NCBI GenBank assembly: GCA_017443585.1
Contig: JAFSYV010000151.1
Span: 1-45,202 of the forward strand
Origin: Lentisphaeria bacterium
Lineage (GTDB): Bacteria > Verrucomicrobiota > Lentisphaeria > Victivallales > Victivallaceae
Length of the DNA stretch: 45,202 nt
Direction: 5' to 3'
Below, in pieces: positions 1 to 45,202 of the stretch (position 1 is the stretch's first letter; every line of letters begins with the position of its first letter). The notes under the pieces were generated by a model, which was given only the letters and a program-made list of their open reading frames with translations, did not search any database and had not been told where the DNA came from. A program made the position numbers and the translations under genes.

Positions 1-209
1 ACACCGGCGTCTTCAAAGGCGAAGAAGCCACCGTTACGGCCATTTTGTCCAAGAAGGACCGCGTGGTGCTCACTCTGGCCAAGCCCGGAGCCGCCGCGAA
101 CTTGGGCAAACGCACCATCCGCAAGAGCCAGGCCAACCCCAACGGCGGCCTGACCGAGCGCGCTGTCTCGGTTCATGTGTCCAATGTGAACAAGAAGTCG
201 CAGGAGTAA
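1..209 (+). CDS. rplX: Ribosomal protein L24, 3' part (rplX)
   Basis: The window opens inside this gene; the reading frame starts at base 3 and ends with TAA at 207-209. The readable 68 residues carry the L24 C-terminal hallmarks: a basic GKRTIRKSQ stretch, an NPNGG turn and an HVSNV motif close to the end. L24 is an assembly-initiator protein of the 50S subunit that binds 23S rRNA. The next gene is rplE, which is the standard spc-cluster order. The end of this gene (AGGAGTAA) also serves as the ribosome binding site for rplE. The 5' end is outside the window. Confidence 0.93.
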   Translation, partial: TGVFKGEEATVTAILSKKDRVVLTLAKPGAAANLGKRTIRKSQANPNGGLTERAVSVHVSNVNKKSQE

Positions 210-215
210 GTTAAA

Positions 216-752
216 ATGCCCGATATGAGGAAAAAATATCTGGAAGAAGTGCGCAAGGCTCTGGCAGAAAAGCTGAACATCGCCAACGTCATGGATATCC
301 CGAAGCTGGAAAAGATCGTCATTTCCACCGGTATCTCCTCCGACGCCGAACGTGACAGCTTCACCGAAGCCAAGAAGCACCTGGGCGCCATGACCGGTCA
401 GGAACCGGTCATCACCAAGGCCCGCAAGAACGTTTCCAACTTCAAGCTCCGCGTGGGGATGCAGACCGGCGTCATGGTGACGCTGAGAGGCAGCCGCATG
501 TACGAGTTTCTCGACCGGTTCGTCCACAACGCCCTGCCCCGCGTCCGCGACTTCCGCGGCATTCCCAAGACCGGGTTCGACGGCGTCGGCAACTACAACA
601 TGGGCGTCAAGGACTGCTCGGTTTTCACCGAAGTCGATGCGGACAAGCTGAAATATCCCCTCGGCGTGAACATCGCTTTCGTCACCACCGCCAAGGACGA
701 TGCTTCGGCCATGGAACTGCTCCGCATGATGGAAATGCCCTTCGAGGAATAA
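216..752 (+). CDS. rplE: Ribosomal protein L5
   Basis: 178 residues, the usual length for bacterial L5, which binds 5S rRNA and forms part of the central protuberance of the 50S subunit. The family features are the N-terminal PKLEKIVISTGI strand, the GQEPVITKARK segment, the FKLRVGMQTGVMVTLRG loop, and the LPRVRDFRGI segment that contacts P-site tRNA. The start ATG lies 7 bases after the rplX stop, with the binding site AGGAG inside the end of rplX, so the two are probably translationally coupled. It sits between rplX and rpsN in spc order. Assignment is secure. Confidence 0.98.
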   Translation: MPDMRKKYLEEVRKALAEKLNIANVMDIPKLEKIVISTGISSDAERDSFTEAKKHLGAMTGQEPVITKARKNVSNFKLRVGMQTGVMVTLRGSRMYEFLDRFVHNALPRVRDFRGIPKTGFDGVGNYNMGVKDCSVFTEVDADKLKYPLGVNIAFVTTAKDDASAMELLRMMEMPFEE

Positions 753-770
753 GGAAAGGAACTTGTCATT

Positions 771-956
771 ATGGCTAAACTGAGTTTGATGGTCAAAGCC
801 GCCCGTCCCAACAAGTTTCCGGTGCGCAACTACACCCGCTGCCGGAACTGCGGCCGGCCCCGTGCTTATATCGGCAAGTTCCAGCTCTGCCGCATCTGTT
901 TCCGCGAACTGGCCTCCAAGGGCCAGATCCCGGGCGTGACCAAGGCCAGCTGGTAA
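771..956 (+). CDS. rpsN: Ribosomal protein S14, zinc-binding type
   Basis: 61 residues. This is the short zinc-dependent form of S14: two CxxC pairs (CRNC and CRIC) are separated by about a dozen residues, followed by the conserved [18 protein letters not shown] tail. S14 belongs to the head of the 30S subunit. The long zinc-free form, about 100 residues, is not what is encoded here. The start has the site AAGGAA upstream. It lies between rplE and rpsH, as in Bacillus-type spc operons. Confidence 0.98.
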
Positions 957-978
957 TAAGGGAGGAAAGCAAAAAAAA

Positions 979-1374
979 ATGAGTATGCAGGACCCTATCG
1001 CCGATATGCTCACCCGCATCCGCAACGCCGGAGCCGCCGGGCTGAAACGCATCGCTCTGCCCAGTTCCAAGGAGAAGGCCGCCATCGCCGCCGTTCTCAA
1101 GGAAGAGGGCTTCATCTGTGACTTCGCGGTCTCCGAAGACGGCGCCAAGCGCACCCTCGGGATCGAGATCAAGTATTATAACGGCAAACCGGTCATCGCC
1201 GGTTTGGAGCGTGTCAGCAAGGCTTCGTGCCGCGTCTATTGCTCCTGCGCGGAAATCCCCCGCGTCCGCAACGGCCTCGGCATCGTCGTTCTGAGCACCC
1301 CCAAAGGCATCCTCTCGGGCCGCAAGGCGAAAGCCGAAAACGTCGGCGGCGAGATCATCTGCCGTGTCTGGTAA
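979..1374 (+). CDS. rpsH: Ribosomal protein S8
   Basis: 131 residues, normal for S8, a primary 16S rRNA binder. It begins MSMQDPIADMLTRIRNA, the classic S8 N-terminus, and has the C-terminal GLGIVVLSTPKGILS and GGEIICRVW motifs typical of the family. A clear GGGAGGAAA site precedes the ATG. In E. coli S8 represses the spc operon by binding rplE mRNA; whether that occurs here cannot be judged from the sequence. Confidence 0.98.
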   Translation: MSMQDPIADMLTRIRNAGAAGLKRIALPSSKEKAAIAAVLKEEGFICDFAVSEDGAKRTLGIEIKYYNGKPVIAGLERVSKASCRVYCSCAEIPRVRNGLGIVVLSTPKGILSGRKAKAENVGGEIICRVW

Positions 1375-1400
1375 TCATGCGCGCATAAGGAAACAGTAAA

Positions 1401-1937
1401 ATGTCACGCATTGGCAAGAAACCCATCGCCATTCCGGCCGGCGTCAAGTTCGCCGTCGCGGAGCGCGTGGTCACCGTGGAAGGCCCCAAGGGGAAACTTT
1501 CGCTGACCCTGCCCCCGCACGTCGATGCCGCCGCCGAAGGCACCAATATCGTCGTCACTACTGCTGACGAAACCCGCGAGGCCAACGCCATGCACGGTCT
1601 GGCCCGCAGTCTCATCAACAATATGGTCGTCGGCGTCACCGCCGGGTTCAAGAAAGAACTGGCCATCGTGGGCGTCGGCTACAAGGCCCAGCTCGCCGGG
1701 AACAAGCTGACCCTCAGTCTGGGATACTCCCACCCTGTGGTCTTCGAGGTCCCCAAGGAGATCAAGCTGACCGTCACCCCCGAAAACAAGATGATCGTCG
1801 AAGGCATCGACAAGCAGCTGGTCGGCGAGACCGCCGCCCAGATCCGTCGGTTCCGCCCCCCCGAACCCTACAAGGGCAAGGGCATCCGCTACGTGGACGA
1901 GCGCATCATTCTGAAGGAAGGCAAGTCCGCCGGATAA
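1401..1937 (+). CDS. rplF: Ribosomal protein L6
   Basis: 178 residues, two L6 domains in tandem. It starts MSRIGKKPIAIP, the standard L6 start, and the second domain carries the signature PEPYKGKGIRYVDE near the C-terminus. L6 lies near the sarcin-ricin loop of the 50S subunit. The start is preceded by ATAAGGAAAC. It is followed by rplR in the same direction with a 31-base gap. Confidence 0.98.
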   Translation: MSRIGKKPIAIPAGVKFAVAERVVTVEGPKGKLSLTLPPHVDAAAEGTNIVVTTADETREANAMHGLARSLINNMVVGVTAGFKKELAIVGVGYKAQLAGNKLTLSLGYSHPVVFEVPKEIKLTVTPENKMIVEGIDKQLVGETAAQIRRFRPPEPYKGKGIRYVDERIILKEGKSAG

Positions 1938-1968
1938 TCCCGGATGACTGCTCAAGGAGAAGCACAAA

Positions 1969-2334
1969 ATGTCTCAATTCGATAAAAAAATCCAGCGTGC
2001 CCGCCGTCATAACCGGATCCGCCTCAAGATTTCCGGCACGGCTGACCGTCCCAGATTCTGCGTCAGCATTACGGCGAACAACATCTATTGTCAGTTCATC
2101 GATGATGTGGCCGGCCGCACTCTGGCCGCCACCTCCAGTTTGAGCGCGGCTTTCAAGGCCGACGAAAAGAACCGTCCCAACATGGACGGCGCCAAACTGC
2201 TGGGCAAGCTCGCTGCCGAAGCCGCCAAGGCTGCCAACATCTCCGAAGTGGTCTTCGACCGTTCCGGTTACAAGTACCATGGCCGGATCAAGGCGATCGC
2301 CGATGCCGCCCGTGAGAATGGTCTCAAGTTCTAA
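1969..2334 (+). CDS. rplR: Ribosomal protein L18
   Basis: 121 residues, usual for L18, which binds 5S rRNA with L5. The N-terminus is basic (QRARRHNRIRLKISGTADRP), followed by RFCVSITANNIYCQFIDD, and the C-terminus has the VVFDRSGYKYHGRIKAIADAAREN motif that defines the family. The ATG follows a CAAGGAGAAG site. Spc order rplF-rplR-rpsE is kept. Confidence 0.98.
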   Translation: MSQFDKKIQRARRHNRIRLKISGTADRPRFCVSITANNIYCQFIDDVAGRTLAATSSLSAAFKADEKNRPNMDGAKLLGKLAAEAAKAANISEVVFDRSGYKYHGRIKAIADAARENGLKF

Positions 2335-2352
2335 GGAAAAGGAACTCTGAAT

Positions 2353-2886
2353 ATGGCAAGACGTGAACGTGACAACGAACCCGCGGAAGTCCGCGAGTTC
2401 GAAGAAACCGTGATTTCGATCAACCGCAGCGCCAAGGTCGTCAAGGGCGGCAAGAACATGAGTTTCGGCGCGCTGGTGGTGGTCGGCAACGGCAAAGGCC
2501 GGGTCGGCTACGGCTACGGCAAGGCCAACGAAGTTTCCGATGCGATCCGCAAAGGGACCGAGAGCGCCCACAGGAACCTGGTGAACTTCCCCATGAACGG
2601 CGCCACGATCCCCCACGAGATCGAAGCCAAGTTCGGCGGGGCCCGGGTCCTGCTCCGTCCGGCCAGCGCCGGTACCGGTCTGATCGCGGGCGGCGCCATG
2701 CGCGCCATCCTCGAGCTGGCGGGCGTCAAGGACGTGCTGGCCAAGTCCCTCGGGGCGGCCAACTCCATCAACGTGGCCAAGGCCACCTTCGCCGCCATCG
2801 CGGCGCTCTCCACCCGCGAAGAGGCTTTCGCCAAGCGCGGTCTGGCCGTGCCCGAAAAGGCTGCCGCCGAAACCGAAAATCAATAA
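2353..2886 (+). CDS. rpsE: Ribosomal protein S5
   Basis: 177 residues. The N-terminal double-stranded RNA-binding region carries VISINRSAKVVKGGKNMSFGALVVVG, and the GKGRVGYGYGKANEV loop is the universal S5 signature. The C-terminal domain has RPASAGTGLIAGGAMRAILELAGV. S5 belongs to the 30S body and affects decoding accuracy. The N-terminus is acidic and slightly extended (MARRERDNEPAEVREFEE). The next gene is rplO, without the rpmD (L30) gene usual at this point in Proteobacteria and Firmicutes. Confidence 0.98.
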   Translation: MARRERDNEPAEVREFEETVISINRSAKVVKGGKNMSFGALVVVGNGKGRVGYGYGKANEVSDAIRKGTESAHRNLVNFPMNGATIPHEIEAKFGGARVLLRPASAGTGLIAGGAMRAILELAGVKDVLAKSLGAANSINVAKATFAAIAALSTREEAFAKRGLAVPEKAAAETENQ

Positions 2887-2905
2887 TCCGGAGTCTTAAA
2901 GAATC

Positions 2906-3352
2906 ATGAAACTGCACGAATTGAGTCCAGCTCCCGGTTCCCGCAAGGCGCGCAAGCGCGTCGGCCGCGGCGACAGTTCCGGGCTGGGCAAAACCGCCGG
3001 CCGGGGCGACAAGGGGCAGAAGTCCCGTACCGGTTCGGTCATCCGTCCCTTCTTCGAAGGCGGCCAGATCCCCTTCTTCCGCCGTCTGCCGAAGCGGGGC
3101 TTCAAGAATCCCGACCGGGTCGTCTTCCAGCTGGTGAACCTGAGCGTCATTGAAGCCAACTTCGCCGCGGGCGACGTGGTCGACGCCGCTTCCCTGCGCG
3201 AAAAGAAACTGCTGGGCAAGGCGACTCTGCCCATCAAGATCCTGGCCAACGGCGAGATCACCAAGGCGGTGACCGTCAAGGCCGAGGCGTTCTCCGCCGC
3301 CGCCGTCGCCAAGATCGAGGCTGCCGGGGGCAAGACCGAAGTCATCGGCTGA
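2906..3352 (+). CDS. rplO: Ribosomal protein L15
   Basis: 148 residues, usual for L15. It starts MKLHELSPAPGSRKARKRVGRG, then has the glycine-rich SSGLGKTAGRGDKGQKSR segment and the FEGGQIPFFRRLPKRGFKNP motif. L15 is a late 50S assembly protein. It directly follows rpsE with a 19-base gap, so rpmD is absent here. A long hairpin (3365-3398) separates it from secY. Confidence 0.98.
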   Translation: MKLHELSPAPGSRKARKRVGRGDSSGLGKTAGRGDKGQKSRTGSVIRPFFEGGQIPFFRRLPKRGFKNPDRVVFQLVNLSVIEANFAAGDVVDAASLREKKLLGKATLPIKILANGEITKAVTVKAEAFSAAAVAKIEAAGGKTEVIG

Positions 3353-3364
3353 CGTTCGTCGTCC

Positions 3365-3398
3365 CTCCGGGATACCGGGCAAAACCGGTGTCCCGGAG
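3365..3398 (+). promoter_or_regulatory. Strong hairpin between rplO and secY
   Basis: A 14-base left arm CTCCGGGATACCGG (3365-3378) pairs with CCGGTGTCCCGGAG (3385-3398) around a 6-base loop; the only non-Watson-Crick pair is one T-G. It is not followed by a T-run, so it does not look like a finished intrinsic terminator. It could be an RNA processing, stability or attenuation element that sets the lower secY level relative to the ribosomal genes. The function is inference; the structure is directly visible. Confidence 0.6.
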
Positions 3399-3434
3399 CA
3401 TTCAGTTTACAACAACCGAAAGAACCAATAAACT

Positions 3435-4811
3435 ATGTGGCGGGCATTTCTCAATGTTTTCAAAGTCAAGGAACTGCGCAACCGGCTGCTTTTTACCGCG
3501 CTGATCATCATCCTCGTCCGGTTCGCCAGCAGCATCCCGTGCCCCGGAGTCGATCCGGCCGCGCTGGAAAAATTCGTCCAGAACCTGGCCTCCAAGAACA
3601 CCGGCGGCGGAGTCATGAGTCTGATCGACCTCTTCTCGGGCGGCGCCTTGACTCACTTTGCATTGGGTGCTCTGGGCATCATGCCCTACATCACCGCCTC
3701 CATCATCATGCAGCTGCTGGTCCCCGTGCTGCCGCAGCTTGAAAAGATCCAGCGCGAAGGCGAGTCCGGCCGTCAGAAGATCACCCAGTGGACCCGCTAT
3801 CTCACCATCCTCGTCTGTCTCATCCAGGGCGTCATGGTGGCCGTCGCCATGGTCGATCCCTCCCGGATCGGGCTCCAGAACCCCGGAGCGCCCCTCTTCA
3901 TCGGCAACAGCACCGTTTTCGTGCTGGTCAACACCGTGGTCCTGACCTGCACCACCATGGTTTTCATGTGGCTCGGCGAACAGATCACCGAACGCGGTAT
4001 CGGCAACGGCGTTTCGCTGATCATCACCATCGGCATCGTTTCCCGTCTGCCCCACGCGATCATCGAACTGATCCAGATGGCGGCGGCGGGCAAGACCCCC
4101 GGCGGCTCCACCTTCGGTCCCGTGCAGTTCCTGCTCCTCATGGTGGTCTTCTGCGCCGTGACCGCCGCGACGATCCTGCTTTCCCAGGGCTATCGCCGGA
4201 TCCCCATCCAGATGATCCGCAAGTCGGTGGGCAAATCCATGAACACCGGCTCCACCTATATGCCTCTGAAGGTCAACTTCGCCAACGTCATGCCCATCAT
4301 CTTCGCCGGCGCGATCATGATGGTCCCCGAATTCATCTTCCAGACCATGGCCGCCAAGCACGGCGGCGTCTGGATCACGTTGACCACCATGTTCCGCCAG
4401 GACGGTCTGGGCTACATGATCGTCTACGGCGCATTGATCCTCATCTTCAGCTTCTTCTGGGTGGCCAACCAGTTCAATCCCCTCCAGATCGCGGACAACC
4501 TCAAGAAGGAAAGTTCGTACATCCCCGGCATCAGCCCCGGACAGCCCACGGCGGACTTCCTCGACGCCGCCATGACGCGGGTCACCGCGGGGGGCGCGGT
4601 CTTTCTGCTGGTCCTCGCCCTCTTCCCCATGTTCCTGTACCGCAAGTTCGACATTCCCTTCATGGTCGCCCAGTTCTTCGGCGGCACCAGCTTGCTCATC
4701 ATGGTCGGGGTCGTCCTCGATACCATGAGCCAGCTGGAGTCCCATCTGACCATGCGCCATTACGAAGGATTTTTGAAGAGCGGACGTCTCAAGAACCGCA
4801 GTGGACACTGA
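3435..4811 (+). CDS. secY: Protein translocase subunit SecY
   Basis: 458 residues with about ten membrane-spanning stretches, the normal size and form of the channel subunit of the Sec translocon. Family marks include the N-terminal FKVKELRNRLLFTALIIILVR, the plug-region segment FSGGALTHFALGALGIMPYITASIIMQLL, the WTRYLTI stretch, the cytoplasmic loop RRIPIQ, and the C-terminal YIPGISPGQPTADFLD region. The site ahead of ATG is weak (GAAAGAA). Unlike many genomes, no map, infA or rpmJ-rpsM-rpsK-rpoA set follows: the cluster is closed by a terminator and cmk comes next. Confidence 0.98.
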   Translation: MWRAFLNVFKVKELRNRLLFTALIIILVRFASSIPCPGVDPAALEKFVQNLASKNTGGGVMSLIDLFSGGALTHFALGALGIMPYITASIIMQLLVPVLPQLEKIQREGESGRQKITQWTRYLTILVCLIQGVMVAVAMVDPSRIGLQNPGAPLFIGNSTVFVLVNTVVLTCTTMVFMWLGEQITERGIGNGVSLIITIGIVSRLPHAIIELIQMAAAGKTPGGSTFGPVQFLLLMVVFCAVTAATILLSQGYRRIPIQMIRKSVGKSMNTGSTYMPLKVNFANVMPIIFAGAIMMVPEFIFQTMAAKHGGVWITLTTMFRQDGLGYMIVYGALILIFSFFWVANQFNPLQIADNLKKESSYIPGISPGQPTADFLDAAMTRVTAGGAVFLLVLALFPMFLYRKFDIPFMVAQFFGGTSLLIMVGVVLDTMSQLESHLTMRHYEGFLKSGRLKNRSGH

Positions 4812-4833
4812 AAATTCATCGGCATTGTCTGAG

Positions 4834-4880
4834 AGTCCGGCAAGACCGCGGTCAGGCGGTCGGGTCCGGACTTTTTCTTT
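4834..4880 (+). terminator. Intrinsic terminator after secY
   Basis: Two stacked stems are visible: outer AGTCCGG (4834-4840) with CCGGACT (4866-4872), and inner GACCGC (4844-4849) with GCGGTC (4856-4861). TTTTTCTTT follows at once. This is a standard rho-independent terminator and marks the end of the ribosomal-protein transcription unit. Confidence 0.88.
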
Positions 4881-4898
4881 AACGGAAGGGGTAGGAAC

Positions 4899-5558
4899 AT
4901 GAGCACGACGGTCGTAGCCATCGACGGTCCCGCGGGAGCCGGGAAGAGCAGCGTGGCAGCTCTGCTGGCGCGGCGGCTGGGATTCACCCATGTCAATACC
5001 GGGAGCCTCTACCGGGCCGTGGCTCTTGCCGTGCGCCGGGCGGGGGCCGCCATCGACCCCGTGGAACCGGCCTTTCTCGATACGCTCCGCATCACCTTCG
5101 AAGGGAACCGGCTGTTGCTCGACGGGCGGGATCCGGGCGAAGCGCTCCGCTCCGCCGCCTGCGCCGCGGACGCAAGTCTGGTGGCGAAACAGCCCGCCGT
5201 CCGGTCTTTCCTGCTGCCGGTCCAGAGGGAGATCGCCGCCAGTCAGTGGATCGTCATGGAGGGCCGGGATATCGGGACCGTGGTCTTCCCCGACGCCCTG
5301 GTCAAGATCTTTCTCACCGCCTCGTCCCTGGTCCGGGCTCAACGCCGCATGGCGCAGGGGGAAGTTCCCCCCGGAGCGACCCTCGACGAAGTCCGGCGGG
5401 AGATCGAACGCCGGGACCTGCAGGACTCCACCCGTGCCGCCGCGCCGCTGAAAGCGGCTCCCGACGCCGTCACCGTGGACAATTCCGACCTCTCACTCGA
5501 AGAAACGGTGGAAACCATCGCCGCCATCGTCGAAGCCAAACGCAGCAAGGAGGGATAA
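4899..5558 (+). CDS. cmk: Cytidylate kinase (CMP/dCMP kinase)
   Basis: 219 residues, usual for Cmk, which phosphorylates CMP and dCMP with ATP in the cytoplasm. The Walker A loop is GPAGAGKSS near residues 10-18. It is followed by FTHVNTGSLYRAVALAV, the nucleoside-monophosphate binding part, and by EGRDIGTVVFPDA, a strong Cmk mark. Near the C-terminus is the RRDLQDSTRAAAPLK lid/binding segment with its Asp and Arg residues. It starts a new unit after the secY terminator with a GGAAGGGG site, and the next gene begins 2 bases after its stop. Confidence 0.96.
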   Translation: MSTTVVAIDGPAGAGKSSVAALLARRLGFTHVNTGSLYRAVALAVRRAGAAIDPVEPAFLDTLRITFEGNRLLLDGRDPGEALRSAACAADASLVAKQPAVRSFLLPVQREIAASQWIVMEGRDIGTVVFPDALVKIFLTASSLVRAQRRMAQGEVPPGATLDEVRREIERRDLQDSTRAAAPLKAAPDAVTVDNSDLSLEETVETIAAIVEAKRSKEG

Positions 5559-5560
5559 TC

Positions 5561-5971
5561 ATGCACTACGATACGACATACCGGGTCTCCTACGGCGACA
5601 CCGACCAGATGGGAGTGGTCTACTACGGCAACTATCTGGAGTTCTTCGAACGCGCCCGGACGGAAATGCTCCGGTCCGCGGGGCTCCCTTACGCCGAACT
5701 GGAACGTCGGGGCTGGTTCCTCATGGTCATCGAGGCCCACTGCCGCTATCACGCGCCTGCGCACTATGACGACCTGCTGACCTTCCGCTCCGGCGTGGCC
5801 GAAGTTTCGCGGGTCAAGATCAAGATCGTCACGCAGGTGCTCCGCGACGGAGTTCTGCTGGCCGAAGGATATGTGATCCTGGGCTCCGTGGACCGCGACC
5901 GCCGGATCGCCCGGCTGGATCCGGAGTTCGTGGATATCTGCCGCCGTTTCACCTTGGAGGAAAAAGAATGA
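5561..5971 (+). CDS. Hotdog-fold acyl-CoA thioesterase, YbgC/FadM type
   Basis: 136 residues, a single hotdog domain. The N-terminal stretch SYGDTDQMGVVYYGNYLEFFE has the Asp-x-x-Gly-Val-Val-Tyr pattern that carries the catalytic Asp in 4-hydroxybenzoyl-CoA thioesterase and YbgC relatives. The family hydrolyses short or medium acyl-CoA or acyl-ACP thioesters; the exact substrate cannot be read from sequence. The ATG at 5561 lies 2 bases after the cmk stop with an AAGGAGG site overlapping the end of cmk. Its own stop overlaps the manA start (ATGA), so cmk, this gene and manA are probably one mRNA. No Tol-Pal genes are next to it, so a YbgC role in that system is not supported here. Confidence 0.88.
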   Translation: MHYDTTYRVSYGDTDQMGVVYYGNYLEFFERARTEMLRSAGLPYAELERRGWFLMVIEAHCRYHAPAHYDDLLTFRSGVAEVSRVKIKIVTQVLRDGVLLAEGYVILGSVDRDRRIARLDPEFVDICRRFTLEEKE

Positions 5972-6987
5972 CCGCCTTCCCCGAAATCAGCGCTCTTGCG
6001 CCTCTCAAGTTTCGCCCCGTCTACATGGAACGTCCCTGGGGCGGTGCGTTGCTCGCCGAACTGCTCAAGAGAGAAACGCCTCAGGGGGCGCAGATCGGCG
6101 AAGCGTGGGAAATTTCCGACCGTTCCGGCGCCGACAGCGAGATCGAAGAGGGCCCCCTGGCCGGAGTTCACCTTTCCGAGCTCGTCCGCCACTACGGGCG
6201 TTCTCTGCTGGGGATCAAGGCGCCCGCTGCCGACCGTTTCCCCCTGCTGGTCAAACTCATCGATGCGGGCGACCGGCTGAGTCTTCAGGTCCACCCCGAC
6301 GAAAAGACCTGCCGGACGCTCGCCGACGGCTCCGAGCCCAAAACCGAGATGTGGTACGTGATCGCCGCCCGGCGGGGAGCCCGGATCATGGCCGGGCTGA
6401 GTTCGAAGGCCACCCGGCTCCAGTTTCAGGAAATGGTCAACTCGGTCGAGATCGAGGAGCTGCTCCAGAGCCATCGCTCGGTTCCGGGGGACGCCTATTA
6501 CATCCCGGCCGGAGTGCTCCACGCCATCGGCGGCGGCAACCTGCTGCTGGAGATCCAGCAGAACAGCGACACCACCTTCCGTCTGAGCGACTGGGGTCGG
6601 GTGGGCAAGGACGGCCGCCCCCGTGAACTCCATCTGGAAAAGGGGCTGGCGGCGGTGGATTTCTTCAACCGCAATTCGCCCCGGATCCCCGGCGTCACCG
6701 GACGGGCGGGATTCAACCGCCGTTTCCAGCTGGTGGGCAACTCCCAGTACTTCCGGGTGACCGAACTGCGTCTGGTGGAGCCTCTGCGCGAAGACACTTC
6801 TCAGGACGGCAGTTTCCACATCATCACCGCCATCAACGGCCGGATCGCCGTGGCGGGCGAAGTCGACGAACAGCTGCGATGCGACGCCGAAGGCGGCCGC
6901 AGTCTGCTCATTCCCGCGGGATTCGGCCCCTACCGGATCCTGCCCCTCGAAGACGGCGAGACCACCGTTTTGAAAACAACTCTCTAA
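5968..6987 (+). CDS. manA: Mannose-6-phosphate isomerase, class I
   Basis: 339 residues, the short class I form. The enzyme interconverts mannose-6-phosphate and fructose-6-phosphate using zinc. Putative zinc ligands are visible: Gln107 and His109 in SLQVHPD, Glu127 in KTEMWY, and His185 in the GVLHAIG motif. The N-terminal RPWGG segment and the GEAWEISDR motif are also typical. The C-terminal part forms a second cupin-like domain. The ATG overlaps the thioesterase stop by 4 bases. It supplies mannose units for polysaccharide or takes up mannose for glycolysis; neighbours do not decide which. Confidence 0.95.
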   Translation: MTAFPEISALAPLKFRPVYMERPWGGALLAELLKRETPQGAQIGEAWEISDRSGADSEIEEGPLAGVHLSELVRHYGRSLLGIKAPAADRFPLLVKLIDAGDRLSLQVHPDEKTCRTLADGSEPKTEMWYVIAARRGARIMAGLSSKATRLQFQEMVNSVEIEELLQSHRSVPGDAYYIPAGVLHAIGGGNLLLEIQQNSDTTFRLSDWGRVGKDGRPRELHLEKGLAAVDFFNRNSPRIPGVTGRAGFNRRFQLVGNSQYFRVTELRLVEPLREDTSQDGSFHIITAINGRIAVAGEVDEQLRCDAEGGRSLLIPAGFGPYRILPLEDGETTVLKTTL

Positions 6988-7016
6988 CAGTATTTTCAGA
7001 ATAAAGAACACAGACC

Positions 7017-8789
7017 ATGAAGTTTCTCAGCGAATTGGAGTCTTTTCTGCGGGAAAAGTTCGCCGCTTTTCCGGCGGAGCAGACACTGGTCCTCGAACCC
7101 TGTCCCCAGGGCCAGGAGGGGGATTTCACCATCAACTGCTTCCGGATCGCCCGGGCCTGCGGCGGCCCCGCGCCCGCCGTGGCGGCGGTAACGGAGTTTC
7201 TGGAAAAACATCCCGACATCGCCAAAGTCGCCGCGGTGAAGGCCTTCGTCAACATCACCCTCGCCCCGGCCGCGCTCTTCGCCGCCGGGGCGGCGGACGC
7301 CGACGAACTGCTCCGGCGGGCGGTCCTGCCTCCGGAACGCCGCCGCCGGGTGCTGATCGAGTTTTCCGCGCCCAACACCAACAAGCCCCAGCACCTGGGC
7401 CACGTCCGGAACAACACGCTGGGCATGACGCTGGGCGCGCTGCTCCGGCGGCTGGGCCACGAGGTCATCGAGATCAATCTGGTCAACGACCGGGGGATCC
7501 ACATCTGCAAGTCCATGCTGGCCTACGAGCGGTTCGGCAACGGCGTCACCCCCGAAAGCACCGGAAAGAAGGGCGACCATCTGGTGGGGGATTTCTACGT
7601 GAAGTTCAACACCGAATTTTCCAAAGAACTGGCCACCCTGCGCGAGAAGCACCCCGAGTGGGCCGACAAGGACAACGACGAGCTCTTCCTCGAAACCGAG
7701 CTGGGCCGCGCCGCGCAGGAAATGCTCCGCAAGTGGGAAGCCGGGGATCCGGCGGTCCGGGCCCTCTGGGAAAAGATGAATTCGTGGGTCTTCGCCGGAT
7801 TTGCCCAGACCTACGAGCGCATGGGGATCAAGTTCGATCACACCTATCTGGAAAGCCAGACCTACCTGCTGGGCAAGGACGTCGTCCGTCAGGGGCTGGA
7901 AAAGCAGGTCTTTACCAAGCGGGCCGACGGCGCCGTGATCTGCGATCTGGGCAAGATGGGGACCAAGGTGGTGCTCCGTTCCGACGGCACCAGCGTCTAC
8001 ATCACGCAGGATCTGGGCACCACGCTGAGGAAATTCAACGACTACAAGCCCGACGAACTGATCTGGGTGGTGGGCGACGAACAGAACCTCCACTTCAAGA
8101 TGCTCTTCGAAATGCTCCGCCGCCTGGGCTGCGACTGGGCGGAACGGTGTTACCATCTGGCCTACGGCATGGTCAACCTGCCCAGCGGCAAGATGAAGAG
8201 CCGCGAGGGGACCGTGGTGGATGCGGACGACCTCTTCGACGAGATGTCCTCTCTCGCCGCCGCCGCCTGCGCCGAGCGGGATCCCGGACTGGACAAGGCG
8301 GAGCTCGACCGCCGGGGCGAGGCCATCGGTCTGGGGGCTTTGAAGTTCATGCTGCTCAAGTTCAACCCCAAGACCACCATGATCTTCGATCCTCAGGCCA
8401 GTCTGCGCTTCGAAGGGGACACGGGGCCCTACGTCCAGTACGTCTGCGCCCGGGTGGGCTCCATCGAGCGGAAGATCGCCGAAAAGGGCGTGACGGCGGG
8501 GACCCCCGACTGGTCGCGTCTGGACCATCCGGCGGAACGGGCTCTGGGGGTGAAGCTCTACTACTACCCCGAAGTGCTCCGGGCCGCGGGGGAAAAGCGG
8601 GATTGTTCCGGGCTGGTGGAGTACCTGCTGGAACTGGCCAAGTGCTTCAACGCCTTCTACCGGGAGTGTCCCGTGCTCAGCGCCGAACCCGCCCTGCTGG
8701 CGGGCCGTCTGGAGCTGGCCCGCGCGGTCCGCAAGGTGCTGGCCGACGGGCTGAACACCTTGACCATCGCCGTACCCGACGCCATGTGA
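7017..8789 (+). CDS. argS: Arginyl-tRNA synthetase
   Basis: 590 residues, class I synthetase. The N-terminal Add1 domain covers roughly residues 1-85. The HIGH motif appears as HLGH (126-129) within SAPNTNKPQHLGHVRNN, the usual ArgS context. Residues VVGDEQNLHFKMLFEML belong to the Rossmann core. The KMSKS equivalent is GKMKSREGTVV near residue 392, and the C-terminal DALR anticodon-binding domain includes CFNAFYRECPVL. It charges tRNA-Arg and is essential. A gap of 29 bases separates it from manA. Assignment is secure. Confidence 0.97.
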   Translation: MKFLSELESFLREKFAAFPAEQTLVLEPCPQGQEGDFTINCFRIARACGGPAPAVAAVTEFLEKHPDIAKVAAVKAFVNITLAPAALFAAGAADADELLRRAVLPPERRRRVLIEFSAPNTNKPQHLGHVRNNTLGMTLGALLRRLGHEVIEINLVNDRGIHICKSMLAYERFGNGVTPESTGKKGDHLVGDFYVKFNTEFSKELATLREKHPEWADKDNDELFLETELGRAAQEMLRKWEAGDPAVRALWEKMNSWVFAGFAQTYERMGIKFDHTYLESQTYLLGKDVVRQGLEKQVFTKRADGAVICDLGKMGTKVVLRSDGTSVYITQDLGTTLRKFNDYKPDELIWVVGDEQNLHFKMLFEMLRRLGCDWAERCYHLAYGMVNLPSGKMKSREGTVVDADDLFDEMSSLAAAACAERDPGLDKAELDRRGEAIGLGALKFMLLKFNPKTTMIFDPQASLRFEGDTGPYVQYVCARVGSIERKIAEKGVTAGTPDWSRLDHPAERALGVKLYYYPEVLRAAGEKRDCSGLVEYLLELAKCFNAFYRECPVLSAEPALLAGRLELARAVRKVLADGLNTLTIAVPDAM

Positions 8790-8799
8790 GGAACAGACC

Positions 8800-9831
8800 A
8801 TGAAAGAGGAACTCACAGGCAAGACTGCGAAAACGCTTCTGGCGGGGATCTGCGCGGCGGGGAGCGTCTGCATGGCCGCTCCCGTTCCCGATGCCGAGAG
8901 CGGCAGCGAAAAGGAGTGGAGCGGCGCGGACATGGACCGCCTCAAAGGGGTGTTCCCCGCGTCGATAAAGACCATCGCCGTGCTGACGCCGGCCAGCGTC
9001 CCCAACGCGGCCGTGATCCGCAAGGGCATCGCCATGCTGGAACGGGCCGGGATCAAAGTCAAAGTCATGCCCCACACCTTCGACCAGCCCGCCAAGGGAA
9101 AGAAGGCGCTGCCGATCAAGTCCCGGCTGGACGATCTGAACCAGGCCATCCGGGACATGGAGGTGGATATGATCCTGCCCACCAGGGGCGGCACGGGGGC
9201 CCAGCAGCTCATCGACAAGATGGACTGGCGGACCTTCAAAAAGCGGCCCGGTCTGATCCTCATGGGGTTCAGCAACATCACCTGCCTCACGGGAGCCATG
9301 GAGTCAAAGGGCGCGGGACGCCCCATCCAGGGGCCCAATCTGGGCCGTCTGGTCTCGGTGGACAAGGCCTCCCTCACCCATCTGAAGGCGGTGCTGGCCC
9401 GCAAGACGCCGCCCAAGGTCAAGCTGCATCCCCTGCGCGAAGGCGATGTCCGGGGCCGGGTCTACGCGGGGCACCTGGCGCTGCTGCGCGAAGTGGTCAG
9501 CCGGAACTTCATCGTGAACACGGCGGGCCGGGTGATTTTCATCGAATGCGTCCGGCGGCCCGAAGCGGAGCTCCGGGAGCATTTCGATTATCTGCTCAAG
9601 GCGGGCTTTTTCGAGGGCGCCGCGGGGGTGGTCTTCTGCCACTTCACGAGAAACTTCCCCACCGAAGAGGCAAAGATGCAGTTCTTCCGGGAGATGACGG
9701 CAAAGCTGAGCTGTCCCGTCTATTACGGCTATCCCTACGGCCACGAGAACACCATGCGGGCGCTGGACTTCAGCTGCACCGCCGCGATCAAGGGGAACAC
9801 CCTGTCTCTGGAATTTCCCCCCGCCGAATAA
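8800..9831 (+). CDS. S66 peptidase (LD-carboxypeptidase/MccF family), probably exported
   Basis: 343 residues. The serine peptidase S66 fold is marked by GFSNIT with putative nucleophile Ser158 (usual form GxSDxT), Glu249 in VIFIEC, and His315 in YPYGHENT, the expected Ser-Glu-His triad. The family includes cytoplasmic LD-carboxypeptidase A, which trims recycled murein tetrapeptides, and microcin-C self-immunity protein MccF. Unusually, the N-terminus looks like a signal peptide: basic residues, then LLAGICAAGSVCMAAPV, with possible cleavage near residue 28. That would place it in the periplasm, where it could act on murein directly. It lies 10 bases after argS, and a strong terminator follows. 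Confidence 0.85.
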   Translation: MKEELTGKTAKTLLAGICAAGSVCMAAPVPDAESGSEKEWSGADMDRLKGVFPASIKTIAVLTPASVPNAAVIRKGIAMLERAGIKVKVMPHTFDQPAKGKKALPIKSRLDDLNQAIRDMEVDMILPTRGGTGAQQLIDKMDWRTFKKRPGLILMGFSNITCLTGAMESKGAGRPIQGPNLGRLVSVDKASLTHLKAVLARKTPPKVKLHPLREGDVRGRVYAGHLALLREVVSRNFIVNTAGRVIFIECVRRPEAELREHFDYLLKAGFFEGAAGVVFCHFTRNFPTEEAKMQFFREMTAKLSCPVYYGYPYGHENTMRALDFSCTAAIKGNTLSLEFPPAE

Positions 9832-9853
9832 AAAACTTCTCCAAGCTTCAGCC

Positions 9854-9896
9854 CCGCAGGGAGCGGAGGAAAATCCGCTCCCTGCGGAGTGTTTTT
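9854..9896 (+). terminator. Strong intrinsic terminator after the S66 peptidase gene
   Basis: A perfect 14-base stem, CCGCAGGGAGCGGA (9854-9867) with TCCGCTCCCTGCGG (9874-9887), closes a 6-base loop and is followed by AGTGTTTTT. It sits between convergent genes, the S66 peptidase (+) and the sbcDC fusion (-). On the minus strand the T-run (opposite the A-run at 9832-9837) is 16 bases beyond the stem, so it could act in both directions but is best for the plus strand. Confidence 0.92.
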
Positions 9897-9906
9897 CGGC
9901 GGAAAC

Positions 9907-12900
9907 TCACTCCGGAGAGGATCCGGCGGCCGGCGCAGCGTTTTTCGGCGGGCGTCCCCGCTTGCCGGAGGTTTTTTTCTTCGCTCCGGAAGTTGAAGAG
10001 GGTTCGCGGGAAACGGAAACGACCCCGGCTCCGGAGAGCATCCCCATGCCGCCGCTGTTGGTGACGTCGATCCGGGTCTCGATGCGGTCCTTGAGCTTTT
10101 CCACATGGCTGATGACGCCCACCAGCTTGCCGCTGGACGAACGGAGGTTGCTCAGCAGCTCCAAAGCGCTGTCCAGGGCCTTGTCGTCCAGGGTGCCGAA
10201 CCCCTCGTCCAGCAGCACGTTGCCCAAACTCGCCTTCTGGCTGATGCTGCTCATTTCGGAAAGTCCGAGGGCCAGCGCCAGACTGACTTCGAAGGACTCC
10301 CCGCCGGAAAGGTTCCGGGCGGTCCGCTCCAGATCGCCCCGATAGTGATCGATGACGTTCAGTTCCAGAAGCTCCGTTTTGCTGCCGACCAGCGTGAAAT
10401 GCCGTTTGAGCACTCCCAGCCGGTTGCGGTTGGCCAGCGTGACCAGATTGCGGAAAGTGTACCACTGCGCGATCCGGGTGAAGCGCGAGCCGTCGGCGGT
10501 CCCGAAATGGTCGTCCAGATACCGCCAATCCCGGAGCTGCTGCTCCATCTCTTCGGCCTTTTTCCGGGCTTCGGCGAATTGACGTCTGTTGTCTTCGTCC
10601 CGCCCGATAGTCAGCTTGAGGGACTCGACCTTGCCGCCGGCCTGCTTCACCGCCTCCTCCTGTCGGGAAAGGTCGGCGAGGACCTCCTCCTCACTGGCGC
10701 CCTCCGGCAGTTTCTTCCTCATTCCCTCGAGATTTTTGCTCCGTTCCTCATACTTGACCCTGGCCCCGTTCAGGCCCGAATCGAGTTCCCGCAGTTCCGT
10801 TTCCAGCGTTTCCCGGTCCTCGAAACTCATCAACTTGCTCGCGAAGGCCTCTTCGTCGGCGAATTTTTTGAGCAGCAGTTTGCTGCGGAAAGCTTTCTCC
10901 GCCTCTTCGCGGGCGGGACGCAGCTCCTCCTGCAGTTTCCGGGTCAGACTTTCCCGGAATTTCCGGTTCTCCTCCGCGGCGGCGGCGGCCCGCGCCGCCC
11001 GCCGGGTCGCCGAATCGAGTTTTTCCCGAGCCTGCGTCTCGCGGACACTCAACGCCTTTTCCGCCGCATCCGGATCCCCGTCGAATTTGTCCTTGCGGCT
11101 CCGGACCAGCGCCTCCGATTCCGATTTCAAAGCTGCGAAACGCTCCTCCAGCGCCTGGACCGTCTTCGTGTCGACGGGCTCCAGCTCGTCGAAGAGCTTT
11201 CTTGCGTTTTCGTAGATCTTCCGGCCCTCTTCGCGCCGGGCCGTCTTCTCGAGCGCACTCTTGCAGGCGTCGATCCGCTGCTGCAGTTCCGGCGGCAAAG
11301 CGGCGTGATCGGTCCACTGCGCTTGAAGCGCCGCTTCGAACTCTTCGGCGAGGCTCCGGGCGGCGGCCCCGGCGGCGTTCCCGGCCTCCGCCAGGTGCTT
11401 CCGGATCTGCTCCAGATCCGCCTGAAGCCGGGCGATCTCCCGCTCCAGGGTTTCCCGCTGATGCCGGCTGTTCAGGGCCTGTTCCATCAGTTTCACGGAA
11501 TCGGCATTTCCGGCGTCGAGGAGCCGCTTCTCTTTCTTGAGTTCGGAAACGATTTTCTGGAGACGTTCGAATTCCTGTTCGCACAGGTTTTTCCGCATCT
11601 CGGTGCCGCTGAAGAGCGGGTGGTCGAGGGAGCCGCAGAGAGGACACGGGGCGCCCGGCCGGAGCCTCTGCCGTTCCTCCTCATACGAGTCCGCCTTCCG
11701 GTAGAAATCCCGGGAATCGCGGACGTTGTTCAACTGCTGCTCGACCTCTTCTTCGGTATGACCGCCGAGCAGGTCCTTTATCCTCGATTCGATCTCCTGC
11801 AGGCGCTGCCGATGAAGGGCCTCGGCCTGAGCCGCCTGCGCTTCCTGTTCCCGGAGCGGAGCCAATTCCCCGCGCCGTTGATCGAGTTCCTTTTGCCGCG
11901 CTTCGGCCTTCTGCCGCTCTTCGGAAATCGCTTTTTCGGCCTCGACCAGATTCTGCCGCCGCTCCTCCCACACCGCCCGGCGGTGCTCCAGCTCGAGATC
12001 GGCGGCATGTTCGGCCAGGTATTTCCGCGCCTGCTCGGAATCGGCTTCGACGGTGCGCCACTTCTCTTCCTCGGCCTGAAACGTCCGGAGATGTCGGCTC
12101 CGCGTCTCCCGAGCCGAGGTCAATTCCTGCGCCGTCCGCTCGAGGAGCGAAGCCTTTTCCCGGCACTGGACATCCAGCTCGCGGACTGCCTTGAAAAGCG
12201 CCTCGCTTTCGGCCCGTTCCCCGGCGATCTTCCGCACGGCCTCTTCGGCTTCGCGGCGTTCCGCTTCGAGTCCGGAGGCGTTCTTCTGCATCACCTCGCT
12301 TTCGCGGATCCGCTCGGCCAACTCCTTTTCGGCATTGCCGACCTCTTTGCGGGCCTGCCCCAGAGCCTGAAATTCCTTCTGGCAGTCGTCGGCGCGTTTG
12401 GCGTCATCCAGGCGGATCCGCGCCGGTGCGGCATCGGCCTCCCGGCGGCGGAAGGAATCCAGCGCCGCGGCGGCTTCCTTCACCTTGGCCTCGCCCTCGC
12501 GGATGTCGATGAAGGTCTGCCGCCGGAGCGCCAGATCCCGGAGGCTCTCTTCCAACTCCTGCCGGTGCTGCAGCGCGGCGGCCAGCTGCCGATCGAGTTC
12601 GGCCCTTTTCTCTTCCGGCAACAGGGCGATCTCCTCGTTCGCTTTTCTCTGCGCGCCGTACTCGGCGTTGAGGGTGCGGTACTCCTGATTGATACGGGCG
12701 CCGAGGGTGCCGTAGATCTCGGTCCCGGTGATGCTGGAAAGGATCTCGGAGCGCTCGTCCAGCGGGGCCTTCAGGAAGGCGTCGAAACCGCCCTGCGCCA
12801 GCAGCACGCACTGGGTGAACTGCTTCGCATTCAGCCCGATGAGCCGGGTGATCTCCTGCTCGAAATCCCTCTTCATGCGGGTGACTTCCCGGTCACCGCA

Positions 12901-14520
12901 GTAGAGATGCTGCCGGCTTTCGCCGAAGGGAACCTGGGCATCGGCCCGGCCGGTTTGCTTATGGTAGAAGCATGCGCGGTATTCGAGCTCCCCCAGCGAA
13001 AAGGTCAGCTCCGACGAGAGTTCCTTTTCCCCCTTGCTCATGATCTCGTCGCGGTACTTGGTGGGTTTCTCCGCACGGGGCGTACGGCCGTAGAGCGCCA
13101 GACAGATCGCGTCGAGGATACTGGATTTCCCCGCTCCGGTATCGCCGGAAATGAGGAAGATCCCGTTCCGGAAGGCCGGGTCCTCGAAATCGATCAGGTG
13201 CTCCCCGTAGAGGGAGTTGACGTTCCGGAACCGGAGACGCTTGAACTTCATGATGCCCCGCGGCGCGGCGGGAACAGGCTGTTCCGACTGAGCGGCGGGC
13301 TCCAGGACCTCGTCCTGGATCCTGCGGTAGGCGGCGATGATCCGCTTCTTCTGTTCTTCGGAAGTCAAATTCGGATCGGCGTCCAAAATTTCCATGAACA
13401 CCTCTTCCGGCGTCATTTCCGAAAGCATCCTGTCGGAAAATTCCGCGGGAGCTTCCTCCTTTTCGGCGTCGGGACGGCAGACCTCGGGGTGGATGATCTG
13501 CACGTCGGTGTTGCGCATTTCCAGCCGCAGGTCGATCTGCCAGGTGGGCTGGACCTCTTCGCCCGTGTAGATCGGCTTGACCCAGACCGGCTTCTTCTCG
13601 GCGGCCAGGTCGGCAAGCTGACGGCGGAGCTCCTTCATATCGCCTTCGATGACGCGCATCCTGTGGAAACACGTCTCCGGGATCTCGACGCCCCGCGGAT
13701 GGGCAGGATCCTGCGTGTCCAGCAGGATCACCTGGGGCGCGTACATATTTTTCCGCAGCTGCATCTTGAGCAGGGAACCCGCATAGCGCCACCGGCTGTG
13801 GCCGGGTACGCTCTGGGGCTTGTGGATATGGCCCAGGGCTCCGTAGGCGACCCCCTCCGGCATTTTTTCCAGATCCAGCGCCTCCAGAGTTCCCACCGTC
13901 TCCGCGTCGCCTTCCCGGTTGACGGCGAAGCTGCTGCCCATCGCATAGAAGTGCCCCATGGCGATGATCGGGATGTTCCTTCCGGCACGACGGCGGTCGG
14001 CCAGGTCGTATATCTTCCGGTAATGGGCGATGATGCCGGAACCGAGTTCGGAACTCTTCTGCTTCGCATCCTCTCCTTCCGGAACCGAAGCGCGCACGTC
14101 GCGTTCCCGCAGGAAGGGGACCGCGCAGACGATGGCGGCGGGATCTTCCGCCGGGCCCAGGGAGATCACCTCCTGTTCCGGATGCGCCGGATCGGGCCGG
14201 CCGACAAGGTAGATTTCCATCAGCTGGAGCAGATTCTGCGGCGCTTCCAGAAAATTCGCGTTGTCGTGGTTGCCGGCGATGGCGATGATCTGACGGCATC
14301 CGGCGGCCCGCAGGTGCTGCAGGAAATCGAAATACAGCGTCTGCGAATCCACCGAAGGCGTTCCGCTGTCGAAGACGTCTCCGGCGAAAAGCGCCGCCTC
14401 CACGTGTTCCTTTTCGGCCAGGCCGGCCAGAAAGGCGAAAACCTTCTCGAACTCCTCATGCCGCCGCTGGTTGTCCAGAGTGCAGCCCAGATGGATGTCG
14501 CCGATATGCAGGATCTTCAT
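9907..14520 (-). CDS. SbcD-SbcC (Mre11-Rad50) fusion: nuclease and SMC-like ATPase in one chain
   Basis: 1537 residues in one frame. Residues 1-423 are a complete SbcD/Mre11 nuclease: GDIHLG (Asp8, His10), GDVFD (Asp48), GNHD (84-86 region), MGHFY and ALGHIH, the phosphodiesterase metal ligands. Residues 424-1537 are a complete SbcC/Rad50 ATPase: MKFKRLRFRNVNSLYGE start, Walker A GDTGAGKS (459-466), QFTQCVLLAQGGFDAFLKA, two long coiled coils around a zinc hook CPLC (Cys959, Cys962), LSGGES signature near 1400, and Walker B VLLDEGFGTLDD near 1435. In most bacteria these are two adjacent genes whose products form a heterotetramer that opens hairpins and protein-blocked DNA ends. No stop or shift occurs at the junction. 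The tail ends with KRGRPPK (1520-1526), resembling an AT-hook. The start has a GAGGAAA site and a good promoter. Confidence 0.93.
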   Translation of the reverse strand: MKILHIGDIHLGCTLDNQRRHEEFEKVFAFLAGLAEKEHVEAALFAGDVFDSGTPSVDSQTLYFDFLQHLRAAGCRQIIAIAGNHDNANFLEAPQNLLQLMEIYLVGRPDPAHPEQEVISLGPAEDPAAIVCAVPFLRERDVRASVPEGEDAKQKSSELGSGIIAHYRKIYDLADRRRAGRNIPIIAMGHFYAMGSSFAVNREGDAETVGTLEALDLEKMPEGVAYGALGHIHKPQSVPGHSRWRYAGSLLKMQLRKNMYAPQVILLDTQDPAHPRGVEIPETCFHRMRVIEGDMKELRRQLADLAAEKKPVWVKPIYTGEEVQPTWQIDLRLEMRNTDVQIIHPEVCRPDAEKEEAPAEFSDRMLSEMTPEEVFMEILDADPNLTSEEQKKRIIAAYRRIQDEVLEPAAQSEQPVPAAPRGIMKFKRLRFRNVNSLYGEHLIDFEDPAFRNGIFLISGDTGAGKSSILDAICLALYGRTPRAEKPTKYRDEIMSKGEKELSSELTFSLGELEYRACFYHKQTGRADAQVPFGESRQHLYCGDREVTRMKRDFEQEITRLIGLNAKQFTQCVLLAQGGFDAFLKAPLDERSEILSSITGTEIYGTLGARINQEYRTLNAEYGAQRKANEEIALLPEEKRAELDRQLAAALQHRQELEESLRDLALRRQTFIDIREGEAKVKEAAAALDSFRRREADAAPARIRLDDAKRADDCQKEFQALGQARKEVGNAEKELAERIRESEVMQKNASGLEAERREAEEAVRKIAGERAESEALFKAVRELDVQCREKASLLERTAQELTSARETRSRHLRTFQAEEEKWRTVEADSEQARKYLAEHAADLELEHRRAVWEERRQNLVEAEKAISEERQKAEARQKELDQRRGELAPLREQEAQAAQAEALHRQRLQEIESRIKDLLGGHTEEEVEQQLNNVRDSRDFYRKADSYEEERQRLRPGAPCPLCGSLDHPLFSGTEMRKNLCEQEFERLQKIVSELKKEKRLLDAGNADSVKLMEQALNSRHQRETLEREIARLQADLEQIRKHLAEAGNAAGAAARSLAEEFEAALQAQWTDHAALPPELQQRIDACKSALEKTARREEGRKIYENARKLFDELEPVDTKTVQALEERFAALKSESEALVRSRKDKFDGDPDAAEKALSVRETQAREKLDSATRRAARAAAAAEENRKFRESLTRKLQEELRPAREEAEKAFRSKLLLKKFADEEAFASKLMSFEDRETLETELRELDSGLNGARVKYEERSKNLEGMRKKLPEGASEEEVLADLSRQEEAVKQAGGKVESLKLTIGRDEDNRRQFAEARKKAEEMEQQLRDWRYLDDHFGTADGSRFTRIAQWYTFRNLVTLANRNRLGVLKRHFTLVGSKTELLELNVIDHYRGDLERTARNLSGGESFEVSLALALGLSEMSSISQKASLGNVLLDEGFGTLDDKALDSALELLSNLRSSSGKLVGVISHVEKLKDRIETRIDVTNSGGMGMLSGAGVVSVSREPSSTSGAKKKTSGKRGRPPKNAAPAAGSSPE

Positions 14521-14562
14521 TACCGTTTTCCTCGGGGTTATGATCTATGTTGTTCCGGGTAT

Positions 14563-14591
14563 AATATAACCGGCGGACTGCCGTTTTGCAA
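14563..14591 (-). promoter_or_regulatory. Predicted promoter of the sbcDC fusion
   Basis: On the minus strand TTGCAA (14586-14591), a 17-base spacer and TATATT (14563-14568) form a good sigma-70-type promoter, 42 bases before the start codon. An inverted repeat, CCGGCGG (14570-14576) with CCGCCGG (14592-14598), covers the spacer and brackets the -35 box. It may be the end hairpin of the upstream ankyrin-tailed gene, an operator, or both. Confidence 0.6.
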
Positions 14592-14604
14592 CCGCCGGAA
14601 AATC

Positions 14605-15687
14605 TCAGGAGCTCTTCAAGTTGGTCAGCCACTCCGGTTCCAGGCTTTCGTCCAGGAGGGCCGTGCAAGGCTGTTCCGTGCCCAGCGGCGAATGGCCGTT
14701 GCGGCAGTTCGCCAGGTGACGCTGCCGCAGCAGGCGTTTCTTTTGGGAAAGGCTCAGACCGGTCAGCATCCGGCGCCACGAGAGCCCCAGTTGATTCTCG
14801 TTTTCCGGATCGCATCCGTGTTTCAGGAGAAAAGGCGTGAGACGGCAAAAGGGATGAAAGAAGGCCGTCCTGCGGTTGGCCGCGGCATACCAGAGCGGAT
14901 TCCGCCCCCAGTCGTCGCGGACATTTTTCAGGATGCCGGGGAACTTCCCCTCCACAATCTCCAGCAGGGGGATGCTGACGGCGTCTTCCAGCTGCGATGC
15001 GCAGCAGACGCACAGCTCCTCCGGGGGAATCACATGCTCGAAGACCTCGCCGCCCTTGACCAGCTCCGCGAAGATCTTCGCGGCCCCCTTCCGCATGATC
15101 TCCACGAGCAGACTGTAGGAAAGATTCTTGCCGGACATGTCCCGGTAGATCATGAAGGTCTCGGCGTTGTCGTCGGCGATGGCCTGCCGCATCCGTTCGG
15201 GCATTTTCTGAAGCGCGGCGCGGCGCCCGGCAATATAGCGCAGGATCTCCCAGCCGGGCTTCCGCGCTTCGCTGTACGTACGGCAGACCAGCGGATTGTC
15301 GATGAGCATTTCGTCGGTGAGGGGCAGTGTCCAAAGCAGTTCCGGATCCGGAGCGACGGCGACGGTGTATTCCCGCCCCTTGATGATACGGGGCTCGGAA
15401 ACGAGCAGACCGCCCCGGTCGATCATGCAGGAAAACCAGAAGTGAAACCTCTCGGGAGCCGGAATGTGTTCCCGCAGCTGAAAGATCCGCTTCCAGAAGT
15501 TGAAACGGTAGATGGGTTCGATCCGGCTGAAGAGTTTCCGCAGGGACATGGCGGGTCTGGCGGTCTTGAAGATCAGGTCCGCAGTCTCTTCGGTGAGCAG
15601 TCCGTCGATGTCACTGAAAGGTCTCTTTTCGTCCGCGGCGGAGCTGGAGATTTTCTTCAGCGCCGCCAGTTTTTCCGTTGCGTTCAT
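14605..15687 (-). CDS. Ankyrin-tailed protein of unknown function (copy A)
   Basis: 360 residues, no signal peptide or membrane segment, so probably cytoplasmic. I do not recognise a named family for the first 240 residues. The C-terminal part has an ankyrin-like pair: [16 protein letters not shown] followed by [21 protein letters not shown], which matches the ankyrin pattern of a TPLHxAA-type helix and a LLxxGADPN-type turn. A paralogue lies at 21460-22602; the C-terminal 100 residues are nearly identical while the N-terminal parts have drifted. A conserved EELCVCCASQLED segment precedes the ankyrin part in both. The ATG at 15687 was chosen because GAGGAGGG sits just upstream; an open frame continues further but has no coding character. 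It probably acts through protein contacts; the partner is unknown. Confidence 0.75.
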   Translation of the reverse strand: MNATEKLAALKKISSSAADEKRPFSDIDGLLTEETADLIFKTARPAMSLRKLFSRIEPIYRFNFWKRIFQLREHIPAPERFHFWFSCMIDRGGLLVSEPRIIKGREYTVAVAPDPELLWTLPLTDEMLIDNPLVCRTYSEARKPGWEILRYIAGRRAALQKMPERMRQAIADDNAETFMIYRDMSGKNLSYSLLVEIMRKGAAKIFAELVKGGEVFEHVIPPEELCVCCASQLEDAVSIPLLEIVEGKFPGILKNVRDDWGRNPLWYAAANRRTAFFHPFCRLTPFLLKHGCDPENENQLGLSWRRMLTGLSLSQKKRLLRQRHLANCRNGHSPLGTEQPCTALLDESLEPEWLTNLKSS

Positions 15688-15781
15688 AAGCCCTCCTCTT
15701 CGATTTTCGAAATTGCCTTCTCCCGTTTTACCGCGCCGCCCTCGCCGTTTTTTCAGGAAATCGGAGGGCCTTCGGATTTTT

Positions 15782-16411
15782 TCACGCTTTTGGCCGGAAA
15801 TCCGCCTCTTCGCGGAACCGGCAGGCGCGGATCCGCTGAAGGGTGCGCCCGGAGATCTTCCCGTAGTATGGCATACACCGCCAGCACTCCGGATGCTCAT
15901 GCCCGCCGGCGGTGAAAACCACGTAACTGTCGTCGCTCCAGTCCAGCCCCATTTCGTGTCCGAGTTCCCGGATCCTCTCCCGATACCAAACGTCGGTGAG
16001 GGGCAGTCCCGCGACGAGACACGGGACGATCCGGCCGTATTCCCAACACCAGGCGGCATCCCCGATCTTCAGGGGGACCGTTTCCGCGGGCCTGCCGCGG
16101 AAAGGCTTTTCTCCGGCATCGTCGTAAGGACTGTCGCAGTAAAGGGCCCCGTCGGGAAAATAGGACCGGACGGACTCGAATTCGCAGACGGCCCCGGAAT
16201 CCCCGGTCAGGCCCCGGTTGAGGGTCTTCTCGAAGATGATGAAGCAGTGAAACGCGTAAAAACGCTTCTCCCGGTCGATGATCCGCTTCATGAAGGTCTC
16301 GGCCTTTTCGACGGAATCGAAGATGCCCAGTTCCCGCTCGAAAGCGTCGTACGACCCGTCGGCGTGCTTATTGCCCGACCGCGATACGGATCTCAATTCG
16401 AAAAGCTGCAT
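15782..16411 (-). CDS. Hypothetical protein, 209 residues
   Basis: I recognise no family. The protein is soluble and rich in aromatic residues, without signal peptide or membrane helix. The N-terminal half reads MQLFELRSVSRSGNKHADGS then a GIFDSVEKAETFMKRIIDRE helix, which looks like a small alpha/beta sensor- or adaptor-like unit. The C-terminal half contains LPLTDVWYRERIRELGHEMG and a Cys/His pair region GGHEHPECWRCMPYYGKISG that could bind metal. The ATG at 16411 follows a GAAGGAAA site. It lies between the LRR gene (60 bases upstream) and ankyrin-tailed copy A (94 bases downstream) on the same strand, so it may share their transcript. Confidence 0.6.
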   Translation of the reverse strand: MQLFELRSVSRSGNKHADGSYDAFERELGIFDSVEKAETFMKRIIDREKRFYAFHCFIIFEKTLNRGLTGDSGAVCEFESVRSYFPDGALYCDSPYDDAGEKPFRGRPAETVPLKIGDAAWCWEYGRIVPCLVAGLPLTDVWYRERIRELGHEMGLDWSDDSYVVFTAGGHEHPECWRCMPYYGKISGRTLQRIRACRFREEADFRPKA

Positions 16412-16470
16412 AAGGCGTTTTTCCTTCTTTCCCGGAACGGGTTCCGGCCTTCCTCCCCCCCCGCCGGGGA

Positions 16471-18525
16471 TCAGGGGAAGAGGTGCGGATACTTTTTCTT
16501 CAGTTCCGGCTCGCAGGGGCACTCCGCAAACGCCTCCTCCCCGATGGATCTTACATTGGCGGGGATCACGACCTCGGTCAACTTGGCGCATTTTTTGAAC
16601 GCCTTGTCCCCGATGACGAGGGTACTTTCGGGAATGACGACGCTTGACAGATTTTCGCAGCCGCCGAAAGCGAGGTTCCCGATCGACGTGACGCCTTCCG
16701 GGATCACCGCCCGGATAAGACTCTTGCACCAGATGAAGGCATCTTCCGCGATTTCCGTGACCCCGGTGGGGATCACGACCTGCGTCAGTTTTTCGCACTC
16801 GCGGAAAGCGCCTTCGCCGATCTCCGTGACTCCGGCGGGGATCACGACCTCCGTCAGATTCCCGCACCGAGAGAAGGCGTCTTCCCCGATTTTCGTCACG
16901 CTCGCGGGGATCACCACTTTCTTCAGCCGGGAACAGCCACAGAAAGTGCATTCTTCGATGGCCGTGACGCCCTCGGGAATCACCGCTTCGGTCAGCCTTC
17001 CGCAATCATGGAAGGCCCATTCCCCGATCCTTCTGACGCTTCGGGGAATCTTCACTTTCGCCAGTCTGTGACACCCGGAAAAAGTATGGTCTTTGATTTC
17101 TTCCACACCCTCGGGGATCGCCACGCCGGTCAGGTTTTCGCAGTCATCGAAGACGGAGTCCCCGATTTTTCTGACGCTCGAGGGGATCACGACCTTCTTC
17201 AGCGCGGAGCAGCCCCAGAAAGTACTGTCACCGATTTCCGTGACGCCCTCGGGGATCACCGCCTCGGTCAGGCTTTCGCAACTCCAAAAGGCATTACAGC
17301 CGATGCGCAGGACGCTCTTCGGGATCGTCACGTTGGCGAGTTTCCCGCACCTCGAAAAAGCCCCTTTCCCGATGAACATGACGCCTTCCGGGATCGTCAC
17401 GCTTTTGAGATTTTTACACTCCCTGAACGCGCTCTCTTTGACGGCGATCACGCCCCGGGGGATCTCGTAAGAGGCGGTGCGGAGTTTTTCCGGATACTTT
17501 TCGAAGACCCGTTTGTCGGCGCTGAACCGGATCCCCCGCGCTTCGTCACCTTCGATGCGTTTCAGATCGAGTTCCGGCGGAGGCTCGACCGCAACCGGCG
17601 TTTTCGGAGCCGCCGGAACTTCGGAAGTTTCCTCCGCTTCGGGGCCGGAAACGGTCTCTTCCTCCTCGAGATCCTCTTCGAACTCGGGGTCGTCGTCATC
17701 GTCCGGGCCCTTGAGCATTTCCAGCCGCTTTTTCATGATCTCCGGGAAAAGCTCCGGGTGAGCGGTGATGTACCGGCTGACGGATTCGAAACGGTAGCCG
17801 TGGTCCAGCAGCTGAAGCAGCTCCAGCATCTGGTTGCAGCTGTCGAAAAGATCTTTCCCTTCGACCAGGGGGAAGATCACATTGGGGAAATACTTCAGTT
17901 TCCGGGCCTTGATCTTCTCCAGAACGGCCTTGATCCCGGGCGGGTACTTTTTCTTCGTGCCGGGATCGTCCCTGACCAGCGCATACCCCTCGAAAAAGCT
18001 GTAGCCGTCCATGGCATGACTGTAATCCTCGGCGGACCTGGCCAGCTCATGGAGGTCGCAATCGTCCTCGGGGATGCACTCGATGCAGTTTTCCGAACGC
18101 AGTTTGAGGGAATAGGGTTCCGCGGTATCCCCCATGAACATGCACCCCGGGCATTTTTCATAGAACTTTTCCCGGACCTCTTCCCATTTTGCCCCCGCGA
18201 GCCGGGAGGCGAACCCGGTGACCGGTCCGCCGCCGCAAGCCTCTTCGAATTCGGCAAGCCCCCATTCCCACTCCTCGTCTTCGGGGTCGAAGTGCAGAAG
18301 ATACAGTTTGCTGACGAGGTCCCGGTACTCCGCGCCGAATTCTTTCGCATACGGCGCAAACCGCTCCGCGGAAGGGACGCCCGCGGCGAAAATTTCGTTC
18401 AGGATCGCGACCGCCTCTTCCTTCTTCCCTGCCCGCCAGGCTCCGGCGGCTTCCTCCGCCGCCGCGGCAAGCGCTTTTCCCGCACGTTTCTTGCCGGGAA
18501 CGCCGATATGCAGCCCCAGTTTCAT
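16471..18525 (-). CDS. BspA-type leucine-rich repeat protein with a novel N-terminal domain, not secreted
   Basis: 684 residues. Residues 1 to about 270 form an unrecognised soluble domain with Cys motifs CPGC and CIECIPEDDC. An acidic, proline-rich linker (DDDDDPEFEEDLEEEE onward, about 274-325) follows. From about residue 352 come 14 repeats of exactly 23 residues on the pattern VVIPEGVTEIGEGAFRxCxxLT, the LRR_5/BspA repeat. BspA-like proteins are usually exported adhesins, but this one has no signal peptide (MKLGLHIGVPGKKRAGK) and no sorting or anchor segment, so it is probably cytoplasmic. The C-terminus ends in KKKYPHLFP. A GGAGAAAG site and a good promoter (18576-18604) precede it. Repeat units can be gained or lost by recombination, which would give variable binding surfaces. 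Confidence 0.85.
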   Translation of the reverse strand: MKLGLHIGVPGKKRAGKALAAAAEEAAGAWRAGKKEEAVAILNEIFAAGVPSAERFAPYAKEFGAEYRDLVSKLYLLHFDPEDEEWEWGLAEFEEACGGGPVTGFASRLAGAKWEEVREKFYEKCPGCMFMGDTAEPYSLKLRSENCIECIPEDDCDLHELARSAEDYSHAMDGYSFFEGYALVRDDPGTKKKYPPGIKAVLEKIKARKLKYFPNVIFPLVEGKDLFDSCNQMLELLQLLDHGYRFESVSRYITAHPELFPEIMKKRLEMLKGPDDDDDPEFEEDLEEEETVSGPEAEETSEVPAAPKTPVAVEPPPELDLKRIEGDEARGIRFSADKRVFEKYPEKLRTASYEIPRGVIAVKESAFRECKNLKSVTIPEGVMFIGKGAFSRCGKLANVTIPKSVLRIGCNAFWSCESLTEAVIPEGVTEIGDSTFWGCSALKKVVIPSSVRKIGDSVFDDCENLTGVAIPEGVEEIKDHTFSGCHRLAKVKIPRSVRRIGEWAFHDCGRLTEAVIPEGVTAIEECTFCGCSRLKKVVIPASVTKIGEDAFSRCGNLTEVVIPAGVTEIGEGAFRECEKLTQVVIPTGVTEIAEDAFIWCKSLIRAVIPEGVTSIGNLAFGGCENLSSVVIPESTLVIGDKAFKKCAKLTEVVIPANVRSIGEEAFAECPCEPELKKKYPHLFP
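16500..17475 (-). repeat. Tandem 69-bp repeats encoding 14 LRR units
   Basis: The 3' half of the LRR gene is built of 69-base units, each coding for 23 residues with the core IPEGVTEIG and a conserved Phe and Cys. The units differ at many bases, so this is an old or diversified array. Neighbouring units at 16800-17290 are the most alike, as expected if they spread by unequal recombination. Confidence 0.8.
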
Positions 18526-18575
18526 GACACTTTCTCCTTTCCGTTTTTGCGATGGCTCTCGGACTCGCCTATCAT

Positions 18576-18604
18576 AATATAGCCTTCCGGAAAAACTTTT
18601 TCAA
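18576..18604 (-). promoter_or_regulatory. Predicted promoter of the LRR gene
   Basis: On the minus strand TTGAAA (18599-18604), a 17-base spacer and TATATT (18576-18581), followed by AT, form a good sigma-70-type promoter about 50 bases before the LRR start codon. It has the same TATATTAT core as the promoters of sbcDC and fabD. Confidence 0.6.
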
Positions 18605-18615
18605 GATGGCTGAAT

Positions 18616-18858
18616 TTATTTTTCTTTACTGAGGTAATAATGTTTTATCTCCTCAATATTCAGTTGCTCCGGGAAATTCTTCTTCGGTAACAACATTCCG
18701 CTATATCAGAAAAACATATCAGATGTTTTCAATGGAGAGGAAAGTTTCACCTCATCATCATTCCACACAAGCGGAAAACAAACTTCCGCCTTGACCTGTT
18801 TCTTGTTTTTCTTAAACACTCTATTCCCATTTAAGGGAGATATTTTTATGGCACGTCA
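18616..18858 (-). pseudogene. AT-rich stretch with decayed reading frames
   Basis: This 343-base gap between the 74-residue gene and the LRR gene has no intact gene. Two short frames on the minus strand have coding-like composition. One (18706-18858) reads KISPLNGNRVFKKNKKQVKA and ends SSPLKTSDMFF. The other (18616-18696) reads MLLPKKNFPEQLNIEEIKHY and ends YLSKEK. They overlap in different frames, as expected for one gene broken by a frameshift or deletion. No family is recognised. The low GC content contrasts with the genes around it. Confidence 0.3.
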
Positions 18859-18868
18859 AAAATCAGAT

Positions 18869-19093
18869 TTACAAATACTTCATGGCCATACCCGAAGCGA
18901 CTACTTCTGGTTCCCAATTCTCTTCGTAAAACTCCAGAAAGTCTGTTTCGTATTCCTTCATCAAATCATTCGCTTCCTGAATAGTATAGTTCTGATACTT
19001 CAACAAACAATCGTAAACCAGTTTCTTGTAATCTTCCAGAGAGATTACTTCTTTGAGGATTACTTCCCTTTCCTTTTTGATTTCCTCTGCCAT
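18869..19093 (-). CDS. Small acidic hypothetical protein, 74 residues
   Basis: A short helical, acidic protein starting MAEEIKKEREVILKEVISLE and ending EPEVVASGMAMKYL, with many Glu, Tyr and Leu residues. An excellent ribosome binding site (AAGGAGAA, 6-7 bases before ATG) supports that it is a real gene. GC content is much lower than that of the core genes, and it lies in an AT-rich patch with gene remnants, both signs of recent acquisition. No function can be assigned from the sequence. A frame running the opposite way over the same bases is rejected. Confidence 0.6.
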   Translation of the reverse strand: MAEEIKKEREVILKEVISLEDYKKLVYDCLLKYQNYTIQEANDLMKEYETDFLEFYEENWEPEVVASGMAMKYL

Positions 19094-19185
19094 TTGATTT
19101 CTCCTTATGTTTATTTATGGGTGAACCACTCTGCCCTTTCTACGTCCAATGAAATCCAGGTCTTAATGGCGATTTATGCTATGGG

Positions 19186-19383
19186 TCATATATATACCTT
19201 CCCAAAACCTAACTTGCTATCCTTATCGCCATTCTGTTCAAATCGATGCAATTCAACTTGTTTTTTATGAAATTGCTTTGATTTATCTCCCCAAAATGGG
19301 AACAGAGCGTTCTTAAAAAATCCAAACATCTTCAAAACCCTTTCTTTGTCGAATGTCTTTGTGGAATTATCGTTGAAAAATAT
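19186..19383 (-). pseudogene. Remnant of a second DUF2442-like gene
   Basis: On the minus strand this stretch reads IFFNDNSTKTFDKERVLKMF, which matches the TVFFNDDSTKTYDVKDRIF core of the intact gene at 19420-19758 directly upstream. The copy has no N-terminal half, and its C-terminal part (FFKNALFPFWGDKSKQFHKK to a TGA at 19186-19188) no longer resembles the intact protein. The DNA match is plain: TTTGTGGAATTATCGTTGAA here against TTTGTGGAATCATCGTTGAA in the intact gene. It looks like a partial tandem duplication that then decayed. A 47-residue frame starting at an internal ATG could still be translated. Confidence 0.5.
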
Positions 19384-19419
19384 TCCCCGATATGCGCAAG
19401 TCGATACGGATCGATATGA

Positions 19420-19758
19420 TTATTTTCCGTGAATGTACAGTTCATAGGATGAAATATCCGTATCATCATCCCATCTTACCGCCCATCCGCATTCTTCCGC
19501 TTTTTTGAATTCATTGATGTCCTGCAGCTTCTTGAACCATGAGTAATCAGGATTGTCCCTGTTGAAGATCCTGTCTTTAACATCGTATGTTTTTGTGGAA
19601 TCATCGTTGAAAAATACCGTCAACGTGTAGTCATCATTTGCAATGATTCTTCGAATTTCAGTAATTACATCAAAGTCATTTTCCGGGCTCCAGGGTTTTG
19701 ACAAGTCAACTGCTCCCGAAGCCGTGATGTTCGATGCCGGTTCTTTTTTATCGCTCAT
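19420..19758 (-). CDS. DUF2442-like protein
   Basis: 112 residues. The middle and end fit DUF2442: DDYTLTVFFNDDSTKTYDVK, then WFKKLQDINEFKKAE, and the C-terminal GWAVRWDDDTDISSYELYIHG, which is the WxxGxDISxxxLY pattern of the family. DUF2442 proteins are small and uncharacterised; they often occur near DUF4160 proteins in mobile or toxin-antitoxin-like settings, but no DUF4160 gene is seen here. The ATG overlaps the end of the upstream membrane-protein gene by 11 bases and is preceded by GAGGAGAAAG. GC content is low for the window. A decayed partial copy follows at 19186-19383. Confidence 0.75.
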   Translation of the reverse strand: MSDKKEPASNITASGAVDLSKPWSPENDFDVITEIRRIIANDDYTLTVFFNDDSTKTYDVKDRIFNRDNPDYSWFKKLQDINEFKKAEECGWAVRWDDDTDISSYELYIHGK

Positions 19759-19927
19759 GGTCTTTCTCCTCGACTATGTTGCCGTTTTGCAGAAAACCGA
19801 TGACGAATGAATCCCAAAAGAGATGCAGCACAACGGCCACGCCGTGGAGGACCATTCCCACGGCCCGGAGAGGGAACAGAACCGGCGCGGCGAGAATCCC
19901 GGGTACTGTTCGCGAGAACTTTTTCAT
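19748..19927 (-). CDS. Small membrane protein with the FWDSF domain (short form)
   Basis: 59 residues: a basic N-terminus MKKFSRTVPG, a long hydrophobic stretch, then HLFWDSFVIGFLQNGN and a charged tail. It matches the first 50 residues of the protein at 20201-20713: both have xVPGxL, a PLxAxG turn, and FWDSF after the hydrophobic part. It is therefore either a stand-alone membrane domain or a truncated paralogue. The ATG at 19927 overlaps the stop of the upstream Cys-rich gene (ATGA), so it is translated by coupling. An upstream in-frame ATG just after AAGGA (residues MSLQ) is an alternative start. Function unknown. Confidence 0.6.
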   Translation of the reverse strand: MKKFSRTVPGILAAPVLFPLRAVGMVLHGVAVVLHLFWDSFVIGFLQNGNIVEEKDHER

Positions 19928-20163
19928 TTGCAGAGACATTCCTTTTCGTTCAGGATGTAAATATGCACCTTTTCGAAATCTTCTTTCGAAACAGGCTCCC
20001 GGCTTTCCCGGCACCACGGATGGCCGAAACTGCGGGGCGTGTTGGCACACATGTAACCGTTGTTTCCCCATACCTCATGAAACAGAAAACGACATTGTCT
20101 GCAGGTTTCGAAATCACGGATTACGGGCAGCTCGCCGAATTTGCCCGCACACTCTTTCTTCAT
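19924..20163 (-). CDS. Small Cys-rich hypothetical protein
   Basis: 79 residues with seven Cys: one near the N-terminus (KKECAGKF), a CRQC pair, then MCAN and HPWC, and KECLCK at the C-terminus. The spacing suggests a zinc-binding fold. The central segment ETCRQCRFLFHEVWGNNGYM is compact and aromatic. I know no family for it. The ATG at 20163 has a GGAGAG site. The stop overlaps the next start by 4 bases, and the upstream gene ends 37 bases away, so it belongs to the clpP-side run of small genes. Confidence 0.6.
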   Translation of the reverse strand: MKKECAGKFGELPVIRDFETCRQCRFLFHEVWGNNGYMCANTPRSFGHPWCRESREPVSKEDFEKVHIYILNEKECLCK

Positions 20164-20200
20164 ATCCGTCTCTCCTTGCGTTTTTCCCGGCGGAGCGGGC

Positions 20201-20713
20201 TCAATCCCGCAGACTGAACCTGCGGTCGTAGATAAAATCCCTGCGCAGACGCCGCTTTTCCCTCTTGTCGAGCGTGAGGCCGGTGAGCTCGGCATACCGC
20301 GCCTCGCCTTCCGCACTGTCGAAACTGGCCGCAAAGGCGTACCATTCGGCGGCCTGCTTCCCGTCTCCGGCATGTTCATAGTGCCGGGCGAGGCCCAGCA
20401 GGGCGAAGGGATCGAAGAGGAAAGCGCCTTTCTTCCGGTATTTCACGGCCTCCGCCTCATTCCCGTCGGCTTCCGCCCGGACCGCCTCACGGGCGCAGCA
20501 CTGCGCCGCGTAGAAACCGCCCATTCCGACAGGAGGCACGTAGTCCGGATCGACCACACTGCACACGAGGTCCCTGGCGAAGGAATCCCAAAATTCCCGC
20601 AGAAGGAGGACTGCGCCGCAAATGACCGCTCCCGCGGCATAGAGCGGCAGCAGCAGAAGCGCGAGAAGGCCCCCCGGCACCGCCCGAAAAACTTTTCCCG
20701 CCTTTTCCTTCAT
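20201..20713 (-). CDS. Membrane-anchored Sel1/TPR-like protein with the FWDSF domain
   Basis: 170 residues. Residues 1-50 hold a membrane segment (FRAVPGGLLALLLLPLYAAG and on to LLLREFWDSF) shared with the 59-residue protein at 19748-19927. After it comes a soluble part with helical repeats: GGFYAAQCCAREAVRAEADG, AVKYRKKGAFLFDPFALLGL, ARHYEHAGDGKQAAEWYAFA, on the Sel1/TPR pattern. Such repeats bind proteins. The likely topology is an inner-membrane anchor with a cytoplasmic or periplasmic repeat domain. It starts 24 bases after the clpP stop with a GGAAGGAAG site and so probably shares the clpP transcript. Function unknown. Confidence 0.65.
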   Translation of the reverse strand: MKEKAGKVFRAVPGGLLALLLLPLYAAGAVICGAVLLLREFWDSFARDLVCSVVDPDYVPPVGMGGFYAAQCCAREAVRAEADGNEAEAVKYRKKGAFLFDPFALLGLARHYEHAGDGKQAAEWYAFAASFDSAEGEARYAELTGLTLDKREKRRLRRDFIYDRRFSLRD

Positions 20714-20737
20714 CTTCCTTCCTCCTTGAGTTTGGTC

Positions 20738-21349
20738 TCAGTCATTGCGCTTTTCGGGAGTTACGACCTTGTCGACCAGGCCGTAGGCGGCGGCCTCTTC
20801 GGCGGACATGAAGAAGTCGCGGTTGGTGTCGCGCTCGATTTTCTTCAGGTCCCGGCCCGTGTGACGGGCGAGGATCCCGTTGAGGATGGTGCGCAGGCGC
20901 AGGATCTCCCTGCTCTGGATCTCGATGTCCGCCGCCGTGCCTTCCGCGCCGCCCCAGGGCTGGTGGATCATGATGCGCGAATGGGGCAGGGCGAAGCGTT
21001 TTCCCGGCGTTCCGGCGGCCAGCAGGACCGCCCCCATGCTGGCGCACTGGCCGATGCAGTAGGTCTTCACGTCGCAGGAAATGCTCTGGATGGTGTCGTA
21101 GATGGCCAGCCCGGCCGTGACGGAGCCGCCGGGGCTGTTGATGTACAAGTCGATGTCCTTTCCGGGTGCTTCGGCCCGCAGGAAGAGCAGCTGGGCGACG
21201 ATCAGGTTCGCCACCTCGTCCGTGACGGGGGTCCCCAGCAGGATGATGCGGTCCTTGAGCAGACGGGAGTAGATGTCGTAGCCCCGTTCGCCGGCTCCGA
21301 AGCCTTCCACGACCATGGGAACGAGTTGAGATTTGAACGTATTGCGCAT
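20738..21349 (-). CDS. clpP: ATP-dependent Clp protease proteolytic subunit
   Basis: 203 residues, normal for ClpP, a serine protease forming two stacked heptamers that receive unfolded substrates from ClpX or ClpA. Catalytic residues are Ser104 in QCASMGA, His129 in MIHQP, and Asp178 in [11 protein letters not shown]; the YINSPGGSV loop is present. The ATG at 21349 was chosen for its AAGGAGAA site; longer frames add unrelated residues. No clpX or clpA gene lies in the window. It is followed by the FWDSF/Sel1 gene and preceded by ankyrin-tailed copy B. It could be the main cellular ClpP or an extra copy; only the rest of the genome can tell. Confidence 0.96.
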
Positions 21350-21459
21350 GATGGATTCTCCTTTCATTGTTGGGTGAACGATGTCTTCAAACATTGTACG
21401 AAAGCTGCGGCCTCTTTTTTTCAGATCGGGGAGCTTTTTTCCGGAAAAAAAGGGATTTT

Positions 21460-22602
21460 TCAGCAATCGCCGTAAAGTTCCTTGAGCCATCGGGGCTCAT
21501 AGCTCCGGTCGGCCAGGGCGTAGAGCGGCTGGTCGCGTTTCACCGGAGAGATGCGGCCGTTTTCCCGTTGCCGCTCCTCCAGCAGAGATGCTTTCTGGAG
21601 ATAACTCAAATGATTCAACATATAGCGCCAGGAGATCCCCAGCTGATTTTCGTTTTCCGGATCGCATCCGCACTTCAGCAGAAAGGGCGTGAGCCGGCAG
21701 AACGGGTGAAAGAAGGCGGTCCTGCGGTTGGCCGCGGCGTACCAGAGCAGGTTCCGGCCCCAGCGGTCCCGGACGTCCTTCACGGCGCCGGGAAAAAGTT
21801 CTTCCACGATTTCCAGAAGCGGCACGCTCAGGGTGTCTTCGAACTGCGCCGCGCAGCAGACGCACAGTTCGTCCCGGGGGATCACTTTCCTGAAAATCTC
21901 GCCGTCTTTCAACAGTTCGGCGAATATCTTCAGGGCCTTTTCCCGCATGATCTTCTCCAGCAGACCGTAAGAAAGTCTTAGGCCGGCCATTTCCCGGAAG
22001 ATCAGGAAGGCCTCCACGCTGTCGCTGCCGATGGCCCGGCGGATCCCTTCCGGCACGCTCCGGAGCGCGGTGAGGCGAACGTCGAGATAGCGCAGCATTT
22101 TCCAGCCCGGTTTCCGTACCTCGCAGTAACGCGCCCGCACGACCGGACTGTCGATCAGCAGGTCGGCATTCTGCGATTCGTTTTCCGCCGGGTCCGGGTA
22201 GGGTTTTTTCCCTGCCAAGTCATAGTAACACAGCGTGAAGGAATCGATCGGGCCCCGGCCGGCCGCACACTCATGCCAGAAGTAAAAAACCACCTCCGCG
22301 GGGATGTGTTCCCGCAGTTCGAAGATCCGTTCCCAAAGTCTGGAACGGTCATCTCCCGGGATCATCGCTTCGGACAGTTCCTGCAGCGAGAACACGGGTT
22401 CCGGCAAACTGTAGTTCAATTCGACGGCGTCTTCGGTCAGCAGTCCGGCAACATCGGGAAATGTTTTCCTCCAGCAGCCACTCATGTTGAAAGACAAAGG
22501 AGGGGGCCGTTTATTTTTGATTTGGTGGAGGGCCCATTTTGCCTCCTGATATTCGCGGCAGATTTTCCGCAGTTCGGCCAGTTTGAGCGATGCGTCGTCC
22601 AT
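21460..22602 (-). CDS. Ankyrin-tailed protein of unknown function (copy B)
   Basis: 380 residues, soluble, no signal peptide. It is a paralogue of the protein at 14605-15687: both share the mid-region RKPGWxxLRY, the EIMRxxAxKIFAEL segment, the DELCVCCA motif and an ankyrin-like tail with [20 protein letters not shown] and [15 protein letters not shown]. The N-terminal 150 residues differ much more, with shared islands such as [13 protein letters not shown]. The ATG at 22602 follows a GGGGGAGA site and lies 14 bases after the metallopeptidase/VWA gene, so it belongs to the AAA+ cluster. This context suggests an adaptor or substrate-binding role, which is inference. Confidence 0.75.
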
Positions 22603-22616
22603 TTCATCTCCCCCGT

Positions 22617-23960
22617 TCACTTGAAGGAAATGCTCTTCCCCCACGCCGCGGGCCGGGTCCCGCCGGAGGTCAGCACCCACAGAACCGGATAGGGCGGCGG
22701 CTCCTTTGGAGCCGAGCCGAAACCGTCGGTGAGGTATATCAGGACCTCCGGCCGCTCCGCGAGCGTTTTCACATAGTCGAAAACCGGGCGGAAATCCGTA
22801 CCGCCATGGCCGAAGACCTCCCAGCGGCGACCGGAAGCCGGGGGGGCCGCGTCGGAAAACTTCTCGACCTTCTGGACCTTCGCGTCGCATTGGATCACCG
22901 TCAGTTCATACCGTCCGAAAGTTTTCATCAGCGACACCAGTTCCGTGAAGAATCTCTCCATGTCGCCCGCCGTGCTGCCCGAGGTGTCGAGGGCGACCAC
23001 GGCCCTGAGCGCCTCGCCGCGCATGCTGGGCAGATAGAGGTCGTTCCACACATGACGGCGCGACGGCGGGAGCCAGCGGCGGTGTCCGCCGTAACAGCTG
23101 CTGACGAACTGCTTGAGCAGCTCCTGCCAGGGCAGTTCCGGATCCAGGAGTCTTTTCAGCAGAGCCGCCGCCGCCCCGGGGAGATGCCCCTGCATTCGCT
23201 CCACCTGCTGCCCCGCGGCGATCACCCGGCTGCGGACCCGTTCCGCCGTGTCGCTCGTGACCGAAGGGGCGTAGTCGGCGTCGATGACCACGGTCCCCCC
23301 TTCTCCGCCGCCCGTGCCGTCGGGCTCGGCTGATTCCGGCCTGTCCCCCTCGTAGATATGCCGGTCGAAACTTTCGTTTCTTTCCTCTCCTTCTTTTCCG
23401 TCCTTTCCGTCCTTTTTCGAAGAAGGCGAAGCACCCGTGCCGGTCCCGTTCTTCCGATTTCCCGCCTGCCCGGCGCCGCCGTCGGCGGAAGCCCGGTTCC
23501 GACTGCGCTGCTTCTTCAGCAGCCGTTCGTAGATCTCCTCCGCCGGCAGCGCCGCCCAGCTCTCTTCGTGGGGAAGCACCCAGGGTTCCCGCATCTTTTC
23601 CCCCCGCAGGGCGAAATGGATCTCCAGGTCGGCGGCCATGTTGAAGAGCCGGACGTCCCGGTTCTTCCGGCGGGCGAAATGAAGCAAGGCGGAGTGCCAG
23701 ACTTCATGGGCCAGGACAAAAAGCCGCTCATCCCTGGAAAGCGAGCCGTAGAAGTCGATGTCCACGAAGATGGAGTTGCCGTCGGTGGCGGCGGTCCCCA
23801 GACGGTCGTCGCGCACGGGGACGAGTTCCATCCGCATGATGATGCCGCCGATGAAAGGCCAGCGCATCAGAAGGTCCTGCCGGTCGAAAGAAAGCTGTTC
23901 GAGGCAGACCGCCTTGCGCTTTTCCTCTTCCGCATCGGGTGTTCTTATGGTCATGCTCAT
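22617..23960 (-). CDS. Metallopeptidase-like/VWA protein of the DUF2201 type
   Basis: 447 residues in two domains. The N-terminal domain (to about 150) has a zincin motif HEVWH (85-89) with a NMAADLEIHFAL helix after it, as in the putative metallopeptidase part of DUF2201 proteins. A low-complexity linker (160-225, Gly/Lys/Glu-rich) follows. The C-terminal VWA-like domain has a MIDAS motif DTSGS (325-329) and the GHGGTDFRPVFDYV and YLTDGFG segments that hold the later metal ligands. Such proteins pair with MoxR AAA+ ATPases; the gene for one ends 12 bases upstream. The MoxR-VWA pairs with known roles remodel or load metal cofactors into enzymes. The target here is unknown, and peptidase activity is unproven for the family. 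Confidence 0.85.
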   Translation of the reverse strand: MSMTIRTPDAEEEKRKAVCLEQLSFDRQDLLMRWPFIGGIIMRMELVPVRDDRLGTAATDGNSIFVDIDFYGSLSRDERLFVLAHEVWHSALLHFARRKNRDVRLFNMAADLEIHFALRGEKMREPWVLPHEESWAALPAEEIYERLLKKQRSRNRASADGGAGQAGNRKNGTGTGASPSSKKDGKDGKEGEERNESFDRHIYEGDRPESAEPDGTGGGEGGTVVIDADYAPSVTSDTAERVRSRVIAAGQQVERMQGHLPGAAAALLKRLLDPELPWQELLKQFVSSCYGGHRRWLPPSRRHVWNDLYLPSMRGEALRAVVALDTSGSTAGDMERFFTELVSLMKTFGRYELTVIQCDAKVQKVEKFSDAAPPASGRRWEVFGHGGTDFRPVFDYVKTLAERPEVLIYLTDGFGSAPKEPPPYPVLWVLTSGGTRPAAWGKSISFK

Positions 23961-23972
23961 CGGGGATCCCCC

Positions 23973-25115
23973 TTAAAATTTCAAGGTTTTCCGCATGGTC
24001 TTGCCGTGGACGGCGGCCCACTTTTTGTACTCGGGATGATGGAAAAGGTTTCCCGCGGCCTCATTCTCGCCGATCACCCCGCATCCGGTCATGGCGTCGC
24101 ACATGGTCATGCAGGCGAAATCGCTGGTGAGCTTCAGGGATATGCGGTAAAAACCATTCAGCAGATCCCGTTTTTCCTCCTTGGAGCCTCCCCGCCAGAC
24201 AAAGTAGGCAAGTCCCGCGCAGAAGGCGTATTTCCGGTCGATCTTGGCGGGAATGCTGACGGGAATGGAATCGTCGAGCATCATCCGTCTCACGTCGTCG
24301 AACTCGGCGTTGAGCTTGAAATACTCCACGAATTCCACCCCGGCCCGGTTGCCCACCAGGCCGTAAACGACCTTCCGCAGAAGCGTTTCGTTCTCTTCCG
24401 TGCCGGGAATGATGCCGAGCATGACGCTGACCCGTTCCCAGCTGCGGGGCGTCGGCCAGCCCCGTTCCAGGTTTTCGTTTTCCTGCCGCAGCAGACATTC
24501 GGGACGGAAGCGCAGAAATCCGATCACCGCCGGATGGATCTTGTTCCGCACCGCCCAGGCGGCCCAGGCTTCCACGTCTTCGGCCAGCTCCACGTGCAGA
24601 AAGCGGTTGGCGAGGGCCGAACTCATGGTCGCGGCCACGGCGGCGTCGTCCACCCGGTTGCCGGCGGCGCAGATGTACCAGCCGTCGGGGACCTTGTACA
24701 AGTCCCCCAGACGCCGGTCGAGGATCAGTTCGTAGGCGGCCACCTGAAGCGAACGGTCCGCCGCGGTCAGCTCGTCGAAGAGCAGTATGCCCTTGCCTTC
24801 CCGCGGCCACTCGCCGGAAACCAGCCAGTCCACGCACTTGCGCTCCCGGTCAGGCACGGGCAGTCCCCGCACGTCCACCGGTTCCCGCTGGGCGAGCCGC
24901 ACGTCGATGAAGCCGATGCCGAACTCCTCCGCCGCCTTGCGGATGATCGTGGATTTGCCGAGTCCCGGCGCCCCCCAGACCATCAGCGGCGGAATGACTT
25001 TGGCCGAAGCCGGATCTTTGTCCAGCGCGGCGAGCTGCATGCGGACGAGCTGCTCGAGCTCGGTCGCGGTGACCCGGTTGTGCATGTCTATGGAAGTTCC
25101 GTTTTTTTCACTCAT
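23973..25115 (-). CDS. MoxR-type AAA+ ATPase
   Basis: 380 residues. Walker A is GAPGLGKST near residues 50-58, Walker B is GILLFDE, and sensor 1 is CAAGNR, followed by an arginine-bearing SSALANRFLHVEL segment. This set, with the LILDRRLGDLYKVPDGWYIC stretch, marks the MoxR branch. The region after about 200 is helical and carries the lid and a family-specific tail. MoxR ATPases work with VWA partners; here the partner starts 12 bases downstream. The start ATG at 25115 follows an AGAGGAGA site; an upstream in-frame start (MTNDRRGEQT) is less likely. Confidence 0.88.
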   Translation of the reverse strand: MSEKNGTSIDMHNRVTATELEQLVRMQLAALDKDPASAKVIPPLMVWGAPGLGKSTIIRKAAEEFGIGFIDVRLAQREPVDVRGLPVPDRERKCVDWLVSGEWPREGKGILLFDELTAADRSLQVAAYELILDRRLGDLYKVPDGWYICAAGNRVDDAAVAATMSSALANRFLHVELAEDVEAWAAWAVRNKIHPAVIGFLRFRPECLLRQENENLERGWPTPRSWERVSVMLGIIPGTEENETLLRKVVYGLVGNRAGVEFVEYFKLNAEFDDVRRMMLDDSIPVSIPAKIDRKYAFCAGLAYFVWRGGSKEEKRDLLNGFYRISLKLTSDFACMTMCDAMTGCGVIGENEAAGNLFHHPEYKKWAAVHGKTMRKTLKF

Positions 25116-25198
25116 TGTCTGTTCTCCTCTTCTGTCATTCGTCAAAACTGTGACCGAACGTTTTACCCCTTCTCGGCCCTCTTTTTTTCACTTTCGTT

Positions 25199-25501
25199 TC
25201 ATTCCCGGCCGGTGTTTCCGATTTTTTCCAGCAGCATCAGGAACCCGCGCAGGATCCCGTACGCCGCCAGCGCCAGTCCGAAGGAGATGAGCAGCGGCAG
25301 ACGGAAAATGACCAGCATCGCGGCGGCGGCAATCTTCGCGAGGGATTCCTTGATCCCGCTGAGCACAATAGCCCCGCCGGCGTACAGCAGGAGCGCGGTC
25401 CCGAAACCGCCGAAAGGCAGAACGGCGCTTTCAGCGCCCATTGCAAGGAAAAATCGCAGGACCATACAGTCGAAACCGAAAAAACAAGTGGTCGGAATCA
25501 T
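25199..25501 (-). CDS. Small hydrophobic membrane protein, 100 residues
   Basis: After MIPTTCFFGFDCMVLRFFLA come further hydrophobic stretches (GGFGTALLLYAGGAIVLSGI, then AAAAMLVIFRLPLLISFGLA and AAYGILRGFLMLLEKI), suggesting three to four membrane helices with a short polar tail. No family is recognised. The ATG at 25501 follows an AAGGAGA site at good spacing. It lies between the double AAA+ gene (81 bases) and the MoxR gene (83 bases), both on the same strand, so it may anchor or report to the AAA+ complex. That role is only inferred from position. Confidence 0.6.
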   Translation of the reverse strand: MIPTTCFFGFDCMVLRFFLAMGAESAVLPFGGFGTALLLYAGGAIVLSGIKESLAKIAAAAMLVIFRLPLLISFGLALAAYGILRGFLMLLEKIGNTGRE

Positions 25502-25582
25502 TTTTGTCTCCTTTCCGTTTTCGGGATCAAGAACACCCGGATGCGGCAGGCTCCTCCGCCGCATCCGGGACCTGAAGATGCT

Positions 25583-26881
25583 TCAAAACCCCATTTTCTG
25601 GACCACGTTGCCCAGGCCTTTGTAGCTGCTGCCGGAGGTCTTGCTGACGATCTCCGTTTCCAGCGCCTCGATGATCTCCATGCTGCTCAGTCCGGTGTCG
25701 GCCAGATAGAAGAACTGCTGGCGCACGTTGCGGAAATCGCTGGGCGTCATGGAGCCGATGGCGAAGAGCCGCTTCTTTTCCGCCTCATCCAGCTCCGGCA
25801 GTCCCATCGGTCGGGTGAAATAGGTGTCGAAGAAGATTTTCTTGCCCTCGTCCGTCAGGTAATCGAAGTGCAGCCGGAAGCTGAACCGCCTCAGCGCCGC
25901 CGGGTCGAGCTTCTGGACGAGATTGGTCCCCACGATGAAGATGCCCCGGAACCGCTCCATCTCGGAAAGCAGCGTGTTGACCTGGCTGACCTCCCAGCTG
26001 CGGACCGCCCCTTCCCGGGCTCCCAGCAGGGAGTCGCCCTCGTCGATGAAGAGGATCTCCCCGTTCATTTCCGCCTCGGAAAAGGCCGCGGCGATGCGCT
26101 GTTCGGTTCCGCCGACGTACATGTTGAGCAGGTCGCCGGCATTCTTGATGCAGAGTTTCCGGTCCAGCTGCTTGGCGAGGTACTTGACGAATTCCGTCTT
26201 GCCCGCTCCCGGCACACCGAAGAGCAGCAGGTTCATCCGGGGCTGGTCCCGGTCGCTCCGGATCTTCGAAGCGTTGTCCAGGAAGTTTCTGCACGCCTCG
26301 ATGAGCCGGGGCAGTTTGATGCCGCTGCGGATGTTCAGCCCCTCCAGGGAGTAGTCCCGCGCGGGCTCCATCTTCTCTTCGGGGGACTCCTGGATGCCGA
26401 GCAGGGAGCAGTGGGCCTTGAGGAAGACCATGACCTCCTTTTCGAAGTCCAGCGCGGGGTCCGCCGCGCAGAGCTGGGCGGCGTTCTTCACCGCCAGGGA
26501 GATCCCGCCCGGATTGGCCCGGTAGCGGCTGCTGATGCAGGTGATGAAGGCATCGCTCAGCTTCCCTTCGCAGTGGTAGAACTTCAGCGCATTCCGCCAG
26601 ATGTAGGCCCTCGCGGTCACCGACAGCTCGTCGAAGAAGATGTTGTAATCGAACCGGCGGCGGCTGGAGGGGTCGATGGACTCCTGCTTGGAGTTGCAGA
26701 TCCACAGCACTGTGTGCCGGTTGTTGTCGATGACGCTGTTGAGCTGCCCCTTGGTCTCGCCATCCCGGCCCCCGGCGACATCCCCGCCGAAGAGCCGGTA
26801 GAAGATCCCGCCGCCGAGACCGGTGTTCTCGACCAGCTTGTCGCACTCGTCGATGACCAGGATGCTTTCCTCGGGGTCCAG
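25583..26881 (-). pseudogene. Double AAA+ ATPase, 3' part after the in-frame amber codon
   Basis: This stretch continues the frame of the gene at 26882-27901 directly after a TAG at 26882-26884. Counting from the start at 27901, it holds Walker B of the first AAA+ domain (ILVIDE, codons 347-352) and its sensor and arginine segment (WICNSKQESIDPSSRRRFDY). It then has a complete second AAA+ domain with Walker A GVPGAGKT (562-569), Walker B ILFIDE (616-621), sensor 1 IVGTN and RRFSFRLHFDYL. The C-terminal lid ends near codon 772. The second domain resembles FtsH/Cdc48-type AAA domains that thread proteins through a pore. The first plausible restart is a GTG at 26710 without a clear binding site. 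All of it is free of further stops or shifts. Confidence 0.75.
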
Positions 26882-26884
26882 CTA
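26882..26884 (-). other. In-frame TAG codon splitting the double AAA+ ATPase
   Basis: The codon follows GCGGTGGCCCAGAAG and is followed by CTGGACCCC on the minus strand. Both sides are in the same frame and together form one AAA+ domain, with Walker A upstream and Walker B downstream. A single base change from CAG (Gln), AAG (Lys), GAG (Glu) or TGG (Trp) would create it. A base error in the assembly, a recent nonsense mutation, or suppression/readthrough are all possible. Confidence 0.85.
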
Positions 26885-27901
26885 CTTCTGGGCCACGGCC
26901 AATGCCGCGTAGCGGAACGCCGGGCTGTAATTCATGCGGCGGGTGTCCTCGTCGTTCTGGGCGATGAAGTAGAGCTTCTTGCCCATGTCGGCGGCGAGAC
27001 TGGCGGCGAAGGAGGTCTTGCCCGAACCGGGGACCCCGTAGAGGATGACGGAAAGACCGTTCTCCTTCGTCTTGGCCCGGATCATCTGCTTGAGGACCTC
27101 GCCGTGCTTTTCAGCGAGTTTCCCGTGGAAGTTCCAGGGCAGGACTTCCCCCTCGCAGCGGGTCCAGAAGCGCTCCGCGAGGGGCTTGGAACTGATGCCG
27201 CAGAGGTAGGAAAGGAACGTGCGGTCCAGATCCAGGTCCGTATCGACCAGCCCGTATTTGCGGATGTTGTTGTCGTCGGAAAGCAGAGCGGCCGCTTCCA
27301 CGTCCAATATACCCATGATCCGGGCCAGGGCGCTGAGCTTTTCGCCGGAGTTGAAACGGTTGATGTCGAAGTCCCCGTAGTCCGCCCGGCGGGTCTGGGA
27401 GAGGAAGATCGCCGCCAGGGCGTGGATCTCCCGGTCATCCAGCGAGAAGAGGGACCTCAGCTCGTCGAAGCGCATTTCCACGGCCGATTTCCGCCGGCCC
27501 GGAACCGCCAGAGCGGCCTTGTACTCCTCGAGCCGCTTTTCGTAGATCTGCGCCATGCCGCGCCACATCTTCCTGCGGTGGATGGGATTCCGGCTCAGGT
27601 AGGCGACGATGTCGTCGGGATCGTCGTCGTTGATTTCGGGCGGAGTCCGCCGGGTGTGGGAAGAGGCGATGTTGCAGCGGTTTTCCGGGGAAAGGATCTT
27701 GTCGTAGAGCTCCGAAAGCTCCTCGGCGGTCACGAACTCCGCCACGGCCCGGAACCAGTCGCCGTCGTTGCTGGTGCGCACCCCGATCACGTTGAGGATG
27801 TTGCGGATCCCCAGCACGGAGTAGTAGTTCTTGAAAAGGTCGATGCCTTCTCCGAAAAGACGTTCGTGTTCGACTTTGGCGATGGTGGAAGCTTTGTTCA
27901 T
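26882..27901 (-). CDS. Double AAA+ ATPase, 5' part ending at an in-frame amber codon
   Basis: 339 residues before TAG. Residues 1 to about 270 are a helical N-terminal region unlike any family I can name, including RRKMWRGMAQIYEKRLEEYK and a LFSLDDREIHALAAIFLSQT stretch often seen ahead of AAA domains. Walker A of the first AAA+ domain is GVPGSGKT (289-296). The frame stops at codon 340, between Walker A and Walker B, so this product alone could not form a working ATPase. Reading through the stop gives a 772-codon protein with two AAA+ domains. The ATG at 27901 has an AGAGGAGAA site. Upstream lies a 97-bp repeat pair. The gene heads the MoxR/VWA cluster. Confidence 0.8.
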   Translation of the reverse strand: MNKASTIAKVEHERLFGEGIDLFKNYYSVLGIRNILNVIGVRTSNDGDWFRAVAEFVTAEELSELYDKILSPENRCNIASSHTRRTPPEINDDDPDDIVAYLSRNPIHRRKMWRGMAQIYEKRLEEYKAALAVPGRRKSAVEMRFDELRSLFSLDDREIHALAAIFLSQTRRADYGDFDINRFNSGEKLSALARIMGILDVEAAALLSDDNNIRKYGLVDTDLDLDRTFLSYLCGISSKPLAERFWTRCEGEVLPWNFHGKLAEKHGEVLKQMIRAKTKENGLSVILYGVPGSGKTSFAASLAADMGKKLYFIAQNDEDTRRMNYSPAFRYAALAVAQK

Positions 27902-27993
27902 ACCCGTTTTCTCCTCTCTTTATTCGGGGTTGTTATTCATGGTTCGTTCCGGAAGCCGGGAAAGGCAAACGGCCGTGCCGGCGGTGTCCCCGC

Positions 27994-28210
27994 CGTTTTT
28001 CATCGTTCCCTTTTCTCTCCGCCGGGCCTCCGGCCTTCGTTGTTCGTCCAAGTGTTATACGGCTCGACGGCTTTTCACTTTTCAATGCCGGTCGCTTTTT
28101 TTCCATTTTTCCTTTCCGCCGTCATTCCGGCCTTCGTTGTTTGTCCAGGTGTTATACGGTCTGACGGCTTTTCATTTTTCAATCCGGTCGCTTTTTTCAT
28201 CGCTCTTCCG
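27994..28210. repeat. Tandem 97-bp imperfect repeats upstream of the double AAA+ gene
   Basis: Two copies of a roughly 80-base block lie 97 bases apart: 28018-28102 and 28115-28198. Both contain GGCCTTCGTTGTTYGTCCA, then TGTTATACGG, then GACGGCTTTTCA and CCGGTCGCTTTTTT. A TTTTTCATCG segment before the first copy and after the second suggests a third partial unit. On the minus strand each copy carries TTGAAAA and, 20 bases on, TATAAC, which could be a weak promoter for the AAA+ cluster. This is not a CRISPR array: there are too few units and no uniform spacers. The rest of the 27902-28469 gap holds two hairpins and no gene. Confidence 0.75.
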
Positions 28211-28316
28211 GTCTTCATTCCGCTGTAAAATGACGGTTTGAAAAAAATTATGAAGCCTTTTCCGCGGTTTGCGGAAAAGATCCGGGAAAAACGCCCATCG
28301 GCGGCAAAAAAGGGAC

Positions 28317-28349
28317 AAAAAAAGCTCCTCCGGATCCGTGCGCAGGAGC
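28317..28349 (-). terminator. Intrinsic terminator for the acpP-to-transglycosylase unit
   Basis: On the minus strand GCTCCT (28344-28349) pairs with AGGAGC (28324-28329) and is followed at once by seven T (opposite the A-run 28317-28323). It lies 120 bases after the lytic transglycosylase stop. A second hairpin further on, CTTTTCCGC with GCGGAAAAG (28257-28279), is followed by a T-run after eight bases and may back it up. Confidence 0.75.
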
Positions 28350-28469
28350 GGCGGAGATCGTCACATCGACGATGAAGCAGGGGCGCTTTTCAAAATAAAC
28401 CGAGTCCCCCCTGCTTTCTTCAACTTTGCGGGCGCGGACATTCCGGCACGCGGCCGCGAAGGGAAGACG

Positions 28470-29231
28470 TCACGACTCGGGCGCGAAGGTGTCGGCCAGG
28501 GCCCTGACGCTGCGGACGTAGTTGACGACGATATCGGCATTGCATTTGCCGTGGCGGAACCGGGTGTAGAAGGAGCGGAACTTCAGAAACTGGATGGCCT
28601 CCTCCACATTCCCTTCCCAGCGGTCGGGGTCCAGCTGCAGCTCGCGGGCCACCTGACGGGCATCGAAGACATGGCCCAGTCCGCCGTTGTAGGCGGCGAG
28701 GGCAAAGGAAATCCGCTCCTCCGGATCGGGGATGCTTTCCAGCGCTCCGTAAAGGTCGGCCAGATGGGCGGTGCCCGCTTCGATGTTGGCCGCCGGATCG
28801 AAGGGATCGCGGCAGTTGCGTTCCCGGCAGACTTCCGGCATGAGCTGCATGAGTCCCCGGCCGCCGTCGGCGGCCGCGGCACGGGGATCGAAATCGCTCT
28901 CCCTTTCGATGAGTCCGGCGATGACGGCGGGATCGAGGCCGTATTTTTTCGCCGCCCGGAAAATCAGTTCCGGGGCCACGCCGTGCTTGCGGGCCTCGCG
29001 GGAAATGAGCCGGTGGCCGTGACCGCCTTTCCGAAGAGAACCTTCCGAAACGTCCGTTCCGACTTCCGGTTCGGGCAGGGGCAGATTGAGGGCATAGCGC
29101 AGCTTCAGCTCGAACTCCTGCCGGGTGGGCGCCGGGGACTCCTGACGGAAGACGGAACACACCGTTCCGGCCGCCCCCGCGACGGAAACGAGGAGCAGAA
29201 GAGTGCGCAAAGCGGTGAAAAAGGAGTTCAT
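28470..29231 (-). CDS. Lytic transglycosylase, SLT (GH23) domain
   Basis: 253 residues. A membrane/signal segment (ALRTLLLLVSVAGAAGTVC) is followed by a linker and an SLT domain with catalytic Glu111 in IERESDFDPRAA, the GLMQLMP motif, and AAYNGG near the end. This family cleaves the MurNAc-GlcNAc bond in peptidoglycan with 1,6-anhydro formation. The segment before Cys25 (GTVC) is not a convincing lipobox, so it is probably a signal anchor or cleaved signal. The start at 29231 was chosen for its signal sequence; the binding site is weak (GAGG). It is the last gene of the unit that also holds ybeY and pgpH, and a terminator lies 120 bases beyond it. Confidence 0.9.
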   Translation of the reverse strand: MNSFFTALRTLLLLVSVAGAAGTVCSVFRQESPAPTRQEFELKLRYALNLPLPEPEVGTDVSEGSLRKGGHGHRLISREARKHGVAPELIFRAAKKYGLDPAVIAGLIERESDFDPRAAAADGGRGLMQLMPEVCRERNCRDPFDPAANIEAGTAHLADLYGALESIPDPEERISFALAAYNGGLGHVFDARQVARELQLDPDRWEGNVEEAIQFLKFRSFYTRFRHGKCNADIVVNYVRSVRALADTFAPES

Positions 29232-29277
29232 CCGGCGGCCTCGGGGAGTTTCGGGAACGAGCTGTCCTGCCGGGGCG

Positions 29278-29772
29278 TCATGACCGGAGCTTTTTCTCGG
29301 GGAAGAGTTCGGCAAAGGAAAACTCCCGGTCCAGCGCGGTCAGAAGCCGGGTCTCGGCCGCCCGCATGGAAAGCCGGGCGGATTCCTCCAGATCGTCCTC
29401 TCCGGCGGCGTGGAGCATGCCGTGGACGATGTAAAGAGCCATTTCGCGGGCGTAGGAGGAATCGGCCCGGACCGCCCCCTCCCTCGCGGCGGCGTCGGGA
29501 TTGACGATGAGGAGCAGTTCGGGATCGCCGGGAAACAGCCCCTCGGGGTCGTCGAACCAGGAGAGGGTGATGACGTCGGTGGTTCCCCTGTGGCCGACGA
29601 TCTCCCGGTTGTACCGGGCCATGGAACGGTCATTGGTGAAGAGCAGTTCCAGTTCCCAGTCCTCCCGCGGCAGCCCGGCCAGTTCCGCGCTCCGGCGGCA
29701 GAAACGGTCAAGCAGGGCCGGATCCGGCGCGGGGTGACGGGGATTGTTCCATCTGCTTTGCAGCGGCTTCAT
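29278..29772 (-). CDS. ybeY: Endoribonuclease YbeY (rRNA maturation factor)
   Basis: 164 residues. YbeY is a metal-dependent RNase that helps mature 16S rRNA 3' ends and takes part in ribosome quality control. The RGTTDVITLSW segment and the metal-binding HGMLHAAGEDD motif (His117, His121, Asp127) identify it. The usual third ligand is His (HGxLHLxGYDH); here it is Asp, a change also known from other phyla (for example HGxLHLxGYKDK). Its start lies 65 bases inside the end of pgpH, and the two genes are a common neighbour pair in bacteria. Confidence 0.93.
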   Translation of the reverse strand: MKPLQSRWNNPRHPAPDPALLDRFCRRSAELAGLPREDWELELLFTNDRSMARYNREIVGHRGTTDVITLSWFDDPEGLFPGDPELLLIVNPDAAAREGAVRADSSYAREMALYIVHGMLHAAGEDDLEESARLSMRAAETRLLTALDREFSFAELFPEKKLRS

Positions 29773-32080
29773 TGATACTCTCCGTGGTATAGGCGATACG
29801 TCCGTGGTGGATGCTCATGAGCGTGTCGATAAAACTTTCCTTGACCCGGTCCAGGTCCCGAAGCGAGAGCAGGGAGTTGCGGAGCTGTCCGTCCCGGACC
29901 CGGCCGAGGAAGATCTCCTCGACCTTGGCGCGGATGTTTTCCGGATCCGGACGGTCCAGGGAGCGCACGGCGGCTTCGCAGGCATCGGCCAGACTGATGA
30001 TGGTCAGTTCCCTGCCTCGCGGAGGCGGGCCGCTGTACTGGAAGAGGCTCTTTTTCACCGGGGTATCGGGGTCGGCCGCCTTGGCCTTGGCGTAGAAAAA
30101 GTAGACCAGCGAATCCCCGTGGTGGGTGCGGATCGCCTCTCTGACCAGGCGGCAGAGCCGGTTGTCCCGAGCCAGCCGGAGCCCTTCGAGGACGTGGCCG
30201 AGGATGATCCGGGCGCTCTGCGCGGGAGCGAGCTTCTGGTGGAGCTGGTCGCTGTTGCGGTTGTTTTCGACGAAGTAGCGGGCCTTTTCCAGCTTCCCGA
30301 TGTCGTGGAAGAGGGCTCCGGCCTTGGCCCGGAGGGGGTTGGCGCCGATGGAACGGGCGGCCTCCTCGGCCAGCGTGGCCACGGTCATGCTGTGGAACAT
30401 GGTGCCGGGGGCCTCCCGCTTGAGCCGCTCCAGCAGGGGGTGATTGTAGTCGCACAAAACCATGAGGACCATGTCGGTGGAAAGATTGAAGACCAGCTCG
30501 CACACGAAAAGTCCGACCAACGTCAGCACGGCGGTGATGAAGGCGTTCCCGGCGACTATGGCTCCGAGACCGCCCCATTCCAACGTGCTGCGCTTGATGA
30601 AAATATCGTCGGCATTCAGTATCAGCAGCAGGATGACCGTGACGCAGAAGCTCCGGATGAAGAGGGTGCGGTAATTGGTGACCTTGCGGACCGCCAGTCC
30701 GGCGAGAGCGGCCAGGACCAGGTAGCGGAGCAGCAGGACGAAAGGATTTTCCGGCGAAAGCATCATCACGGTGACGGCGGAAGCGAAGAAGCTCGCGCAC
30801 ACGGCCACCCGGTAGCTTATGGTGACGGTGAGCAAAATGGCGCAGAAGCCCATGGGAACGAAAAGCTTGAGCGAAAGTGCGGTGATGGGATCGGCAATGA
30901 TGAGAGCGATCGAATCATGGAAGACCCGGATGGCAAGGTAATTGACCGCCAGGGAAACGATAAGGATGGAACCGGTAAGCATGATGGCCCGATTTTCCTT
31001 GACCATATCGGGATAGATGCGGGAGACGAAGAAGATGGTGACGCCCAGCAGGACCAGACTCAGGATGATGCGGTAGGAGACCTCGCGGCGGTGCTGTCTG
31101 AAGGAAGTGTGGCTGTTGGCGGCTTCGATGCGATCCCGGAGACGCTCGGTGACCTTTTCGCCGTTTCTGATGAGGATCTCGCCCTCCTTGACGTCGGTGG
31201 TCACCGGTTTGAAATTGCGCTGCACCTCAGCCAGGGCTTCGCTGCGCCTGCGGGCATCCTCCTCGAGGGTGCCGCGGCCGAGTATCTCCAGCAGGATCTT
31301 GCGGAACTCTTCCGCGGCGGGACCGCTCCGGGGAAAAATGACGCGGGTCAGCCGTTCGGCGGCGGCAACGGGGTCGACCATGTTACCCATGCGGCGGGAA
31401 CCGCGCACCCGCCCCAGACCGTCGACGGTGCGGACTTCGATGGAACCGCGGGCCGCATCGCGGATCTCGGTCGGGAGAATGCCGTCGGAAAGCATCCGCT
31501 GCCAGGCCTGCTGGAAAATCTCGTAATTGCGGTTCTTGAGATAAATGGCGGCCAGTTCCTCCAGAAGCAGGGGAGACATGTCCTTGGCAAGTTTGGAAGC
31601 ACGGGAGCCTTCGATGACCTCATACTCCCGGTTCTGGCGCCGGGCGGCGGAACGGGTCTCGACGCAGTTGAAGAGGTCGGTGAGCTCCTTTTGGATCTTC
31701 TCCGTCCGTTCGGGGATGATGCGGCAGAAAAGGGGGACCTTTTCCATCTTCTCCTTGAGGAGCTTTTCGGACTTTTCCTTATCCTCGTACTTGAACCCCA
31801 CCAAAGCGCGGTATTCCCGCCGCGCAACGGAGCCCAGAGCCAGACTGCCGGCCGCGGCGGAGTAGACGGTGAGGACCAGCAGGACCGCGCTGGCCATCCA
31901 GACGAAGATGACGGTGAGGATCCAGGGGGCGGGGGAATGGTCGAGCCGCTCCTCCATAGGAGTCCCGTGGAGAAGCTGATCGTCCGGGATCTCGCGGCGG
32001 AGCCGGAAGGAAAAGAGCTTGGATAAGTTTTTTTTCATGAACGACCGCTCGATCTGCCGGAAGGAGCGCACCTCTCGCAC
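29708..32080 (-). CDS. pgpH: 7TM-HD family phosphohydrolase, PgpH/YqfF type
   Basis: 790 residues: cytoplasmic lead, first membrane helix (about 50-72), large extracytoplasmic domain with degenerate repeats (to about 310), a seven-helix membrane bundle, then a C-terminal HD domain with FHDIGK (His592-Asp593) and THHGDS. PgpH of Listeria degrades the second messenger cyclic-di-AMP, which governs potassium and osmotic balance; the same role is likely here. The GTG at 32080 has a GGAGAGG site; an ATG 15 codons on (32038) lacks one. A perfect 7-base hairpin (32105-32122) lies just before it. It follows the LysM lipoprotein gene by 55 bases and overlaps ybeY. Confidence 0.92.
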   Translation of the reverse strand: MREVRSFRQIERSFMKKNLSKLFSFRLRREIPDDQLLHGTPMEERLDHSPAPWILTVIFVWMASAVLLVLTVYSAAAGSLALGSVARREYRALVGFKYEDKEKSEKLLKEKMEKVPLFCRIIPERTEKIQKELTDLFNCVETRSAARRQNREYEVIEGSRASKLAKDMSPLLLEELAAIYLKNRNYEIFQQAWQRMLSDGILPTEIRDAARGSIEVRTVDGLGRVRGSRRMGNMVDPVAAAERLTRVIFPRSGPAAEEFRKILLEILGRGTLEEDARRRSEALAEVQRNFKPVTTDVKEGEILIRNGEKVTERLRDRIEAANSHTSFRQHRREVSYRIILSLVLLGVTIFFVSRIYPDMVKENRAIMLTGSILIVSLAVNYLAIRVFHDSIALIIADPITALSLKLFVPMGFCAILLTVTISYRVAVCASFFASAVTVMMLSPENPFVLLLRYLVLAALAGLAVRKVTNYRTLFIRSFCVTVILLLILNADDIFIKRSTLEWGGLGAIVAGNAFITAVLTLVGLFVCELVFNLSTDMVLMVLCDYNHPLLERLKREAPGTMFHSMTVATLAEEAARSIGANPLRAKAGALFHDIGKLEKARYFVENNRNSDQLHQKLAPAQSARIILGHVLEGLRLARDNRLCRLVREAIRTHHGDSLVYFFYAKAKAADPDTPVKKSLFQYSGPPPRGRELTIISLADACEAAVRSLDRPDPENIRAKVEEIFLGRVRDGQLRNSLLSLRDLDRVKESFIDTLMSIHHGRIAYTTESINEAAAKQMEQSPSPRAGSGPA

Positions 32081-32135
32081 ACGGCCCGCCTCTCCGGCCC
32101 CTTCGGAGGGAAAAATCCCTCCTCGAAAAGTCCCC

Positions 32136-32735
32136 TCAGAGGTCGGGGATGACCAGGCGCATGCCCGGAGAAAGCTTGTTGCGGTCCTTGATGACCTTGG
32201 TGTTGGCTCTGAAAATCACGTCGTCGAGACTGGACTTGCCGTAGAACTTCTTGGCGATGCCGCCCAGGGTGTCGCCGCTCACGACGATGTAGGGCTTGCC
32301 GGCGGGGACTTCGTCTCCGCTGCCCGCGGCCTTCTCACCGCCTGCGGCCTTCTCAGCGCCCGGAGCCTTGTCGCTTTCGGCCTTCGCCGCGGCGCCATCG
32401 GCCTTGTCGGCACTCTTGGGGGCAGCCTCATCCCTGGGAGCGACCTGCGGTTCGACCTTTTCACCGACGGCGGCCCGGTCGACGGCACTTTCGGGATCAT
32501 CGACGGGCTTTTCCTGAGCCTTGGCGGCGGAGACAGGGGCCGGAGCGGCCTGACGGTTGTAGGCGGCCGGAGCGGGAGTTTGAGGCGGTCTGAAGGACGA
32601 GTAGTTGTCCTTGAGCTGCCGATACCAGAGTTCTTCCTGAGAGCCCGCGGGGATCTGGGCCAGTTCGGGGTCACAGCCCGTCAGCAGGGCCAGGAGAGCG
32701 GTTCCGCCGAGGATTCCGGACAAAGTTCTTTTCAT
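32136..32735 (-). CDS. LysM-domain lipoprotein
   Basis: 199 residues. The signal peptide ends in a classic lipobox, LLTGC, with lipidated Cys about residue 21. A long Ala/Pro/Lys/Glu-rich linker (about 55-145) reaches across the periplasm. The C-terminal LysM domain (about 148-199) has YIVVSGDTLGGIAKKFYG and ends KLSPGMRLVIPDL; LysM binds peptidoglycan glycan chains. The protein therefore probably tethers a membrane to the murein. It starts 15 bases after the fabF stop on the same strand and is followed by pgpH. Confidence 0.88.
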   Translation of the reverse strand: MKRTLSGILGGTALLALLTGCDPELAQIPAGSQEELWYRQLKDNYSSFRPPQTPAPAAYNRQAAPAPVSAAKAQEKPVDDPESAVDRAAVGEKVEPQVAPRDEAAPKSADKADGAAAKAESDKAPGAEKAAGGEKAAGSGDEVPAGKPYIVVSGDTLGGIAKKFYGKSSLDDVIFRANTKVIKDRNKLSPGMRLVIPDL

Positions 32736-32750
32736 GATCTACACTCCATT

Positions 32751-34007
32751 TCAGTTTTCGAATTTGCGGAACAAAAGGGCCGCGTTGTGGCCGCCGAAAC
32801 CAAGATTGCTGTTGAGAGCGACCTTGACCGTCATCTCCTTCGCGGTATTGGGGGTGACGTCCAGATCGCACTCCGGGTCGGGATTTTCGTAATTGATGGT
32901 GGGAGGAACCACGTCATGAAGAATGGACTGGACGCAGATGATGGATTCCAGCCCGCCCGCGGCGCCGAGGGCATGGCCGGTGACTCCCTTGGTGCTGCTG
33001 ACGGCGACTTTCGCCGCGGCGGGACCGAAGGCGGATTTGATGGCCAACGTTTCGAACTTGTCGTTGAGTTCGGTGCTGGTGCCGTGCGCGTTGATGTAGC
33101 TCACCTCTTCCGGGGCGATCTCCGCGTGTCTCAGGGCCATCTTCATGGCTCTGGCGCCGCCGTTGCCGTCGGGCGCGGGACTGGTGATGTGGTAGCCGTC
33201 GCCGGAAAGACCGTAGCCGATGACCTCGGCGAGGATCTCGGCGCCGCGGCGCCTGGCATGTTCCAGCTCTTCGAGGACGATGACCCCGGAACCTTCGGAC
33301 ATGACGAAGCCGTCACGGTCCCGGTCGAAGGGGCGGCTGGCCCGGAGGGGCTCGTCGTTCCGCGTGCTCATGGCTTTTTCGGCGCAGAATCCGGCCAGCC
33401 CCAGGGGGGTGACGGAAGCCTCGGCGCCGCCGGAGATCATGACGTCGGCGTCATCGCGGGCGATCATCCAATAGGACTCGCCGATGGAGTGACAGCCGGT
33501 GGCGCAGGCGGTGACGATGGCCATGTTGGGGCCGCGGGCCCCGTACCGGATGGAAATGTTCCCGGAGGCGATGTCGGCGATCATCATGGGGATCATCATG
33601 GGCGAGATCCTGCCGGGCCCCTTTTCGAAGAGGACCCGGCACTGGCCGGTGATGGTCTCCAAGCCGCCGATGCCGCTCGAAACGAGAACTCCGACCCGTT
33701 CGGGATCCACGTTCCCCCACTGGCCGTCGACGGGGAGCCCGGCCTGTTTCATGGCCTGGTCCGCGGCGGCGATGGCGTAGTGGCAGAAGGTGTCCATCCG
33801 CTTGGCGTCTTTGAAGTTGAGGTAATTGCAGACGTCGAAATCCTTGACCTCGCCCGCGATTTGAGTGCGGAATTCACTCGTATCGAAACGGGTTATCCGG
33901 CCCAGTCCGCAGCGGCCGTTGACCACCGCGTCCCAAAAGGTCCCGACATCATTGCCGGCGCAGGAGATCACTCCGCAGCCGGTCACCACAACACGACGTT
34001 TACTCAT
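32751..34007 (-). CDS. fabF: 3-oxoacyl-ACP synthase II (FabF)
   Basis: 418 residues, the KAS II condensing enzyme that elongates acyl-ACP with malonyl-ACP. The catalytic triad is Cys168 in VTACATGCHSIG, His308 in INAHGTST and His345 in KGVTGHALGAAG. The N-terminal RRVVVTGCGVISC and C-terminal NLGFGGHNAALLF are typical. It lies 127 bases after acpP; that gap contains a large structured inverted repeat. The start ATG follows GAGGAACAG. Confidence 0.97.
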   Translation of the reverse strand: MSKRRVVVTGCGVISCAGNDVGTFWDAVVNGRCGLGRITRFDTSEFRTQIAGEVKDFDVCNYLNFKDAKRMDTFCHYAIAAADQAMKQAGLPVDGQWGNVDPERVGVLVSSGIGGLETITGQCRVLFEKGPGRISPMMIPMMIADIASGNISIRYGARGPNMAIVTACATGCHSIGESYWMIARDDADVMISGGAEASVTPLGLAGFCAEKAMSTRNDEPLRASRPFDRDRDGFVMSEGSGVIVLEELEHARRRGAEILAEVIGYGLSGDGYHITSPAPDGNGGARAMKMALRHAEIAPEEVSYINAHGTSTELNDKFETLAIKSAFGPAAAKVAVSSTKGVTGHALGAAGGLESIICVQSILHDVVPPTINYENPDPECDLDVTPNTAKEMTVKVALNSNLGFGGHNAALLFRKFEN

Positions 34008-34041
34008 CTGTTCCTCACCGAAAAGAGTTCTTCAAAACCGA

Positions 34042-34110
34042 AAGCCCCGCACCCGCCGGAGTCGATACGCAAACGCGTATCAGCAACATATTACGGCGAC
34101 GGCGGGGCTT
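34042..34110 (-). promoter_or_regulatory. Nested hairpins between acpP and fabF
   Basis: Outer arms AAGCCCCGC (34042-34050) and GCGGGGCTT (34102-34110) enclose a perfect inner hairpin GATACGC-AAAC-GCGTATC (34064-34081), with partly paired bases between. On the minus strand TTCGGTTTTG follows. It could act as a partial terminator or a 3'-end stabiliser that gives more acpP than fabF mRNA, which is commonly needed because ACP is very abundant. Function is inferred. Confidence 0.55.
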
Positions 34111-34134
34111 GCACGCAGTCAGCGTGAAGGGATA

Positions 34135-34401
34135 TTACTGCTGAGCCTTGTCGGCAATGCGCTTTTCGATGTAGTTGATGGCATCGCCCACGGTGTTGAG
34201 GCTGTCGGCGTCCTCGTCGCGGATCTCGGCGCCGAATTCCTCTTCGAGGGACATCACCAGTTCGACCTGATCCAGAGAATCGGCACCCAGATCCTGAGAG
34301 AACTGGGCGTCGTCGGTGACCTGGTCTTCGGAAACGCCGAGGTTCTCGACCACGATCTTCTTGATTTTGGCGCGAATTTCGTCTTTAGTCAGTTCAGCCA
34401 T
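34135..34401 (-). CDS. acpP: Acyl carrier protein
   Basis: 88 residues, acidic, four-helix ACP. The phosphopantetheine attachment site is Ser42 in [13 protein letters not shown], the hallmark motif. The ATG at 34401 follows a CAGGAG site. ACP carries growing acyl chains in type II fatty acid synthesis; its activator, acpS, lies at 36388-36765 in this window. It has its own good promoter (34494-34522) separate from fabD-fabG upstream, and fabF follows. Confidence 0.97.
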
Positions 34402-34471
34402 TTTGAAACTCCTGAATTTTCCTTGTTTCGGTTGTACTGTTTTGGAACACAAAACCCATTATTTCGTTTTA

Positions 34472-34487
34472 CGGACATGCCTGTCCG
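34472..34487. promoter_or_regulatory. Inverted repeat just downstream of the acpP promoter
   Basis: CGGACA-TGCC-TGTCCG is a perfect 6-base inverted repeat placed just after the -10 box, where transcription should start. It could be an operator or a 5' mRNA hairpin. No known fatty-acid regulator site (FapR, FabR) matches it plainly. Confidence 0.4.
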
Positions 34488-34493
34488 CCATAT

Positions 34494-34522
34494 AATATGG
34501 CCCCGTTTTCCCGATTTGTCAA
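34494..34522 (-). promoter_or_regulatory. Predicted promoter of acpP
   Basis: A perfect TTGACA (34517-34522 on the minus strand), a 17-base spacer and CATATT followed by AT (34494-34499) form the likely promoter, about 90 bases before the acpP start. It lies in the gap after fabG, so acpP can be expressed independently of fabD-fabG. Confidence 0.65.
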
Positions 34523-34574
34523 GTTTATTTCACTTTTTTTCCCGTTTTTTTCCCGTTTTCGAGGAAAAAACGCC

Positions 34575-35321
34575 TCACATCAGCATGCCGCCGTCGATGT
34601 TGATCACCTGTCCGGTGACGTAATCGGCGTCGGAAGAGCAGAGGAAAAAGACCACGTTGGCCACATCCTCGGGCTTTCCGGGACGCTTGGCGGGGATCAC
34701 CATCATGAAGGTGTCGCGGACCGACTGAGGCAGCTTGGCGGTCATCTCGGTCTCGATGAAACCGGGCGCCACGGCGTTGACCTGGATGTTCCGGGAGCCG
34801 AACTCCTTGGCGGTGCTCTTGGTCAGGGCGATGACGCCGGCCTTGGAGGCGGAGTAGTTGGCCTGTCCGGCGTTGCCCATGCGGCCCACCACCGAGGCGA
34901 TGTTGACGATCTTGCCGCTGCGCTGGCGGGCCATGGGGGTGACGGCGGCCTTGGTGAAATTGAAGGTGCCCTTCAAATTGACGGCGATGACGGCGTCCCA
35001 CTCGGCTTCGCTCATGCGCATGATGAGGTTGTCCTTGGTGATCCCGGCGTTGTTGACGAGAATGTCGACTTTCCCGAAGTCGGCGATGACCTTCTTCACC
35101 GTGGCGTCGGCGTCTTCGGGCTTGGCCACGTTGGCGGCATAGGCTTTGGCTTCGAACCCCTGGTCGGCAAACTCCTTCGCGGTGGCTTCGGCCACATCGA
35201 GCATGATGTCGACGATGGCGATCCTGGCCCCTTCGGAGGCCAGGCGCAGGGAAATGGCCCGGCCGATGCCCCTGGCCCCGCCGGTGACGATGGCGACCTT
35301 GTTTTCAAGTCTTCCACTCAT
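34575..35321 (-). CDS. fabG: 3-oxoacyl-ACP reductase (FabG)
   Basis: 248 residues, short-chain dehydrogenase fold. The NADPH-binding motif is TGGARGIG (13-20), the NNAG motif is at 90-93, and the catalytic set is Ser143 with Tyr156 and Lys160 in NYSASKAG. It reduces 3-oxoacyl-ACP in each round of fatty acid synthesis. The site AAGGAGACG precedes the start. It follows fabD by 43 bases, in the usual fabD-fabG-acpP-fabF order; the group has no fabH or plsX gene. Confidence 0.97.
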   Translation of the reverse strand: MSGRLENKVAIVTGGARGIGRAISLRLASEGARIAIVDIMLDVAEATAKEFADQGFEAKAYAANVAKPEDADATVKKVIADFGKVDILVNNAGITKDNLIMRMSEAEWDAVIAVNLKGTFNFTKAAVTPMARQRSGKIVNIASVVGRMGNAGQANYSASKAGVIALTKSTAKEFGSRNIQVNAVAPGFIETEMTAKLPQSVRDTFMMVIPAKRPGKPEDVANVVFFLCSSDADYVTGQVINIDGGMLM

Positions 35322-35364
35322 TCTTCCACGTCTCCTTGTGTGTGGGCGGCACTCTGCACGATCA

Positions 35365-36279
35365 TTACAAGATGAACTGATCCAGAGATGCCGCAGTGTT
35401 GATATTGAAACTCTTCACTCCGGGGAGAGTCCGCCGGAGCAGTCCGGTGAGAACGCTCCCCGGACCGAATTCGATCATGACCTCGGCGCCGGCGGCGAAG
35501 GCCGCGCGGACGCAAGCCTCCCACCGCACCGCGCCGGAAACCTGAGCCGCCAGATTGCTCTTGAGCTCCTGCTCCGAAGCGGGCGGCGCGGCGGTGAAGT
35601 TCTGGTAGACGGGGATCGCGGGGAGCGCAAGGGTGCTCTTCTCGAGGACTCCGGCAAGTTTCACGCCCGCGTCGGCCATGAGCCGGGAGTGAAAAGCCCC
35701 GGCCACGGTGAGTTCCACGATCTTGCGCATCCCGCGGGCCCGGAGCTCCTCCACGGCCCGGCGCACCAGCTCCTTAGGACCGGAAACGACGATCTGGCCG
35801 GGGGAGTTGTAGTTGGCCACGTCGATGCCGATTTGATTGCAGACCTCCTCGATGACGGCGGGGTCGCCGCCCAATGCGGTGGCCATGCCCCCTTCGGTCT
35901 TCCGGCAGCACTCGTCCATGAAGCAGGCCCGCTGTCTGAGGAGCCGCAGACCTTCTTCGAAGGAGAAACTGCCTCCGCAGTACAAGGCGGCGTATTCCCC
36001 CAGACTCAGCCCGGCGGCGGCGCAGGGAGCGAGTTCGGGAAACCGTTCCCGGAAGACCGCCAGCGCGGCACAACTCACGGTGTAGATGGCCGTCTGGCAG
36101 TTGGCGGTGGCGGTCAGCTCTTCCGCCGGACCGTCGAAGATGATGCGGCTCAGGGGGTACCCCAGCACCTTGTCGGCAGTGTCGAAGCACCTTCTGGCCG
36201 CCTCGAAATTCTCATACAGATCCCTGCCCATGCCCGGACTCTGAGCGCCCTGACCGGAAAAAACGAAAAAAAGCTTCAT
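35365..36279 (-). CDS. fabD: Malonyl-CoA:ACP transacylase (FabD)
   Basis: 304 residues, normal length. It moves malonyl groups from CoA to ACP. The GQGAQSPGMG loop at the N-terminus and the nucleophile Ser92 in AAAGLSLGEYAAL identify it (the more common form is GHSLGE). The catalytic His is in AGAFHSRLM. The ATG at 36279 was chosen because the conserved MKLFFVFSGQGAQ start follows; an in-frame extension upstream overlaps the promoter and is unlikely. It begins the fab unit under a strong promoter. Confidence 0.96.
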   Translation of the reverse strand: MKLFFVFSGQGAQSPGMGRDLYENFEAARRCFDTADKVLGYPLSRIIFDGPAEELTATANCQTAIYTVSCAALAVFRERFPELAPCAAAGLSLGEYAALYCGGSFSFEEGLRLLRQRACFMDECCRKTEGGMATALGGDPAVIEEVCNQIGIDVANYNSPGQIVVSGPKELVRRAVEELRARGMRKIVELTVAGAFHSRLMADAGVKLAGVLEKSTLALPAIPVYQNFTAAPPASEQELKSNLAAQVSGAVRWEACVRAAFAAGAEVMIEFGPGSVLTGLLRRTLPGVKSFNINTAASLDQFIL

Positions 36280-36342
36280 CGCAAACTCTCCACTTGACTC
36301 CTCCTGCCGCCCCGGCGGAACGGGGGAGCGGTCACTCCTCCT

Positions 36343-36371
36343 TAATATAACACGCCGGGCTTCAAATGTCA
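36343..36371 (-). promoter_or_regulatory. Predicted promoter of fabD-fabG
   Basis: Minus strand: perfect TTGACA (36366-36371), 17 bases, then TATATT (36343-36348). It lies between acpS and fabD, about 65 bases before the fabD start. This is the best promoter match seen in the window. Confidence 0.72.
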
Positions 36372-36387
36372 AGGCAGGGGGGGATTT

Positions 36388-36765
36388 TCAGTCCTCCAGC
36401 ACCACCACGGCGGCGGCGTATTCCCGTTCGTGGGTGATGGAAACGCGGACGTTCTTCGCCCCCAGGGCCTCCGCCGTGCGGGCGGTGGTGCCCGTGAAAC
36501 GCATGACGGGCAGTCCCACGGGGGATTCCCCCACTTCGATCTCGTTGAAAGCGCACTCCTGACCGATGCCGCATCCCAGGGCCTTGGCGGCGGCCTCCTT
36601 GGCGGCCCAGCGGCCGGCGTAGAAGTGCTGGGCGCTGGCCCGGATCTTGCCGATGGCCTGCTCTCCGGGGGTGTAAACCCGGTTCAAAAACTGTTCGCCG
36701 TGGCGCTCGATCACCTGCCCGATGCGGGCGGTTTCCACGATGTCGATCCCCAAACCTTTGATCAT
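36388..36765 (-). CDS. acpS: Holo-ACP synthase
   Basis: 125 residues. AcpS transfers 4'-phosphopantetheine from CoA to the ACP serine. The start MIKGLGIDIVETARIG has the metal-binding Asp, and FYAGRWAAKEAAAKALG holds the conserved Glu and Lys; the C-terminus has VSITHEREYAAAVVV, the family's SxSH-like motif. The ATG overlaps the ribF stop (ATGA), so the two are coupled. It serves acpP in this window. Confidence 0.95.
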   Translation of the reverse strand: MIKGLGIDIVETARIGQVIERHGEQFLNRVYTPGEQAIGKIRASAQHFYAGRWAAKEAAAKALGCGIGQECAFNEIEVGESPVGLPVMRFTGTTARTAEALGAKNVRVSITHEREYAAAVVVLED

Positions 36766-37718
36766 TTTGTCACCTCGCAGTAGTTCTGGTCGAAAATCTT
36801 ATTCGCTCCGGAAATATCCCGGGCGATCTGTGCCTTGAGTGCCCCCGGAGAATCGAACTTCCTTTCCGGACGCAGAAATCCGAGAAGTTCCACCGTCAGA
36901 AAGGCGCCGTAGAGATCTCCGGAAAATCCCGGAAGATGGACCTCGATCCGCCTTTCATTCCCGCCGTAGGTGGGGGCGAATCCGATGTTCATGACCGCCG
37001 GGAAGCGCCGGTCCCCGACCTCGGCGGAACCGGCGTAGACGCCGTCGGGGGGACGTACGCCGTACTCGAGTTCCAGATTGGCGGTGGGGGCATCGAGCTC
37101 CCGCCCGGCGATATGGAATCCCGGCCTGACGGTCCCGGCGAGGCGGGGCGCCGACCCCAGCATGCCCCGTGCCTCGTCGAGCTTCCCCTGCCGGAGCAGG
37201 GCGCGGACGGCGCTCGAACTGATATCTTCCGTACCGTATTTGAGCCGTTTCACCGCCTTGAAAACCAAACCGTTCGCGGCGCAGAACCGCTCCAGCAGAG
37301 CGGCGTCGCCCCGGCCCTGACGGCCGAAGCGCCAGTCCTCGCCCACGCAGATCCCCGCCAGTTCGAAGTCCCGGCACCGGAGCAGTCCGGCGAGAAAGGC
37401 TTCCGGCTCCAGCGCGCCGAACTCCGGCGTGAAGTCGATGATGCCCGTCACCGCCGCGCCGCAGCCGCCCAGCCGGCGCAGCCGCTCCTCCACGCTGATG
37501 AGGAGCTCGGGGGGGGCATCGCCCGGTTTCCCGACCACCGCACGGGGATGGGGGACGAAGGTCACCGCCGCCCCGACGGCTCCGCGCTCGCGGGCGAGTT
37601 TGCAGGTCTCGGCCACGATCAGCCGGTGCCCCGGATGGACGCCGTCGAAGACGCCGAAGGCGATGACCAGCTTCGGGTCTCCCGCGGGCAATCCGCCGAA
37701 TGTGATTGAAAAATCCAT
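36762..37718 (-). CDS. ribF: Bifunctional riboflavin kinase/FAD synthetase (RibF)
   Basis: 318 residues. The N-terminal FAD synthetase domain has GVFDGVHPGHR (nucleotidyltransferase HxGH motif), FVPHPRAV and the YGTEDISSSAVRALL segment with its Ser and Arg. The C-terminal flavokinase domain has PTANLELE, DGVYAG and AVMNIGFAPTYGG with the EVHLPGFSGDLYG end motif. It makes FMN and FAD from riboflavin. The ATG at 37718 is likely: a TATAAT box ends only 13 bases before it and there is no binding site, so the mRNA may be nearly leaderless. A longer in-frame start (GTG at 37766) would reach through the -10 box and is less likely. Confidence 0.94.
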   Translation of the reverse strand: MDFSITFGGLPAGDPKLVIAFGVFDGVHPGHRLIVAETCKLARERGAVGAAVTFVPHPRAVVGKPGDAPPELLISVEERLRRLGGCGAAVTGIIDFTPEFGALEPEAFLAGLLRCRDFELAGICVGEDWRFGRQGRGDAALLERFCAANGLVFKAVKRLKYGTEDISSSAVRALLRQGKLDEARGMLGSAPRLAGTVRPGFHIAGRELDAPTANLELEYGVRPPDGVYAGSAEVGDRRFPAVMNIGFAPTYGGNERRIEVHLPGFSGDLYGAFLTVELLGFLRPERKFDSPGALKAQIARDISGANKIFDQNYCEVTK

Positions 37719-37731
37719 GAAGTTGTCGTAT

Positions 37732-37737
37732 ATTATA
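37732..37737 (-). promoter_or_regulatory. -10 box of ribF giving a near-leaderless mRNA
   Basis: TATAAT on the minus strand, with 13 bases to the ribF ATG. Transcription would start about 6 bases before the ATG. No good -35 is visible 17 bases upstream. The 105-base gap to coaD is a divergent control region; on the plus strand TATAAA at 37781-37786 may serve coaD. Confidence 0.5.
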
Positions 37738-37823
37738 CGTCGTGTCTCTCGTTTATCCGGCCGCACGAAGCGGTCCGGTATATAAAATACACTGGTTTTG
37801 CGGGCGCGTCAAGGGGAAATTCT

Positions 37824-38306
37824 ATGAAAACTGTGATATATCCGGGATCTTTCGATCCTTTCACCAACGGACACCTGGATCTGGTGGAGCGGGCGAGGCG
37901 TCTTTTCGACAAGGTCGTGGTGGCGGTGGCGGTCAATTCCGGGAAAAATCCCCTCTTCACGCTCGAGGAGCGGCGGCAGCTCATCGTCGAGTCCTGCGCC
38001 CACATGCCCAACGTGGAGGTCATCGCCTTCGAAGGGCTGCTGGTGGATGCCGTCAAAGAACTCAAGGTCGATGCCATCCTCCGGGGTCTCCGGGCCTTTT
38101 CGGACTTCGAATACGAACTGCAGATGGCCCTCATGAACCGGGAACTGCTCAAGAACTGCGAGACGATCTTCCTCACGCCGACGGTGGAAAACTCCTTCGT
38201 TTCCTCCACGCTGATCAAGGAGGTCGCCCGGCTGGGAGGCGACTTCGCCGTCCACGTGCCGGCGCCCGTGGCCCGTGCTCTGGCCGCCCGGCGGGAGTCC
38301 CTATGA
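37824..38306 (+). CDS. coaD: Phosphopantetheine adenylyltransferase
   Basis: 160 residues, usual for CoaD, which makes dephospho-CoA from 4'-phosphopantetheine and ATP. Motifs: YPGSFDPFTNGHLDL with Thr14 and His17 of the TxGH active site, LRGLRAFSDFEYELQMALMN, and the ENSFVSSTLIKE end motif. A good AAGGGGAAA site precedes the ATG. The stop overlaps the next start (ATGA). It is transcribed away from ribF. Confidence 0.97.
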   Translation: MKTVIYPGSFDPFTNGHLDLVERARRLFDKVVVAVAVNSGKNPLFTLEERRQLIVESCAHMPNVEVIAFEGLLVDAVKELKVDAILRGLRAFSDFEYELQMALMNRELLKNCETIFLTPTVENSFVSSTLIKEVARLGGDFAVHVPAPVARALAARRESL

Positions 38307-39016
38307 ACAGTCCCCGGATCAACCGCGTCCTGCAGGTGCTGAATCTGGTCGCCCTCAATCCGGCCCCCACCCGGCTTTCGGCCATCGGCGCCGCATTGGG
38401 GCTGCATCCCAGCACGGTGAGCCGCATCATCGCCGACCTGGCCGCGAGCGGACTGCTGGTCAAATGCGCCTACCGCAGCGTGGTGGCCGCGCCCGAACTG
38501 GCCCTGCTGGGGCTCCGGGCCGGGCAGAATCATCCCCTGACCCGCATAGCCAGGGAACTGCTCCCGCCCTTCCTCGCCGAAATGGAGCTCGCCGGGGATC
38601 TGGCCGCCGCCCCCGCCAACGGGCTCTATCACTTCTACGTGGAGCGGCGGGGACTGCCCGCCCCGGAACCGCTCCGGCGTTCCGATCTCGGGGCGGTGAT
38701 CTTCGCCGCCGAGGGCCTGACCCGGGAGCAGGCGCTGGAGCGGCTCCGCCGGGCCACCCCCGGAGCCGAGGCCGACGGCGACCGGGAGAACTTTCTCCGC
38801 CGCATGGAAGAGGCCGCGAGGGAACGGCACCTGGTCAATTTTCACGCGGGGCGATTCTGGCAGCTGACGCTGCCGCTGCAGTGCGGCCCCTTCTTCTGCG
38901 CCTTTTCCGTGGCCCGGACCGAACAGCCGCGGGACGAAAAACTCCTTCTGGCCTGTTCCCGGATGGTCGGCCGCATCAAGGCCGCCTACAACACCCGGAT
39001 CGAGGAGTCATGCTGA
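38303..39016 (+). CDS. IclR-like winged-helix transcriptional regulator
   Basis: 237 residues. The first 70 are a winged helix-turn-helix: RINRVLQVLNLVAL, then LSAIGAALGLHPSTVSRIIADLAASGLL, typical of IclR regulators. The rest has the size and helix/strand alternation of an IclR ligand-binding domain (PLTRIARELLPPFLAEMELA onward), but its effector residues are not recognisable. Its ATG overlaps the coaD stop by 4 bases and its end overlaps the next gene by 7 bases, so it is translationally coupled to both. Whether it controls its own unit or works with the DUF790 protein is unknown. Confidence 0.75.
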   Translation: MNSPRINRVLQVLNLVALNPAPTRLSAIGAALGLHPSTVSRIIADLAASGLLVKCAYRSVVAAPELALLGLRAGQNHPLTRIARELLPPFLAEMELAGDLAAAPANGLYHFYVERRGLPAPEPLRRSDLGAVIFAAEGLTREQALERLRRATPGAEADGDRENFLRRMEEAARERHLVNFHAGRFWQLTLPLQCGPFFCAFSVARTEQPRDEKLLLACSRMVGRIKAAYNTRIEESC

Positions 39017-40242
39017 ATCGGGAACACCTGCGTTACACCTTCCGCAGCGGCAAATTCCACTGCCGGTTCGTCGACGTTTCCGACGAAAACAACCTGCGCC
39101 TGGCTTCGGCGCTCATGACCGTTTACGCCGACGGTCTGCACCGGCGGCGCTGCGAACTGGCCGAAATGAGCCATGCGCTGGTCAGCGCCGCCGCCGACCG
39201 CAAATTCGCCTCGGGGCTGGAAAAACTCGTTCTGGATATGGCGGAGTTCGCCAACGCCGAGGGGAACACCGACTACCCGGCTCTGCGCCGGGAGCTCTTT
39301 TCGAAGTCGGGCAAGATCATGGGGACCGGGGAGGATTTTTCCGAAACGGAATACCGCCGCCGGGTGGCCGGGCCCCCGGCCGACATCTACGGCGACCTGC
39401 CGGATTTCGAACTCCTCACCGCCTTCCGCGAACTCGAGCCGGGGGAACTGCCCCGCCGCTACAACACCGCGCTGGTCCAGGGACTCCTCATGAACACCTC
39501 ACAGCTCACCATCGCCCTGCCGGGAGCGGAGACCGCCGAACTCCGGAAGCTGGTGAAGTTCATGAAGTTCTTCCGGCTGCTGGCGGAGATCGCCGCCCCC
39601 CGGCCCGGCGAGATCCTTCTTCAGGTCAGCGGCCCCTTTGCGCTCCTTGAAAATTCCCGGAAATACGCCTTGCAGCTGGCCTCGTTCTTCCCCGCCGTGC
39701 TCAAGATGAAGCACTTCCGTCTCGAGGCGGAAATACGCCTGCCGGGCCGCACGGGGAAATTGATCCTGTCGGAAAAGGACAACCTCGTTTCCCACTACCG
39801 GGAGCTGGCCGCCTATGTGCCGGAGGAGATCCGCATCTTCCACCGGGTCTTCCGGGAACGCTGCTCCGAATGGACCATCGTGGGGGAAACCCCCTTCATC
39901 AACACGGGAGGCGAGATCTGTTTTCCGGATCTGAGTTTCCGCCGGACCGACGGCCGGATCTGCCATCTGGAGCTTTTCCACCGCTGGCACCGGGGAGCGC
40001 TGCCCCGGCGGCTGGCCTTTCTCGACGAACACCCGCGGACGCCCCTCATCCTGGGGGTGGACCGGGCGGCGGTCACGGAGGAGGGATTCGAAGAGCTGCG
40101 CACCGCCCACCCCGCCGCGGCGGAACGGCTTTTCCGTTTCCGGGACTTCCCGGCGGTGGAGACGCTGGTGCGCACTCTCGACAAAGCCGCCGAAACGCTC
40201 CCGGACAACACGCATCAACCAACTCAAGGAGTTTTGCCATGA
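39010..40242 (+). CDS. DUF790/Bax1-type nuclease
   Basis: 410 residues. It matches the DUF790 pattern from end to end: MLNREHLRYTFRSGKFHCRF, LASALMTVYADG, GLEKLVLDMAEF, YGDLPDFELLTAFRELEPGE, YNTALVQGLLMNTSQLTI, LVKFMKFFRLLAEI, SGPFALLENSRKYALQLASF and the C-terminal nuclease core CFPDLSFRRTDGRICHLELF (Asp307, Glu321). In archaea this family (Bax1) is a structure-specific endonuclease that works with the XPB helicase in excision repair, and bacterial members often sit next to an XPB gene. No helicase gene is adjacent here. The ATG is within the last codons of the IclR-like gene. Confidence 0.85.
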   Translation: MLNREHLRYTFRSGKFHCRFVDVSDENNLRLASALMTVYADGLHRRRCELAEMSHALVSAAADRKFASGLEKLVLDMAEFANAEGNTDYPALRRELFSKSGKIMGTGEDFSETEYRRRVAGPPADIYGDLPDFELLTAFRELEPGELPRRYNTALVQGLLMNTSQLTIALPGAETAELRKLVKFMKFFRLLAEIAAPRPGEILLQVSGPFALLENSRKYALQLASFFPAVLKMKHFRLEAEIRLPGRTGKLILSEKDNLVSHYRELAAYVPEEIRIFHRVFRERCSEWTIVGETPFINTGGEICFPDLSFRRTDGRICHLELFHRWHRGALPRRLAFLDEHPRTPLILGVDRAAVTEEGFEELRTAHPAAAERLFRFRDFPAVETLVRTLDKAAETLPDNTHQPTQGVLP

Positions 40243-42020
40243 AGAAAACCGAGAAAAACCTTCCCGTCTGGGATCTGACCCCTCTTTACGCCGATCCGGA
40301 GGCCTGGCAGCGGGACTTCGACAGGATCCGGGGCAAGACGGCGGAATTCGCCGCCTTCCGGGGCACCCTCGGCCAGTCCCCGGCCCAGCTCAGGAAGGCC
40401 ATCGAAAGTTCCCTCGAACTCGATCGGCTCGTCGAGAAAGTCTATGTGTATTCCCATCTGACGCTGGACCAGGACACCTCGGTGGACTCCTCGCGGGCCC
40501 GTCACGGCAAACTCCAGGCCCTGCTGGCGGAACTTTCGCCTCAGGAGGCCTTTTTCGTGCCGGAACTCCTGAAGATCCCCGAAGCGCAGATGCAGAAATT
40601 CCTCAAGTCGAAGCTGCTCGCGCCCTACCGCCGCTACCTGAAGGAGATCCTCGAAGAAAAACCCCACGTTCTTTCGGAGCCGGAAGAAAAACTCCTGGGG
40701 GCCTTTTCCAATCTGCTCCATCTGCCCGGCGAGTTCTTCGAAGCCCTCAACGACACCGATCTGGACTTCGGCTTCGTCCGCGACGAAAAGGGGAAGCGGC
40801 AGCCCGTCACCCACGGCACCTACCGGGTGCTGATGGAAAGCTCCTCCAGAGAACTGCGCAAGCGGACCTTCCACAAACTCTACCGCGCCTACCGGCAGTT
40901 CCGCAACACCTTCGCCGCCGCCCTCGACGGCACGGTCCGGCGGCACACGGTCAGCGCGACCGTCCGGCACCACACTTGCGCGCTCGAAGCCGCTCTCAGC
41001 GCCGACCGCGTACCGGAATCGGTCTACCGCAACCTCATCGCTTCGGTGCACGAAAAGCTCCCCGCCTTCCACGACTATCTGGAGCTCCGCCGCCGGATCC
41101 TCAAGCTGGACGCCCTCGACATGTACGACATCTACAACCCCCTGCTCCCCGGCTGCCGGAAGAGCTACACCTTCGGGCAGGCCGCGGAGCTGGTCCGGAA
41201 CGCCGTCGCCCCCCTGGGCCGGGAATACGGTCAGATACTGGAAAAGGCCTTCGAGCAGCACTGGATCGACGCCCCCGAGCGCAAGGGGAAACGGTCCGGA
41301 GCCTACTCCAGCGGCTGTTTCGATTCCTTCCCCTACGTCCTCATGACCTTCAAGGGCAACCTCAACGACGTGTTCACCCTCGCCCACGAGCTGGGACACT
41401 CCATGCACACTTACTTTTCGAACCACACCCAGCCCTACGTCTACGCCGACTACAAAATCTTCGTGGCCGAAGTGGCCAGCACCACCAACGAGATCCTGCT
41501 CTTCGAACATCTCCTCGAGAACAGCTCCGATCCCCGCTTCCGGGCCTATCTTTTCGGCCACATGGCCGACGAGATCCGGGGGACCATCTACCGGCAGACC
41601 ATGTTCGCCGAGTTCGAACTTTTCATGCATGAGACCGTCGAAAAAGGGCTTCCTCTCACGGCGGAGCTTCTTTCGGAAAAGTACCGGGAGCTGAACCAGC
41701 TCTACCACGGGCCCCGGATCTCCCCCGACCCCGATATCGCGCTGGAGTGGGCCCGGATCCCCCATTTCCATTACAACTTCTACGTCTACAAGTACGCCAC
41801 GGGCATGTCCGCGGCGCTGAAGCTGGCGCAGAACATCCGCTCCGGCGACCCGGCGCTCCGGGAGGCCTATCTGGGCTTCCTCAAGGCGGGCAGTTCCAAG
41901 GACGTCCTCGACATCATGAAGGATGCGGGCGTGGATCTTTCCACTCCGGAACCGGTCTGCGCCGCTCTCGACCGCTTCGGCGAAATCGTGAAGTCGCTCC
42001 GCGCCGAACTGAAGCTCTGA
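40239..42020 (+). CDS. pepF: Oligoendopeptidase F (M3 peptidase)
   Basis: 593 residues, normal for PepF, a cytoplasmic zinc peptidase that cuts short peptides. The zinc site is HELGH (His383, Glu384, His387) in TLAHELGHSMHTYF, with EVASTTNEILLFEHLLE supplying the third ligand Glu. The N-terminal WDLTPLYADPEAWQRDFDRI and C-terminal PHFHYNFYVYKYATG are typical. The ATG overlaps the stop of the DUF790 gene and follows CAAGGAG. No intrinsic terminator is evident after it. Confidence 0.95.
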   Translation: MKKTEKNLPVWDLTPLYADPEAWQRDFDRIRGKTAEFAAFRGTLGQSPAQLRKAIESSLELDRLVEKVYVYSHLTLDQDTSVDSSRARHGKLQALLAELSPQEAFFVPELLKIPEAQMQKFLKSKLLAPYRRYLKEILEEKPHVLSEPEEKLLGAFSNLLHLPGEFFEALNDTDLDFGFVRDEKGKRQPVTHGTYRVLMESSSRELRKRTFHKLYRAYRQFRNTFAAALDGTVRRHTVSATVRHHTCALEAALSADRVPESVYRNLIASVHEKLPAFHDYLELRRRILKLDALDMYDIYNPLLPGCRKSYTFGQAAELVRNAVAPLGREYGQILEKAFEQHWIDAPERKGKRSGAYSSGCFDSFPYVLMTFKGNLNDVFTLAHELGHSMHTYFSNHTQPYVYADYKIFVAEVASTTNEILLFEHLLENSSDPRFRAYLFGHMADEIRGTIYRQTMFAEFELFMHETVEKGLPLTAELLSEKYRELNQLYHGPRISPDPDIALEWARIPHFHYNFYVYKYATGMSAALKLAQNIRSGDPALREAYLGFLKAGSSKDVLDIMKDAGVDLSTPEPVCAALDRFGEIVKSLRAELKL

Positions 42021-42068
42021 AGGCGCCTTTTCCGGGAAAAACTTGACATCCTTCCTTGTTGACGGAAC

Positions 42069-42088
42069 GCTCCGGGATCTTCCGGAGC
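42069..42088 (+). promoter_or_regulatory. Hairpin in the leader of the tail-tube-like gene
   Basis: GCTCCGG (42069-42075) and CCGGAGC (42082-42088) form a perfect 7-base stem with a 6-base loop. There is no T-run. A TTGACA occurs at 42043-42048, but no good -10 box follows at the right spacing. The hairpin may be part of the 5' leader of the next gene or a processing site after pepF. Confidence 0.4.
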
Positions 42089-42123
42089 CGGCAGACCCCA
42101 ACCAAGGAAAGGAAGACTTCATC

Positions 42124-42576
42124 ATGCCCGGACCCTACGACGTCACCACCATCAAAAGACACAGTTACGTGGCCTCTTTCGGCGAAACCGTCATCGCCCC
42201 GCTGGCCGAAGCCCCGAAAATCGAGACCGACCGCAAGATCGTGGAGTCCACGATCTACGAGAACGGCGGACACGAGGCCGTGGCCTCCCATCTGGTGAAG
42301 GACAGCGCCACCATCACCCTCAAGACCAAGGACATCACCACCGCCCTCGCATTGCTGGCCGATTTCGCCGCGGGAGACGACATCATGGCCGCCGGCAGAA
42401 AACACGCCCTTTCCTTCACGCCCCTGGCGGAAAACGAAGCCACGCTCATCTTCCCCGCGGCCTACCTGCAGCCCGATTCGAGCTACGTTCCCGCGATGGG
42501 GGCGGACCACACCGCCACGCTGGTGTTCAAGGCCTTCCCCGGCGGCAACGACAACAAGCTCTTCACCTTTGCCTGA
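42124..42576 (+). CDS. Hypothetical protein, possibly phage tail-tube-like
   Basis: 150 residues, no signal peptide, mainly beta-strand in appearance. It begins MPGPYDVTTIKRHSYVASFG and ends DHTATLVFKAFPGGNDNKLF, a layout that recalls small phage tail-tube or structural proteins with a C-terminal TATLVFKAxP strand. There is no decisive motif, so this is a weak call. The ATG at 42124 follows GGAAAGGAAG. The next gene starts 2 bases after its stop and may be its partner. Codon use looks like the host genes, so if phage-derived it has been resident for a long time. Confidence 0.45.
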   Translation: MPGPYDVTTIKRHSYVASFGETVIAPLAEAPKIETDRKIVESTIYENGGHEAVASHLVKDSATITLKTKDITTALALLADFAAGDDIMAAGRKHALSFTPLAENEATLIFPAAYLQPDSSYVPAMGADHTATLVFKAFPGGNDNKLFTFA

Positions 42577-42578
42577 TC

Positions 42579-43103
42579 ATGGCCGTTCTGCGGATCCTGA
42601 GCGGCGGGGGTGAGCTTTTCGACATCGAACTCCCCGAAGGCGCGGCACGGGATGCCGCCGACGCCGTCGAACTTCTGACCGCAGGCGATACGGGGCCGGG
42701 CAGGGAGCGCCTCGCCGCTCTTCTGGAGCCTCTTTTCCCCCGGAAATACCGGCGTTCCCTCTTTCACATTTCCGGAGAGGACGCGCTGAGGCTCGGGAGG
42801 GCTCTTCTTTCATCGTCTCCCTGCCCGGCCCCCGCCGGGCCGGATCTTCACCGGGAGGAGACACGCGCCCCCGCCGGGCCGGATCTTCACCGGGAGGAGA
42901 CATGCGCCCCCGCCGGGCCGGATTCCCGCCCGGAAGAGGACAGGCCCCCCGCCGCCCCGGTCGAGTTTGCCCCCGAGGAGCTGGTCCGGGCCATCGCCCG
43001 GAACGCGGCCGCGCGGGAAAGGTTCCGCCGCCGGGAAAATGAGGAAGTCACTTCCGGCGAGGGGTTTTCGGAGAGCCCTTCCGGAACACGGGCAGATAAA
43101 TAA
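42579..43103 (+). CDS. Hypothetical protein with tandem 13-residue repeats
   Basis: 174 residues. The first 85 form a small folded part (MAVLRILSGGGELFDIELPE to GEDALRLGRALL). The middle has two almost identical 13-residue units and a diverged third (APAGPDLHREETR pattern), giving a Pro-rich flexible section. The C-terminus is charged (EELVRAIARNAAARERFRRR). Following a tail-tube-like gene, it has the position and size of a tail assembly chaperone, but no tape-measure gene comes next. Its 3' end overlaps the convergent membrane-protein gene by 56 bases. Function not known. Confidence 0.5.
   Translation: MAVLRILSGGGELFDIELPEGAARDAADAVELLTAGDTGPGRERLAALLEPLFPRKYRRSLFHISGEDALRLGRALLSSSPCPAPAGPDLHREETRAPAGPDLHREETCAPAGPDSRPEEDRPPAAPVEFAPEELVRAIARNAAARERFRRRENEEVTSGEGFSESPSGTRADK
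42830..42945 (+). repeat. 39-bp tandem repeat inside a coding region
   Basis: Two adjacent 39-base units starting GCCCCCGCCGGGCCGGATCT differ by a single base (ACACGC against ACATGC at the end), and a third unit shares only its first 18 bases. The near identity shows a recent duplication. Each unit adds 13 residues in frame, so length change would not break the gene. Confidence 0.85.
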
Positions 43104-43893
43104 GCAGCGTAAAACCGGCCAGGATGAGCAGGACGAAAAACACCGCCGCCAGCGCGCCCGCCAGGAAACTTCCGCCCCGGCGCAGCAGAAACTCCGCCGG
43201 ATCGAACCAGTGGATGACCGCCAAATCGAGGAGAAAGAGCAGGAGCGGCAGCAGCAGCGCCCCCGATCCGGCGTTTTCCAGATCGGGCTTGCTCAAGGTG
43301 ATGTGCGAGCCGATGAGCAGCGTCAGTACGATCCAGATGTAACTCTGATACTTCGTCCAGAGCTCCGGCCGGAAAAGCTCCCGGATCATGCGGCAGGTGA
43401 GGGAAAGGGCGCCCGCGGCCAGATCGCCGAGAGTATGGCAGGAGGGCAGTTCCAACTCACGCCGAACCTCCGGCAGCAGCCAGGCGGTCACGACGATGAT
43501 GACGGTCGTTCCGAAGATCACCGGGCCCGTACCGATGAAAAAATTGCCGGCCCGCTGGTAAAGACTTCTTTTTTCCCAGGTGTGGCGGACATATCCCAAC
43601 GTTCCGTCGGGCATCGGGGCAAAGAGTTTCATTTCCTCGATCTTGTGGCGGAAAAGCAGACAGAAAAGGGCGTGGCCCGTTTCGTGGACGATGGTCCCCG
43701 GCATGGCGAGAAGGGTCCAGCTCCGCTCCCCGAGGAGCTCGAACCACCGGGCGCGGAGCAGAGTGGTCACGACCTGGAGCAAAGCCGCCAGCAGAACGAA
43801 ACATCCCAGGATCGCCAGCAGAAGTCCGGTGCTGACGCCGGATGCCGCCACATGTTCCCAGATCCGGGAAAGGATGGTTTTCCAGTCGATCAA
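43048..43893 (-). CDS. Membrane protein with HExxH motif, M50-like peptidase
   Basis: 281 residues with about six hydrophobic segments. IVHETGH (His70, Glu71, His74) lies at the edge of a membrane segment, as in M50 site-2-type proteases that cut within membranes, followed by ALFCLLFRHKIEEMKLFAP. A clear second metal-ligand motif (NPDG-type) is not visible, so peptidase activity is not certain. The start codon is TTG, read in the overlap TTGA with the stop of the upstream RfaE2 gene (43890-43893). The 3' end overlaps the convergent gene by 56 bases. Confidence 0.7.
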   Translation of the reverse strand: MIDWKTILSRIWEHVAASGVSTGLLLAILGCFVLLAALLQVVTTLLRARWFELLGERSWTLLAMPGTIVHETGHALFCLLFRHKIEEMKLFAPMPDGTLGYVRHTWEKRSLYQRAGNFFIGTGPVIFGTTVIIVVTAWLLPEVRRELELPSCHTLGDLAAGALSLTCRMIRELFRPELWTKYQSYIWIVLTLLIGSHITLSKPDLENAGSGALLLPLLLFLLDLAVIHWFDPAEFLLRRGGSFLAGALAAVFFVLLILAGFTLLIYLPVFRKGSPKTPRRK

Positions 43894-44384
43894 GACTTCA
43901 TCTTCCGGATGATGCCGGTGCTGGAGTGTCCCGGAACGAAGGAGATGAAGACCAGACGGCTGCCGGCTTTTTCCAGCGCCTTCCTTTCGCCGGGATCCAG
44001 CGTTTCCGCGGTGTAGTCGCCCCCCTTGACGTAGACGTCGGGGGCCAGCAGTTCGAGCTCCCGGTCACACCGGGGGGAGTCGAAGATCACGGCCCGGTCC
44101 ACCGGCTTCAGGGCGCAGAGCAAAAAGGCCCGATCCTCCTGACATTGCAGAGGACGGGTCGGCCCCTTCAGGGCCCGCACGGAGGCATCGGAATTGACCA
44201 GCACCAGAAGCGCATCGGCTTCGGCCCGAGCCCGTTCCAGGTAGACCGCGTGTCCCCGGTGGAGCAGGTCGAAACAGCCGTTGGTCACGGCCAGAGTCCG
44301 GCCCGAACGGCGCAGCTCTTCGCGCCAGCGCAGGGCTTCCTCGAGAGAAAGCACCCCCTCGGCGATATCCGGCATGACGCTCAC
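43890..44384 (-). CDS. rfaE2: D-glycero-beta-D-manno-heptose 1-phosphate adenylyltransferase (RfaE2-like)
   Basis: 164 residues, a single nucleotidyltransferase domain. The TNGCFDLLHRGH segment with the HxGH motif (42-45), LVLVNSDASVRALKGPTRP and VYVKGGDYTAE are typical of the HldE C-terminal/RfaE2 group, which adenylates heptose-1-phosphate for the LPS inner core. The kinase half is not fused here and must be elsewhere. The start at 44384 is GTG, overlapping the dCMP deaminase stop (GTGA); an ATG three codons on is possible. It implies a Gram-negative envelope. Confidence 0.88.
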   Translation of the reverse strand: MSVMPDIAEGVLSLEEALRWREELRRSGRTLAVTNGCFDLLHRGHAVYLERARAEADALLVLVNSDASVRALKGPTRPLQCQEDRAFLLCALKPVDRAVIFDSPRCDRELELLAPDVYVKGGDYTAETLDPGERKALEKAGSRLVFISFVPGHSSTGIIRKMKS

Positions 44385-44848
44385 TCTTCCTCTTCGGAAA
44401 GGGAACGCACCCTGACCCCGGCTTCGGCCAGCAGAGCCATGGAAACGTCGTCGATGGAGTACCGCTGGTGGTAGACCACCTCGACGATCCCCGCGTTGAT
44501 GATCATTTTCGCGCAGAGCAGACAGGGGCTGTAAGTGGTGTAAAGGGTCGCCCCCTTGACCATGATCCCGTGATAGGCCGCCTGCACGATAGCATTCTCT
44601 TCAGCGTGACTGCAGAGACATTCGGTCAGGTGCGAGCCCGACGGCGCATCGGAGTTGCACCGGGGACAGCCGCCCTCGTTGCAGTTGCGTACGCCGCGGG
44701 GAGTGCCGTTGTACCCGGTGGAAATGATGCGCTTGTCCCGGACCAGCACCGCCGCCACCTGTCGGCGGGAACAGTTGCTCCGGCTGGCCGCCACCTGGGC
44801 GATGTCCATGAAGTAACGGTCCCAGCCGGGACGTTTGGGGGCGCTCAT
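44381..44848 (-). CDS. dCMP deaminase
   Basis: 155 residues. The zinc deaminase motif HAEENA (His81, Glu83) and the later PCLLC pair (Cys109, Cys112) form the catalytic zinc site. The insert with GCPRCNSDAPSGSHLTECLC before HAEEN adds further Cys and His that bind a structural zinc, as in phage T4-type dCMP deaminases and ComEB. It converts dCMP to dUMP for thymidylate synthesis. The start overlaps the stop of the lipoprotein gene (ATGA) and has a GGGGAGG site. Confidence 0.93.
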   Translation of the reverse strand: MSAPKRPGWDRYFMDIAQVAASRSNCSRRQVAAVLVRDKRIISTGYNGTPRGVRNCNEGGCPRCNSDAPSGSHLTECLCSHAEENAIVQAAYHGIMVKGATLYTTYSPCLLCAKMIINAGIVEVVYHQRYSIDDVSMALLAEAGVRVRSLSEEEE

Positions 44849-45189
44849 TCCACACCTCCCCTGGTCTGGACCTCACGGCTCCGCCAGTGGCTGTAGAAAC
44901 GGTTGCCCCACCCCATGAGCCGGCCGTTTTCGAAGACCAGGGGCATGCACTCCTCTTCGGTGGTGAGTCCGTCGGTCCAGACCGACTCCACGAAGTAGTA
45001 CCACAGATCGGGCGTGGAAAACTCCTCCTGCACGGGCTTCCCCATGACGGAAAGCACCTGCTCCTTGGTCATGCCGACCCGCAGGCGCTTGGAGTTTTCC
45101 ACATTCCGGGCGGCTTCGGTCATGCAGCCCGCGGCGAGCAGCAGCAGCAAAAACGCCGCCGTCAGCCATTTGCCCGGATTTTTCATCAT
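44845..45189 (-). CDS. Small lipoprotein with BamE/SmpA-like domain
   Basis: 114 residues. The signal peptide (WLTAAFLLLLLAAGC) ends in a good lipobox, LAAGC. The mature part has KRLRVGMTKEQVLSVMGKPV, the pattern of the BamE (SmpA/OmlA) and DUF3192 folds, then WYYFVES and FENGRLMGWGNRF. BamE helps the outer-membrane protein assembly machine, but many lipoproteins share this fold, so the exact role is open. Two in-frame ATGs (45189, 45186) are possible starts. It leads a coupled set with the deaminase, RfaE2 and the membrane peptidase. Confidence 0.8.
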   Translation of the reverse strand: MMKNPGKWLTAAFLLLLLAAGCMTEAARNVENSKRLRVGMTKEQVLSVMGKPVQEEFSTPDLWYYFVESVWTDGLTTEEECMPLVFENGRLMGWGNRFYSHWRSREVQTRGGVE

Positions 45190-45202
45190 TCGGTCTTCTC
45201 GA

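Follow-up and report, generated by a model that had tools for sequence, protein, structure and literature searches.

SbcD, a nuclease, and SbcC, an ATPase, are the bacterial counterparts of Mre11 and Rad50 and make up a conserved enzyme for the processing of DNA breaks. One gene on the reverse strand of the window, the whole stretch of 45,202 nucleotides of Lentisphaeria DNA that was analysed, appeared to carry both parts in a single chain. This raises the question of whether the enzyme is made as one polypeptide in this lineage, and of where such a chain came from.

The fused reading frame and its occurrence

The features of the gene, all on the minus strand, are as follows.

9907..14520 (-): sbcDC fused gene; single frame, ATG start, 1537 aa, stop codon at 9907-9909
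13309..14520 (-): SbcD part, residues 1-404; phosphodiesterase, capping domain and C-terminal helices (NCBIfam, phmmer, motifs)
13309..13428 (-): retained SbcD C-terminal helices, residues ~365-404 (aligned with LSELSVEEVF of E. coli SbcD)
13252..13308 (-): added linker of ~19 residues, 405-423 (comparison of fused homologues)
13249..13251 (-): Met424, the former sbcC start codon, now internal (codon comparison, anti-SD energies)
10039..13251 (-): SbcC part, residues 424-1494; ABC ATPase halves, coiled coils and zinc hook (NCBIfam)
13123..13146 (-): Walker A GDTGAGKS, residues 459-466 (motif location)
11635..11646 (-): zinc hook CPLC, residues 959-962 (motif location)
10297..10311 (-): ABC signature LSGGE, residues 1404-1408 (motif location)
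10201..10218 (-): Walker B region, residues 1435-1440 (motif location; PF13558)
9910..10038 (-): basic C-terminal tail, residues 1495-1537, with an AT-hook-like KRGRPPK (sequence)

The open reading frames of the window were read, and the sbcDC frame from 14520 down to 9907 had no internal stop in 1537 codons. The SbcD part matched NCBIfam PRK10966 over residues 1-380 and also TIGR00619, the latter above its curated cut-off (152 vs 77.65), and phmmer aligned residues 1-390 to 6s6v_A. Its phosphodiesterase carries every metal-binding motif (DIHLG at residue 8, GDVFD at 47, GNHD at 83, GHF at 189 and GHIH at 230). The SbcC part matched PRK10246 (E=9.9e-102) and TIGR00618 (E=1.8e-83) over residues 424-1494; these matches were full length, yet they stayed below the strict NCBIfam cut-offs (281 vs 478; 342 vs 750). 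It contains Walker A (459), a CxxC zinc hook on coiled coils (CPLC, 959), the signature LSGGE (1404), Walker B (1435), the D-loop (1442) and the H-switch (1470). Pfam matches in the fused protein were Metallophos, AAA_23 and SbcC_Walker_B, and its top PDB matches by phmmer were SbcC (E=1.7e-77) and SbcD (E=1.2e-39) of E. coli, in structure 6s6v. The first-pass annotation had described a nuclease with all phosphodiesterase motifs, followed in frame by a complete Rad50-type ATPase, and both the motifs and the family matches bear this out. These results suggest that the fused protein should function like SbcCD, as a single-chain variant of it. The tail of the G005 fused protein reads RRGRPKK, and Lys-rich tails were found in most of the other fused homologues.

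Two other features of the window were seen. An unusually long open frame of 1936 codons lies antisense to sbcDC (10105-15915, +) and most likely just reflects high-GC codon usage. A low-GC stretch at 18600-20100 (42-50% against ~62%) holds short ORFs of 74-112 aa beside a BspA-type LRR gene, and it was perhaps recently acquired.

It had also been proposed to search for one-chain nuclease and ATPase architectures and to place them on a tree. This search was run in the class, and the fusion was found in 10 of 198 Lentisphaeria-class genomes, as open frames of ~1300-1590 aa with no stop at the junction. The fused set comprised G000 (the window genome), G005 and G009 from the window's family, G130 and G136 from a second family of the same order, and G087, G103, G105, G113 and G114 from a family in a different part of the class. 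Eight of the ten genes are complete within one contig; in G005 and G136, the contig ends within SbcD and leaves the junction intact. G118 looked fused from the length of its open frame, but codon 432 is a stop, and it was left out. Outside the Lentisphaeria class, no fusion besides that of G327 was found in the phylum sample of 388 genomes, and no phage or plasmid record covered >=80% of the fused query in one place. One frame, full-length family matches and nine further genomes with an unbroken junction thus agree with the earlier reading of the gene as a natural single-chain SbcD-SbcC.

The window genome is 4.13 Mb in 371 contigs, 92% complete, with an estimated contamination of 7.45%. It has one sbcDC locus, a single SbcC_Walker_B match and a single SbcD above cut-off; two further matches to the SbcD models, elsewhere in the genome, are weaker and below cut-off. 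A second SbcD above cut-off was not found in any of the ten fused genomes (83-96% complete), and G136 has one additional SbcC-like ATPase besides the fused gene. In the window genus, SbcCD is patchy: no match was found in 24 of 34 genomes, and the others were fused, in-frame split or diverged split.

The junction, the former SbcC start and the linker

Met424 is encoded at 13251-13249, and a GGGG lies 5-8 nt upstream of it. We therefore considered whether the fused genes give, besides the fused chain, an extra free SbcC initiated at Met424. The ATG at the old SbcC start is kept in 8 of the 10 fused genes, so weak internal initiation is conceivable there; G114 has CTG and G087 has CTC. Anti-SD duplex energies were computed at positions −20 to −4 upstream of starts. 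Mean pairing was −3.5 kcal/mol at the ten internal SbcC positions. It was stronger at the sbcC starts of 17 split pairs (−7.6 kcal/mol, p=0.0026), and nine sbcD starts, eight in fused genes and one in the split G118, averaged −6.5 kcal/mol. The internal SbcC positions did not differ from 179 internal ATGs (mean −3.0 kcal/mol, p=0.28). Pairing at the old SbcC start of G005 was −6.6 kcal/mol, which together with the GGGG of the window gene speaks for some internal initiation. Against it, G087 has no ATG, GTG, TTG or CTG between −45 and +15 codons around the junction. In the in-frame split relatives G011, G020 and G027, a stop codon stands 3–6 codons ahead of the sbcC ATG, and this ATG has a ribosome site.

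A separate SbcC product from the fused genes is unlikely, because they lack a ribosome site at this position and G087 lacks a start codon near the junction; we gave the dual product a low probability. Of the internal start suggested by the first-pass annotation, the GGGG before Met424 is present, and the start itself is weakened. Since G087 has no usable start near the junction, at least this one member can, judging from the sequence, only be a single chain, and the same most likely holds for the other fused genes.

The linker had been placed at about residues 385-423. In this study, we found that it is shorter, ~405-423, because residues ~365-404 still belong to the C-terminal helices of SbcD, which read LSEMTPEEVF… in the window protein and match E. 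coli LSELSVEEVF. It has been reported that the equivalent region of Mre11 docks on the Rad50 coiled-coil root (PMC3175470). A Pro-containing motif is conserved after the helices (V-x-[DE]-P in most fused homologues). P408 and E413 are invariant among eight fused homologues, and the rest of the linker sequence is free. From the Pro motif to SbcC strand 1 there are 16–19 residues, a length that is nearly constant across the fused homologues. The pN/pS ratio was 0.7–1.0 across the linker, whereas the nuclease core and the heads of SbcC gave 0.2–0.5; these are rough estimates, with synonymous sites near saturation and a linker of 24 codons. As the length is nearly constant while the sequence is free, the linker would behave as a tether.

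It may also be considered that the single chain is a precursor, translated whole and then cleaved in the linker to give an ordinary SbcC2D2. The almost unconstrained linker sequence resembles an exposed loop open to a protease. However, no conserved cleavage motif was found beyond the Pro-containing motif and the Glu, and a length held at 16-19 residues is unneeded for cleavage. We regard a cleaved precursor as even less probable than the dual product. For the uncleaved, tethered chain, the distance can be compared with a known structure. In T. maritima the gap from the Mre11 C-terminus to the Rad50 N-terminus is ~28 Å, and bridging it needs 9–12 residues (Yoshida et al. 2011, PMC3175470). Because of this, the 16–19-residue tether should be long enough for docking in cis.

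Descent and proposed transfer of the fused gene

A tree was built from SbcD together with both halves of the SbcC head (44 rows and 805 columns) and repeated with 26 rows. The ten fused genes formed one clade on a long stem, with support of 100/100. When the tree was rooted on E. coli, this clade joined a clade of split Lentisphaeria pairs (98/96); the split pairs of G011, G020 and G027 have 31-32% identity to the window protein. Rooting on the viral fusions instead shifted the root to the fused stem. This root was given little weight because the viral rows lie on branches of >4 changes per column. The root of the fused clade is uncertain, and its derivation from a split pair would rest on the E. 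coli outgroup and the anatomy of the junction. These results suggest that the fusion probably arose once in a Lentisphaeria lineage. In the simplest origin that we infer, the sbcD stop codon, a few codons upstream of sbcC and in frame in several relatives, would have been lost, and the short intergenic stretch would have turned into the tether.

The gene could instead belong to the viral or plasmid lineage of Mre11-Rad50 fusions (Mimivirus R555-like) and have been acquired from a virus. The domain order is identical, the root may lie on the fused stem, and such fusions are common in viruses: in 27 viral contigs (27 of 80 loci, L117-L196) one ORF spans the Mre11-like and Rad50-like parts, non-canonical in type and consistent with the published description (PMC3175470). 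However, profiles of the fused clade gave 236/182/174 bits on E. coli SbcD/SbcC and at most 60/57/35 bits on the viral fusions. A search of the Deferribacter megaplasmid with PF13476 yielded no candidate, and one with PF00149 led to ORF L115, which, judged by content only, is probably the published Deferribacter fusion; the profiles gave no more than ~6 bits on this metallophosphatase-domain ORF. Given these scores, together with the long viral branches, acquisition from a virus is very improbable. Because the fused-clade profiles score E. coli SbcD/SbcC far above the viral and Deferribacter fusions, we assign the window protein, from its sequence, as a canonical-type SbcCD in single-chain form. 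An artefact of sequencing or binning can be dismissed almost entirely: all fused-gene genomes are draft assemblies, apparently metagenomic, and the window genome has the contamination given above, but the unbroken junction is common to ten assemblies that form one clade, nine of them besides the window's, which rules out a local assembly error, and the single-copy ArgS on the same contig is nearest to the same genus.

The fused genes of the window genus (G000, G005 and G009) did not group together. G000 paired with G130 and then with G136, of another family, and a constraint holding the three together was rejected (p-AU 0.00016). In the window, ArgS lies 1.1 kb from the end of the fused gene. 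It is nearest to that of same-genus G011 (83%, compared to 64% for G130), and G011 carries a split pair with 31% identity to the window protein. Among the matches listed, no flanking gene was common to the fused loci. This conflict between the gene tree and the genome classification suggests that the fused gene was passed as a unit from one family of the class to another; mis-binning in some of the other MAGs may be an alternative source of the conflict.

A further sbcD-sbcC fusion candidate was found in G327 (L070, contig 89), from another class of the phylum, and was placed elsewhere on the tree. Its SbcC begins 'GRVAARIFSVELANLNSLKG', without ATG. We regard it as a second, independent but fragmentary candidate, and a less certain one, because its SbcD part is interrupted by a run of N, the frame changes once more further downstream, and 36 codons upstream of the SbcC start there is an ATG that has a fair ribosome site.

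Proposed working and comparison with known enzymes

We hold with good confidence that the locus encodes a canonical-type SbcCD nuclease as one SbcD-linker-SbcC chain, with a probable single origin in Lentisphaeria and a presumed tethered homodimer as its active form. Two SbcDC chains would pair into a homodimer that corresponds to SbcC2D2. Within each chain, the C-terminal helices of SbcD would sit on the coiled-coil root of SbcC, just as they do in the split enzyme, and a tether of 16-19 residues would span from these helices to SbcC strand 1, a gap of ~28 Å in T. maritima Mre11-Rad50 (PMC3175470). Hairpin and blocked DNA ends would then be trimmed or cut under ATP control, with the subunits forced into a 1:1 ratio. 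We also favour, with clearly more reserve, a wider reading in which the lineage swapped its two-gene SbcCD for an obligate single-chain homodimeric SbcDC of canonical type that spread between families, with at least one more fusion, that of G327, being a separate event in another class. A natural single-chain SbcDC would have a fixed stoichiometry and could therefore serve directly as a tool for single-molecule and structural studies of nuclease repositioning at DNA ends. It would also show that subunit dissociation is dispensable.

The fused layout had been presented as unusual, which was overstated. Yoshida et al. described 13 Mre11/Rad50 or SbcD/SbcC fusions in 2011, all outside the canonical clades, in Mimivirus (R555), a Deferribacter megaplasmid, a C. 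kluyveri plasmid, Bacillus phage 0305phi8-36 and some eukaryotes (PMC3175470). Except for Deferribacter, the cellular hosts of these fusions also keep a normal split pair (PMC3175470). The window protein is like them in having the nuclease and then the ATPase in one chain, an Mre11-like and a Rad50-like part, with a linker between the Mre11 C-terminal helices and Rad50. Unlike them, it is of canonical type: it groups with the split SbcCD and E. coli, far from the viral fusions, although the root is uncertain. Nor was a separate canonical pair found beside it: the ten genomes gave no other SbcD above cut-off, with one more SbcC-like ATPase in G136. A published account of a single-chain SbcDC in Lentisphaeria was not found in the open-access literature searched, and a canonical-type fusion that seemingly stands in for the split pair is absent from the 2011 survey (PMC3175470). 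What is new here is a canonical-type fusion that seems to have taken the place of the split pair.

The in-frame split Lentisphaeria pairs (G011, G020 and G027) are alike in having sbcD and sbcC adjacent and in one frame, and they fall in the neighbouring clade; they differ by the stop codon and ribosome site between the two genes. The canonical E. coli SbcC2D2 (6s6v, 6s85, 7yzo) shares with the fused protein all domains and motifs, the E. coli-type profile matches and the order sbcD-sbcC. That enzyme is a heterotetramer of two kinds of subunit, whereas here a single ORF, with no internal start signal and no second SbcD above cut-off, gives one polypeptide, in which a linker of ~19 residues joins the two parts and a basic tail forms the C-terminus.
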